This document shows positions 1 through 42,091 of a stretch of DNA of 42,091 nt, piece after piece; the stretch's first letter is position 1, and each line of letters begins with the position of its first letter. The notes below the pieces were generated by a model. It did not search any database and had not been told where the DNA came from. It saw nothing but the letters and a program-made list of their open reading frames with translations. This DNA is from a virus, in the IMG/VR virus record IMGVR_UViG_3300032157_000025, positions 1 to 42,091 of that record; one strand, written 5' to 3'. Made by a program: the position numbers and the translations under genes.

Positions 1-104
1 CCCTGGTCAGCACCTGCTACACTGGCGTAGCTGTCGGGCAGCAGTGAAATTGCCTGGTCAAGATCGAGCTCTACCTGAGCAAAAACATCAGCTTGTATAA
101 TCGC
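1..104 (-). CDS. Partial host gene, SusD/RagB-like outer-membrane lipoprotein fragment
   Basis: The minus strand is open across this edge and reads as an internal SusD-like stretch: VFAQVELDLDQAISLLPDSY, followed a few residues later by GADQ. SusD proteins carry this 'Y/FAQI..DL..AI.LLP..Y' helix before a GRAT motif. Members bind glycans at the outer membrane with a SusC partner. The reading frame runs up to the phage-end repeats near 105-116, so the prophage probably interrupts this gene. The matching N-terminal half is not visible at the other end of the window. Only about 35 residues can be read, so the family call is moderate. Confidence 0.5.
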
Positions 105-147
105 CGTTTCAAAAGCTGCACAATAAACTTTTCAAATCGTGCACAAT
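105..147 (-). repeat. Phage-end repeats, two tandem copies (putative transposase binding sites)
   Basis: On the minus strand two 20-nt copies start 23 nt apart: ATTGTGCACGATTTGAAAAG (147 to 128) and ATTGTGCAGCTTTTGAAACG (124 to 105). They agree at 16 of 20 positions. A related site, ATTGTACACGAATTG, lies in opposite orientation at 41926-41940. Paired, outward-pointing repeats at both ends fit MuA-type end binding sites. A terminus at the TGCACAAT starting at 117 is possible, because Mu-like elements end in TG...CA. The exact end is inference. Confidence 0.5.
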
Positions 148-173
148 TTCGAACCCTCCAAAATCGCGAAAAT

Positions 174-915
174 TCAAAAATTGCTGACCAATACCTCAAC
201 TTTCCTCTTGCCCGCAATCGGACTCGCTGAAAGCTGCTTATCGAAATACCGGACAGTCCATTTGTGCCGTTTGATCGCGGCTTCGAGTATATCGGATCGA
301 TAGTTACTTAGCAAGAACTTCCCCTTAATTTTTGAAAGCAGGCTCAAGAGCTCGTTCAGGTCCGCATCAGTGTACCCGGAATAGTGGCCCATGTTGGATC
401 CTGAATACGGCGGATCGACGTAGTGAAAGGTCTTCGATCTGAGCTCTTTCTAACCTAGTTCGAATCGCTCTGTCAAACTCAACCTTTTTCGTTTCCAGCC
501 GGTTGACCATCGACTTCCCCTGCTTGTCATAACCCCACGATCCAATCTTGGCCACATATCCCTGGTTAGTCAGGATCCAGAAGGCCCAGGCTCGTTTCAC
601 CGGATCAAATAGTTTTGGGTTATTGTAGACGACCATGGCCTGCTCATACTGCTCCCGGCTGTGAAGCGTGGCTTGCACTAGCTCATTCAAACGCCAGAAG
701 TCGGTCGTTAGAACCGAGTAGAAATTGACCACCTCTCCGTTCAGGTCGTTAATGATTTCTACCTCGGAAGGCGGCTTCTCGAAGAAGATCGCTCCTCCGC
801 CGAAGAATGCCTCTGTGTAAATTTTGTGTGGTGGAATTAACGGCACGATGTGACGCGCCATCATTTGTTTGCCTCCGTAATACGTTATCGGAGTTCTGAT
901 TTTAGATCTCGACAT
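174..915 (-). pseudogene. DNA adenine methylase (D12 class), frameshifted
   Basis: Two minus-strand frames together make one Dam-like N6-adenine methyltransferase. The first frame (915 to about 430) has the N-terminal TPITYYGGKQ motif that binds S-adenosylmethionine, followed by TEAFFGGGA. The second frame (about 430 to 174) holds the catalytic box FHYVDPPYSGSN and the C-terminal part. The frames change near 425-445. The stretch that normally separates the QIE strand from DPPY is also short by roughly ten to twenty residues, so a small deletion plus frameshift is likely. It lies downstream of the tail operon at the phage end, where Mu carries its own modification gene. A sequencing error cannot be excluded, but it would not explain the missing residues. 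Confidence 0.75.
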
Positions 916-916
916 G

Positions 917-930
917 TTGCTACACTTTAA
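917..930. promoter_or_regulatory. TTGCTACACTT motif next to the methylase start
   Basis: TTGCTACACTTTAA occupies 917-930 on the plus strand. On the minus strand it directly precedes the methylase ATG (913-915). The same 11-mer TTGCTACACTT occurs in both arms of the inverted repeat at 28501-28612, so it may be a regulator or recombinase site. Its function is unknown. Confidence 0.35.
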
Positions 931-950
931 AAAATCGATTTTGAATTTAC

Positions 951-1772
951 CTATGCCTCATACCATACGGTGATCCATCCTCGGTTGAAACTTCCTGAAA
1001 CGTTATCAAAATCTCCAACGGCAAAAATCCCGGTATCCGCACCTCCTGTGTCCTCGGTCCTTACCAGCTCGAATTCAGTCGCCGAAATATTTACAATTGC
1101 TCCAGCTACCCGGCCGTCGCCTTCACCTCCTGGATAGAGTCCAGCGTAAAGATCATAGTACAGAGTATCGGCGTCGTTTCTGATAATTACTTTTACATCA
1201 CGAATCTTCTTATGATCAGGAATTCCATGCGCTACGGTTGCAAAGGGATCAGTGTTCATGTTCCAGGGTCCGATCGGAATAACCTTCGGCAATAGTATCG
1301 GACCATCGTTTACTGCTTTGACCGACCCAGGATTGATTGTATCCCTCAACCTTTTGACCTGAGAAAAGTCGGCGAGGCCGGATCCACTTACTCCGAGTGC
1401 CCACTGCAGCTTGTAAATAGCATGGACATTGTAATCGTTGTTATCTGAAAACTTCACGGGGTCACCAGCTCTGTAACTTGTTACAACGGACAAGACAGGA
1501 ACTTGCGATCCATGCGTCCCTACAAACGCATCGATCTTATAGATCTCGCCGTTGTACATGATAGCACCTGCTGAAATATTCCAAGCAGTCGCTCCTGCAT
1601 CACTATCAACACAACCATGGAGAACGATCAGTCCGCTGCTGGAGTCGGTGATGCCCTTCATTATGTCGGCGAAGACTTCTGTAAACGCTTCCTGAATATG
1701 TTCAAGTGAAGCTTTATTGAATGGCTGTCGACGAACGTTCTCGACAATGTTGGCGCTAAGAATCTTTTTCAT
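951..1772 (-). CDS. Putative tail fibre / baseplate-distal protein
   Basis: This is a 273-residue protein without a signal peptide or membrane segment. The N-terminal ~60 residues are helical. The rest is rich in Gly, Asp and short beta-like stretches, and it ends in an aromatic NRGWITVWYEA tail typical of small phage fibre or receptor-facing proteins. It is the last gene of the tail operon, and its start overlaps the previous stop by 4 nt (TGA at 1769, ATG at 1772), so the two are probably coupled. No enzymatic motif is seen. The fibre role is inferred from position and composition. Confidence 0.4.
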   Translation of the reverse strand: MKKILSANIVENVRRQPFNKASLEHIQEAFTEVFADIMKGITDSSSGLIVLHGCVDSDAGATAWNISAGAIMYNGEIYKIDAFVGTHGSQVPVLSVVTSYRAGDPVKFSDNNDYNVHAIYKLQWALGVSGSGLADFSQVKRLRDTINPGSVKAVNDGPILLPKVIPIGPWNMNTDPFATVAHGIPDHKKIRDVKVIIRNDADTLYYDLYAGLYPGGEGDGRVAGAIVNISATEFELVRTEDTGGADTGIFAVGDFDNVSGSFNRGWITVWYEA

Positions 1773-2239
1773 ATTATCACGATCTCGTAGGTTGTTCCAA
1801 ATAATTTGTACTTGTTGATGAATGCCTCCATCTCGCTCATCTCAAATGTGATCGAGGCAGGCACATTCACTGTAAAATTTTTTCCTGCAATACTGTAAGT
1901 GACATCGATGTACTGCGCATTGTCACCGCCTTCGCCAATAAAGAAGGAGTTATCGTTATCCTCACCAATGAATGCACCATTAAGCTCAAGCACATTGTTT
2001 GTGATGTAAATCCCCGCTCCGAAAATATCGATCAACATCTTCTCTAGCTTGATCGTCTGGCCGTTCCACTTTACCTCGTATCGTCTGTTGTTGTGGAATG
2101 CAACGAATTCATCATGAACATTTCGCAGAGGCTTCAACACGGCGGTTAGCCAGGCTACGCGCTTCGCCTTCCTCAGAATTGTTCCAAGGAGTTGCTGAAC
2201 CATGACACGGAAATCAATATCGTAACTCGGAAGTGCCAT
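1769..2239 (-). CDS. Tail/baseplate-associated protein of unknown function
   Basis: This 156-residue protein follows the baseplate J-like gene immediately (stop at 2240, start at 2239), the position Mu uses for gp48, the last baseplate protein. The N-terminal third is helical and basic. The C-terminal half is a beta-rich region with GEDNDNSFFIGEGGDN, which could be an Asp-rich cation-binding loop. No family was recognised with confidence. A structural role next to the baseplate is inferred from synteny. Confidence 0.45.
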   Translation of the reverse strand: MALPSYDIDFRVMVQQLLGTILRKAKRVAWLTAVLKPLRNVHDEFVAFHNNRRYEVKWNGQTIKLEKMLIDIFGAGIYITNNVLELNGAFIGEDNDNSFFIGEGGDNAQYIDVTYSIAGKNFTVNVPASITFEMSEMEAFINKYKLFGTTYEIVII

Positions 2240-3094
2240 CTATTGAGCGACGTAAGTTATCATAACATCAAAATCGATAGTGCCGTCGCGTTCCATGTAG
2301 CCGGATGCCGGCAAGTAAATCCGGTTAACGACGGCGTAGGCTCCTCCATCAGGCTTAGCCTCAACCGCGCCGATCACGACGTCATTGATCCCTGCCACAT
2401 TTTGAATTGCATCCTGGTGGGCCGTTATTTTGTACTCCCCATTGAATGCCAGTTGCTTTAAGTAGCCATCGAAGGCTGTTTGAACCAGCACCTTCAGATC
2501 ATCCAGTTTGATCGTACCGTTATAGTACACCGTCATCGGAGCGTTCAACTTATCCGAGTTGCTCGATGTCGGCGAAGCAATATTGGCACCGGCCCATTGG
2601 ATCTGGCGCATGTAGCTTAGGAAGGCCGTGAGCTCCGGACCAGTAAGCGCGACGGGGTTCCCTGAACCATCTTCTTTAGCAACTTTGACGGCGGTTAGAC
2701 CTCCATTCGAAACAACCGCACAGCGTTTGATAATTTGTTTCGTCGGATCAATCGTGGCGTAGAAATACCTGGCCAACGAATCGTCCCAGGACAACGTGTC
2801 GCCGTATTGGAATTTCTGTAGCTCCTTTTGGAACCATCTATCAGTGCCGGTAATCCCATCATCGACAACCTGCTGAATCTCCGCTTTGCTTTCGGCCCAC
2901 AGTGACTCCTGAATGTATGCAACCGCAGCCCAGATGTACTTCCATAACGAAAACTCAGCAGTCTTCGAGATGCTGGTTAGGCCGCTCAGATCAGCGTCAC
3001 TGCTCACTTCGTCCGTGATAACCGTGTATAGCTGTTGCATTCTCTGCTGTGCTATATTTTGCTGCTCGATGATTTCGTTTATGGTCCGTGCCAT
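2240..3094 (-). CDS. Baseplate J-like protein (Mu gp47-like)
   Basis: This 284-residue protein has a helical N-terminus (ARTINEIIEQQNIAQQRMQQ) and a central alpha/beta part. It ends in a beta-rich segment with LPASGYMERDGTIDF, which resembles the end of J/gp47 proteins. In contractile tails, J-like proteins form the baseplate wedge that surrounds the hub. It is shorter than Mu gp47. Its place between hub/spike genes and fibre genes supports the role, although the exported esterase and fibre genes lie on its upstream side. Family assignment is moderate. Confidence 0.5.
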   Translation of the reverse strand: MARTINEIIEQQNIAQQRMQQLYTVITDEVSSDADLSGLTSISKTAEFSLWKYIWAAVAYIQESLWAESKAEIQQVVDDGITGTDRWFQKELQKFQYGDTLSWDDSLARYFYATIDPTKQIIKRCAVVSNGGLTAVKVAKEDGSGNPVALTGPELTAFLSYMRQIQWAGANIASPTSSNSDKLNAPMTVYYNGTIKLDDLKVLVQTAFDGYLKQLAFNGEYKITAHQDAIQNVAGINDVVIGAVEAKPDGGAYAVVNRIYLPASGYMERDGTIDFDVMITYVAQ

Positions 3095-3112
3095 CGGTGA
3101 GAGTTTTGTGAG

Positions 3113-3997
3113 TTATGGTTCTGGTTCAGGGACAATGTTTACCGTTGCATTGCAAAAGTTAACAGTGTCAGCAAGTGTGCCAACAAACTGCCCGTTGATA
3201 TAGATGCCAGGATCTGGCTCCTCCGGAGGACCTGGCGGAAGTATCGACTCAATCCAATCGTAAATAGATTGCCCGTTTAAATTGTTCGCATCAGCCTTAT
3301 AAACCTTTTCCCAGGTTGATTTGCTGTGAGTACCGGATGCGAGCACTACCTTCTGGATATCGTAGTAAGCCTTCAGATAACCATTGACTACTTGTGCATG
3401 AGCGATGATCGTGTTCGAGGTATAGTAGCTGTCGCTTGGACCCCAGAATATTTTCACCGGTATCTTCCTGGTACCGCATGCCTTGCCTGTGTTGAAGTTT
3501 GTATTTGCAGGAGCGACAGCAATCGCCGCATAGATGTCGTTGTTAATGTTGTCGCTTGACCCACCAGTCCACAGAGCTCCATCACCGCCCATACTGAAGC
3601 CGGTCAGGATAATTTTATCGATGTGATAAACTTGTCGAACTTCTTCGATGAACGGAATGACAAGGCCACGCGATCCATTCTGTCCTTGATACCCGTTTTT
3701 ACTCGCTGATTGTTGTGGCGCTAAAACAATGTAGGGCAATTCGAGCCCGCCTTCATTTCCCTCAAGGTAGTATGGCAAGCACTCTGTCCGAAGTTTGTTC
3801 AGATCGGAAGGACTTCCAGTTCCTCCTTTGCCGGAGCTGTGCAGACTGATGATGCAGTGATAGGTCTTCTCGGGATCATAATCGTCAGGAAGGTATTCAA
3901 GATACCCTCGGCCTGAAGATGTCTTCTTTGCTACACCTGCCTGGCCGAACGCAAAACCTGCGATCAGCACAAAGGAAAGTAAAAAAACATTTTTCAT
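3113..3997 (-). CDS. Secreted alpha/beta-hydrolase (esterase-like)
   Basis: The 294-residue product starts with a Sec signal peptide (MKNVFLLSFVLIAGFAFGQ) with probable cleavage near residue 19. The mature part is an alpha/beta hydrolase: the nucleophile elbow GFSMGGDGA is clear, an oxyanion-type strand IISLHSSGKGG precedes it, and a late ASGTHSKSTW supplies a candidate catalytic His. The fold resembles PHB-depolymerase or feruloyl/acetyl-xylan esterases. A proline-rich linker (PPGPPEEPDPG) leads to a short C-terminal extension. The gene sits in the tail operon, so it could remove acyl groups from surface glycans during adsorption, or act as an exported lysogenic function. The substrate is unknown. 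Confidence 0.7.
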   Translation of the reverse strand: MKNVFLLSFVLIAGFAFGQAGVAKKTSSGRGYLEYLPDDYDPEKTYHCIISLHSSGKGGTGSPSDLNKLRTECLPYYLEGNEGGLELPYIVLAPQQSASKNGYQGQNGSRGLVIPFIEEVRQVYHIDKIILTGFSMGGDGALWTGGSSDNINNDIYAAIAVAPANTNFNTGKACGTRKIPVKIFWGPSDSYYTSNTIIAHAQVVNGYLKAYYDIQKVVLASGTHSKSTWEKVYKADANNLNGQSIYDWIESILPPGPPEEPDPGIYINGQFVGTLADTVNFCNATVNIVPEPEP

Positions 3998-4001
3998 TTT
4001 T

Positions 4002-5789
4002 CTATTCTGATTTAAGTGATATGCCTTGCAAGAAGATCGTTCGTGCCGAAACCGGCGCGAGGTCGATCGTGATATTACCAGAGGACGGACTTACACCAGT
4101 CCACTCCAGGTAATTCGTATTGTTCAATTCGCTATACTGTGTTTTATTGCTACCGTTCACCGTTGCACTCAATCCACCTTGGTTGGAAAATGCTGAGTTT
4201 GAACTGGCATGGTAAAGCCTGATGGTATACGTGCCGCCTGGAACGCTCTGCAATTGAAGTGTCCCTGAATCCCCGCTCTCAACACGAAGACCATCGACAT
4301 TAAAATTGTACGGGAATCCAAAAGACTGTCCCTGAAGTCTGCCGCTTCCGATATCGGATGGCATTCCAGGTGTGGTTGTGTACGTTGCTGAAACAACAGT
4401 CAAGTCAATCGTTGTCGCGCCGCCTTCGTCGTCGATCAGGTTCGACAGGGTCATCCCTGCAGCTGGCGTGGTGAAGTTGTTGAAGTTGTCACCAGATGAC
4501 TGCTGGCCAGAATTTCCGATATCAACGTTTATCCAATTACCAACGACATCCTTCTGAGTTGCTAAGCGCGTTTCTAGTGCAGTCTTCTCTGCTGATGCAG
4601 ACAACGAAGCAATCATTAAACGGGCAATTCTCCAATCATGGTAATGATCAGTGGACTCCGCCCAATCCATCAATTGTGTGGCCTGTTTTACAGGATCGAG
4701 ATTGAAGCGACCAAACCATTCGAAGAAATCAAAGTCAGCCGTACCAGCTGCGTCCGTTCTGTTCTTTCTATTGTAGCATTCAGTATCCCAAAGTGAGGAG
4801 CTGTGACCTACACCCCAATACAGCGTACTCTCTACCGGGAAAAAGCGTGTGGCGTCCTCAGCATTACCGTTGTAGTTGGCCATCGCTGACGGAGCAGCAA
4901 AGCCTTCTCCCGCCGCATCGGCTGAGCCTTGAATTAACAATTTGCCTTTAAAGCTGACATCATCCCATGCTGATGAACTGCCTGCAGGTGTACCCGCTGA
5001 GCCATCAGCACAAGCAATGAATGCAGCAACCTCGCTGGCTCTGTTGATCATTAACGTTTTCCACATCGCAGCACCAAGTGAAAGTCCTGTCACATAGCAG
5101 CGATCGGGATCCCAGTTGAATCCCTGGGCGTCTAACATGGTTCGAACATCGTCCCAACGAGCTTCTTCTGTAAATCCGCCGGTCGGTGAACTCATCTGAG
5201 GACACACAACCATCATTGGTGGCTCGTCTCCACTGTTTAAGAACTGCGGATAACTCGCAGTCATTAAATCGCTCTCTGTGTACTTGATTACAATTGAATG
5301 ACCACTCGCTGGAGGGGTTATGAACGAGATAGAATAAGCTGCTGAGCTGGCATCGTTCCGATTGTATGTACCGCTAACGCCAGCGCCGGTTATGATCCCA
5401 CTTCTCCCGGTGGCAACCTGAACTGAATTAACCCAAACCGAAACTGACGTATGGACAATCCTAGCGCCACCGTTGGTTAAATTTCCTGACCAGTCGGATG
5501 TGGCACCGTTTCCAGTGCCGACATTATCCTGGGTATCAACAGCAACACCTCGTTCGCCATTGCCATGGTACCAGAATACAACCGGCCATCCTGTTGCGGG
5601 TGGAGCTCCACCAGGAACGTACACTAAAGCCCGATCGGTGCCGGTGTAGGTATAGAAGGCAAGTTGAGATTCTGCGGATGGTTCTTCACCCTGATAATCT
5701 CCAATCCTATGTGGATCAACAAGGCGTTGGGCATTGCCTTCGAAGGAACTAAGTAAGACAAGTAAGTAGAGAAAATATTTTCTTACCAT
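4002..5789 (-). CDS. Secreted alpha/beta-hydrolase with inserted and C-terminal beta domains
   Basis: This 595-residue product has a Sec signal peptide (about residues 1-20, ending EGNAQ). A hydrolase core with WPVVFWYHGNGE near residue 70 is interrupted by a beta domain at about 105-175. The nucleophile elbow GLSLGAAMW follows near residue 240, and a YWGVGHSSS segment may supply the catalytic His. The C-terminal ~180 residues look like a carbohydrate-binding or fibre-like beta sandwich. After the signal it shares LV(D/N)PH with the next gene product, hinting at a common anchoring or assembly segment. It is likely an esterase acting on surface polysaccharide. The start overlaps the preceding gene by 7 nt. 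Confidence 0.65.
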   Translation of the reverse strand: MVRKYFLYLLVLLSSFEGNAQRLVDPHRIGDYQGEEPSAESQLAFYTYTGTDRALVYVPGGAPPATGWPVVFWYHGNGERGVAVDTQDNVGTGNGATSDWSGNLTNGGARIVHTSVSVWVNSVQVATGRSGIITGAGVSGTYNRNDASSAAYSISFITPPASGHSIVIKYTESDLMTASYPQFLNSGDEPPMMVVCPQMSSPTGGFTEEARWDDVRTMLDAQGFNWDPDRCYVTGLSLGAAMWKTLMINRASEVAAFIACADGSAGTPAGSSSAWDDVSFKGKLLIQGSADAAGEGFAAPSAMANYNGNAEDATRFFPVESTLYWGVGHSSSLWDTECYNRKNRTDAAGTADFDFFEWFGRFNLDPVKQATQLMDWAESTDHYHDWRIARLMIASLSASAEKTALETRLATQKDVVGNWINVDIGNSGQQSSGDNFNNFTTPAAGMTLSNLIDDEGGATTIDLTVVSATYTTTPGMPSDIGSGRLQGQSFGFPYNFNVDGLRVESGDSGTLQLQSVPGGTYTIRLYHASSNSAFSNQGGLSATVNGSNKTQYSELNNTNYLEWTGVSPSSGNITIDLAPVSARTIFLQGISLKSE

Positions 5790-6514
5790 GACAGCGCGAG
5801 TGTTATTACAACAAATCCGGTTCCTGTTCCTAATGTCGCTGTCAGGTTTCCAAGGCTACCTGCTACGGTCTTGGCACCATAGTATAGATTCAATCCGCCG
5901 CCGTCCCCAAAGGTTGTGGACTGTGACACCGGGTGAGAAAGATTGTCTAACGAAGACGCTGCGCCTATACCCGCAAACCGGTTGGTTGCCACGTCTGCAC
6001 CATCTGCAATAAAAATGGCAATGAGTTGTTGATTTCGTGTTGTAGTTCCAAGTGGGACGGATACGTTGGTTGTAGCTGAGTAACCGGATGTAGCCGATGT
6101 AGAATACACGTTCGCGACGATAGGGCTAGTGCCACGGAACGCTACCATCTGAGCGTTCAAGTGATCCCCTGGATCCGCAATGGTTGGATCACTATCTCCT
6201 CCAACGTAGTAACGATACAACAAAGTGAGGCGCGAAATGTTGGAGCTATTTTCCTGTGGGCTCGGAGTGAGCACATTCCAACCACCCGGAGCTGTTACAG
6301 CTTCACCTCCTGTGGTCTCGCACATTATTACAAGGAAATCACCTGCTTGAACTCCTGCCGGATGAGGTACGACTCCTCCGGTAGAGTTTACAAACCTTGT
6401 TCCCTCAGCTACATAGGTAGGAATCGCACCGGACAGGATGTGCGGATTTACGAGCTGCTGTCCAAGAGCAACACCACCGATAAAGAGTAGAACAAATAAC
6501 AGGCGCGCCTTCAT
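5783..6514 (-). CDS. Exported tail-locus beta-rich protein
   Basis: This 243-residue protein has a strong Sec signal peptide (MKARLLFVLLFIGGVALGQ) followed by QLVNPHILSG, which parallels QRLVDPHRIG in the neighbouring hydrolase. The remainder is Gly/Ser/Thr-rich with beta character (for example GDFLVIMCETTGGEAVTAPG) and no catalytic motif. It resembles phage appendage or adhesin domains. Its place between the 905-residue fibre and two secreted esterases suggests they act together at the cell surface or on the virion tip. The specific function is unknown. Confidence 0.5.
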   Translation of the reverse strand: MKARLLFVLLFIGGVALGQQLVNPHILSGAIPTYVAEGTRFVNSTGGVVPHPAGVQAGDFLVIMCETTGGEAVTAPGGWNVLTPSPQENSSNISRLTLLYRYYVGGDSDPTIADPGDHLNAQMVAFRGTSPIVANVYSTSATSGYSATTNVSVPLGTTTRNQQLIAIFIADGADVATNRFAGIGAASSLDNLSHPVSQSTTFGDGGGLNLYYGAKTVAGSLGNLTATLGTGTGFVVITLALSW

Positions 6515-6525
6515 TACTTCAAATA

Positions 6526-9243
6526 TTAATAGCCGATGATATCACAACCACCACCGACAGGGGAACCAGTCCCGACGACATCAACATCGACCGTCATTGC
6601 AGCGAATGCTGCCAAAGAAGTATCTGAAATGACTGGTTGAGTTGCTGCCGTACTGGAATGATTCTCGTTGTTGTCCAACGTCACCTTGGTGGCAGACATA
6701 ATAGTTGTTCCTGCCTCATTGATATCAATTGTAAAAAGACTTCCTCCAGTTTGCGCCGTCTTCAAATAACAGTAGACATTCGTAACAGTCATCGCGTATG
6801 GCATGTAGAAGGTTAGTTTCGCCGTGCCCGCCGTGATAACTGTATTCTGATCAGTGAATGCAAATGAGTACACCTTCGGCGAACTGGCCTTCACAAATGC
6901 TGTCGTTGCAATCTGCGTTGAGTTTGTGGATCCTGTGGCCGTGGGAGCTGTTGGTGTGCCTGTGAGTGCTGGAGAAGTATCGAATACCAAAGCGCCGCTG
7001 CCGGTCTCGCCCGTGACAGCAGTCGCAAGATTCGAACTCGAAGGTGTTGCAAGAAAAGTTGCAACTCCGGTGCCTAGCCCAGAGATACCAGTGCTCACCG
7101 GCAATCCTGTTCCGTTGGTCAATGTAACAGCTGATGGCGTGCCGAGGTTTGGTGTGGTTAACGTTGGGGATGTATCAAATACCAATGCGCCTGAACCTGT
7201 TTCTCCGGTTACTGCACTTGCAAGGTTGGAACTTGATGGAGTCGCTAACCAGGTGGCCACTCCTGTACCCAATCCGGAAATGCCAGTGCTCACCGGCAAT
7301 CCTGTTGCATTGGTTAGTGTGATAGAAGCCGGTGTTCCATAAGCATTTGACCCGCTAAAAGTTTTGTTTCCTGCGAATGTCTGTGTACCCGTCGTAACCA
7401 GTCCCCGAGCTGTGGCACTAGCATCAGGAATATTTAATGTAATGTTTCCAGAAGATGTGATTGGACTTCCACTGACATTCACATCAGTTCCGCTTGTCCC
7501 TGTTGCAAGACCGACTGACGTCACGCCGCCACCACTCCCAGCCGCCGCCCAAGACAGAACACCTGATCCATTTGTTGTAAGCTGCTGGCCATTCGTGCCG
7601 TCTGCAGTCGGTAATGTGTATGCGTTGTTAACTGAAAGTTCGCTTACATTCAGCGTCGATGCTGTCAAGTCGATCGTATTGGCCACGATCGTAAACTCAT
7701 CTACATTGTTGCCACCTCCAGCCAGCCCGAAATGGATATCCATCGCATTCCCATCGATAGACACATCCTCAGTAAGTGGCCCGTTCCATTTAACTACGCC
7801 TGCCGATTCTGTTAGGGCGTTTTCGTAATCTGTATCTCCAGGTATGATACTAGAGGCATCTCGCCAGTAAACATTTCCATCACCATTCATTACCATTAAA
7901 GAATCCAGGTCGTCATTTTGGATAACGCCTGTGAATCTATAATCGGAAGCTGTAGACAGAAATTGAATTCTTCCCGCTGCCTCAAAGTCAATTCCAGCGC
8001 CCGATGTTACTGTCCAATCTGATACTGAAGTCATATCAAAGACGGAGCCAGAGCTGATATACACTTCATTAGCGGACAAACCAAAAATATCCACATTTAA
8101 GAAGTCTATTGAGTTGCCGTCAGCGTCGATCGTGGTGGCTTCAACTAAAGGATTCCCACCCCATTTAAAGGTTCCTGCATCATCATACAATCCATTCCCG
8201 GCAAGCACCGAACCTCCTCCAGCTCCGACCGCATTCCATGCACTTCCGTCAGAGAACTTTAGTTCATCAGTGTCGGTGTCAAATACAAATCCATTAACCG
8301 AAAGAGCTGCTGACGGAAGGCTTGCCGTAGCATATTCTGGAAAACGAAGAATGCCACGATGAAACTGAGCAACTGAATTTGATAGAGAAAACACATTACC
8401 CAAATCGGAAGTGTACGACCATCCGCCTGTATTGTGGTTAAGTGTAGTACTTGTTGAACCGCTTCGAACAACCTGGTTGATCAAACTATTTCTAACAGCC
8501 AACTTCCCGTAAACAGTAGTCGGGTTAGATGTTTCGAAAACGTTAAACCTTAACGCCCCACCACTGTTGGCGTCATCACGACCAACAATGAACGATGAAG
8601 TGTAGGATCCGCTTCGAGTGTTAACATTTGTTACTTTGAAGTTCGCATCGGAACCGATGCTAGAACTGCCATCAGAAGCATCTCCACCGTTGTTCGTGAG
8701 TGCCATGGTCGTAGTGCTAAAACCACCATTCGTTATACTATTGGAAAAGGTGTTAGTGCTGGTCCCTGTAATTGAAGTTGGCTGCGTCAGAGGTCCACCT
8801 AAATTCACCGAACTACCGGAAGCGGTTGTGCCGTTACCGTCAGTCAACGCAGCTCCCGAAGCGTTGATTGTATAATTCGGCCAGGTGCCTGAAATACTGA
8901 CGTTGGAGCCTGCGGTCAACGCAGGTGTCGACGTCCCATTTCCACCGTTCGCAACTGGCAATGGTGTGCCTGAATAGGTTATTGCAAATGTTCCCGATGA
9001 AGTGATCGGACTTCCAACAATCGAAAACAACGACGGCAAAGTAATTGCAACCGACGTTACACCTGTCGGTGTAAGATTGGCAATGTTCTGCGCGGTCGTT
9101 TTCTTGTTTGTTCCGCCCTGGAGAACGGGAACTATCTCCGTTCCGGTCAACGAAGTGGCGTCCGGCAATTCGGAGATCTTCTTACTCTGCGCATGAGTCA
9201 ACAGCGCAGAGAATACAAAAAATATTAGGAGAATCCGTTTCAT
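6526..9243 (-). CDS. Large tail-fibre-like protein with Sec signal peptide
   Basis: The 905-residue product begins with an unexpected Sec signal (MKRILLIFFVFSALLTHAQ). The N-terminal mature segment KKISELPDATSLTGTEIVPV is a common start of phage tail fibres. The middle is low-complexity Ser/Thr/Gly/Asn repeats typical of trimeric fibres. Near the C-terminus two ~65-residue tandem repeats contain GLPVSTGISGLGTGVA and TGSGALVFDTSP. They are followed by PTAPTATGSTNSTQIATTAF, a segment widely found in phage fibres, and a final beta domain that may contact a receptor. It is probably the main receptor-binding fibre. The signal peptide is odd for a protein assembled on tails in the cytoplasm. Confidence 0.7.
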   Translation of the reverse strand: MKRILLIFFVFSALLTHAQSKKISELPDATSLTGTEIVPVLQGGTNKKTTAQNIANLTPTGVTSVAITLPSLFSIVGSPITSSGTFAITYSGTPLPVANGGNGTSTPALTAGSNVSISGTWPNYTINASGAALTDGNGTTASGSSVNLGGPLTQPTSITGTSTNTFSNSITNGGFSTTTMALTNNGGDASDGSSSIGSDANFKVTNVNTRSGSYTSSFIVGRDDANSGGALRFNVFETSNPTTVYGKLAVRNSLINQVVRSGSTSTTLNHNTGGWSYTSDLGNVFSLSNSVAQFHRGILRFPEYATASLPSAALSVNGFVFDTDTDELKFSDGSAWNAVGAGGGSVLAGNGLYDDAGTFKWGGNPLVEATTIDADGNSIDFLNVDIFGLSANEVYISSGSVFDMTSVSDWTVTSGAGIDFEAAGRIQFLSTASDYRFTGVIQNDDLDSLMVMNGDGNVYWRDASSIIPGDTDYENALTESAGVVKWNGPLTEDVSIDGNAMDIHFGLAGGGNNVDEFTIVANTIDLTASTLNVSELSVNNAYTLPTADGTNGQQLTTNGSGVLSWAAAGSGGGVTSVGLATGTSGTDVNVSGSPITSSGNITLNIPDASATARGLVTTGTQTFAGNKTFSGSNAYGTPASITLTNATGLPVSTGISGLGTGVATWLATPSSSNLASAVTGETGSGALVFDTSPTLTTPNLGTPSAVTLTNGTGLPVSTGISGLGTGVATFLATPSSSNLATAVTGETGSGALVFDTSPALTGTPTAPTATGSTNSTQIATTAFVKASSPKVYSFAFTDQNTVITAGTAKLTFYMPYAMTVTNVYCYLKTAQTGGSLFTIDINEAGTTIMSATKVTLDNNENHSSTAATQPVISDTSLAAFAAMTVDVDVVGTGSPVGGGCDIIGY
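6976..7340 (-). repeat. Tandem 195-nt repeats inside the fibre gene
   Basis: Two diverged copies with a 195-nt (65-codon) period occur here. For example AATACCAA recurs at 6983 and 7178. They encode matching GLPVSTGISGLGTGVAT and GETGSGALVFDTSP segments. In-frame repeats like this let fibres lengthen or shorten by recombination. Confidence 0.75.
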
Positions 9244-9244
9244 T

Positions 9245-9613
9245 CTAGTTGAGGTTTATGCCGTCCGCTTTGTTTGTTTTCTCGTCAATGACCTTTTGGA
9301 ATTTTCTCTTCGCATTGGAAGCGAAGTATAAAATCACGTAGCTGCCGGTGAATCCGATTAGAACAAACAATGTTTTAATCTTGCCCAACACATAAGGGTT
9401 GTCGATCCACTCATCCGCTAGGTAAACCAGAGCGGCTGATCCAACCAGGTCGGCGACCAATGCCCACTTATCGTCAGCGAAGTACTGACCCAGGGTGAAT
9501 GCCATGTTTGCTTTCTTGTAGTCCTTCGACAGACTATAGATTTTAAATGCAATGTGGGCAGCGTTACCGACCAGGCAGGCCACCAGGCATTGTAAAAAAA
9601 GTTCGGTGTTCAT
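9245..9613 (-). CDS. Small membrane protein, possible holin
   Basis: This 122-residue protein has three hydrophobic segments at roughly residues 4-26, 50-68 and 80-100, and a charged, Lys-rich C-terminal tail (KRKFQKVIDEKTNKAD). Topology, size and location in the late operon fit a class I holin. No conserved holin signature was recognised, and a second candidate lies at 17677-17916. It could also be a membrane-associated moron. Confidence 0.4.
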   Translation of the reverse strand: MNTELFLQCLVACLVGNAAHIAFKIYSLSKDYKKANMAFTLGQYFADDKWALVADLVGSAALVYLADEWIDNPYVLGKIKTLFVLIGFTGSYVILYFASNAKRKFQKVIDEKTNKADGINLN

Positions 9614-9625
9614 ATTCGTTTGGTT

Positions 9626-9934
9626 TTATTCAAGTCTTATATCGTCTCCTGTCTCAAGCAATAATCCGTCTCCTTCTTCTGTCAGCAGCTCGCCTTGCAC
9701 GATGTAGTCAGATGAGCTGCAAACACGATGCTTCCGATTCTTGTAGAAGGTTCGCACTCCGGTATTAACTACCTCTGCTGATTCTACCTGGAGCATAGTT
9801 CCAACAGCAGGATCGTTGAACAGTGTTAGTGAGTTCCGGAGGCACATCTTCACAAGTCCCTCGACGGATCCGTACTCCTGCAGGGCCATGTCCACCAGGT
9901 TCTGATCTTTATTTACTCTCGCCGTCTCAATCAT
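9626..9934 (-). CDS. Small baseplate-region protein, LysM-like (gpX-like)
   Basis: The N-terminal ~55 residues (NLVDMALQEYGSVEGLVKMC, then a DPAVGTMLQV segment) follow the LysM/gpX pattern of a 'dxA...YG...' helix and a 'G..L.V' strand. Such proteins sit in the baseplate hub of contractile tails. The C-terminal ~35 residues are acidic (GELLTEEGDGLLLETGDD). The start overlaps the preceding gene by 4 nt. Synteny between gp46-like wedge and fibre genes supports a structural role. Confidence 0.45.
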   Translation of the reverse strand: MIETARVNKDQNLVDMALQEYGSVEGLVKMCLRNSLTLFNDPAVGTMLQVESAEVVNTGVRTFYKNRKHRVCSSSDYIVQGELLTEEGDGLLLETGDDIRLE

Positions 9935-10236
9935 ATCAGATAGCTTGCGTCAACTTTTGCATCAAGTGTGTTCTTTACTTCGTCCAGGTTTATATCAATT
10001 TTTCGAACCGTCATTCCATCAGCTTCGAACTGCAGTTGAATCTCCCTGTAGATGTCACCAGGATTGTCGTCAACCAAGAAGTCATCGATACCAACTCCGG
10101 TTTTCGGATACTGGCGCAGCTCGCCTTTCTTTATCCGAAGGAGTAAGCTCTGCGCCTGCTGTGTGGTTTCACCGACGACAAAATCTCCATCAGCAATCAG
10201 TAAGTCATTATCTTCCGTATGCAGGTAGTCTTCCAT
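9931..10236 (-). CDS. Baseplate wedge protein (Mu gp46 / gp25-like)
   Basis: This 101-residue protein contains LLIADGDFVVGETTQQAQSL followed by KKGELRQYPKTGVGIDDF. This matches the gp25/gpW/gp46 pattern: 'D....g..d......e...qri...l.t..ge...p..G' . In contractile tails this small protein forms the wedge core that holds the sheath initiator. It is immediately downstream of the spike gene, as in Mu (gp45 then gp46), with stop and start sharing one nucleotide at 10236. Confidence 0.65.
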   Translation of the reverse strand: MEDYLHTEDNDLLIADGDFVVGETTQQAQSLLLRIKKGELRQYPKTGVGIDDFLVDDNPGDIYREIQLQFEADGMTVRKIDINLDEVKNTLDAKVDASYLI

Positions 10237-10736
10237 CAGTGTAAAACCTTCGTGTCTTCCAGATCATTCTTCTCAGTCGGTGTGAGTGTGCCTCCTGAAT
10301 ATGGAGGAGCTGGCGCAACTCCGCTGCCAGGGTGTGTGTGGGCGATTATGTAGTTGATCAGGTCATTCACTTTGTTCTCCAGATTGTTCAGTTTCGAAAC
10401 GAGCTCATTGATCTTGATTAAACCATCGTTAGATCCGTTAAAGAACACCACCTTTTCCACCTGGCTGAAGGAGATCACAAACCGGGTCGTGATATCGTTG
10501 CCAATCAAAGCCACAAGTACAGTGCTGCTCGCTGCTGGTATCTGCACCATCCCATCGGTCACGTTGTCGATCGCGCTTTTCAGTCGCACATCCGGGATCT
10601 CCGTTTCATCTACCAGTTCCACCACACACGTGAGCTCCTCCTCATTGACCGACTTAACCGTGGCGGGCTCAATGATCATCGGGATCTTCTGCAGCTCACG
10701 CAGCTTCCGGATCAGCTCTTCCTCCTGCTTCGTCAT
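10236..10736 (-). CDS. Baseplate spike protein (Mu gp45 / gpV-like)
   Basis: This 166-residue protein has an OB-like N-terminal half (about residues 18-90). A helical segment (INELVSKLNNLENKVNDLIN) follows, then IIAHTHPGSG. The HxH in AHTHPG is the motif that coordinates iron at the tip of membrane-piercing spikes such as Mu gp45 and P2 gpV. The start overlaps the hub gene by 4 nt. It punctures the outer membrane during contraction. The helix before the HTHP motif is unusual, because in gpV the motif sits in a beta-helical tip. Confidence 0.65.
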   Translation of the reverse strand: MTKQEEELIRKLRELQKIPMIIEPATVKSVNEEELTCVVELVDETEIPDVRLKSAIDNVTDGMVQIPAASSTVLVALIGNDITTRFVISFSQVEKVVFFNGSNDGLIKINELVSKLNNLENKVNDLINYIIAHTHPGSGVAPAPPYSGGTLTPTEKNDLEDTKVLH

Positions 10737-11758
10737 ATCGTAAGCTTCACGCCCAGCTCTACGGTACGCCTGGCGCCATAAACACCGAATTCAGTTTTAA
10801 CCTGGTCAATGACGTATCGGCCACTCCGGCTTTCTCCGTATTCAGGATCTCTCAGATCACAGATCATTAATGGCTCGGCGTATGGATAGAGAAATGTTGT
10901 TAGCTCTCCTTCATATCCTGTAAACTTTAGCCGCTTCAATTCTTCTTCCGCCAGCTTCTTGAGCTGAGCTTTATCGGTTACGTTGTAGAAGTATAGCGTT
11001 CGTTGTTCTCCGTCTTTATCGCCAACGTCATCAACCACAACCTTCGTGTTATCCTTTTTGATTCCAATAGCTTTGGCCTGCAGCAACACATCCTCCTCGC
11101 TTCGATACTGCAGCTCATGAAAGATTACATTCCAGGCGAGGCCGTGTTTCACGGTGCCAAATGTTTGCTCGTATGCCAGCCCGGTGAACAACTCTCGGCC
11201 TTTGAAGTAACTCACGAGACCATAGTTCTCGCGGATCTTCTGCAGAGCCGTCGCGGCGGTGTTTCCTGCTTCAATCACAAGCCCTTCACTGAAAGTCACC
11301 GATGGAAGTTTTGTGCTGAGTGAGATCTTGGCAGTCGGATGTTTCTTGTTGACTTCATCAACCAGGTACCTGACTACTTCCTTCAAGCTGGGCTTTTCAG
11401 TTTTGCTCCAGCTCTTTTTTATCGGCGTCTTGCGGAGATAGTAGATATGGTCTTCGCATTCAATTTCAAATGGAATGTTCGGATTGAGTCTCTTAACGTG
11501 TCCACTGAATTCTTCATGCGCCTCCTTGCCATCGTACCAGAGCTTAACCGTGACAGCATCACCATGATGGATAAACTGTTCAATGGTTTTCGTTCCCAGC
11601 TTCTCGGTCCTTATGTGCTTTGGTAACCGGATCTCACACGAGTCGCCCAGCTCGCGCCAGCTCTTGCTGATACGCACCTCATTCACCTGGCGGAAACGAT
11701 AGTTCCCAATAGTAACTTCACATGCGAGTACAAAGGCCATAAGCAGAAAATATTTCAT
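10733..11758 (-). CDS. Baseplate hub protein (Mu gp44 / gpD-like)
   Basis: The ATG at 11758 overlaps the previous TGA as ATGA and gives about 341 residues; an upstream in-frame extension is less likely. The protein begins with a beta-rich domain (VTIGNYRFRQVNEVRISKSW) and has LREIREN-like helical repeats in the centre (AATALQKIRENYG). It ends in GRYVIDQVKTEFGVYGARRT, the typical end of gpD/late-control hub proteins. The hub trimer carries the spike. The first residues MKYFLLMAFVLAC look signal-like but lead straight into a hub beta strand, so the second Met (MAFVLACEV) may be the true start. Confidence 0.65.
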   Translation of the reverse strand: MKYFLLMAFVLACEVTIGNYRFRQVNEVRISKSWRELGDSCEIRLPKHIRTEKLGTKTIEQFIHHGDAVTVKLWYDGKEAHEEFSGHVKRLNPNIPFEIECEDHIYYLRKTPIKKSWSKTEKPSLKEVVRYLVDEVNKKHPTAKISLSTKLPSVTFSEGLVIEAGNTAATALQKIRENYGLVSYFKGRELFTGLAYEQTFGTVKHGLAWNVIFHELQYRSEEDVLLQAKAIGIKKDNTKVVVDDVGDKDGEQRTLYFYNVTDKAQLKKLAEEELKRLKFTGYEGELTTFLYPYAEPLMICDLRDPEYGESRSGRYVIDQVKTEFGVYGARRTVELGVKLTI

Positions 11759-12378
11759 AAGCGTTCGGGTGCATCTATTACTTCCAGTTCTACATCGTAG
11801 TCGCTCAAACAATCAAGCTCAAAGGCTTGTGCGCCGATATATCCTTGAACCTCACGGAGATCCCAATCCTGAATGGCGATCTTGCTGATGTTCCAAAGTG
11901 AAGTGAGCCCGTTTTCAATCGTCACGCTTCCAGGCTTCTCAACAATTTCTCGGAGTCTTCTCACTGATTCTTCCGGGTAGCTATCAAAATCATCCTCATT
12001 CAAAATGATCCCTCGGATCCTCACTCGGTAATTGTTCAGATTAACTTCTTCGAGTACGTTTTGAACGAGGCGCTTGCCATTCAACTCGCCACGGTTAAGC
12101 TGTGTCTCGATGATGTTCTTGCCGCCGATGATGTTGATCACCGGCTCTTGTGGCATCTGCCATCCGTCCAGCTTTATTGGAAGTGTGTACTGCGCGTTGA
12201 GTTTGCTCTGCAGATTGAATGAACCTTTGAGCGCTTTCACCGTCCCAACCGGCGACACTCCCACTTGCTTACCTTCAATCACCAATGCGGTGTATGGAGG
12301 TCTCACGTGCCCGAAGGCCTGCAGGTACACCGCATCCAGGTTGTATCGAGGGGGAATATTTCCGACGGTTTCTCCCAT
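11755..12378 (-). CDS. DUF6046-like baseplate/tail protein
   Basis: This 207-residue beta-rich protein resembles DUF6046 proteins of Bacteroidota phages. Features are an N-terminal extension, a central INIIGGKNIIETQL segment, a YRVRIRGIILNEDDFDSYPE stretch, and an 'ID' rich end. The position between tape measure and hub is that of Mu gp43 (DNA circularisation/tail-tip protein). It probably links tape measure and hub. Stop and downstream start overlap as ATGA, which suggests a fixed stoichiometry with the hub. Confidence 0.5.
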   Translation of the reverse strand: MGETVGNIPPRYNLDAVYLQAFGHVRPPYTALVIEGKQVGVSPVGTVKALKGSFNLQSKLNAQYTLPIKLDGWQMPQEPVINIIGGKNIIETQLNRGELNGKRLVQNVLEEVNLNNYRVRIRGIILNEDDFDSYPEESVRRLREIVEKPGSVTIENGLTSLWNISKIAIQDWDLREVQGYIGAQAFELDCLSDYDVELEVIDAPERL

Positions 12379-13928
12379 TACTGCGATGCGGCATAGTTAG
12401 CTGAGTTCAGTACACGAAGAAGTGCTTCAACAGCTTGCTTCTCCATGTCGCGAACGCTTTCCTTGACGTTCGTCACATCAAAATTTTGTTGCCCGATCAG
12501 GTTGTTAAGATTGATCGTAACGTTGACCGACTGCTTACCTCCGGCGCTGATCTTATCAATTCCTTTTTGTGTATGCTTGTCAGACCTGCCACCAGCAAGT
12601 GATGCCTTTGAGCCGTTGGCGTTTGGCGGCACCCAGAATGAAGAGGATGGATCTGGGCCCATTACTCCTTCAGGAAGTTCCAGTGGATTGGGCCCGGAAA
12701 AAATTTTCTTATAACCTTCCCATTCTTTGTCTACAAAAGTCTTTGCCCTCTCGCTGATATCATCAAATCCATCGACGAATGAGTTTTTGGTTAGCTCCCA
12801 CCCTTGTTGAATCAAACCCATATCCCTGGTAAACACACCAACCAGCATCATCCCGAATCCCTTAGTTGTATTGATTGATACTTTTATTAGATCGATCCAA
12901 GTACTTAAAGCAACAATTGCCACCCTAAGCATCAATGTCGCCGTTCTCCACGCAAACGCATATGCCCCGAGAGCCACTTGTAGAGCATCAAGCTGTGACA
13001 CACTTATGCCGAACAACTGAATTAAGTCCTTCAACAGGAAGCCGGTGTCTCGGAATACTGCAAGCAGCGGCTCAAAATTTACCCGGTTAGTAATATCGAA
13101 GAGAAGTTCCCTGGTCCATGTCAATCCTTCTATAACTGTCGGAAGAAGTTTTTCTCCAAGAGTTGTTAATGCTTCATTCCATTCATCCCGAAGTGTGCTC
13201 ATTAAGCCAGCATATGTCTTGGACATTTTTTCCATCATCTGAAAAAATCTGCCGCCTTGGGAAGTTGCTGACCTAAACGCTTCTGTAACCATGTCTGCAC
13301 TAACTCCTCCGTCTTCCATTAGCTTTTTGAGTTCGGGAAGACTTTTCCCTGTTCGTTCCGAGATTTCTTGCAAAGGATTAAACCCTGAGTTGACTAGCTG
13401 CAACAGATCCTGACCGGTCAATCGTCCAGCTGCCTGTATCTGAGAAAATGCAAGAGAAATAAGATTTAGACGATCGGCATTTCCTCTGGCAACATCACCA
13501 AGCATCTTAAGATTTGGCATAACTCGATCGCCCGCTATACCAAATCCTAGCATTGTCTCTGCAGCTTTAGCCAGATCTTTTGTTTCGAACGGTGTTACCT
13601 TCGCAAACGATCGTATCTCGCCGATCATTTTGTTCGCCTGCTCGGCACTTCCGAGCATCACTTCAAAGCCAACCTTAGTTTGTTCTAGATTCCCCGCAAG
13701 CGAAATAGCAGAAGCGCCGATCGTTGCAAAGCCGGCAACAATCGCGGCGGGCGCAAATCGTGTTAGTAATCCTGCTCCGAGAAAGTTTACAAGATTTGAT
13801 CCAGCGGTCTTTATCTCAGAAACAAAACCACTAAGACCACGCCTGCTGGAGGTCATAACGCCCTGGAACTTATTCAGTACAGGGGTCGCTTGATCGCGAA
13901 TCTTCAATACGTATTCGTAGACTTTCAC
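12378..13928 (-). CDS. Tail tape measure protein
   Basis: This 516-residue protein has the family core: DLAKAAETMLGFGIAGDRV, then LISLAFSQIQAAGRLTGQDL, then NSGFNPLQEISERTGK. It also has hydrophobic stretches near residues 55-80 and 325-355. Tape measure proteins set tail length and leave the tail at injection, using the hydrophobic parts near the host membrane. The start is GTG at 13926-13928 (MKVYEYVLKIRD), overlapping the chaperone extension's stop as GTGA. By the usual 0.15 nm per residue, a tail near 77 nm is predicted. Confidence 0.85.
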   Translation of the reverse strand: MKVYEYVLKIRDQATPVLNKFQGVMTSSRRGLSGFVSEIKTAGSNLVNFLGAGLLTRFAPAAIVAGFATIGASAISLAGNLEQTKVGFEVMLGSAEQANKMIGEIRSFAKVTPFETKDLAKAAETMLGFGIAGDRVMPNLKMLGDVARGNADRLNLISLAFSQIQAAGRLTGQDLLQLVNSGFNPLQEISERTGKSLPELKKLMEDGGVSADMVTEAFRSATSQGGRFFQMMEKMSKTYAGLMSTLRDEWNEALTTLGEKLLPTVIEGLTWTRELLFDITNRVNFEPLLAVFRDTGFLLKDLIQLFGISVSQLDALQVALGAYAFAWRTATLMLRVAIVALSTWIDLIKVSINTTKGFGMMLVGVFTRDMGLIQQGWELTKNSFVDGFDDISERAKTFVDKEWEGYKKIFSGPNPLELPEGVMGPDPSSSFWVPPNANGSKASLAGGRSDKHTQKGIDKISAGGKQSVNVTINLNNLIGQQNFDVTNVKESVRDMEKQAVEALLRVLNSANYAASQ

Positions 13929-14676
13929 TTCTTTTTATTTCCTCCGAGTACTTTGGCAATTTGCTCTTCGCTCTTCTTCCGCTCCTGGTCACGTGCCCAC
14001 TCCAGATCCTTAGCCAGTAGACACCACTGAGCGTCGGTTAACTCGTCGGGGTTCTGCTTGGTGTGATAGCGGATAAGGGCATCGTACTTTCTGAGGAAAC
14101 TGGTGGAGTCCTTGATCTCAGCCTCCTCTAAAGCTTTTTTATCGAGACGTAGCTTTTGTCCTTCACTTCATTCACCGCCAGCAGCAACGCCATGTAAAGC
14201 CTGTTGTTCTGTCTCCACTCGTTGAGCTGATCCGGGTCCACTGCAATCCGTTCCAGAAGGTGGATCTGAGTGTCGAGGGCTTTGTTTGCCTTGTTCTTAT
14301 CCTCGGCGTATTTGATATCCAGCCGGGTGGCGCGTCGTACCTTAAATTGCCGGTCCTCCACAACGATCATCACGTGATCATCTTCGATTGTAATGGTGTG
14401 TTCCGGGATATCGACCAGGTCCTGCACCTTTTCAATCAGTCCGGCCTTAACCCTGTTGTCCTGCTTGATTGTTTCGTCTCCTCCGAGGAAGCAGTTGGCG
14501 ATGAATGCATCCACGAATTCAAAGCTTCCTTTGATCATGGCCTGCATAAGGGCCTTCATGATTACCAGCTTGTTTATCGGATCGAATACGTAGGCAATCC
14601 GTCCGTCGTATTCCAGCTCGTAGATAGAGCCGTGCTTGTCCTTCCATTGCTGGATTTGTTCTTCTGTCGCTTTCAT
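13925..14676 (-). CDS. Tail assembly chaperone, short form and -1 frameshift long form
   Basis: The zero frame (14676 to 14128, 182 residues) ends in VSIKKL just after the run AAAAAAG. A -1 shift there continues as ALEEAEIKDSTSFLRKYDAL and stays open to a TGA at 13925, adding about 69 residues. This G/GT-type pair upstream of the tape measure is the classic chaperone arrangement (Mu gp41 region). The short form and the shifted form coat the tape measure during tail polymerisation. The extension is helical and acidic, with WARDQERKKSEEQIAKV near the end. It explains the ~200 nt that would otherwise look gene-free between 13929 and 14127. Confidence 0.85.
14134..14140 (-). other. Programmed -1 ribosomal frameshift slippery site A-AAA-AAG
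   Basis: In frame the mRNA reads ATA AAA AAG CTT TAG, so the heptamer A AAA AAG is positioned exactly as at the well-known bacterial -1 sites such as dnaX. The zero-frame stop is one codon after the heptamer. Read through in -1, the frame stays open to the tape measure start. Confidence 0.85.
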
Positions 14677-14776
14677 GGTTTGATGGTTGATGGTTCGCGA
14701 ACAGTAGCTTTACCGGTGTGGCTACGTCCTGACTTCTTTCGTGACCGGCATGGTATAGTCGATTGTTAAAAAAGTA

Positions 14777-15208
14777 TCAGATGTTGAATTCGATGTCACC
14801 CATGATGATGGGCAGCGCTACCTCGATCTCTGTGTCTCCCTGGTTTACGTCAATCTCACATTCTGTAAACTCGCAGTATACCAGTCGATCGGTGCTGATC
14901 ACGTCAGCGACGGAAGGAGCGTAAGCCACAACAACGTCGAACGGTTTGATGGTGGTCACATCCTTTCCATTCCCAAGACTCTGGAGCATTGACCGCAGTT
15001 CGCTCATCAATACCCGAACTTCTCCTTCATAAGTTCTGGGGCCACGTCCACGAGCAACAGGTTTTGAACCTGCACCGTAAACATTGGTCTTCTCCTGGCT
15101 CACCTTGTAGGTGATCCCGCGCAGGCCGATAACCGGGCGACCAAGCATTACAACCTGCAGGTCGACGAAACCATATTCTTCGGAGTTAAAAGCTTTGATG
15201 TCTGCCAT
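14777..15208 (-). CDS. Tail tube protein
   Basis: This 143-residue beta-rich protein lies directly after the sheath gene, as expected for the tube (Mu gpM-like). The sequence GLRGITYKVSQEKTNVYGAG and a Gly/Arg-rich ARGRGPRTYEGEV loop match tube proteins of Bacteroidota contractile phages. The tube is the DNA conduit inside the sheath. No motif is catalytic. A 100-nt untranslated gap with three ATGGTT repeats follows before the chaperone gene. Confidence 0.75.
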   Translation of the reverse strand: MADIKAFNSEEYGFVDLQVVMLGRPVIGLRGITYKVSQEKTNVYGAGSKPVARGRGPRTYEGEVRVLMSELRSMLQSLGNGKDVTTIKPFDVVVAYAPSVADVISTDRLVYCEFTECEIDVNQGDTEIEVALPIIMGDIEFNI

Positions 15209-15213
15209 AGTCG

Positions 15214-16410
15214 TTAAGCGTTAGCGGGGTTTTCAAATCCAAGCTCAACAGCAATCTCCTTGCTGTAAAACTTCGGCCTGATGTATAGCTGCACGGTCAC
15301 CTTATTGGTGCTCAGTACATTTTGCTTCGGATCGATGACTACGCGACATCCGCTGATCTCGTCCTCGATTGTCATTTGGGCATCAATCTCTTTCTTGATC
15401 TTGCTCTGGTAGTCCTTGATCACACCAGGATCAATGCGACCATTCTCATCAACATCCAGGTCATCGAGCAGCTCCTCGGTGTAAACCTGGTTGGTGATTA
15501 CGATCGCTTTGTCAATCACCCGGCCACGGGCAATGCTGTTGTAATCATCGGATGCGGCAACAGCAGTAGGGTCGTCGTTGAAGAAGTAGCCGCTTTTGGC
15601 TGCATACTTCCGCGCGAAGATGTATCCCTTGTCGTGGATACCGTCACGCTGTGCGTCGGTCAGAACATCAATGGTTGTTGATGCACCGGTGAGATAAGCG
15701 TTGTCAATTCCCAGATCTCCATCTTTCACCCGGCCAATATTCCTTTGCACCGGTATCGCCGCGAGGCGTCCGAGAACAAGGCCCACCGCAGCGTTGTCGC
15801 TGGCGGATACGTCTGTCATCAGCGCAAGAGCCACACGATTCGCCGTGTAGAGCGTCTTGAGATCTCCCAGCAACGTTGTGTTGCCCTGGAAATCACGCGC
15901 ATCGAGGATTATTCGAACGGGCTTAAAAGCCTCTGCAAATTCATTGGCCAATGCCTGTGCCAGAGGAATGGCGTTGATCACATCGGAGTCAATCTGGTTG
16001 GTGTAGGTCGGAGTGTAACCTCCGTCCGGCACTCGCGTCACCGCGCAGATCCGGATCCGTCCACCTGCATCATTCAACAGCTTCTTCAGAATGTTGTTGG
16101 CTGTGTTACATATAGCCGCCATCAGGTTGGTCTTTGCCACTACGTTGATGTAGAGCTCCGGACCATCACCATTCTTGTAGAAGTCGGCAATGCACTTGTG
16201 AACATTGGTCGTGTTGGTGGTGTCATAGGAAGACGTGAACCCCAAGTCCTCGGCCTCCTTCAGGCTCTTGATCAGGACAGTTGTTCCTAGTGTGGCATAG
16301 CCACCCGTGGTAACACCTGTCATCAGCAAGCCTGCGACACCATCTTCTGTTGCCTCAATCTGCCCAAGCTGATTGTTGAGCAGAGTGATTTCTACCTTTG
16401 GTAAACCCAT
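15214..16410 (-). CDS. Contractile tail sheath protein (DUF2586-like)
   Basis: This 398-residue protein has an N-terminal GLPKVEITLLNNQLGQI, a repeated Gly-rich AGLLMTGVTTGGYATLGT, and the C-terminal VTVQLYIRPKFYSKEIAVEL strand of sheath proteins. The C-terminal beta hairpin is the part that hooks neighbouring sheath subunits. The position directly before the tube gene is diagnostic. The phage is therefore a myovirus with a contractile tail, like Mu. Confidence 0.85.
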   Translation of the reverse strand: MGLPKVEITLLNNQLGQIEATEDGVAGLLMTGVTTGGYATLGTTVLIKSLKEAEDLGFTSSYDTTNTTNVHKCIADFYKNGDGPELYINVVAKTNLMAAICNTANNILKKLLNDAGGRIRICAVTRVPDGGYTPTYTNQIDSDVINAIPLAQALANEFAEAFKPVRIILDARDFQGNTTLLGDLKTLYTANRVALALMTDVSASDNAAVGLVLGRLAAIPVQRNIGRVKDGDLGIDNAYLTGASTTIDVLTDAQRDGIHDKGYIFARKYAAKSGYFFNDDPTAVAASDDYNSIARGRVIDKAIVITNQVYTEELLDDLDVDENGRIDPGVIKDYQSKIKKEIDAQMTIEDEISGCRVVIDPKQNVLSTNKVTVQLYIRPKFYSKEIAVELGFENPANA

Positions 16411-16416
16411 GGGCGA

Positions 16417-16752
16417 TTATTTTTTGCCGTTCTTTTTTGCTTTCTTTTTCGCCGGTTCTTCAACTCCTTCTCCTTCCGGCTCTGCGGTTACTTCGCCGTC
16501 TGGCTCAGGTTGCGCACCTTCCTCTTCTTGTTCCTCATCCTCTGATCCTTCATCAACAGACAACTCAACAGGAACAATGACGTCCTTCCGTCTTACCATT
16601 TGCAGTGTTGTCTTTTCATCAATCTTTCTCTGATGATCTGCTGCCTCATGATGGTTGGCCTGCAAAAACACCTGGCCATCGGTGCTGATATACAATACTT
16701 CCTCGTTGGGATAAGATTTGAAGTACTGCTTCGCGAGTTCTTTTACGTCCAT
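16417..16752 (-). CDS. Acidic small late protein of unknown function
   Basis: The 111-residue protein has a folded-looking N-terminal half (KELAKQYFKSYPNEEVLYIS, a strand-rich segment found in phage late operons). It then has a very acidic stretch (DEGSEDEEQEEEGAQPEPDG) and a basic Lys tail (KKKAKKNGKK). It starts 10 nt inside the spanin-like gene and precedes the sheath. Mu-like phages often have a small acidic protein here, but no specific function is recognised. Confidence 0.5.
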   Translation of the reverse strand: MDVKELAKQYFKSYPNEEVLYISTDGQVFLQANHHEAADHQRKIDEKTTLQMVRRKDVIVPVELSVDEGSEDEEQEEEGAQPEPDGEVTAEPEGEGVEEPAKKKAKKNGKK

Positions 16753-17255
16753 GGTAATGATGGTTTAAAGTATTTGACGGCAGCGTAACCAAGAAGGAGA
16801 CCGACGACGATCCCGCTGATCCAGCGGCAAGCAATGTCGATGCGCCTGGTCTTGTATTCCGTCTGCACAATTGTTTCCTGTTTCTTTTCGTGCTTCAGCC
16901 TGAAGATCTCCTTGTCCATCACCTGGACGGTTTTGCTTAGACTGTCGCAATAGCACTTGGCGGTTACCTTGCCCTTTTCAGATTTCATCTTCAGAGTCGC
17001 CCGCCCCGATTTGGTTGTCTCCTCTTGATACCAGAGATCCTCTTCGACTGGCCACGAAATATTCCCTGCTGTCCCGACATTCAATGTGTTTTCTGTTGAG
17101 TCCGCAGGAGCGGTTACTGCCACATTGCGAGGAATTTCCTTCACATAGGTGCTGTCTGTTACTTCAGTGATGACAGAAGGCACAGTCTTGCGACTGCAAC
17201 CGACTGCCACCAGCAGAAGCACCATCAAACCAGCGCTTGAGAAGAAGTTCTTCAT
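16743..17255 (-). CDS. Putative unimolecular spanin (lipoprotein with C-terminal membrane segment)
   Basis: The 170-residue product has a lipobox with Cys at residue 20 (VAVGCS), a long periplasmic part with a basic and coiled region (residues 85-140), and a single hydrophobic helix near residues 145-163 (SGIVVGLLLGYAAVKYF). An outer-membrane lipid anchor at one end and an inner-membrane helix at the other is the architecture of u-spanins such as T1 gp11, which fuse the two membranes in the last step of lysis. It overlaps its neighbours by 4 and 10 nt and lies in the lysis group. A plain lipoprotein is the alternative. Confidence 0.6.
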   Translation of the reverse strand: MKNFFSSAGLMVLLLVAVGCSRKTVPSVITEVTDSTYVKEIPRNVAVTAPADSTENTLNVGTAGNISWPVEEDLWYQEETTKSGRATLKMKSEKGKVTAKCYCDSLSKTVQVMDKEIFRLKHEKKQETIVQTEYKTRRIDIACRWISGIVVGLLLGYAAVKYFKPSLPWT

Positions 17256-17680
17256 TCAGTTCGGGTTGTTACTTTCAATTCAAATTCAATCGGCAGAAGA
17301 TCCACCAGCTCCTGGAGAGCTTCGCTTGATCGAATGATATCGGGGACACCGTCACCATTCAGATCTTTGTGCTCCTTGCCCACACCCACGCAGCCTTTAA
17401 GGCCGGAGACGTAGCTGATCCGGTGTATTAGGATACCGGAGCGGCCAGGAACATCATGGATTCGGAAATGCCAATAAGGTCTTGCTTTCCTTCCACGTGG
17501 ATCATTCTCAGGTATGGGTGCTTCCTTGGTTACTCTGTAGGTGCCGTCAGGGAAGCAAGAGATCCCGCGCTTGTTGTCTTTCCATGGGAGCTCCATGGTT
17601 TTGCAGATCATAGAACCATTGACGAAAAGACTTCCGAGCGTTTCAGTTGGGAGCTTCAGTCGAATGATTTCTACGGTCAT
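17252..17680 (-). CDS. DUF5675 protein, candidate lysis enzyme
   Basis: This 142-residue protein matches the DUF5675 pattern: an N-terminal MxVEIIRLKLP-like strand, KTMELPWKDNKRGISCFPDG, and the conserved ILIHRISYVSGLKGCVGVG. The His and Cys of the last motif are arranged much like the H...GC motif of L,D-transpeptidases, which suggests a peptidoglycan-linked activity. It lies between a holin-like gene and the spanin-like gene, where an endolysin is expected, and no classical endolysin is present in the window. Enzyme activity is inference. Confidence 0.6.
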   Translation of the reverse strand: MTVEIIRLKLPTETLGSLFVNGSMICKTMELPWKDNKRGISCFPDGTYRVTKEAPIPENDPRGRKARPYWHFRIHDVPGRSGILIHRISYVSGLKGCVGVGKEHKDLNGDGVPDIIRSSEALQELVDLLPIEFELKVTTRTE

Positions 17681-17916
17681 AGGCGAAATAGTCGTTCAAT
17701 TAAAATGGCAATGATCGCTGAACCGAATCCGGCAATACTGCCCCACATTCTGCTTTTGGTTTCGAGTGAATTCACTTTGAGCGCCATTTGTTGCTCACGC
17801 TCATTGATCTGCTCGATCGTCTTTTCAATCGCCTCTACTTTGGCGTGCATCAGGATGAGCAGCTCGCGCTGACTCAACCGGTTCAGGTCGATTAGTTCCT
17901 CTTTCTTTTCGGCCAT
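17677..17916 (-). CDS. Small membrane protein, holin-like (XhlA-like layout)
   Basis: The 79-residue protein has a charged helical N-terminal part (residues 1-50, likely coiled coil: IEKTIEQINEREQQMALKVN). A single C-terminal membrane segment (GSIAGFGSAIIAILIERLF) follows. This is the layout of XhlA-type hemolysin/holin-like proteins. It starts the lysis group, overlapping the DUF5675 gene by 4 nt. It is the better-placed of two holin candidates in the window. Confidence 0.5.
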   Translation of the reverse strand: MAEKKEELIDLNRLSQRELLILMHAKVEAIEKTIEQINEREQQMALKVNSLETKSRMWGSIAGFGSAIIAILIERLFRL

Positions 17917-17927
17917 TCATGTGCGGT

Positions 17928-17965
17928 AAAAAAGGGTGATGACAACCACTACAGAAGCACCACCC
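17928..17965 (-). terminator. Intrinsic terminator downstream of the major capsid gene
   Basis: On the minus strand GGGTGGTG (17965 to 17958) pairs with CATCACCC (17941 to 17934), one G-U wobble included. The stem is followed by TTTTTT (17933 to 17928). This is a standard intrinsic terminator placed 35 nt after the capsid stop, separating the capsid transcript from the lysis and tail operon. Partial read-through is possible, because no clear separate promoter is seen for the genes that follow. Confidence 0.65.
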
Positions 17966-17999
17966 CGCTCGTTAACTTGGATTGAGAGACTTTCTTTTC

Positions 18000-19076
18000 T
18001 TAGTTGTCTTCGACCAGGGCAGCCACACCGATTTCGCTCAATCGGCTCATGGTTCCACCTCCGCGCAGACCGGCGTTCATTCCGATGCCACCTGCGTATT
18101 CACCGCGAGGCGCAGGATCCATCCACACCTGGACATCGCCCTTGATGTGGCGTACCATCCTGGTGTGATAGAAAATGCCAGCCACGTTGTCCGTGGTAGC
18201 CGTTGCGGCTCCGATGGCTTTCTTCACTGGCGTAGCAGCTTCGGTATACACCTGAGTCTTGCTGCGCATGAAGACGTCGAAGGAAAATATTTTTGCCAAG
18301 GCTCCTTTGGCGAGGAGCTCATTGTTCTTGTCGGTCCCCTGGCCGTAGGCCTTGTGGATCGCAAGGATGTCTTCATACATCGTCGGAGGAACAACCACCC
18401 GACGACCCTCCATCGGAATGTTCAGGGTGTTGAACAGTGTGAATGCCCACAGGAAGTCTGCTTCAATGGCAACCTTTCTTGTGCCGGTCGCGCCGGGAGC
18501 GGTTGCCGCGCGCGTTCCTGCGCCGGTGGTCTGACGGAGAAAAGCGCCCAGGGTAGGGCTCCATCCGTAAAGGATCCTCTCCGCCAACTGACGGTCGAGA
18601 GACTTCAAATGCTTGTCAAGCTTGGCTGCTCTCTTATCGTAGCTCACCAGCAACTGGTTATTGTAAGTAACCATCGTGGGCTTCGTTACAAGCAGGTCCG
18701 CGCCGTATTCCTTCTTCTTATCCTCTTCGATAGAGATCGGCAACGGCAGTTGTGTAGGATTAACAACAACCTCTGCTTCACCGTCTTCATCGTGAGGTAT
18801 CTCAATGGTCTCGCAATCAATCGCCGCCTGATCCTGTTGAGTCCCCGCATAAAACGAGTTATCCGGAAAGAGCTTCTTTTGCAGGTCGGACGAAAAGAGT
18901 TTTTTCAGTACCTCGGCTCGTGCGCCGACAAAAGCGTCCTTACCAGGAATAAACTGGTAAGCAAACAATACGACGGCAATGAATAGGGCCAAACCAGGTC
19001 CGAAGAATGCGAAGAGCACTGCGGCAAGGATGAAGATCATCACCAGGTTATAGAAGAAATTTAAAAGCTGTTTCAT
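18000..19076 (-). CDS. Major capsid protein with hydrophobic N-terminus
   Basis: The preferred start is the ATG at 19076 (358 residues). The central and C-terminal parts read as an HK97-type capsid protein: PTMVTYNNQLLVSYDKRAAK, AERILYGWSP, RRVVVPPTMYEDIL, and a late IFYHTRMVRHIKGD strand. The first ~50 residues are very hydrophobic with two segments (LVMIFILAAVLFAFF and LALFIAVVLFAYQF), unusual for a capsid subunit. They could be a membrane-targeting or scaffolding delta domain that the adjacent prohead protease removes. It follows the protease/scaffold and a small head protein, as expected. Confidence 0.75.
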   Translation of the reverse strand: MKQLLNFFYNLVMIFILAAVLFAFFGPGLALFIAVVLFAYQFIPGKDAFVGARAEVLKKLFSSDLQKKLFPDNSFYAGTQQDQAAIDCETIEIPHDEDGEAEVVVNPTQLPLPISIEEDKKKEYGADLLVTKPTMVTYNNQLLVSYDKRAAKLDKHLKSLDRQLAERILYGWSPTLGAFLRQTTGAGTRAATAPGATGTRKVAIEADFLWAFTLFNTLNIPMEGRRVVVPPTMYEDILAIHKAYGQGTDKNNELLAKGALAKIFSFDVFMRSKTQVYTEAATPVKKAIGAATATTDNVAGIFYHTRMVRHIKGDVQVWMDPAPRGEYAGGIGMNAGLRGGGTMSRLSEIGVAALVEDN

Positions 19077-19104
19077 GTTCAGTTTGTTCCTCGTTTTTTG
19101 CCCT

Positions 19105-19446
19105 TTAGTCAATTTGCACTACTGCGCCAGCCGGTACGAACAGTGATCCGTCATAGACAAACTCCTGTGTCTTGGTCTTGGTCGCGACTCCGACGATTGC
19201 GGGTGCATCGATGCCGGTTCCGAGTGTTAAGTCGTCGGCGTTGTTCGTTGCAGGGACCTTGATCAGGAGTCGTGCTCCTTTGCGCACCTGCGAGTCAATC
19301 GTCAGGTTCAAAGTGGTATCACCCGTCAGGATGGCGAAGTTCAAAATCGTCATCATGTTTTTGACGGTCACAGCCTGGACAGCGGCATAAGCCAGGTCTT
19401 GCTTGTCGGCCTCGCCTTGAGGCCAGTTGATTTTTTCTATTTCCAT
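19105..19446 (-). CDS. Small head protein (decoration-like)
   Basis: This 113-residue beta-rich protein lies between scaffold/protease and capsid genes, the position of lambda gpD-type decoration proteins. The central segment ILTGDTTLNLTIDSQVRKGA and the FVYDGSLFVPAGAVVQ end suggest a compact beta fold. The sequence is not recognised beyond this. It ends 28 nt before the preferred capsid start. Confidence 0.45.
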   Translation of the reverse strand: MEIEKINWPQGEADKQDLAYAAVQAVTVKNMMTILNFAILTGDTTLNLTIDSQVRKGARLLIKVPATNNADDLTLGTGIDAPAIVGVATKTKTQEFVYDGSLFVPAGAVVQID

Positions 19447-19453
19447 ATCCGGT

Positions 19454-20626
19454 TTACGCTACAAGTTTTTTGACTTCTTCCTCAGTCGGTTTGATGCCAT
19501 ACTGAGCTTCGAAAAGTTTCGAGAACTCAGCAACGTTCTCCTTTGCCAGCTTCAGCAAGCCTGCTGAATCCTTCGCCTGCCAGTCGTCATACGACCAGCT
19601 CTTGCGATCCTCGGCAACGGAAGAAGATCCTCCTTTTAATGCCGTAAGAATATCGTTCACGCTGGGCGCCGGCGTGGGCTTAATCTCTGCGGCAACGGGC
19701 GGCAGCAGATCCATCGCAGCCTTGATGTCAAACTCTGCCACTTTTTTGATGGCGGCCAGCTGACCTTCTTCCTTCATACCTCTTGCCTTGGCAAGTTCCA
19801 TGACGGCTTCAACCAACTTGGCTTTCTCATCGCCCTTCGGCAGTTCGCCCGCCGGAGCTGCATTCGAAGCATCAGGTTTGGGGGCCGGAGGAGCTGTGTT
19901 CGCATCAGCTTTTGCCTTCATGGCCTTGAGTGCAGTTTGTATTTCTGCCTCAGTTGCATCGGCCTTTAGGCCCAGCAACGCGATGAGTTCTTGTTTATTC
20001 ATCTCGGTTTCTGTTGTGTTCAATTGTTGGGAGTAGTGAGCTGCCATTTCCATGTAGGAGGCGTTCTCTTTTTCAAGCGGGACAACCTTGCCGTCAACGA
20101 TCTCATCAATCAATCCTTCCTTTAAGGCTTGCTCGGCGGTGAACCAGGTGTCTTTACCTTCGGCCATCCAATTCTCCAGGATGTACTTTGTATCACGCTT
20201 ACTTCGTTTCGCGTAGATGTCGGCCATTGTCTTGTTCAACGATTCGAGTAGATCTGCGTAGTCGCGGATCTGCGTTGCTGATCCGAATGCGCCTCCATGA
20301 CCTTGATGGACCATTAACCGCCCACCTTTTACCATCTTTCTTTTGTGAGCGCCCTGCAGAACGACACTGGCCATCGATGCGGCCATTCCCTCCACGCAAG
20401 CTTCAATGATGATATCTTCACCACCCATCTGACTCATAATGGCGATGCCTTCGAAGATGGAGCCGCCCGGAGAGTTGATCTTGAGATTTACTTTCTCATA
20501 GCCTTGCGATTTTGCTGAAGCGATTGCTTTGTAAACGTCCTCCGCACGAACACGTCCCCACTCGCTGATGCTTCCATACATCAGGATGTCTGTTTCCTTG
20601 GATGATTTTGCGCGGAGTTCAAACAT
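19454..20626 (-). CDS. Prohead protease (ClpP-like) fused to scaffold
   Basis: The ATG at 20626 gives 390 residues; a TTG 48 nt upstream is less likely. Residues 1-180 form a ClpP/S49-like serine protease: INSPGGSIFEG (oxyanion region), then GMAASMAS with nucleophile Ser84, then LMVHQGHGG with His107. The remainder is a helical, Pro/Ala-rich scaffold. An in-frame ATG at 20002 (MNKQELIALLG) could give a scaffold-only protein of 182 residues, as in lambda gpC/Nu3. The protease matures the prohead and may trim the capsid N-terminus. The gene is transcribed away from the terminase genes from a shared intergenic region. Confidence 0.85.
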   Translation of the reverse strand: MFELRAKSSKETDILMYGSISEWGRVRAEDVYKAIASAKSQGYEKVNLKINSPGGSIFEGIAIMSQMGGEDIIIEACVEGMAASMASVVLQGAHKRKMVKGGRLMVHQGHGGAFGSATQIRDYADLLESLNKTMADIYAKRSKRDTKYILENWMAEGKDTWFTAEQALKEGLIDEIVDGKVVPLEKENASYMEMAAHYSQQLNTTETEMNKQELIALLGLKADATEAEIQTALKAMKAKADANTAPPAPKPDASNAAPAGELPKGDEKAKLVEAVMELAKARGMKEEGQLAAIKKVAEFDIKAAMDLLPPVAAEIKPTPAPSVNDILTALKGGSSSVAEDRKSWSYDDWQAKDSAGLLKLAKENVAEFSKLFEAQYGIKPTEEEVKKLVA

Positions 20627-20808
20627 TACTTTACATTTGTCTTTCTGCGGTTGTTCGCGTAATAGTTGATTCAAAAATCAAATCCTTTTACAGCGCTCGC
20701 AAACGATAGTTCACACTCTGTCCATTCTCTAAACCATGTTGTGTTTTACAAATCACGGCGCGTGAACTTCGCCTTTATAACCCTACCGATTCATTCCATT
20801 TTTGCTTC
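20627..20808. promoter_or_regulatory. Divergent late regulatory region
   Basis: This gene-free stretch separates the minus-strand head/tail operon from the plus-strand terminase/portal operon, so at least two late promoters should lie here. A 7-nt inverted repeat AGTTCAC (20708-20714) and GTGAACT (20762-20768) spans the centre and may bind a late activator. An AT-rich TTTATAAC follows at about 20773. No perfect TAnnTTTG box is seen in either direction, consistent with activator-dependent late transcription as in Mu. Confidence 0.45.
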
Positions 20809-21276
20809 ATGGCTACCGACAAAAAGAGCGCAGCGCAGGAGTTGTATAATGCCGGATGGGATCAAAAGAAGATCGCCTCCATTCTGGAGCTGAGCGAACA
20901 GACCATTTCAAGTTGGAAACAGAAGCATCGGTGGGAGGAAAAGCGAGCCACAAAAAACATGGCTCGTGAGGTCGCTGAGGATCGCGTGTGGCGATTGATC
21001 AACTATCAATTGAAAGTACTCGACCTTCAGGTTGATGAAAAGGAGGATGCGTTTGCCAAAAGCAAGTCGGATAAATTAACGCCGCTCGACAAAGGCGATA
21101 TTGATGCACTGCAAAAACTTTGGACAACTGTTAAGACAAAGCAGTTGGACTGGTCGGTCCTGGTGAACAACTCCAAGGATCTCGTTGGCTTCGTTTCGGA
21201 GCGAGATCTCGACCTCGCGAAAAAGTTACTTGATCACGTCGATGACTACCTGAACTTTAAAAGGAAGAATCTCTAA
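20809..21276 (+). CDS. Terminase small subunit
   Basis: This 155-residue protein begins with a helix-turn-helix (AQELYNAGWDQKKIASILEL, then SEQTISSWKQKHRW). A helical oligomerisation region follows. This is the usual layout of small terminases that recognise the packaging site (Mu gp27 position). The stop and the large subunit start overlap by one nucleotide at 21276 (TAATG). As in Mu, packaging would start near the phage end nearest the repressor. Confidence 0.75.
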   Translation: MATDKKSAAQELYNAGWDQKKIASILELSEQTISSWKQKHRWEEKRATKNMAREVAEDRVWRLINYQLKVLDLQVDEKEDAFAKSKSDKLTPLDKGDIDALQKLWTTVKTKQLDWSVLVNNSKDLVGFVSERDLDLAKKLLDHVDDYLNFKRKNL

Positions 21277-22898
21277 TGCTGATCAAAGTCGGACCAGAAG
21301 AAAAAGCTTACAAGGCTTGGAACGAGCTGAGGCTTCGTATTGCCACAGCCACGGCACCCATCGAAACCGATGTAACTGAAACCGCATCTCAACGTGAGAC
21401 CAGGATTAAGCATTTACTGGATCCAAAAAATTTCCCTGAAGCCTGCCGCTATTATTTTCCACATTATATCGATGCCGACTTTGCATGGTTTCACAAACGT
21501 GCAGCGAAGGAAATTCTAACGCACGATGATATCATGGCGGCGCTTGAATGGCCGCGCGAACACGCGAAGTCCGTTGTCGTTGATGTTTTCATTCCGATGA
21601 TGTTGAAAGCTTCCGGCAAACTCTCCGGAATGCTGCTCGCCAGCGAGACCGACTCAAAGGCCGCTGTGCTGCTCGGAGATCTTCAGGCAGAGTTCATGGA
21701 GAACCGACGCTTCATTTCCGACTTCGGCGAACAACGTACGATCGGCAACTGGACGGAAGGCCACTTCACTACAACGGATGGCACCGGCTTCTGGTCCTTT
21801 GGACTTGGACAGAATCCCGCCGGTGTGCGTAAAGCAGCCAAGCGTCCGAACTATGCCGTCGTAGATGATGCAGCGAACCGCAGGCGTTCCAAAAATCAGG
21901 ACCGGATCAAAGCAGATGTCGATTGGGTGCTTGGCGATTTCATGGGCTGTCTCGCTATTAAGGCGAGTCGCCTGGTGTTTGCCAACAACAGGACCTGCAA
22001 AGACGACTTGATGGCTCACCTGGTTGGTGACGTGAATGAAGGAGATCCGATTCGCGAAGGACTTGTTCATATCAAAGCCTTCGCCACCGAAGATCCGCGA
22101 ACTCACAAAATGTTGAGCATTGAAGACGGAGGTGTTCCTTCGTGGTGTGAGCGATACTCGGTTAAGGAACTGGAACGGCGAATGAAGAAGATGGGGTATC
22201 GCAATGCAATGCGAAACTTCTATCATATCGATATCAAGGATGGCGACATCTTCCAGGAAGAGCACTTACCATGGATGCCTCCGCTTCAACTCGACCGCTA
22301 TGATTCGTTGATTACCTACAACGACCCCAGCTACAAAGATACTGGCGACACCAAGTCAATTGTTTTGATTGGCCGCACCGGAAACTACTATGACATTCTT
22401 TGGGCGTGGGTTAGGCAGGCCAGTCGTGGAGCAATGGTGAAAGCTCACTACCTGATCAACGATATCCTCACGGGTAAGCAGGTTCATCCTGGAATACCGC
22501 GAGGAAAGATCGATGTCGTATGTCCGCACTACGTGGAAGCCTCATTTATCCAGGAGGATCTCTACATGCAAGAGTATCGCACCGAAGGAGATCGCAGAGG
22601 TCGGACGCAATTGCGCATCCGTGCAGATAAGCGAGCCAAGCCAGACAAGGCTGGACGCATTGAAGATCTTTCGCCGATCGCCGAGAGCGGTTGTCTTCGT
22701 TTCAACAAGCGCCTGCAAAAGGATCCCGACATGATCACCCTGCGTGATCAGTTTCTAAGTTTTCCGAATGGTCATGATGACGGACCTGACTCTGTCGAAG
22801 GCGGCATCCATCTTCTTAATAAAAGGCACAAACCTCATGGACAACAACGAAGGGCCAGAGCCGGCAAGTACAGTCGGCAAACCGACAGAGTGGGATAA
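21276..22898 (+). CDS. Terminase large subunit (Mu gp28-like)
   Basis: This 540-residue packaging motor has an N-terminal ATPase with a degenerate Walker A (PREHAKSV, residues 93-100) and Walker B (YAVVDDA, about 194-200). The C-terminal RNase H-like nuclease shows the first acidic residue in TYNDPSYKDTGDTKS (Asp351) and a late GHDDGPDSVEGG. The EHAKS form of Walker A is typical of the Mu-type terminases. The last 62 nt overlap a small gene in another frame. Confidence 0.85.
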   Translation: MLIKVGPEEKAYKAWNELRLRIATATAPIETDVTETASQRETRIKHLLDPKNFPEACRYYFPHYIDADFAWFHKRAAKEILTHDDIMAALEWPREHAKSVVVDVFIPMMLKASGKLSGMLLASETDSKAAVLLGDLQAEFMENRRFISDFGEQRTIGNWTEGHFTTTDGTGFWSFGLGQNPAGVRKAAKRPNYAVVDDAANRRRSKNQDRIKADVDWVLGDFMGCLAIKASRLVFANNRTCKDDLMAHLVGDVNEGDPIREGLVHIKAFATEDPRTHKMLSIEDGGVPSWCERYSVKELERRMKKMGYRNAMRNFYHIDIKDGDIFQEEHLPWMPPLQLDRYDSLITYNDPSYKDTGDTKSIVLIGRTGNYYDILWAWVRQASRGAMVKAHYLINDILTGKQVHPGIPRGKIDVVCPHYVEASFIQEDLYMQEYRTEGDRRGRTQLRIRADKRAKPDKAGRIEDLSPIAESGCLRFNKRLQKDPDMITLRDQFLSFPNGHDDGPDSVEGGIHLLNKRHKPHGQQRRARAGKYSRQTDRVG

Positions 22899-23046
22899 GA
22901 AATTTTTTGATCTGATCCACTTTATCTCTTTTCATCGTGAGCAGAAACGGACCTTGTTGTTCTATGGAAACAATTTGGAAAAGTACTGTCCACGCTGTGG
23001 CGATTTCCACCATGAGTTAGCTGTCTTCAACTTTTACAACAACTAA
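22837..23046 (+). CDS. Small zinc-finger-like protein
   Basis: The preferred ATG at 22837 gives 69 residues. The C-terminal half has CPRCGDFHH, a single CxxC with nearby His residues that could bind zinc. A basic/aromatic segment (FHREQKRTLLFYGNN) precedes it. The start lies within the terminase gene and the stop 3 nt before the gp36-like gene, so it is part of the operon. Mu has a small zinc protein, Com, but no direct relation can be claimed. Confidence 0.5.
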   Translation: MDNNEGPEPASTVGKPTEWDKKFFDLIHFISFHREQKRTLLFYGNNLEKYCPRCGDFHHELAVFNFYNN

Positions 23047-23049
23047 CCA

Positions 23050-23523
23050 ATGAGCGCTTTCATCAGCAAGGACGATTACAAGTATCAGATCCGAACCTAT
23101 CGGCTCGATCAGATCCTCGAATCTGTGGATGAGGATGAAGACCTGATCCTGGATACAGCCGAGAACGAGGCAATCTCTGTGCTCCGCGATTCCCTTGCTC
23201 CAAAATATGATGTCGACCTGATCTTCGGTCAGACCGGAAGCAGCCGCCACAAGACCATTTTGCGGTGGGCGAAGGTCCTCGTCCTCTATTATATATACGA
23301 GCGGATACCTGATGAAATGGTACCGGAGCGGGTAGTCAAAAACTACGATTACGTACTGGAGCGGCTTGAGGCCATCGAGAAGGGCGAGGCCAATCTGGAC
23401 GGACTTCCTGTTAAAACAGAGGAAACTGAGGGCGGCGAAGTGAAGCCCATTACCCGGAGACGATGGGGGTCAGTTCCAAAAAGGGCAAATGATGCCTCCA
23501 ACAACCTCGACAAAAGATGGTAA
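23050..23523 (+). CDS. Head-tail connector-type protein (Mu gp36 / DUF1320-like)
   Basis: This 157-residue protein has FISKDDYKYQIRTYRLDQIL at the N-terminus. A helical DTAENEAISVLRDSLAPKYD, in which the polypeptide passes a YD pair, and a KTILRWAKVLVLYYIYERIP helix match the DUF1320/gp36 pattern. These form part of the neck that joins head and tail. The C-terminal ~35 residues are Lys/Arg-rich and probably disordered. It is separated from the portal gene by 102 nt. Confidence 0.65.
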   Translation: MSAFISKDDYKYQIRTYRLDQILESVDEDEDLILDTAENEAISVLRDSLAPKYDVDLIFGQTGSSRHKTILRWAKVLVLYYIYERIPDEMVPERVVKNYDYVLERLEAIEKGEANLDGLPVKTEETEGGEVKPITRRRWGSVPKRANDASNNLDKRW

Positions 23524-23532
23524 AGGAGCCTA

Positions 23533-23552
23533 TTTCTAACGCTTTCTAACGC
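23533..23552 (+). repeat. Tandem 10-nt repeat TTTCTAACGC x2
   Basis: Two perfect, adjacent copies of TTTCTAACGC lie in the 102-nt gap between the gp36-like and portal genes. A short hairpin (GCCC / GGGC) follows near 23580. The gap holds no gene. A regulatory role is possible but unsupported. Confidence 0.4.
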
Positions 23553-23625
23553 TATTTCAGGCAATGTGCGGCCAAGTGCCCCACCTGGGCCTGAGATCGA
23601 TGAAATAAACCGACTTTTTTAACCT

Positions 23626-24849
23626 ATGAAACTTGGCATTAACATTCCCGACAAGTGGCTGCCTAAAGCCCTTCAGTCCGAGGCGCAGGCGATAAAGACT
23701 GTGCAGAAGAAAAAGCGTGTGCTGGATGCCCTGGTGAAACGGCGCCAGTACGTGGCTACTATGAAACAAGACGAACTGAAGCTGGCCATTGAATATGCCG
23801 AACAACCGGAACGTCCCAGGCGCGAATACCTTTACGAGTTGTACCGCCAATCTATAAAAGACGGTCACTTCACCGGTGAGTATGAGAAGGCCATCAACAA
23901 GGTAGTCGGATCTCCGTTCGGGATATTCAAGAAGGGCTCTGACGAAGTTGATGAGGCGGCGACACGGCTACTGCAGAAAGATTGGTTCGAAGAGTATCGA
24001 ACCTACTTTGAGGAGGCAGTATTCTGGGGGCACTCCCTGGTGCAATTCCTCGACATGGTTGAGTCCAAGGAGAAGGGCGTTCAATTTGAGTTCTGCAAGA
24101 TAGACCTTATTGATCGCGAGCATGTGCGCCCTGAAGAGGGCTATATCGCTATCGACATTAGCGACGAGAAAGGAATTCCGTTCCGTGATGCTGCAATCGC
24201 CAAAGCTCTGCGTCTGATCGAAATGGGCAAGCCGAAAAACCTCGGCAAGCTTCAGATCATTGCCCGCGAATACATCTGGAAAAACTACAGTCGCTCGGAC
24301 TGGTCGCGTCACTCTGAAAAATTTGGTATGCCATTCATTCAGATCAAGACGAACACCAGCGACAAGAAGGAGCTTGACGAAGTTGAAAACATGGCGTCCA
24401 ACTTCGGCAACAACTTATGGTACATCGGCGACCTGGAGGACGAGATCGAAATCAAGGAAGCAAGCTTTAAAGACTCTTATCAGATATACAAGGAGAAGGT
24501 ACTGATCTGCAACTCCGAGATGAGCAAGGCCACCAGCTGGCAAACAGGTACCAGCGATGAGAAGGCATTCGTCGGCTCTGCTGAAGTTCATGAGCGCGTG
24601 ATGGATGACTATACCGAATGGCGCAAGCGTAAGCAGACCTATCACATCAACGATGTGCTTCTTCCTTTCCTGTTGGAGAATGGTTATCCATTACAGGATT
24701 GTGAATTCAGGTATCTCACCTACGACGAAGCCAACCCGCAGGAAGAAGTTACCGAAGATACTGAAGGCAACGGAGGTGCCCCTCCAAAAAAACCCAAGCC
24801 CGCCAGGGCGCGGGCTCTCTACAAGTACAGAGCATCAGCGCTCAGGTAA
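23626..24849 (+). CDS. Portal protein (Mu gp29 / DUF935)
   Basis: This 407-residue protein has the DUF935 portal pattern. It begins with helical lead residues, then RPRREYLYELYRQSIKDGHF. Further on are HSLVQFLDMVESKEKG, DRSDW-like SRSDWSRHSEKFGMPFIQ, and the ATSWQTGTSDEKAF segment. The portal forms the dodecameric DNA gate at the head vertex. The C-terminal tail is a Pro/Lys/Arg-rich linker (GGAPPKKPKPARARALYKYR) that crosses a slippery A7 run, and the -1 frame from there leads into the MuF gene. Confidence 0.85.
   Translation: MKLGINIPDKWLPKALQSEAQAIKTVQKKKRVLDALVKRRQYVATMKQDELKLAIEYAEQPERPRREYLYELYRQSIKDGHFTGEYEKAINKVVGSPFGIFKKGSDEVDEAATRLLQKDWFEEYRTYFEEAVFWGHSLVQFLDMVESKEKGVQFEFCKIDLIDREHVRPEEGYIAIDISDEKGIPFRDAAIAKALRLIEMGKPKNLGKLQIIAREYIWKNYSRSDWSRHSEKFGMPFIQIKTNTSDKKELDEVENMASNFGNNLWYIGDLEDEIEIKEASFKDSYQIYKEKVLICNSEMSKATSWQTGTSDEKAFVGSAEVHERVMDDYTEWRKRKQTYHINDVLLPFLLENGYPLQDCEFRYLTYDEANPQEEVTEDTEGNGGAPPKKPKPARARALYKYRASALR
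24786..24792 (+). other. Candidate -1 slippery site A-AAA-AAA in the portal 3' end
   Basis: In the portal frame the mRNA reads CCT CCA AAA AAA CCC, so A AAA AAA is a heptamer on which two Lys tRNAs could slip back. The -1 frame is open from here through the MuF gene, which itself lacks an ATG start and begins with a weak TTG at 24864. A portal-MuF fusion is therefore possible. Confidence 0.4.
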
Positions 24850-24863
24850 ATCACCTTTACCAG

Positions 24864-26159
24864 TTGTGTGATCACCATGGCCACCTGGTTGCAGCTGATC
24901 AGCCGTCCTTTAATATTGATCTGAACGACTACGTTGATCGTGCACTAAAGAATATGTATGCCGGGAAGACAAAACCCGGTCAACCGGACGCAGATATTGT
25001 TAGGGCTGAAGCCGAAGAGATCTGGAAGGCAGTGAAGCAAGGGTGGAACCTGAAGGAGGAGAACATCCGGTATGGTTCAATGGAGCAGCGGATTCTCATC
25101 CAGATGCGTCACAACACTTTTGTCCACACGGTATTCAAGCGCCACCATTATGCACTCGACATGGCCCGTGAGCTGTTCAATGAAAAGGGTGAGGTTCGTT
25201 CGTTCGGTGAATTCAGCAAAGCGGTAAAAGGAAAGGTTGATCCCAACTACAACAAGAACTGGCTTCGAACCGAGTACAACACCGCCTATGCCAGCGGACA
25301 GATGGCGCGGAAGTGGCAGACTTACGTGCGGCGTGGCGGGTTCATCGTTTATGTGGCCGTGATGGATGATCGTGTTCGATACGATCATGCTCGCATGAAT
25401 AAAGCGCGTTATCCGGTTGATCACCCGTTCTGGTTAACACACTACCCGCCGAACGGCTGGAACTGCAGGTGCACAACCAGGTGGGATGGAACAGAAGGTG
25501 AAACCGTACCAACTCAGTACATCGACGATGTGCCTCCGGTGTTCCAAAACAACGTGGGTATGACAGGCGTGTTGTTTAAAGACTCGCCCTACTTTACTGT
25601 GGATGGCAACTTCACGGCGCAGGCTGAGCGACTGTTCGGATTTAAACCGCCAGTGGATCCTCAACAATATCAGGCGAACCTGCAGCTTTTCAACGCATTG
25701 CGCGATGACAGAAATTACAAGCTCGCCTTTGTTGATAACCTCACTGGTGGCTTTGTGTTCCGGCATCTGAAAGCCGAACCCGGAGATCTCATGCAGAACA
25801 TTAAAGCCGGTCAGGCATTAGCGAGGCGCGGTGATAGTGTTGTGATCCGGCAGATAGTAAACCAGCATGGAGTGAAAAATCCTGATGTGCTGTTAAGTGG
25901 TGTGGAGGCCGAAATCAAAACAAGCTCGAAGGCCACGTTCAACACAATAGATCAGGCGCTTCGAAAGGCGAAGAAACAGGCTTCTACGATCGTGCTCAGT
26001 ATTGGGGATGGGAAAGTTGACACCATTGAAGAAGCCCTCTACAACCGGGTCCGGCAAGCCCGAAACATTGACCGTGTGATTGTGATCTACAGGGACGAGG
26101 TGTACGAATTCAGTGCGGAAGAAATTGTTGGACGCACGTTCCTCGGTAAAATAAAATAG
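24864..26159 (+). CDS. MuF minor head protein with C-terminal nuclease-like domain
   Basis: The first available start is TTG at 24864 (431 residues); the frame is open further upstream into the portal gene. Residues 1-240 are a Mu gp30/SPP1 gp7-type domain: NWLRTEYNTAYASGQMARKW, MDDRVRYDHARMN, and the metal-binding HYPPNGWNCRCTT. After a variable linker, residues ~325-431 contain NPDVLLSGVEAEIKTSS. There PD340-341 and E350xK352 fit a PD-(D/E)xK-like nuclease of the CdiA C-terminal tRNase type. MuF proteins are known to carry toxin tails. Here it might be delivered with the DNA or act in head maturation. The nuclease assignment is moderate. Confidence 0.7.
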   Translation: MCDHHGHLVAADQPSFNIDLNDYVDRALKNMYAGKTKPGQPDADIVRAEAEEIWKAVKQGWNLKEENIRYGSMEQRILIQMRHNTFVHTVFKRHHYALDMARELFNEKGEVRSFGEFSKAVKGKVDPNYNKNWLRTEYNTAYASGQMARKWQTYVRRGGFIVYVAVMDDRVRYDHARMNKARYPVDHPFWLTHYPPNGWNCRCTTRWDGTEGETVPTQYIDDVPPVFQNNVGMTGVLFKDSPYFTVDGNFTAQAERLFGFKPPVDPQQYQANLQLFNALRDDRNYKLAFVDNLTGGFVFRHLKAEPGDLMQNIKAGQALARRGDSVVIRQIVNQHGVKNPDVLLSGVEAEIKTSSKATFNTIDQALRKAKKQASTIVLSIGDGKVDTIEEALYNRVRQARNIDRVIVIYRDEVYEFSAEEIVGRTFLGKIK

Positions 26160-26206
26160 GGGCCAAGCATGCTTGAGTCCCCTGTGCGGTAGGGGATTGC
26201 TCCCCC
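26159..26206 (+). promoter_or_regulatory. Alternating G/C blocks able to form mutually exclusive hairpins
   Basis: Four blocks occur in order: GGGG (26159-26162), CCCC (26179-26182), GGGG (26192-26195), CCCCC (26202-26206). A palindrome AAGCATGCTT sits between the first two. Blocks 1:2 plus 3:4, or 2:3, can pair, as in attenuators. No U-tract follows, so a role in RNA processing or translation is as likely as termination. Confidence 0.35.
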
Positions 26207-26246
26207 TCCAGTGTAAATATACGATTAATCTTTTAACCGGGTTTTT

Positions 26247-26708
26247 ATGGCCTTTAGAAATACGCGCACAGGCAGGGAGTTCAGCGATGATATGAACCAC
26301 AGCCTCAAACAATTCGAAAGTCTTGTTGACAAGCGCCTGCCTGAAAAAGTTGAGGTGGAACTGGAGAAAATAATCGTCGAGAGCTTCGATGATGAGCAGT
26401 ACAGGGACAAGAGTACCAGCAAGTGGAGGGAACGGAAGGAACTGGATCCGGGTCGCAAGCTGTTGATTGGAAAAGGTAGCGGCAAACTTCGGCGCAGTAT
26501 TGACACGAGCCACACGAAAGATGAAGTGAAAGCAAGCACCGACGTAGTTTATGCTCCCGTGCACAATGAAGGACTCCGATCCGGAAAGGGCAATGGCTTC
26601 TCAATGCCGCAGCGGCAGTTCATGCCGAAGCCGGGTGAGCGCAATGAGCTGCTTGACGCGACTATTGAAAAATGGATGGACAACGAAATGGATAAGATCT
26701 TCGACTAA
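26247..26708 (+). CDS. Phage virion morphogenesis protein (gpG / Mu gp31-like)
   Basis: This 153-residue protein has the gpG pattern: a helical N-terminus (MNHSLKQFESLVDKRLPEKV), then KWRERKELDPGRKLLIGKGS. SGKLRRSIDTSHTKD and a VVYAPVHNEGLRSG beta element follow, then the RQFMPKPGERNELLD end. The 'Y...HNEG' and 'P.R.F' motifs are shared with tail-completion/morphogenesis proteins. It acts in the neck and tail-head joining. It follows the MuF gene after an 87-nt gap. Confidence 0.75.
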   Translation: MAFRNTRTGREFSDDMNHSLKQFESLVDKRLPEKVEVELEKIIVESFDDEQYRDKSTSKWRERKELDPGRKLLIGKGSGKLRRSIDTSHTKDEVKASTDVVYAPVHNEGLRSGKGNGFSMPQRQFMPKPGERNELLDATIEKWMDNEMDKIFD

Positions 26709-26723
26709 TCAACTACCAAAACA

Positions 26724-27278
26724 ATGTTTGCTTACCCTTATCAAATACTTGCCAAAAAGCTGGCTGCAGATATCCCAGAGCTCCGCGAGCTCGACTGGTA
26801 CCTTCAGCAAGACAGTACGACCGATAAGAACGCCTGGCTCTTCGGCGCTCCATGTTTGTTCCTGGAATTCCAGATCGTAGAAGGTCCGCGCGACCATGGC
26901 AATAAAATTCAAAGTGCCCTGGTTGATGTCAGTGTGCACCTGTTAACTGAAAACGTCCGCGACAAAGGCGGTGAGATCATGAAGAAGTCGGGGACAATAC
27001 AACACCCGGTTTTATTTGATAAGGTCTACAAGTGCCTGCATGGCTTTAGCTCGAAGCTGAGTTACCTCGACGAGTTTGCTGATCTGGCGGGGACTGATCA
27101 GGATCAGCGGGTATTCAACAGCCTGAGCCGGGTAAACATTGTCAATCCACACGCCATCCGGAAGTCTTTCATTAAAAGCATCCAGCGGTTTCGGTGTGTT
27201 GTGTATGATCATGCGGCAGGCAAACAGTACACTTCGCCTACACCTGGACTCGAAATCGGCGTTACCGTAACGCTGTAG
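26724..27278 (+). CDS. Neck/tail-terminator-type protein (Mu gp37-like position)
   Basis: The 184-residue protein has no recognised catalytic motif. Its first half has ELREL...DWYLQQDS and a FGAPCLFLEFQIVEGPRDHG strand-turn. The second half ends with LEIGVTVTL, a beta end typical of tail terminators. Position after gpG and before the sheath/tube block (which here is on the other strand) fits the terminator/connector of Mu (gp37). Family assignment is by position. Confidence 0.5.
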   Translation: MFAYPYQILAKKLAADIPELRELDWYLQQDSTTDKNAWLFGAPCLFLEFQIVEGPRDHGNKIQSALVDVSVHLLTENVRDKGGEIMKKSGTIQHPVLFDKVYKCLHGFSSKLSYLDEFADLAGTDQDQRVFNSLSRVNIVNPHAIRKSFIKSIQRFRCVVYDHAAGKQYTSPTPGLEIGVTVTL

Positions 27279-27336
27279 GAACCTTCGATCTGCCACCTCC
27301 GTTCAACCTATTTGGAAAAATTCCTAACTTTAGGGC

Positions 27337-27594
27337 ATGAGCGCAACAGCAGAGGCACCATCAACCCACTCGCAGTTGACATTTTTTGATCTGCCTGTGA
27401 AAGAGAATCAGTCCGCTTTAGACAAGTGGAGGGCCAGTCGCAAGACTAATATCGCCGCCCGAAATGAACGGCTGCGGCAACGGTTCAACTATCTCTACAA
27501 TACCGAACGGAAGCGCATCGACGATGTGATTGACACCCTGTGCCAGGAATTCTGTCTGGAGAAAATTACGATCGAACGACTGTTGAAGTCTTGA
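27337..27594 (+). CDS. Small late-operon protein with possible C-terminal HTH
   Basis: This 85-residue protein has a Ser/Thr-rich N-terminus, LTFFDLPVKENQSALDKW, and a C-terminal helical region. The last part (IDDVIDTLCQEFCLEKITIE) has the spacing of a helix-turn-helix, so a regulatory role is possible. Proteins like this end the head module in several Bacteroidota Mu-like phages, as I recall. An inverted repeat begins at its stop codon. Confidence 0.45.
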   Translation: MSATAEAPSTHSQLTFFDLPVKENQSALDKWRASRKTNIAARNERLRQRFNYLYNTERKRIDDVIDTLCQEFCLEKITIERLLKS

Positions 27595-27699
27595 TTCGTC
27601 TCCTGGTAGTGGAACCGGTTGCTCAACCTGACATCACGTGCCAGTGCCCCTCATTACATAAGATGTTACTCATGCTTACACCACCCCAGGAGACCAATC
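27593..27699. repeat. Structured inverted repeat at the convergent gene boundary (107 nt)
   Basis: GATTcGTCTCCTGG (27593-27606) is complementary to CCAGGAGACcAATC (27686-27699) with one mismatch. Inside, GTGG pairs with CCAC across a two-base internal loop, and GGTTGCTCAACC forms a small hairpin. It starts at the stop codon of the last plus-strand head gene and ends just before two minus-strand genes. A bidirectional terminator or a processed RNA is plausible, but no U-tract is seen. Confidence 0.5.
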
Positions 27700-27714
27700 A
27701 ATTTACATTCCACT

Positions 27715-28041
27715 TCAGCTATTGGTTGGAATGATGGGCTGTGTCGGTGGAAATTTCCCGATGATGAATTGATAATTCTCACCCTCGTCAACTTTCGGAG
27801 GGTCGTAGATCGTTCCGACAAATCTCCTGCCTTCGGGGGAGTTTATGTCGAGGTATAGATCATATTCCCCTCGTGATGAATTGCCGATTGCAGTAATTCT
27901 TGATTTCAGAAACGAGAGGTATTCGTCATCGCTTTTGAAAATAAAGCCAATTCCCTCAAGCGCCTCACGCATTACTCGATACCTCAGTACATTGATTTCC
28001 TTTTGTAGCGAGGGCATGTCAAAGTCCTTTTCAATGTTCAT
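27715..28041 (-). CDS. Hypothetical protein, possible moron
   Basis: This 108-residue protein has no signal peptide or membrane segment. A helical first half (LQKEINVLRYRVMREALEGI) leads to a beta-rich second half (GEYDLYLDINSPEGRRFVGT), then a Pro-rich end. It overlaps the upstream membrane-protein gene by one nucleotide (TAATG) and so forms a two-gene unit with it. The pair is flanked by two structured inverted repeats, which suggests separate acquisition. No family recognised. Confidence 0.5.
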   Translation of the reverse strand: MNIEKDFDMPSLQKEINVLRYRVMREALEGIGFIFKSDDEYLSFLKSRITAIGNSSRGEYDLYLDINSPEGRRFVGTIYDPPKVDEGENYQFIIGKFPPTQPIIPTNS

Positions 28042-28451
28042 TATTCCTGGGTCATTTTTAGAACGTCACCTGACAAAGATACCTCCGACCGAATTGTATT
28101 GAGAACCTTTGCGCCAAAAGCATTATTACCTCTGAACGTGGTTTTCACAACGATCTTATCATCAAGAATCCAGTAAACAGTTTCGACGTGCTCATAGCTG
28201 TCTGGATCGTTCATGCTTCGCTTGATTGCATCTGTTACATTTCGATGACTCCCGTCCCAGCTACTGAATTGCTGCTGTATCTTCTCCTCTTTCGTCAATG
28301 GACGTTCCACCTCCTTTGTGTTCTTGCTGTTCAGGGAGAAAATCATGATTAGAACGGGTATTCCCACGGCAGCAATTGTAATTAAGGTGAGCTTTCGCTG
28401 CTTTCTTTTGTGGTCTCGAATAGCTTGCTGAACGTATTCCTGCTGATTCAT
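28041..28451 (-). CDS. Hypothetical membrane-anchored protein
   Basis: The preferred ATG at 28451 gives 136 residues. A basic N-terminus (RDHKRKQRKL) precedes one membrane helix (TLITIAAVGIPVLIMIFSL), so the C-terminus is probably periplasmic. The soluble part has AIKRSMNDPDSYEHVETVYW and TFRGNNAFGAKV, a pattern I recall from small exported proteins of many bacteria. It could be a superinfection-exclusion or envelope function; that is inference from anchor and location. Confidence 0.5.
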   Translation of the reverse strand: MNQQEYVQQAIRDHKRKQRKLTLITIAAVGIPVLIMIFSLNSKNTKEVERPLTKEEKIQQQFSSWDGSHRNVTDAIKRSMNDPDSYEHVETVYWILDDKIVVKTTFRGNNAFGAKVLNTIRSEVSLSGDVLKMTQE

Positions 28452-28500
28452 AAAACGGGGTTTGATGGTGAAGTATAAATAAGCCGGCAGGGCTCTCATA

Positions 28501-28612
28501 AATTGCTACACTTATAAGACTCGACACTACCCAATGGGAAGCTCTGGCCCTGACCGGCTATGCCTTTCAGGTGAGAGATCCCATAGAGTAAATGTCTTTA
28601 AGTGTAGCAATT
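28501..28612. repeat. Highly structured inverted-repeat element (112 nt)
   Basis: AATTGCTACACTTA (28501-28514) and TAAGTGTAGCAATT (28599-28612) are perfect inverted copies. After a one-base bulge the stem continues AAGAC/GTCTT. Nested further in are ATGGGA/TCCCAT, CTCT/AGAG, CCTGA/TCAGG and GGC/GCC. The whole can fold into one long hairpin, like a miniature inverted-repeat element or a structured RNA. It contains the TTGCTACACTT motif also found at 917. It fills the intergenic space and holds no gene. Confidence 0.6.
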
Positions 28613-28627
28613 CAAAGGTAGTAAGTT

Positions 28628-29383
28628 TTACAATAAATCCTTCAATGGCTTTGCGGCCTTGGTTGTAGGCGAAGGTTCGAATGTGGTAGCGTTAATGGCA
28701 TTAATCCTGTAGTCAGCTCCGTGCTTCCAGGTGCTTCCCTTGCTCTGTAGATGGCGCTGAAGCTCGCGTTCCATTCCAACAGCTTGCATTTTGTCCTGGT
28801 ACTTATGGAGCCAGTCGAGGATCACCGGACCGTCAATGCGGTTGTACACCGTTCCGAAATCGCCAGCCTTTGCCTTGTGAAAGCAAAGGGCCACATCTTC
28901 AAGGGTGAGCCCGGCGAAGGTGTTGGCAATGAGGAAGGAGGTTTCGAAGATCTGCGGATCGCTCATCTTCTCGCTCGTGTGGTAAAATTTTACCACCTCG
29001 ATGATCAGCAGCTGCAGTATGTCGAGCAGCTCTTCTTCGTTCTGGCGGCGGAGCTCTGCCAGCATTGGCAGGTAAACTGTCTTGCTGAGCTTCAGCTCCA
29101 GGCGATCAACATCCTCCCTGACTGATTTCATCAGTGCCTTGATATCCTTCTTGTTCAGCTCGCTTTTCATCTCCTTGGGTTTCTGGATCTCCTCTTCCAG
29201 TTCCTTCACCCACTTGCGTTTACTGTCGAGCTCGCGTTTCACGTCAAACCATTTCTCTCGGGCATCGAGCACCTTGCCAATGGTGAGGCCGTTAAGCTTC
29301 TGGAGCGCCAGACGTGTGTCGCTTGTTTTTAATGCGCGACTCAAGGTTGTCGAGGTTATTTTTACTGGCAGTGCGTTTGTCAT
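28628..29383 (-). CDS. Hypothetical helical protein, replication-associated in type
   Basis: The 251-residue protein is mostly helical, with a charged coiled-coil stretch at about residues 50-100 (RELDSKRKWVKELEEEIQ). A C-terminal domain has TLEDVALCFHKAKAGDFGTV then YNRIDGPVILDWLHKYQDKM. That C-terminal pattern recurs in Bacteroidota mobile elements (DUF6633-like). I do not know its function. It overlaps the upstream gene by 92 nt, so an internal start is possible. It ends the minus-strand block that begins with the DGR. Confidence 0.5.
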   Translation of the reverse strand: MTNALPVKITSTTLSRALKTSDTRLALQKLNGLTIGKVLDAREKWFDVKRELDSKRKWVKELEEEIQKPKEMKSELNKKDIKALMKSVREDVDRLELKLSKTVYLPMLAELRRQNEEELLDILQLLIIEVVKFYHTSEKMSDPQIFETSFLIANTFAGLTLEDVALCFHKAKAGDFGTVYNRIDGPVILDWLHKYQDKMQAVGMERELQRHLQSKGSTWKHGADYRINAINATTFEPSPTTKAAKPLKDLL

Positions 29384-29858
29384 ATCCGTTCTTGATCATT
29401 GGTAAAATCTCTTCGATGTTTTCGTAAATATCCGGGAGCTTGATCCGGTTCCGGTGGTAGTCATTGAGGCGGTTCCAGTGCTCCTGGGTAAACAGGAACT
29501 CCATCGCCCGAAGCACATCCTCGTCGGTGTGCGGCTTGGCGTTGCTCTTCATAAAGTCGCGCATGAAGTTGATGATGCCCTTCATCGCCTGGCTATAGAA
29601 AATGGCTTTCTTTCCACTCATGTCAAGGTGGCTATCTCGGCCTTTTAGGAACTGCCGGTAGATGCCGAAGCACGAATTATACAGGCTGTTATCCGGCTTC
29701 TCCGCCCCCTCATCAGTGCTCCTTCGAACACCCTTAGAATTGGCTTTGATGACGTCAACTTTGATGGCAGTGATTACATCCGGGTCAGTCACTGCCATGG
29801 GCCGCAGCTTGTAGCGGTCCAGTAACTCAACTTTCTGTTCGTAGGTTATTTTGCTCAT
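29292..29858 (-). CDS. Hypothetical protein downstream of the DGR reverse transcriptase
   Basis: This 188-residue protein is helical and polar, with no membrane segment. A conserved-looking NSLYNSCFGIYRQFLKGRDS and a C-terminal basic tail (RIKNKRHTSGAPEA) are visible. It overlaps the next gene by 92 nt and the previous by 4 nt, so it is in one transcript with the reverse transcriptase. Function is not recognised. Confidence 0.45.
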   Translation of the reverse strand: MSKITYEQKVELLDRYKLRPMAVTDPDVITAIKVDVIKANSKGVRRSTDEGAEKPDNSLYNSCFGIYRQFLKGRDSHLDMSGKKAIFYSQAMKGIINFMRDFMKSNAKPHTDEDVLRAMEFLFTQEHWNRLNDYHRNRIKLPDIYENIEEILPMIKNGYDKRTASKNNLDNLESRIKNKRHTSGAPEA

Positions 29859-30151
29859 GTGAACTCGTAGTAGTCGTTATCTCCTTTGATAGTAGTCACA
29901 AATGGGAATTTATCATCCGGTACGCGACCGATTTGATCGATCAATGTCTTGGAACCGGTGAACACAATACGCTTCTCTCCCGACTTCTCGATTTGCAGCG
30001 TGAGTAGTAGGGTATCCTTCTTCTGCTTGGAGGGTTCGATCTTGAATGCGAGCACCTTGATTTGCAGGTTGAACAGCTTCTGCACTTGGATCTTCTCGCC
30101 GACGAAGCTATTTACCTTCGGTTTGATGTTGAAGTCTTTAAAGTTGTTCAT
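29855..30151 (-). CDS. Small beta-rich protein next to the reverse transcriptase
   Basis: This 98-residue protein has alternating strands (VQKLFNLQIKVLAFKIEPSK, then KDTLLLTLQIEKSGEKRIVF), and it ends GDNDYYEFT. It resembles an OB-like small fold that could bind single-stranded nucleic acid. Start and the reverse transcriptase stop overlap by 14 nt, which points to coupled translation. It may be a DGR accessory factor, but it is not the usual Avd helical bundle. Confidence 0.45.
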   Translation of the reverse strand: MNNFKDFNIKPKVNSFVGEKIQVQKLFNLQIKVLAFKIEPSKQKKDTLLLTLQIEKSGEKRIVFTGSKTLIDQIGRVPDDKFPFVTTIKGDNDYYEFT

Positions 30152-31136
30152 TGCTCAGAAGTTTTTTGGTAAGGTGTTTCGCGTTGCAATGGCCCAGCCA
30201 GCCGAGATAGGACGGCTTGGAAGCGTGATCCGGGTTACGGGCAAGCTTTCGTGCGAAGTTCTTTTTGATTTGCTTCCTGAGCTTCACATGGGTATGAAAG
30301 AAAACATACCCAATGAAGTCAATGCCGCGAGCATCAACCGGAAACACCTGGTGATTTTCTTTAACCGACAGCTTCAGGTGTGATAGGTGGGTTTTAATGT
30401 CACAGAGCAGAGCGTGGAGGTTGTCCTTGTTGCTGTCCAGGATCACCAGATCATCCGCATATCGGTAATAATACTTTACCCGTTTGGTCTCCTTGATCCA
30501 ATGGTCAAAGTACGACAGGTAGAAGTTGGCAAGATACTGGCTAAGGTAGTTGCCTATCGGCAGACCAGGAGCACTGTCGATTATTTCATCCAGGAGCCAT
30601 AGGAGATTGTTGTCCTTGAACTTTCTGCGTAGCAGCGCTTTGAGAACATCATGGTCAATGCTGGGATAGTACTTTTTGATATCCAGCTTCAAACAGTATT
30701 GCGTTCCAGCAACGTCTTGCAGATCATTCCTTAGTCTGTTGAGAAGAAGGTGTATTCCACGCTTCTTTATACAGCTGTACGTGTCGGAGGTGAAGGTCCT
30801 GACGAAGATTGGCTCCAGCACATTCATGATGGCGTGGTGAGTTATCCGGTCCGGGAAATATGGCAAACGATATACGGTCCGCTCCTTGGGTTCGTAGATC
30901 GTGAAAATGTCGTAAGGTGATGTTGTGTAAGTCTTGCTGATGAGCATATCCTGCAACTTCAGCAGGTTGCTTTCGGCGTTGCGCCTATGGAGCAACACTC
31001 CGTATTGTTTTGATTTACCGAGTTGAGCCTTCCTGTCAGCTTCCTGAAGGTTAGCGAGGCTGGTTATCTTTTCGAATATGTTGCCTATCCTTTTCAATTT
31101 GTCCAGAACTTGGTTCGATCGTCGTTCAGCATCCAT
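30138..31136 (-). CDS. DGR-type reverse transcriptase
   Basis: The 332-residue enzyme has a retroelement reverse-transcriptase palm: LDIKKYYPSID with Asp152, GLPIGNYLSQ (residues 191-200), and YADD (226-229), then LSVKENHQVF and GIDFIGYVFF. The SQ of the fourth motif is characteristic of DGR enzymes, which copy the template RNA with errors at adenines. The N-terminus KRIGNIFEKITSLANL is also typical. It sits just downstream of a template repeat and two variable repeats. The ATG overlaps the upstream zinc-ribbon gene by 43 nt. Confidence 0.92.
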   Translation of the reverse strand: MDAERRSNQVLDKLKRIGNIFEKITSLANLQEADRKAQLGKSKQYGVLLHRRNAESNLLKLQDMLISKTYTTSPYDIFTIYEPKERTVYRLPYFPDRITHHAIMNVLEPIFVRTFTSDTYSCIKKRGIHLLLNRLRNDLQDVAGTQYCLKLDIKKYYPSIDHDVLKALLRRKFKDNNLLWLLDEIIDSAPGLPIGNYLSQYLANFYLSYFDHWIKETKRVKYYYRYADDLVILDSNKDNLHALLCDIKTHLSHLKLSVKENHQVFPVDARGIDFIGYVFFHTHVKLRKQIKKNFARKLARNPDHASKPSYLGWLGHCNAKHLTKKLLSNEQL

Positions 31137-31294
31137 GTAACTCCACCGGGTCCACTCCTGTAAAATTCTCCGGTTACGATGATCTTGATTCGCTCAGCCC
31201 GGACCATTTCTTTATGGCCGCATTGGTCACATTTTTCCGGGTAGCCTTTCTTGCTATCGGTGGCTCCATTACATTTTGTGCATCTGTAATACAT
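31094..31294 (-). CDS. Small zinc-ribbon protein between template repeat and reverse transcriptase
   Basis: The ATG at 31294 gives 66 residues; a TTG 90 nt upstream would extend it to 96. Two knuckles, CTKC and CDQC, separated by about 17 residues (with a GYPEK linker) make a zinc ribbon. A basic middle (GHKEMVRAERIKIIV) follows. The gene overlaps the reverse transcriptase start by 43 nt. It could be a nucleic-acid-binding DGR accessory protein. Function is unproven. Confidence 0.55.
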   Translation of the reverse strand: MYYRCTKCNGATDSKKGYPEKCDQCGHKEMVRAERIKIIVTGEFYRSGPGGVTWMLNDDRTKFWTN

Positions 31295-31413
31295 GGTCGG
31301 TTGCTTTTTATTCCTTTGCTTGTCATAAGTCACCTTCCCATTGCGGTACCAGCGCCTTAGATGTTGATCGTTATGTTTTGCCAAGTGGCACGGCCTGCGG
31401 CGGCATTGTCTTC

Positions 31414-31491
31414 AGCATAGGTGAGAGCTGACATTCGAATTCGAATTCCAATTATCGTAGTCGTTGAACTGAAAGCCGGACGAACCGCCCA
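31414..31491 (-). ncRNA. DGR template repeat (TR)
   Basis: This 78-nt segment aligns without gaps to the two variable repeats at 31590-31667 and 31970-32047. Each variable copy differs at 13 positions, and every one is an adenine in the TR coding sense (a T on the plus strand). The TR has 17 adenines; 14 differ in at least one copy. In the variable frame it would read with five Asn AAC/AAT codons, the usual design for wide substitution. It lies in a non-coding gap between the first target gene and the zinc-ribbon gene. Confidence 0.93.
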
Positions 31492-31515
31492 ACCACCGCA
31501 CAGCCTATTTGCTTT

Positions 31516-31902
31516 TTACATTACGAAGTAATCCTTGTACAGCCCTTCGAAGGTCTTGCCTACATGGTCAGCCACTTCGTAAGAAACAAAGCAAAGGCGA
31601 GAGCCGACAGCCGAAAGCGAATACCAATAATCGCAGACGTCGAACCGAAAGCCGGACGAACCGCCCATCTCAAACCAAGGGTAGTACTTGTTCTGTGTGT
31701 ACTTGTTCCAGTTTGGTTTCCACTCCTTCCCCTTGTTGGCGATCTTGTTTGCCGCCCTGGCGATGATCACCAGCTTGGCGTGTGCGACCAGTGCTTTCTG
31801 GTCCTGTTTAGGATAGCCTGCGAAGTCAGGTACTACCTTTTTCGGATCGAGACGCAGGACCTCGCAAGCATCTTCGAATGTGGTAAGTTGTTCGATTTTC
31901 AT
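31516..31902 (-). CDS. DGR variable protein 1
   Basis: This 128-residue target protein has an N-terminal helical part (TTFEDACEVLRLDPKKVV, then a KLVIIARAANKIANKGKEW helix). The C-terminal diversified domain has KYYPWFEMGGSSGFRF, then variable residues, then SAVGSRLCF. Residues about 80-104 come from the variable repeat. No signal peptide or membrane helix is seen, and it is far smaller than lectin-type DGR tail proteins. It overlaps the upstream paralogue as ATGA, so both are co-translated. It probably binds variable ligands through a compact lectin-like surface. The ligand is unknown. Confidence 0.85.
   Translation of the reverse strand: MKIEQLTTFEDACEVLRLDPKKVVPDFAGYPKQDQKALVAHAKLVIIARAANKIANKGKEWKPNWNKYTQNKYYPWFEMGGSSGFRFDVCDYWYSLSAVGSRLCFVSYEVADHVGKTFEGLYKDYFVM
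31590..31667 (-). repeat. DGR variable repeat VR1
   Basis: This 78-nt segment is 65/78 identical to the template repeat. The 13 differences are all at TR adenines. The invariant coding-strand 5' part is GGGCGGTTCGTCCGGCTTTC. In the protein the five Asn codons of the template are replaced by Asp, Tyr, Tyr, Leu and Ala. Confidence 0.93.
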
Positions 31903-32345
31903 ATCATGAATTGTTTGTAGGTGTCAGTAAACTGATTGGCGGCATATTCAGCCAGCTCGCGAGATTTGAAGCAAAGGCGAGAGCCGACAGACGAAAGCGA
32001 ATGCCAATAACCGCAGTCGTAGAACCGAAAGCCGGACGAACCGCCCATGTAGAACCAAGGATAGTACTTGTATTGGTTATCGTTGTTCCAATCAGGTGTC
32101 CACCCTTCGTTGAGTGACTTGGCCAACATCTTCAGGATTTGATAGGCTACCTCGTCTTTTTCGAGGTCTTCGGTTCGTGCGTTGAATGCCTCCTGGGTGA
32201 GGCCGTTGTCGGCGAGTACATCAGCAACGGTCTTAATCCGCTCCGTTAACTTCTTAGGTTTTTCCTTGAACCTGATTTCGCCGGTGTTCTGATCGAATGT
32301 ATCAACCAGATATCCTTCGGGGATGTTGATGGTGAGTGTTTTCAT
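31899..32345 (-). CDS. DGR variable protein 2
   Basis: This 148-residue paralogue has an extra N-terminal strand-rich segment (KTLTINIPEGYLVDTFDQ, then GEIRFKEKPKKLTERI). It then has the same C-terminal domain: KYYPWFYMGGSSGFRF, then variable residues, then SSVGSRLCFKSRELAEYA. Residues about 100-126 derive from the variable repeat. Five template Asn codons appear as Tyr, Tyr, His, Leu and Ser. Like its partner it lacks export signals. It is first in the DGR operon, so the order is VP2-VP1-TR-zinc ribbon-RT. Confidence 0.85.
   Translation of the reverse strand: MKTLTINIPEGYLVDTFDQNTGEIRFKEKPKKLTERIKTVADVLADNGLTQEAFNARTEDLEKDEVAYQILKMLAKSLNEGWTPDWNNDNQYKYYPWFYMGGSSGFRFYDCGYWHSLSSVGSRLCFKSRELAEYAANQFTDTYKQFMI
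31970..32047 (-). repeat. DGR variable repeat VR2
   Basis: This 78-nt copy is also 65/78 identical to the template, again with all 13 differences at TR adenines. It differs from VR1 at only five positions, so the two variable copies share many substitutions. Confidence 0.93.
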
Positions 32346-32352
32346 TTTTCTT

Positions 32353-32727
32353 TTATTGTTTGAGTTGCTTGTTATACCACTGCTTGACCATGCTTACGCA
32401 CTTGTTAAGCTCAGCGAGTGAAAGTCTGTTCAATGGCTTGTTGTTCATTTTGTTTTTTACCCACTCGTCTATCTTCTCGTAGTTGGGATCTCCCGTAACT
32501 GTCTTGTAGTCGTATCCAGGCATGATGCACAGGTAGTGAATAACTGCTCCGCGAGGTCGCTTGCTTCTGCTGTTCCACTCGCGCTGAACGTAGTCAACGA
32601 GTTCCTCCTGCTTCTGAATAGACAAGTGCTTAAAACTTGTCACACCGTGTGGCCTCAAAACTTCATAATAATTCCACCCCAAAAGATTGAGCAGGAACCA
32701 GAAGCGTTGAAGTGGTGTAACTGGCAT
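32353..32727 (-). CDS. GemA/Mu gp16-like protein
   Basis: The 124-residue protein has RFWFLLNLLGWNYYEVLRPH, VQREWNSRSKRPRGAVIHYL and a C-terminal LNRLSLAELNKCVSMVKQWY. This helical end fits DUF1018/GemA proteins of Mu-like phages, which affect DNA topology-linked gene expression. Location in the early/middle block between Gam and the DGR agrees with gp16. The match is by pattern only, so confidence is moderate. Confidence 0.45.
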   Translation of the reverse strand: MPVTPLQRFWFLLNLLGWNYYEVLRPHGVTSFKHLSIQKQEELVDYVQREWNSRSKRPRGAVIHYLCIMPGYDYKTVTGDPNYEKIDEWVKNKMNNKPLNRLSLAELNKCVSMVKQWYNKQLKQ

Positions 32728-32730
32728 CAG

Positions 32731-33237
32731 CTACCTCAGGTAATAGTATCCGGTTATAATCATCCCGATGCCTTCAGTAAGGAAGAGCATCTCGCCGCCA
32801 TACCTGAAGCTGCTAAACATCCGATCAGTGAGTGCGTCCTTATGATCGTTCTTGCCCACATAAAACGGATGAAGGCCACGGAACAAGTTCAGACTCCAGT
32901 TGAACACAATACCCATCCAGAACAATCCGAACGTAAACAACAGCGCAACCTTAGTACGATCGAACGAGTACGCATGGAGAAGACAGGTAAATGCCAGCAG
33001 GACAACGCCACGCACAATGTTCGCTTTCCAGTGTGTCGGCCATGCGCCCTTCTTGATTTTCTCGGAGTGTTTGAACGCCTGGAACCGGATCAACTGGAAG
33101 GTCATAACCATTAACCCGACCAGCGCGGGCCACAGGCTATCGAAGAACCCCACATTGTTTATAACCGTACTGGTGGAAGCTATGCCCGTTCCTAAGATGA
33201 AGAAGAGCGCGATCATTTGTAGTTGTATTCCTTTCAT
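32731..33237 (-). CDS. Phage membrane protein, four-helix topology
   Basis: This 168-residue protein has about four hydrophobic segments: LQMIALFFILGTGIAST, LWPALVGLMVMTFQLI, GVVLLAFTCLLHAY and LLFTFGLFWMGIVFNWSL. A fifth weaker one (LTEGIGMIITGYYY) lies near the end. Starts and stops overlap by 4 nt with the previous gene. It could be a superinfection-exclusion or membrane-remodelling protein. No family motif recognised. Confidence 0.5.
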   Translation of the reverse strand: MKGIQLQMIALFFILGTGIASTSTVINNVGFFDSLWPALVGLMVMTFQLIRFQAFKHSEKIKKGAWPTHWKANIVRGVVLLAFTCLLHAYSFDRTKVALLFTFGLFWMGIVFNWSLNLFRGLHPFYVGKNDHKDALTDRMFSSFRYGGEMLFLTEGIGMIITGYYYLR

Positions 33238-33638
33238 GACTCTTTCGCTTTTCTGGTTGGCCGGGCTGACTTTGTTAGAATGGCATATACATTCCTCTCG
33301 GATGCCTCCTTTGCAATTTGAAGTGTGTATCCGCAGTCGGGGTCAAGGCCGCAGGAAATGCAGATCTCACGAACCAGAGCTATGCTCTGTAACATCTTAT
33401 CCTTTTTAGCGGTACGAACAGAGAACGCTTCGTTGGCCTTGGTGATTTCCAGGTACCAATCTGCAGGTCGTTCTTCATCCTGGATGAAGTTCAATTTGTG
33501 CTGATCGAGTTTTAATAGTTCGTCAGCCACAGTGTTAAAATGGATTCCTCCAGCTCGACCTAATGTCATGGTAGGAATCGTTGACTTGGCCCTGTTCCCT
33601 AATGGAACAGTAGCCGTATTCCATACTTTTCGTTTCAT
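33234..33638 (-). CDS. Hypothetical early/middle protein, possible DNA-binding regulator
   Basis: The 134-residue protein has MTLGRAGGIHFNTVADELLK followed by LNFIQDEERPADWYLEITKA, an arrangement seen in small Bacteroidota phage proteins. The rest is a mixed alpha/beta fold ending in a basic tail (KSARPTRKAKES). A palindrome and three related half-sites lie in its upstream leader (33656-33690). Function is unknown. Confidence 0.45.
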   Translation of the reverse strand: MKRKVWNTATVPLGNRAKSTIPTMTLGRAGGIHFNTVADELLKLDQHKLNFIQDEERPADWYLEITKANEAFSVRTAKKDKMLQSIALVREICISCGLDPDCGYTLQIAKEASERNVYAILTKSARPTRKAKES

Positions 33639-33655
33639 GTATTTTTTTGATTTTT

Positions 33656-33690
33656 GGAGTTTAAAAACTCCGGTTTGCTTTGAACTCCGG
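33656..33690. promoter_or_regulatory. Operator-like palindrome and direct repeats
   Basis: GGAGTTTAAAAACTCC (33656-33671) is a near-perfect palindrome. AACTCCGG occurs at 33666-33673 and again at 33683-33690, 17 nt apart. Together they give three copies of the same half-site upstream of the gene at 33234-33638. This looks like a binding site for a dimeric regulator. Confidence 0.4.
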
Positions 33691-33695
33691 CAAAG

Positions 33696-33812
33696 TCAGT
33701 CGTTCCTCGTGATTCCGTGCAATGACAGTTGCCACATGCGGACGGTTTGTGCATCGATGTTGCCTTTCAATAAGCTCTTCCCTCTCAGAGAGCCCCAGGG
33801 GTGCAGCGTCAT
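33696..33812 (-). CDS. Possible small gene (38 aa)
   Basis: The stretch between the two neighbouring genes is open in one minus frame from an ATG at 33812, starting 16 nt after the previous stop, and encodes 38 residues such as TLHPWGSLRGKSLLKGNIDA. It is basic and has no recognised motif. The spacing is operon-like, but coding status is weak and the DNA also contains small palindromes (CTCTCAGAGAG). Confidence 0.2.
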   Translation of the reverse strand: MTLHPWGSLRGKSLLKGNIDAQTVRMWQLSLHGITRND

Positions 33813-33828
33813 CGTAGCATCAAGAGGC

Positions 33829-34122
33829 TCACAGCGCCAGACCGGGCGATGGGTTATCCCGCATGTCCCCTGCAAAATTTGGTTTAATGTGCTTTGCGTA
33901 GGCTTCAAAGATTATGCTCACTGCCTCACGTTCTGGAGCGGTGGCAGGTACGACCATGCTATGGTACAGCTTGCAGATGCGCTCAGCAGCGTAAACGTCA
34001 CCCTGCTGCACTTGTCCCAGGAGATCCTTGGCCTCCTGCTCAGAGGGAACAGCCATAGCGCCACACCTGCGTGCATGCGCCATGATCTGTTCCAGCTCTT
34101 CGTTTGTAAGCAGGGCTCCCAC
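33829..34122 (-). CDS. Hypothetical small early protein
   Basis: This 97-residue helical protein has TNEELEQIMAHARRCGAMAV, a long helical middle, and EREAVSIIFEAYAKHIKPNF. It sits one nucleotide after the Gam-like gene stop, and so belongs to the same transcript. No family is recognised. Confidence 0.5.
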   Translation of the reverse strand: MGALLTNEELEQIMAHARRCGAMAVPSEQEAKDLLGQVQQGDVYAAERICKLYHSMVVPATAPEREAVSIIFEAYAKHIKPNFAGDMRDNPSPGLAL

Positions 34123-34123
34123 G

Positions 34124-34543
34124 TTACTTGTTGATTACGATGCTGAATTCCTCTTTTACATCGAGATCGATACCAGCGGCCTCAAGAGGCTTGCGGGTAT
34201 CGCCGCTTAGCATGGCCTTCTTGATCTCAGACAGCTTGAACTTGGTCTCCACCAGGAGCGGAAACTTCCGGATGAATTCCTTGAAGTTGAACTTCTTCTC
34301 GTCCGTGATGATCTCGGTCTTCTCTGCATAGTGCAGATAACCATCCTCACCGAAATGGAAATTCTTGTTCTCGCTGAATTTGTTCCTATACTTCTTCGCG
34401 AATTTTTCCAGGTCAGCCTTGGCTGCCTTCATGTTCGCGTCGATCGAAGCTTTTTCCTTCTGCAGTTCGGCGTATACGAGCAGTGTTTCATGCGCGCGTT
34501 CGATCTCTTTTTCCGTTGCAGTTTTTGTTACAGTTTTTGACAT
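34124..34543 (-). CDS. gam: Host-nuclease inhibitor Gam-like protein
   Basis: The 139-residue protein has a long N-terminal helix (TEKEIERAHETLLVYAELQK), then DGYLHYAEKTEIITDEKKFN with a strand-turn pattern. KFPLLVETKFKLSEIKKAML and GIDLDVKEEFSIVINK follow. This is the Mu Gam fold: a helix followed by strands that bind DNA ends and shield them from RecBCD-type exonucleases (Ku-like). Length is near the family's lower end. Position in the early region matches Mu. Confidence 0.7.
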   Translation of the reverse strand: MSKTVTKTATEKEIERAHETLLVYAELQKEKASIDANMKAAKADLEKFAKKYRNKFSENKNFHFGEDGYLHYAEKTEIITDEKKFNFKEFIRKFPLLVETKFKLSEIKKAMLSGDTRKPLEAAGIDLDVKEEFSIVINK

Positions 34544-34555
34544 AAAGTATAAAGT

Positions 34556-35002
34556 TTAAAGGGTTGAAAATTCCTTGTCTTGTCCCAGGCATTCATTGAT
34601 CAGCACCATGTTCGGATAGAATTCAATTCGGCTCGGACTATGGTACCGTCGATAAAAGTTCCACGTCTCGCTCCAGTAAATGGTCTCAATTCCCTTGTGC
34701 TGAAAGCTGTCACCATTATCCAGCTTGATCTCCTTGCCAATCGGGTATAGGTACTTTACCCAATAGGTCTTCGCTTCGCACATCGTCATCAGTTTTCGGT
34801 CCCGCTCTGCCCATAGCTCGCGCCACCAGAGCCAAAACTTCGGATGCTTCTTCATGGCACTCGCCGTGGCTGGATCGTGGGCAAAGTGGCGATCGAGATA
34901 CGCAAGACCATAGTCCACCTTCAGATCAAACAGATCCTCCGCCCTCAGCCGGAAGAGCTGCTGCACATCCTCCGTTATTATGTCGATCATTTTAGAGTGC
35001 AT
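34556..35002 (-). CDS. Hypothetical early protein, conserved in type
   Basis: The 148-residue protein is aromatic-rich (KFWLWWRELWAERDRKLMTM and IETIYWSETWNFYRRYHSPS). It has an acidic N-terminal helix and a Leu/Arg-rich stretch (LFRLRAEDLFDLKVDYGLAY). No membrane helix or catalytic motif is visible. It overlaps a tiny membrane-protein gene by 11 nt. Function not recognised. Confidence 0.5.
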   Translation of the reverse strand: MHSKMIDIITEDVQQLFRLRAEDLFDLKVDYGLAYLDRHFAHDPATASAMKKHPKFWLWWRELWAERDRKLMTMCEAKTYWVKYLYPIGKEIKLDNGDSFQHKGIETIYWSETWNFYRRYHSPSRIEFYPNMVLINECLGQDKEFSTL

Positions 35003-35084
35003 AGTATTGTGCGAGTAAAATCACCAGCACGATGAGAAGTAAAATTCCATTTATGAGCCAGATGACTTTGAGTGCTTTATCCAT
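34992..35084 (-). CDS. Tiny membrane protein (30 aa)
   Basis: An ATG at 35084 opens a 30-residue frame with one membrane helix (WLINGILLLIVLVILL), preceded by a charged MDKALKV. It overlaps the upstream ATPase gene by 8 nt and the downstream gene by 11 nt, the same spacing that joins the other early genes. Small inner-membrane peptides of this type occur in phage early regions, but its role is unknown. Confidence 0.6.
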   Translation of the reverse strand: MDKALKVIWLINGILLLIVLVILLAQYYAL

Positions 35085-35835
35085 GGCCGTTGTGATTTGC
35101 GAGTGAGGCATGAATGCCATCCTCAGATCCTTGTAAACCTGGCGTTACCACTTCCTGCTTCTCTTCCTCCTCTACATATTCGCTTTCGAAGTCGCGGTCT
35201 CCGATCTTGGCCTGCACCTTGTCATACTCCGCATTGTGGCTGTTCTTCCAGATGGTAAAGGTTTTATTGCCTCCATACCGACTGGCAATCTTTGCGCGGA
35301 AGTTGTGGACCTTCACCTTGATGTCGCAGAAGTACTTTATCTTCTTCGAGTTTGCGTCAAACGGGTCGTCCCAGGCGATAATGACGATGCCCTTGTGCTT
35401 GAAGGCCTGGTGAAGAATCATGAATTGATCGATCGACAGCTTCATGGCGTCGCGGCTGTCCAGGATGATCACTCGACCGGAATTCCGGCGCTTTAGTCTC
35501 TCGATCCAAGGCTCAAAGGTTCTCTGGCTTGGATCGCAGATTGTGAACTTCCCTGGAGCGATATCGCCCATCTTGTTTCTGACAATAGCCAGCTGAAGAG
35601 TTCTGCTTCGACCTTGCTCGACGTTGTTGTAGTTCACTTTGCCATAGTGCATCGCGAGTGCTTTCGCGAGCTTGATCGAATACTCCGTTTTGCCGTGGCC
35701 CGACTTGCCGTGAATAATCATTCGAAACCCGTCCGAAATGTCTCCGATGTGTTCAAGCCACTCCTGGGGAAGGTGGATGTCGTTAAACTTCCAGTTCTCA
35801 ACATCCTTGACTCCATAGTTTCTAACCTTAGCCAT
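35077..35835 (-). CDS. AAA/RecA-like ATPase of the early region
   Basis: The preferred ATG at 35835 gives 252 residues. Walker A is MIIHGKSGHGKTEYS (GKSGHGKT at residues 43-50) and Walker B is RVIILDSRD (121-129). A following IVIIAWDDPF strand may hold sensor residues. The Glu/Lys-rich tail (EYVEEEEKQEVV) is probably disordered. It precedes the MuB-like ATPase gene set in the same operon. A role in DNA metabolism or target handling is plausible; the substrate is unknown. Confidence 0.7.
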   Translation of the reverse strand: MAKVRNYGVKDVENWKFNDIHLPQEWLEHIGDISDGFRMIIHGKSGHGKTEYSIKLAKALAMHYGKVNYNNVEQGRSRTLQLAIVRNKMGDIAPGKFTICDPSQRTFEPWIERLKRRNSGRVIILDSRDAMKLSIDQFMILHQAFKHKGIVIIAWDDPFDANSKKIKYFCDIKVKVHNFRAKIASRYGGNKTFTIWKNSHNAEYDKVQAKIGDRDFESEYVEEEEKQEVVTPGLQGSEDGIHASLANHNGHG

Positions 35836-36049
35836 GATCGATCTCCTTTCTGTCTTTGATGTACTTGAAGGAAACATAGCAAGGGTTTCTCCTGCCACAG
35901 TTGCAGTCATCACATTGAGTCAGTGGCTGCACATAAACGTTCTTGTTCACTCTACCGATCACTCTGGCCAGGATGTTCCGACCGCATTCATTTGCTTCTT
36001 CGGATATATACACTTCCTTTCCAGCAACCATTTCTGTTATCTTAGCCAT
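35828..36049 (-). CDS. Small Cys-rich protein
   Basis: The 73-residue protein has ECGRNILARVIGRVNKNVYV and a Cys-rich end (QCDDCNCGRRNPCYVS). The C..C.C....C spacing could hold zinc. Neighbouring genes overlap by 8 nt on both sides. No family is recognised. Confidence 0.5.
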   Translation of the reverse strand: MAKITEMVAGKEVYISEEANECGRNILARVIGRVNKNVYVQPLTQCDDCNCGRRNPCYVSFKYIKDRKEIDHG

Positions 36050-36218
36050 TGTCGACCTCCTTTTCCTTTAGTGTTTGTTCTATTGCGCGAAGAATTTCTG
36101 CATCCTGCACCCAAACTATCGCAGCACCATTTCTGGTGGTCGTCACCTCGTTGATCAGCCGCTTGATATAGTTGGCCTGCTGTTCGCGGGTATACTGAAT
36201 GGTTACGGTCTTAGCCAT
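36042..36218 (-). CDS. Small hypothetical protein (58 aa)
   Basis: An ATG at 36218 opens a 58-residue frame, ending 36042. It has TVTIQYTREQQANYIKRLIN and an acidic/helical end (AEILRAIEQTLKEKEVDNG). It overlaps both neighbours by 8 nt, which strongly suggests a real operon gene. Function unknown. Confidence 0.6.
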   Translation of the reverse strand: MAKTVTIQYTREQQANYIKRLINEVTTTRNGAAIVWVQDAEILRAIEQTLKEKEVDNG

Positions 36219-36621
36219 GCTGTGCCGCCTCCTCCAGCTTGTTTGTAGGCATCTTGAGCAGCTGCTCCGCCATGCGATCAGCCATGATACTCATAGCCAC
36301 GAGGTTCTCGTCAACCGCGCCGAGCAGCTTAATCTCCCTGACTGCTTCCTGGTATTCAACTGAATTGCTAAGGAATGACGAGCTCTCTGTTAGCCGGGTG
36401 CGTTTATCGCGGATGTAGTCGATACAGCTCTGTAGACTGTAATCGTTCTGCAGAGCGCGTATGAGCTTTGCGCTTTTTGTGTTGACCTTGTTTCGAAGTA
36501 GGTCCGAAAGCTCTTCGAGCATCGCTTTGTCCTTATCGCGATCGAGCGTCACCGATCCGGTCTCTTTGATCGTATCGATGATTTCATTCAGGTAGCTGAG
36601 TAACTTGATAGGGTCAGTCAT
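36211..36621 (-). CDS. Hypothetical helical early protein
   Basis: This 136-residue protein is entirely helical by composition, including LLSYLNEIIDTIKETGSVTL and a YIRDKRTRLTESSSFLSNSV middle. It has no catalytic, membrane or metal motif. It overlaps both neighbours by 8 nt. It and the next gene may form a pair, with similar lengths and composition. Confidence 0.5.
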   Translation of the reverse strand: MTDPIKLLSYLNEIIDTIKETGSVTLDRDKDKAMLEELSDLLRNKVNTKSAKLIRALQNDYSLQSCIDYIRDKRTRLTESSSFLSNSVEYQEAVREIKLLGAVDENLVAMSIMADRMAEQLLKMPTNKLEEAAQHG

Positions 36622-37024
36622 GGCTCACCTCCTCCTTTATATCTTTCCGTAATACGAATCGGGAAACAGCGATCATGGACAATCCCGCGATTCGTTCCAT
36701 TCCCTTCTCATCGCATAGCTTGGTGAGCTTGCTGATCGCCGAGGCGAAGTGGTATAGCGAATCTGAATCCTCACTAAGAAGCTTCTGCTCCTCCTGCAGA
36801 TTGAAAGCTTTGTCGAGGATATGCAGCGCGGCCTGGTGAAGATCAGGGAGGCTCATCCACATCTTGATGGTGAGCAGGTTCTCTTCGATCTTGCGCAGTA
36901 TGTCCGCCGAATTCTCTCTGAAGAAAATCTCAGCATCCGGAACGTCCTCCAGTATCTTCCGGGCATCGCGGATAAAGTTGATTTGCTCATCCACGGTGAA
37001 TAGTTTGGTTTTTGGCGTTCCCAT
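36614..37024 (-). CDS. Hypothetical helical early protein
   Basis: This 136-residue, acidic and helical protein (FTVDEQINFIRDARKILEDV, and LHQAALHILDKAFNLQEEQK) is encoded immediately after the MuB gene with no gap (stop at 37025, start at 37024). Tight placement suggests it works with transposition genes, but no motif supports this. Function unknown. Confidence 0.5.
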   Translation of the reverse strand: MGTPKTKLFTVDEQINFIRDARKILEDVPDAEIFFRENSADILRKIEENLLTIKMWMSLPDLHQAALHILDKAFNLQEEQKLLSEDSDSLYHFASAISKLTKLCDEKGMERIAGLSMIAVSRFVLRKDIKEEVSHD

Positions 37025-37990
37025 TTACGCAGCTTTCATTTTGAGGTTAACGTTGCAGTACAGCTCTACCAGGTCGAGCACATTGCGCTTGCTGTGATCA
37101 GCTTCGCGAAGCACCTTCTCGATCATTGATGTGAGTTGTGCGGTATTGCGGCACCTGTCGAACATAGCCTTCACGTGCTGCTTGCTGGTAATGCCATACG
37201 ACTTGCAGATAGTGATCGCATCATCAACACTCAGCTGGAAGAGCTGAACGAATCCACCTTCACGCATCCTCCGGAGGACCTGCGGAAAGCAGCCTTTCAT
37301 TTTGTCGGCTTTCTTCTGCAGCTGCCGCTCGAAGTCATTGGCACCGATGAACACGATGCCCGTGTAGCCCTTCAGGTCATCCATCACTCGCTTCAAACTT
37401 TCCCAGGCGCGATCCTTCAGGTTCTCCGCCTCGTCGATGATCAGCAGCGCATCGGTCTCGTTCTTGAGTTTGTGAATGACATTCTTCCGGATATCATAGA
37501 TAGGTCCGGCTGGCGTCATTCCGAGAGAATAGGCCAGCTCAACGAAGAAGCTCTTTGCAGTCAGATCTCCATCGCATCGCACGTAGTAGCTGTTCTTCGG
37601 ATTGGAGCGGATGTACTCAATAGCGCTGTAGCTTTTTCCTTCGCCGGTAGCTCCATCGATAGCATAGGGCATCTTGCTGTCACGCGCATCGCTAAAGGTT
37701 GTTGCGCACATCAGGAAATTGTCGGTATCGTGATGCTTACGATAGCTCTTCCGAACTGTGAAGTTGATGGAGCGGGCGATGCGCATAAAATACTTGTCAT
37801 CGATTGGAGTATGCTTTGCTCCGGTCACAAACTTTCCTTTCAGCATGTCATTGAGGTAAGCCACCGAGAAACCCTGGCCACCGTTCATCTTTTTGACATG
37901 CTCGCTGAAAGCATCCTGGCTGAGGCTGTTGCCCTCCATGTAACTGCGGGTCGCCTCCATGATTTGTTGTTTTGTGCTTCTGTCAATCAT
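37025..37990 (-). CDS. MuB-like transposition ATPase
   Basis: The 321-residue protein has an N-terminal region that may bind DNA (residues 1-60). A AAA+ core follows, with Walker A GATGEGKS (113-120) and Walker B LLIIDEAEN (182-190), then IVFIGANDFERQLQK (sensor 1) and a C-terminal helical part. MuB selects target DNA and activates MuA. It lies downstream of the transposase gene, as in Mu. Confidence 0.85.
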   Translation of the reverse strand: MIDRSTKQQIMEATRSYMEGNSLSQDAFSEHVKKMNGGQGFSVAYLNDMLKGKFVTGAKHTPIDDKYFMRIARSINFTVRKSYRKHHDTDNFLMCATTFSDARDSKMPYAIDGATGEGKSYSAIEYIRSNPKNSYYVRCDGDLTAKSFFVELAYSLGMTPAGPIYDIRKNVIHKLKNETDALLIIDEAENLKDRAWESLKRVMDDLKGYTGIVFIGANDFERQLQKKADKMKGCFPQVLRRMREGGFVQLFQLSVDDAITICKSYGITSKQHVKAMFDRCRNTAQLTSMIEKVLREADHSKRNVLDLVELYCNVNLKMKAA

Positions 37991-38011
37991 AATTGAAAAT
38001 TGGTTTGATGG

Positions 38012-40264
38012 TTAAATAAGTCCGTTACGTTTGGCCTTGTCGCGAACATGCTCGCGCCGTTCATCGTCAAGGCCTTTCTGTTGCTTTTTGCTCACCGGTA
38101 CCGCTTCGCCATTAGCGCGCAGCAGACGGTCTTCGTAGTAGTTGTTGGTTAGTTTTGCGTTGGGTGTTGCTAGGGCATCCTCGAACAATTCCTCTGGAGT
38201 GATCTCCTTCATGCCGGCAATAACTTCGTGCGCCTCCTGGATCGATAGGTTGCTGATATCAATGCCGAGTTGTGAAGCTTCAAACTCCAGCACCTTGCGG
38301 CTGACATCACCGATCCGCTCTACAGCCTTTTTCCGGTTCGATGTCATCTCTCCAAGCAGCTGCAGATCTTCACGGGTTTGCTCGGCTTTCGCTCTTGCCA
38401 TCCGATTCAATTTTCCAAGTGTACCGATGTACTGATCATTCTCGCCAAACACGTCTATGGTGCTCATGTCCATCTCGTCGAAGTACACCTTCACGCGATA
38501 CCCTTTGATCATGGAGTGAACGTGCTGATCGAATTCAGGGAAGGCGTATTCGTACAGCCTCCGGTTTACTTCGAACGAGATCTTCGCGTTCCGTACCGTC
38601 ACCATCGTGCTCTGGTTTAATAGCATTGAAATGTTCTCGCGGGGGATTAGCGGAGCATTCGGGTTAAGGTTATCAAGGCATGTTTGCATGCGGCTGGATT
38701 GGCGATTGTACACATCGTTGTTGTAGATGTTAACCAGGTCGATGATCTGTTTCACGCTCTCGGTATAGCCTTCGATAAAATTGCCGCTGCGATAATCCGG
38801 ATTCGGCTTCCGGTTCTTATCGATGCTGGTAATATTGGTCCCTTTCCATCCGGGGAAGTTCTGGGTGAGTCTGTTCAGCTCCAGGATAAGGCGCTCCACG
38901 AAGCGAGACTTCGGGTTTGGCGCCTTACCTTCAGGATCATTTGGGGTTGGTTGTGAAATGTACTGACAAGTCTTTTCGAATATCGTCCTTGTGTCGTCTG
39001 TCAAGTTTCCGCTGAACCGGTCGCTTTCTATCTCAATGAAGCTACGGCCACCCATCAGGTTGAGGTGATTCCTGTACATGTTGCGTACCATTAATCCATC
39101 CTCGACCATGCCAACATCAAAGCCGGTTATCGCTTCGCTCATGTAGTCGAAAACTGCCACAACAGTTAGCATGAACTGCTTGCCTGGGATCTTCGTATTG
39201 AAGTCCACCTGGAAGCCGTCGTAACCTCCCTTGCTGAGCGAGTACTGATATCCCTTGCCATAAACATGCGGCAACATCTTGTCCAGTTCTGCCCATCCGT
39301 GACGTTCTCGTTTGGTGAATAGTGCTACCTCGTTGGAGCAAAGAAATTCTTTCACGGCAGAGATCTCTACTTCCGGTTTGCGCTCAGCCTTCTTGCATTC
39401 GTATTCGTACCGGCGATAGATGTTCTCGAAATCGTACTTGTTGGCCCGGCCTGGATTCATGAACAGGTACACCAGGGTTCGGGCATTCCATTCGCTGAAA
39501 TCGATTCTGCCGGAGGGAAGAAGTATTCTGTCGCCTTCGTTGACGTTGAGTTTACCAAGCACCCGGCGATGATTGTTCCCAAAGTTCTCATGCACTAGAG
39601 TTGAAAGTGCAGCCTCGTTTGCCAGCCGGTCGCGTTCAATCTTGCTCTCCGATTTATGCTTTTCGCTTTCAGTCTCGAAGGCGTTGAACCATTCCAGCTC
39701 CTTGCGCTGTAACACCGTGGCGTTTGTGATTTTGAATCCGTATAGGTGAGCCTTATTACGCTTGAAGTCAGAATACAATTGCTCAACCACAGCCTTGCGC
39801 AGATCTGCCTTTGTGTTGAAGTTAATCGTGCGGGTTTCTTTCGGCGTGCGATATTGGTTCAGGAGGCGGAGCCATCCTGCTGCTTGCTTGAGATCCTCCG
39901 CTTTGGTTTGTGATGCGGTGCGTTTTAGAAAGAAGTGGTAGTCGCTGATCAGGCAGTTACGCGCGTGAAGATCTGCGAGCGAATAGCAGGCTTCTTCGTA
40001 GATGTTGAGCTGCGCCTCGGTAGTGTTGGCCTGGCTTAACTTAACCAGCTCGGCTCGCGATGGTAACTTCGACTTTGTTGCCTCCGGAAGAGAATCAAAA
40101 TCGACAAGCTTAATACGCTTATCTGATTCGTGGCTCTTGTGCTTCCAGGTAGGAATCTGGCCATTACGATTTCGGATTAAACCGCTTTTGATTGTGTTAT
40201 CTGATATCCCAAACCTTGTCAACTCAGACACAAAAAGCCACACCTTGTTGTTCTCTAAAATCAT
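38012..40264 (-). CDS. MuA-like DDE transposase
   Basis: This 750-residue protein has an N-terminal DNA-binding part (SELTRFGISDNTIKSGLIRN). A catalytic core has VDFNT (Asp354), ESDRFSGN (Asp415) and SRFVERLILELNR (Glu457), the DDE triad. A C-terminal beta-barrel and a basic tail follow (KQQKGLDDERREHVRDKAKR). It binds the phage end repeats and joins them to target DNA. Length exceeds MuA (663 residues). It is separated from a lipoprotein metallopeptidase gene by 11 nt. Confidence 0.9.
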   Translation of the reverse strand: MILENNKVWLFVSELTRFGISDNTIKSGLIRNRNGQIPTWKHKSHESDKRIKLVDFDSLPEATKSKLPSRAELVKLSQANTTEAQLNIYEEACYSLADLHARNCLISDYHFFLKRTASQTKAEDLKQAAGWLRLLNQYRTPKETRTINFNTKADLRKAVVEQLYSDFKRNKAHLYGFKITNATVLQRKELEWFNAFETESEKHKSESKIERDRLANEAALSTLVHENFGNNHRRVLGKLNVNEGDRILLPSGRIDFSEWNARTLVYLFMNPGRANKYDFENIYRRYEYECKKAERKPEVEISAVKEFLCSNEVALFTKRERHGWAELDKMLPHVYGKGYQYSLSKGGYDGFQVDFNTKIPGKQFMLTVVAVFDYMSEAITGFDVGMVEDGLMVRNMYRNHLNLMGGRSFIEIESDRFSGNLTDDTRTIFEKTCQYISQPTPNDPEGKAPNPKSRFVERLILELNRLTQNFPGWKGTNITSIDKNRKPNPDYRSGNFIEGYTESVKQIIDLVNIYNNDVYNRQSSRMQTCLDNLNPNAPLIPRENISMLLNQSTMVTVRNAKISFEVNRRLYEYAFPEFDQHVHSMIKGYRVKVYFDEMDMSTIDVFGENDQYIGTLGKLNRMARAKAEQTREDLQLLGEMTSNRKKAVERIGDVSRKVLEFEASQLGIDISNLSIQEAHEVIAGMKEITPEELFEDALATPNAKLTNNYYEDRLLRANGEAVPVSKKQQKGLDDERREHVRDKAKRNGLI

Positions 40265-40275
40265 TCGGCTCGCCG

Positions 40276-40701
40276 TTACTGGTTAGTGAATAGTTCGTCT
40301 AAGAGAATTTTCCTTTCGGCTGGAGTTGTGAACGCCTGCAGGTTTATATCATCACACATAATCGAATTGTCCTCGCAGGTGTGGCCTCTCCGAAGCAAGG
40401 CATGGCCGAGCTCGTGAAACATGAGCACTTCTAAATGAGTGGGTTCGTAGTGCGCGGCGTAGTCAATGATCTCGACGATGCGTTGCTCACCACAGGTAGA
40501 AAATTGCCCCAGCTTCCTGTTGAGGTCTTTGCTGGTCGTCACAATGAGGTTCTCTTTCTGCAGGTCAACACCACGGATCTCAGCTTCGTAGAAGAATGCA
40601 TCGACGTGAGTTTGAAATGGTGGATCGATCCGGTATTGAAGGGTCTGGTCAAATTCGGCGCAGGCCGAAACCAGAAATAGAAGGGCAATTGCTATTCTCA
40701 T
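40276..40701 (-). CDS. Lipoprotein metallopeptidase
   Basis: The 141-residue product has a lipoprotein signal (LVSAC, Cys14) and a zinc-peptidase motif FHELGHALLRRGH: H96, E97, H100, and H107 as a possible third ligand. It would sit on a membrane facing the periplasm. It starts with an ATGA overlap to the Ner-like gene and precedes the transposase, so it is made early. An exported protease in the first phage operon is unexpected. It may alter the envelope or exclude other phages; the substrate is unknown. Confidence 0.7.
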   Translation of the reverse strand: MRIAIALLFLVSACAEFDQTLQYRIDPPFQTHVDAFFYEAEIRGVDLQKENLIVTTSKDLNRKLGQFSTCGEQRIVEIIDYAAHYEPTHLEVLMFHELGHALLRRGHTCEDNSIMCDDINLQAFTTPAERKILLDELFTNQ

Positions 40702-40949
40702 GATTCGGCAGTTAAGAGCTCGTCGATAAAGTTGCGTCTGTGCTCCAGGTACTTTATGGTGATGGCGAGGATCTCCTGGGCAGCTGTTCCTTCGTTGGCC
40801 TCCCGCTCGCTGTCAATCACCATCTGCACGTACTGGCTGCTCACCGTCTTGAAGTCTCCCAGGATCTCGTGCCGCTCCTTGTACATTTCGGCGATCAGCA
40901 CGTAGTCGCCATATCTGATGTGTTTTTTAAGCTCATCCGGAATACCCAT
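40698..40949 (-). CDS. Ner/Cro-like early regulator
   Basis: The ATG at 40949 gives 83 residues. KKHIRYGDYVLIAEMYKERH, then TVSSQYVQMVIDSEREANEG, fits a lambda-repressor-like helix-turn-helix: 'YG...LIAE', a turn, and 'vs.qYVqMVid'. It is the first gene of the minus-strand operon and divergent from the repressor, as Ner is in Mu. It likely represses the early promoter and the repressor gene. The promoter and operators are in the 56-nt gap. Confidence 0.65.
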   Translation of the reverse strand: MGIPDELKKHIRYGDYVLIAEMYKERHEILGDFKTVSSQYVQMVIDSEREANEGTAAQEILAITIKYLEHRRNFIDELLTAES

Positions 40950-40968
40950 ATTTGTTACGATCTTTAAA

Positions 40969-41000
40969 CAAATGTATTCCAATAAAATTGGAATTTCCAA
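40969..41000. promoter_or_regulatory. Early promoter box and overlapping repressor operators
   Basis: On the minus strand TACATTTG (40976 to 40969) matches the Bacteroidota -7 consensus TAnnTTTG, about 20 nt before the Ner-like ATG. Directly beside it ATTCCAATAAAATTGGAAT (40976-40994) is a perfect palindrome with a 3-nt centre. TTGGAATTTCCAA (40988-41000) overlaps it. Repressor or Ner binding here would block the promoter. Confidence 0.65.
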
Positions 41001-41005
41001 CATTT

Positions 41006-41875
41006 ATGGAAAATCATTTTCCGTCCAATATTCTCTTTTTGAGGAAATCCAAGGGTCTAAGCCAGACCCAAATGGCGGAAATTTTGGGGAAAAAGAAGAG
41101 TATTATAGGTCCTTATGAAAAGGGCGAGGTTGAACCAGGTATATCAATCCTACAGAGTATTTCCAATTTTTTTGGAATATCAGTTTCCGATTTAATTGGA
41201 GTTGATCTGGCAAAGGGTGTGCATAAAAAAACGACAAAGCATGCACACCCAAGTGCACACCTAAGTGCACACCTAAATGTCCGGGAGCCCCTAGATTCGT
41301 ATACAAAACAGGGTACACTCATTGATCATGTTGTCGACACGTCCGGCCTGCGACTAGTGCCTGTGGTCGACATCTCCGCCGCTGCTGGAGATGGGTATTT
41401 GAACCAAGAACTCGTTGATGAAACCCAAGTTTTACGCCTTCCCGCCACAATGGTGAAGAGCGGCTATCATTTGTGCATTCGTGTAAAAGGACCGAGTATG
41501 GCGCCCACTTTTCAGGACGGCGGGTATCTAGTGATCCGCCTCCTGGATAGATCAGAGTGGTTGAACCTGCGCAATGAGTACTGTTATGTCGTTGTCGATT
41601 TGGAAGGCAAGACTTACGTGAAGCGTTTGAAAAACCGTTTCTCTGGCCAGAATGGCGGCTTTATAGTTTGCACGAGCGATAACCCGGATAAGACGAGCCA
41701 CCCCAACTTTAACCTTCACCCGAATGAAATCATGCACATCTGGTTCGTTGAATGGTATTTCACGGCGAAGATGCCGAACATTCATGATCAGTACTACAGC
41801 CGGGTCTCCAACCTGGAGGACAAGGTTGATCAGATCATGGAGCAGTTCGAAAAGTTTAAAAAGCAGTTAAAGTAA
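41006..41875 (+). CDS. Phage repressor, XRE HTH with S24 LexA-like domain
   Basis: The ATG at 41006 gives 289 residues. Residues 5-65 form an HTH_XRE domain (LRKSKGLSQTQMAEILGKKK). A low-complexity linker with His/Ala/Ser repeats is followed by an S24-type domain: AAAGDG (probable Ala-Gly cleavage site at 127-128), KGPSMAPTF with Ser164, and TYVKRLKN with Lys206. A C-terminal ~35-residue coiled-coil extension follows. Self-cleavage after DNA damage would induce the prophage, unlike Mu's c protein. It is transcribed away from the early operon. Confidence 0.85.
   Translation: MENHFPSNILFLRKSKGLSQTQMAEILGKKKSIIGPYEKGEVEPGISILQSISNFFGISVSDLIGVDLAKGVHKKTTKHAHPSAHLSAHLNVREPLDSYTKQGTLIDHVVDTSGLRLVPVVDISAAAGDGYLNQELVDETQVLRLPATMVKSGYHLCIRVKGPSMAPTFQDGGYLVIRLLDRSEWLNLRNEYCYVVVDLEGKTYVKRLKNRFSGQNGGFIVCTSDNPDKTSHPNFNLHPNEIMHIWFVEWYFTAKMPNIHDQYYSRVSNLEDKVDQIMEQFEKFKKQLK
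41161..41177. promoter_or_regulatory. Intragenic operator-like palindrome in the repressor gene
   Basis: TTCCAA (41161-41166), five Ts, then TTGGAA (41172-41177) repeats the half-sites found in the intergenic operators, but within the repressor coding region. It could be an auxiliary operator for looping or autoregulation. Confidence 0.45.
41243..41278 (+). repeat. Three 12-nt tandem repeats in the repressor linker
   Basis: GCACACCCAAGT, GCACACCTAAGT and GCACACCTAAAT lie head to tail and encode AHPS/AHLS/AHLN. They fall in the linker between HTH and S24 domains. Changes in copy number would alter linker length without shifting frame. Confidence 0.75.
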
Positions 41876-42091
41876 CCGTTAGAACAGGTTTCGAATGGTC
41901 CTCGGAAATTCAAAATGAATTCAAGATTGTACACGAATTGTGGCTTCGGTCTGAAGTCACCGATCCTCGCCAAATTCGGCGAACGCAGCGCAGAAACGCA
42001 GAATTATCATTTTTTTTGCCCGCTAAAAATGTTCACCCCCTGAAGTGGCCCCCTTATTAACAACACACCACTCTTAGAGTCCCGTCTGGGT
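41876..42091. other. Right phage end region, no gene seen
   Basis: No convincing gene lies here. ATTGTACACGAATTG at 41926-41940 matches 13 of 15 positions of the left-end repeat ATTGTGCACGATTTG in opposite orientation, so a phage terminus should lie near or outside it. Sequence beyond about 41960 is short of open frames, and it does not continue the SusD-like gene seen at the left edge. Where the phage stops and flanking DNA begins cannot be fixed. Confidence 0.45.

Follow-up and report, generated by a model that had tools for sequence, protein, structure and literature searches.

Phage diversity-generating retroelements (DGRs) are almost exclusively interpreted as tropism switches, and according to the global catalogue of Roux et al. 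2021 most viral DGR targets are tail proteins (PMC8144416). The locus described here raises the question of what such an element diversifies when its variable repeats lie in small genes of a phage early region, and of how it tells its template from its targets. It belongs to IMG/VR record IMGVR_UViG_3300032157_000025, the whole of which (42,091 nt) was analyzed and is termed the window. We consider it quite probable that the locus is a DGR of a recently active lineage, situated in the early region of a Mu-like phage, with intracellular small-protein targets, flank marks and an OB-like accessory protein. A bolder reading is put forward only tentatively, in which a widespread DGR lineage goes without tail diversification, varies intracellular early proteins exclusively, homes by distinct rules (with CAG/CGG marks flanking the tract on either side and without a hairpin) and employs an OB-fold accessory that replaces Avd. 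DGRs as a kind were already known, as were the remote second variable repeats of LoVEphage and BT-TP2, which lie in homologues of the present targets. New here are targets confined to the early region, flank marks on two sides, the lack of a hairpin, and an OB-like gene coupled to the reverse transcriptase, none of which the sequence-only reading of the locus had noticed. A literature search of openly available article texts found nothing specific to this lineage, and the lineage probably falls inside the set of the Roux et al. 2021 catalogue.

Methods

Relatives of the reverse transcriptase (RT) were collected as 80 per query from viral contigs and 80 from genomes, the latter mostly of Bacteroidota with some Ignavibacteria and Clostridia. 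A set of 353 unique pairs of template repeat (TR) and variable repeat (VR) was assembled from 194 loci. Strains were compared through targets from different loci that had their TR in common and were at least 90% identical outside the VR; some of these pairs, such as L031/L238, may represent one isolate or one population sampled twice. Positions with a sign are counted from the first base of the V codon in VGSRL (coordinate 0), which places the random core at about -36 to -2.

Organization of the cassette

In the transcribed direction, the cassette consists of target B (148 aa), target A (128 aa), the TR, a zinc-ribbon ORF, the RT and a 98-aa ORF. The RT gene (30138..31136, minus strand) encodes 332 aa in an intact reading frame, with an RVT_1 domain and a match to phrog_1423. 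Its product is 34% identical to the bRT of BPP-1 over 310 aa (E 3e-51) and contains GLPIGNYLSQ (LPIGN) and YADD, as the sequence-only reading had stated for this adjacent gene. Judged by homology and motifs, the enzyme is a DGR-type RT.

The TR (31414..31491, minus strand) is non-coding and lies between target A and the RT gene. VR1 (31590..31667, minus strand) lies in target A and VR2 (31970..32047, minus strand) in target B. All three repeats are 78 nt long, align without gaps and have the minus strand as coding sense. Each VR carries 13 mismatches to the TR, all at TR adenines, precisely as first read; with 17 adenines among the 78 TR positions, the probability of 13 out of 13 by chance is about 1.1e-11 per copy. 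VR1 and VR2 carry different bases at five TR-adenine positions (27, 31, 37, 45 and 57), the number given in the earlier reading, and they have nine substitutions in common, identical in site and base (22, 34, 39, 51, 52, 58, 63, 70 and 74). Because four of these nine (22, 63, 70 and 74) hardly vary, if at all, throughout the lineage, only nine mismatches per VR look like random adenine mutagenesis. A scan of both strands of the whole window, tail genes included, found no further VR.

A DGR-type RT, and a TR with VRs in coding genes whose mismatches fall on TR adenines, are thus present in the window, and adenine-directed variation among close relatives was found in the relatives of this phage. 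The cassette is a genuine DGR of a recently active lineage, and as such of an established kind. The earlier reading described the element as complete; by the standards of BPP-1, completeness was not established, no Avd having been found.

Activity of the lineage

The layout target-target-TR-RT is common to RT relatives in many Bacteroidota phages. Across the 353 pairs, core TR adenines were read in the VR as A (2030), G (1563), T (1081) or C (627). The pair finder extends across mismatches at A only, so that adenine bias is better judged from the unconditioned position table and the strain comparison. In the former, non-A mismatches were almost absent at core positions. In the latter, near-identical pairs had changed at 253 of 378 TR-adenine core sites as against 3 of 678 other core sites, with 10 of 672 flank sites and 304 of 7128 sites outside the VR also changed. 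Five locus pairs (e.g. L044/L045, L168/L175 and L171/L172) had no differences outside the VR and 9-13 changed adenine sites. The lineage is adenine-directed and recently active, as seen in the relatives from RT homology, their adenine-only mismatches and the near-identical pairs. The sequence-only reading was exposed to two findings, changes off TR adenines and a lack of VR variation in related strains; examined in relatives, it was not refuted. Its description of the system as active holds for the lineage, by the VR variation of relatives, while this phage is represented by a single copy.

That the repeats are fossils of a degenerate DGR, dead in this phage, seems to us hardly credible. Such a view could point to the missing Avd and to the fact that this exact phage has been sampled once, but the RT frame is intact with its YADD motif, both target frames are open and the relatives are active. 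By the established DGR pathway, the TR transcript would be copied by the error-prone RT, adenines would be misread during copying, and the cDNA would replace the core of each VR. At one related locus (L066), two VRs of one TR lie in a single fused open frame of 292 aa, a double target protein.

Genome context

The window contains MuB-like (37025-37990, phrog_296) and MuA-like transposase (38012-40264, phrog_310) genes as a pair on the minus strand (37025..40264), together with a contractile-tail structural module. The structural genes, at about 0.4-26 kb, include those for terminase, portal, head protease, major head protein, tail sheath (phrog_907), tape measure and a tail-fibre-like protein. 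The virus is a Mu-like, contractile-tailed Bacteroidota phage. The targets lie away from the structural module and directly downstream of a GemA-like early gene (32353..32727, minus strand; PF06252, E 8e-4, under the curated cut-off). The far left end of the window carries a phage DNA methyltransferase gene (367-915, minus strand; phrog_56, E 5e-38). On the tail side, a putative esterase (3113-3997, minus strand; PF00756, just over the cut-off) perhaps acts on host-surface polysaccharide.

Target proteins

Target A (P0001, 128 aa; 31516..31902, minus strand) continues for about 23 codons after VR1, and its start is overlapped by 4 nt by the end of its paralogue, target B (P0002, 148 aa; 31899..32345, minus strand). 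Both fall into PHROG 11581, which is annotated without function (phrog_11581, E 1e-18 for A and 6e-23 for B). A Pfam scan and a profile search assigned neither to a Pfam family, hydropathy revealed no transmembrane or signal-like segment, and profile searches against PDB and Pfam returned nothing usable. The AF2 model of target B (pLDDT 87) is confident in the N-terminal part and the C-terminal helices, and leaves the VR segment (about 51) without confident structure. Foldseek with this model gave no match in the PDB and, in BFVD, only uncharacterized phage proteins. As to a C-type lectin fold, AF2 does not model the VR with confidence, and there was no PDB match by fold or by profile.

Both targets appear to be paralogous, small, early-region, non-tail proteins and the sole DGR targets here: no tail VR was found in the window, which does contain tape-measure, sheath and tail-fibre genes. 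In the records of 18 relatives (36-51 kb), target homologues occurred in a single cassette only, with two or three genes and a TR trace. LoVEphage (PMC8525569) has a remote second VR in a homologue of the window's targets (HHalign E 1e-21; L320:33016-33600, minus strand), and its TR feeds both a tail protein beside the RT and this distant gene, whose surroundings include DNA methyltransferases. BT-TP2 (PMC12629997) likewise has a remote second VR in a homologue, an unannotated gene that spans both ends of its record (L319). Remote second VRs near counter-defence genes have been described in four prophage species (PMC12629997). In LoVEphage and BT-TP2 one TR also serves a tail-side protein, whereas this phage has no targets other than the small early proteins; the family is thus a recurrent second DGR target and here the sole one.

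The targets could instead be minor virion or receptor-binding parts, in which case the DGR would serve host tropism as in BPP-1. Most known viral targets being tail proteins (PMC8144416), and the LoVEphage TR feeding one as well, this has precedent, but we regard it as distinctly unlikely: the targets are small and without a tail domain, they sit beside the GemA-like gene, apart from the structural module, and the LoVEphage and BT-TP2 homologues are additional to a tail-side target and lie in early or methyltransferase regions. Neither gene position nor the absence of a signal is proof that virions lack the targets, whose role is probably intracellular. We favor small cytoplasmic, non-virion products whose variable face, by the logic of other DGRs, would bind a changing intracellular partner, of which a host defence factor or a protein of a rival phage would be likeliest. 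If so, targeted hypermutation also serves phages within the cells that they infect, with defences or rival phages as plausible opponents.

Fixed differences in the flanks

The four constant or near-constant substitutions lie in the flanks of the random core. TR position 22, at the variable-core border (31470..31470, minus strand), reads CAG in the TR and CGG in both VRs. On the 3' side (31418..31429, minus strand), AGC, CAC and CTA at TR positions 63, 70 and 74 become GGC, CGC and CTT in the VR; these are constant in relatives. Position 22 (-38) is not strictly fixed (28 G, 2 A, 2 T). The fixed 3' differences at +3, +10 and +14 recur in nearly all relatives and were compared with IMH/IMH*, and +14 is nearly always T in the VR whatever the TR base.

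Across the lineage, flank CAG in the TR corresponds to CGG in the VR in 465 of 478 cases on the 5' side and 330 of 332 on the 3' side, and flank CAC to CGC in 277 of 278. Conversion thus lies at 97-100%, even at synonymous sites; four-fold synonymous flank adenines are G in 173 of 190 cases. Core CAG and CAC, unlike those of the flanks, have mixed outcomes. Since the flank counts come from related sequences and are not independent, a better argument for the rule is that CAG marks recur at various positions and in all three reading frames. Some TRs already have CGG on the 5' side. Where the TR has CAG at -51, TR and VR agree in 68 of 68 cases at six of the seven positions within -60 to -54, while the A of the mark itself is G in all 68 VRs. 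At most of the matching positions the TR has changed several times independently on the RT tree; the seventh position, -57, is in some TRs a mark of its own.

The constant VR flanks, with CGG/CGC against CAG/CAC in the TR, would distinguish the recipient from the donor on either side of the tract. By analogy with IMH/IMH*, which acts at one end in BPP-1, the most likely role of these candidate marks is as donor and recipient signs. A serious rival, though on balance rather unlikely, is that they have no special function and that the RT reads A before G as G by slippage. A slippage context bias has been proposed for BPP-1 bRT (PMC12875486), AG becomes GG in 503 of 527 cases in 5' flanks, and TR and VR are homogenized at positions beyond the A, which is itself invariably G in the VR. 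Yet core CAG gave 5 A, 5 G and 4 T, albeit in small numbers, +10 CAC goes to CGC in 277 of 278 cases against the expectation from slippage, and conversion near 100% is far over the rates reported for bRT. The mixed core outcomes led us to reject pure neighbour context as the cause; G.T wobble tolerance was also rejected, as TR C/VR T differences were not enriched.

It is unlikely that the flanks are never copied and the VR just preserves an ancestral G. Only 10 of 672 flank sites changed in recently diversified pairs, as this would predict, but TR changes outside CAG are matched in the VR (the 68 of 68 cases above), so that copying extends across the mark, at least on an evolutionary time scale. 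Still less probable is that selection on Gly and Arg residues of the targets maintains the differences. The substitution at +3 does give Gly and that at +10 the Arg of the near-invariant GSR motif, and selection there is possible. Against it stand the four-fold synonymous adenines, the marks in all three frames, and +14, which is T in the VR though all CTN codons encode Leu. For the 5' marks the synonymous sites and the use of all frames contradict residue selection, and it is ruled out as the full cause of the A-to-G differences. We favor donor and recipient marks, with the RT context effect as the serious rival; neither explains everything. The flank rule makes the distinction between donor and recipient accessible to study at the level of sequence. 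It was absent from all four known systems checked (BPP-1, hankyphage p00, LoVEphage and BT-TP2). Two NCGG motifs 6-8 nt apart were also present in 208 of 269 unique VR 5' flanks, and the 3' flank has TCGG/TCGC 7 nt apart; these NCGG and TCGG/TCGC motifs are partly constrained by coding.

Candidate accessory genes and comparison with known systems

The 98-aa protein, a candidate accessory (29855..30151, minus strand), overlaps the RT gene by 14 nt. Its gene directly follows that of the RT in 257 of 305 loci with room for it. All 28 newly fetched loci retrieved with the protein also have an RT upstream; being close relatives, they speak for synteny, not function. The AF2 model (pLDDT 91) has the order strand-strand-strand-helix-strand-strand, and its Foldseek matches are weak (best E 0.025, most >0.1), with several OB domains among them. 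On this model the protein is OB-like; it probably handles RNA or cDNA, may do so as a substitute for Avd, and is a testable candidate for an RT-coupled accessory. Avd itself was sought by phmmer with the BPP-1 protein, an insensitive search given that Avd diverges fast, and no relative was found in the window or in the relatives' loci; NCBIfam and Pfam scans of neighbouring genes were negative for it as well. The zinc-ribbon ORF between TR and RT (31094..31384, minus strand, TTG start) was rejected as an accessory, having a homologue in one relative only (L023), and probably lies outside the cassette proper. In three other close relatives (L004, L006 and L017), TR and RT are likewise about 400-500 nt apart, with no match to this ORF.

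A hairpin or cruciform of BPP-1 type 3' of the VR was sought with a search that recovered the BPP-1 hairpin itself, and no perfect stem of at least 6 bp was present in 305 of 351 cases (325 of 351 when shuffled). The BPP-1 DGR (mtd/avd/TR/brt; AY029185) is alike in its homologous RT (34%), in a TR upstream of the RT, in adenine-specific TR/VR differences and in a TR 3' end that differs from the VR in a short fixed stretch (IMH/IMH*). Its Avd, single tail target, 8-bp GAAA hairpin after the VR and mixed IMH* differences were not found here; this cassette has instead two targets in the early region, and CAG/CGG marks in either flank. Hankyphage p00 (BK010646; PMC6199706) is also a Mu-like transposable Bacteroidota phage with a DGR, but its VR lies in a 6.7-kb tail-region gene, its TR and VR measure 116 nt, and its flanks lack the CAG/CGG rule. 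The VRs of the Roux et al. 2021 catalogue, as here, lie near the C terminus (PMC8144416).

Error spectrum

The lineage supplies hundreds of natural TR/VR pairs from which the RT error spectrum can be read. In the core of all pairs, stratified by position, A-to-C was rarer before C than before T (37 seen as against 99 expected, p 3e-20, a value inflated by the relatedness of the sequences). This depletion (NAC) holds although NCC and NCT encode the same residue, and it is opposite to the A-to-C context rule reported for BPP-1 bRT in E. coli (PMC12875486).
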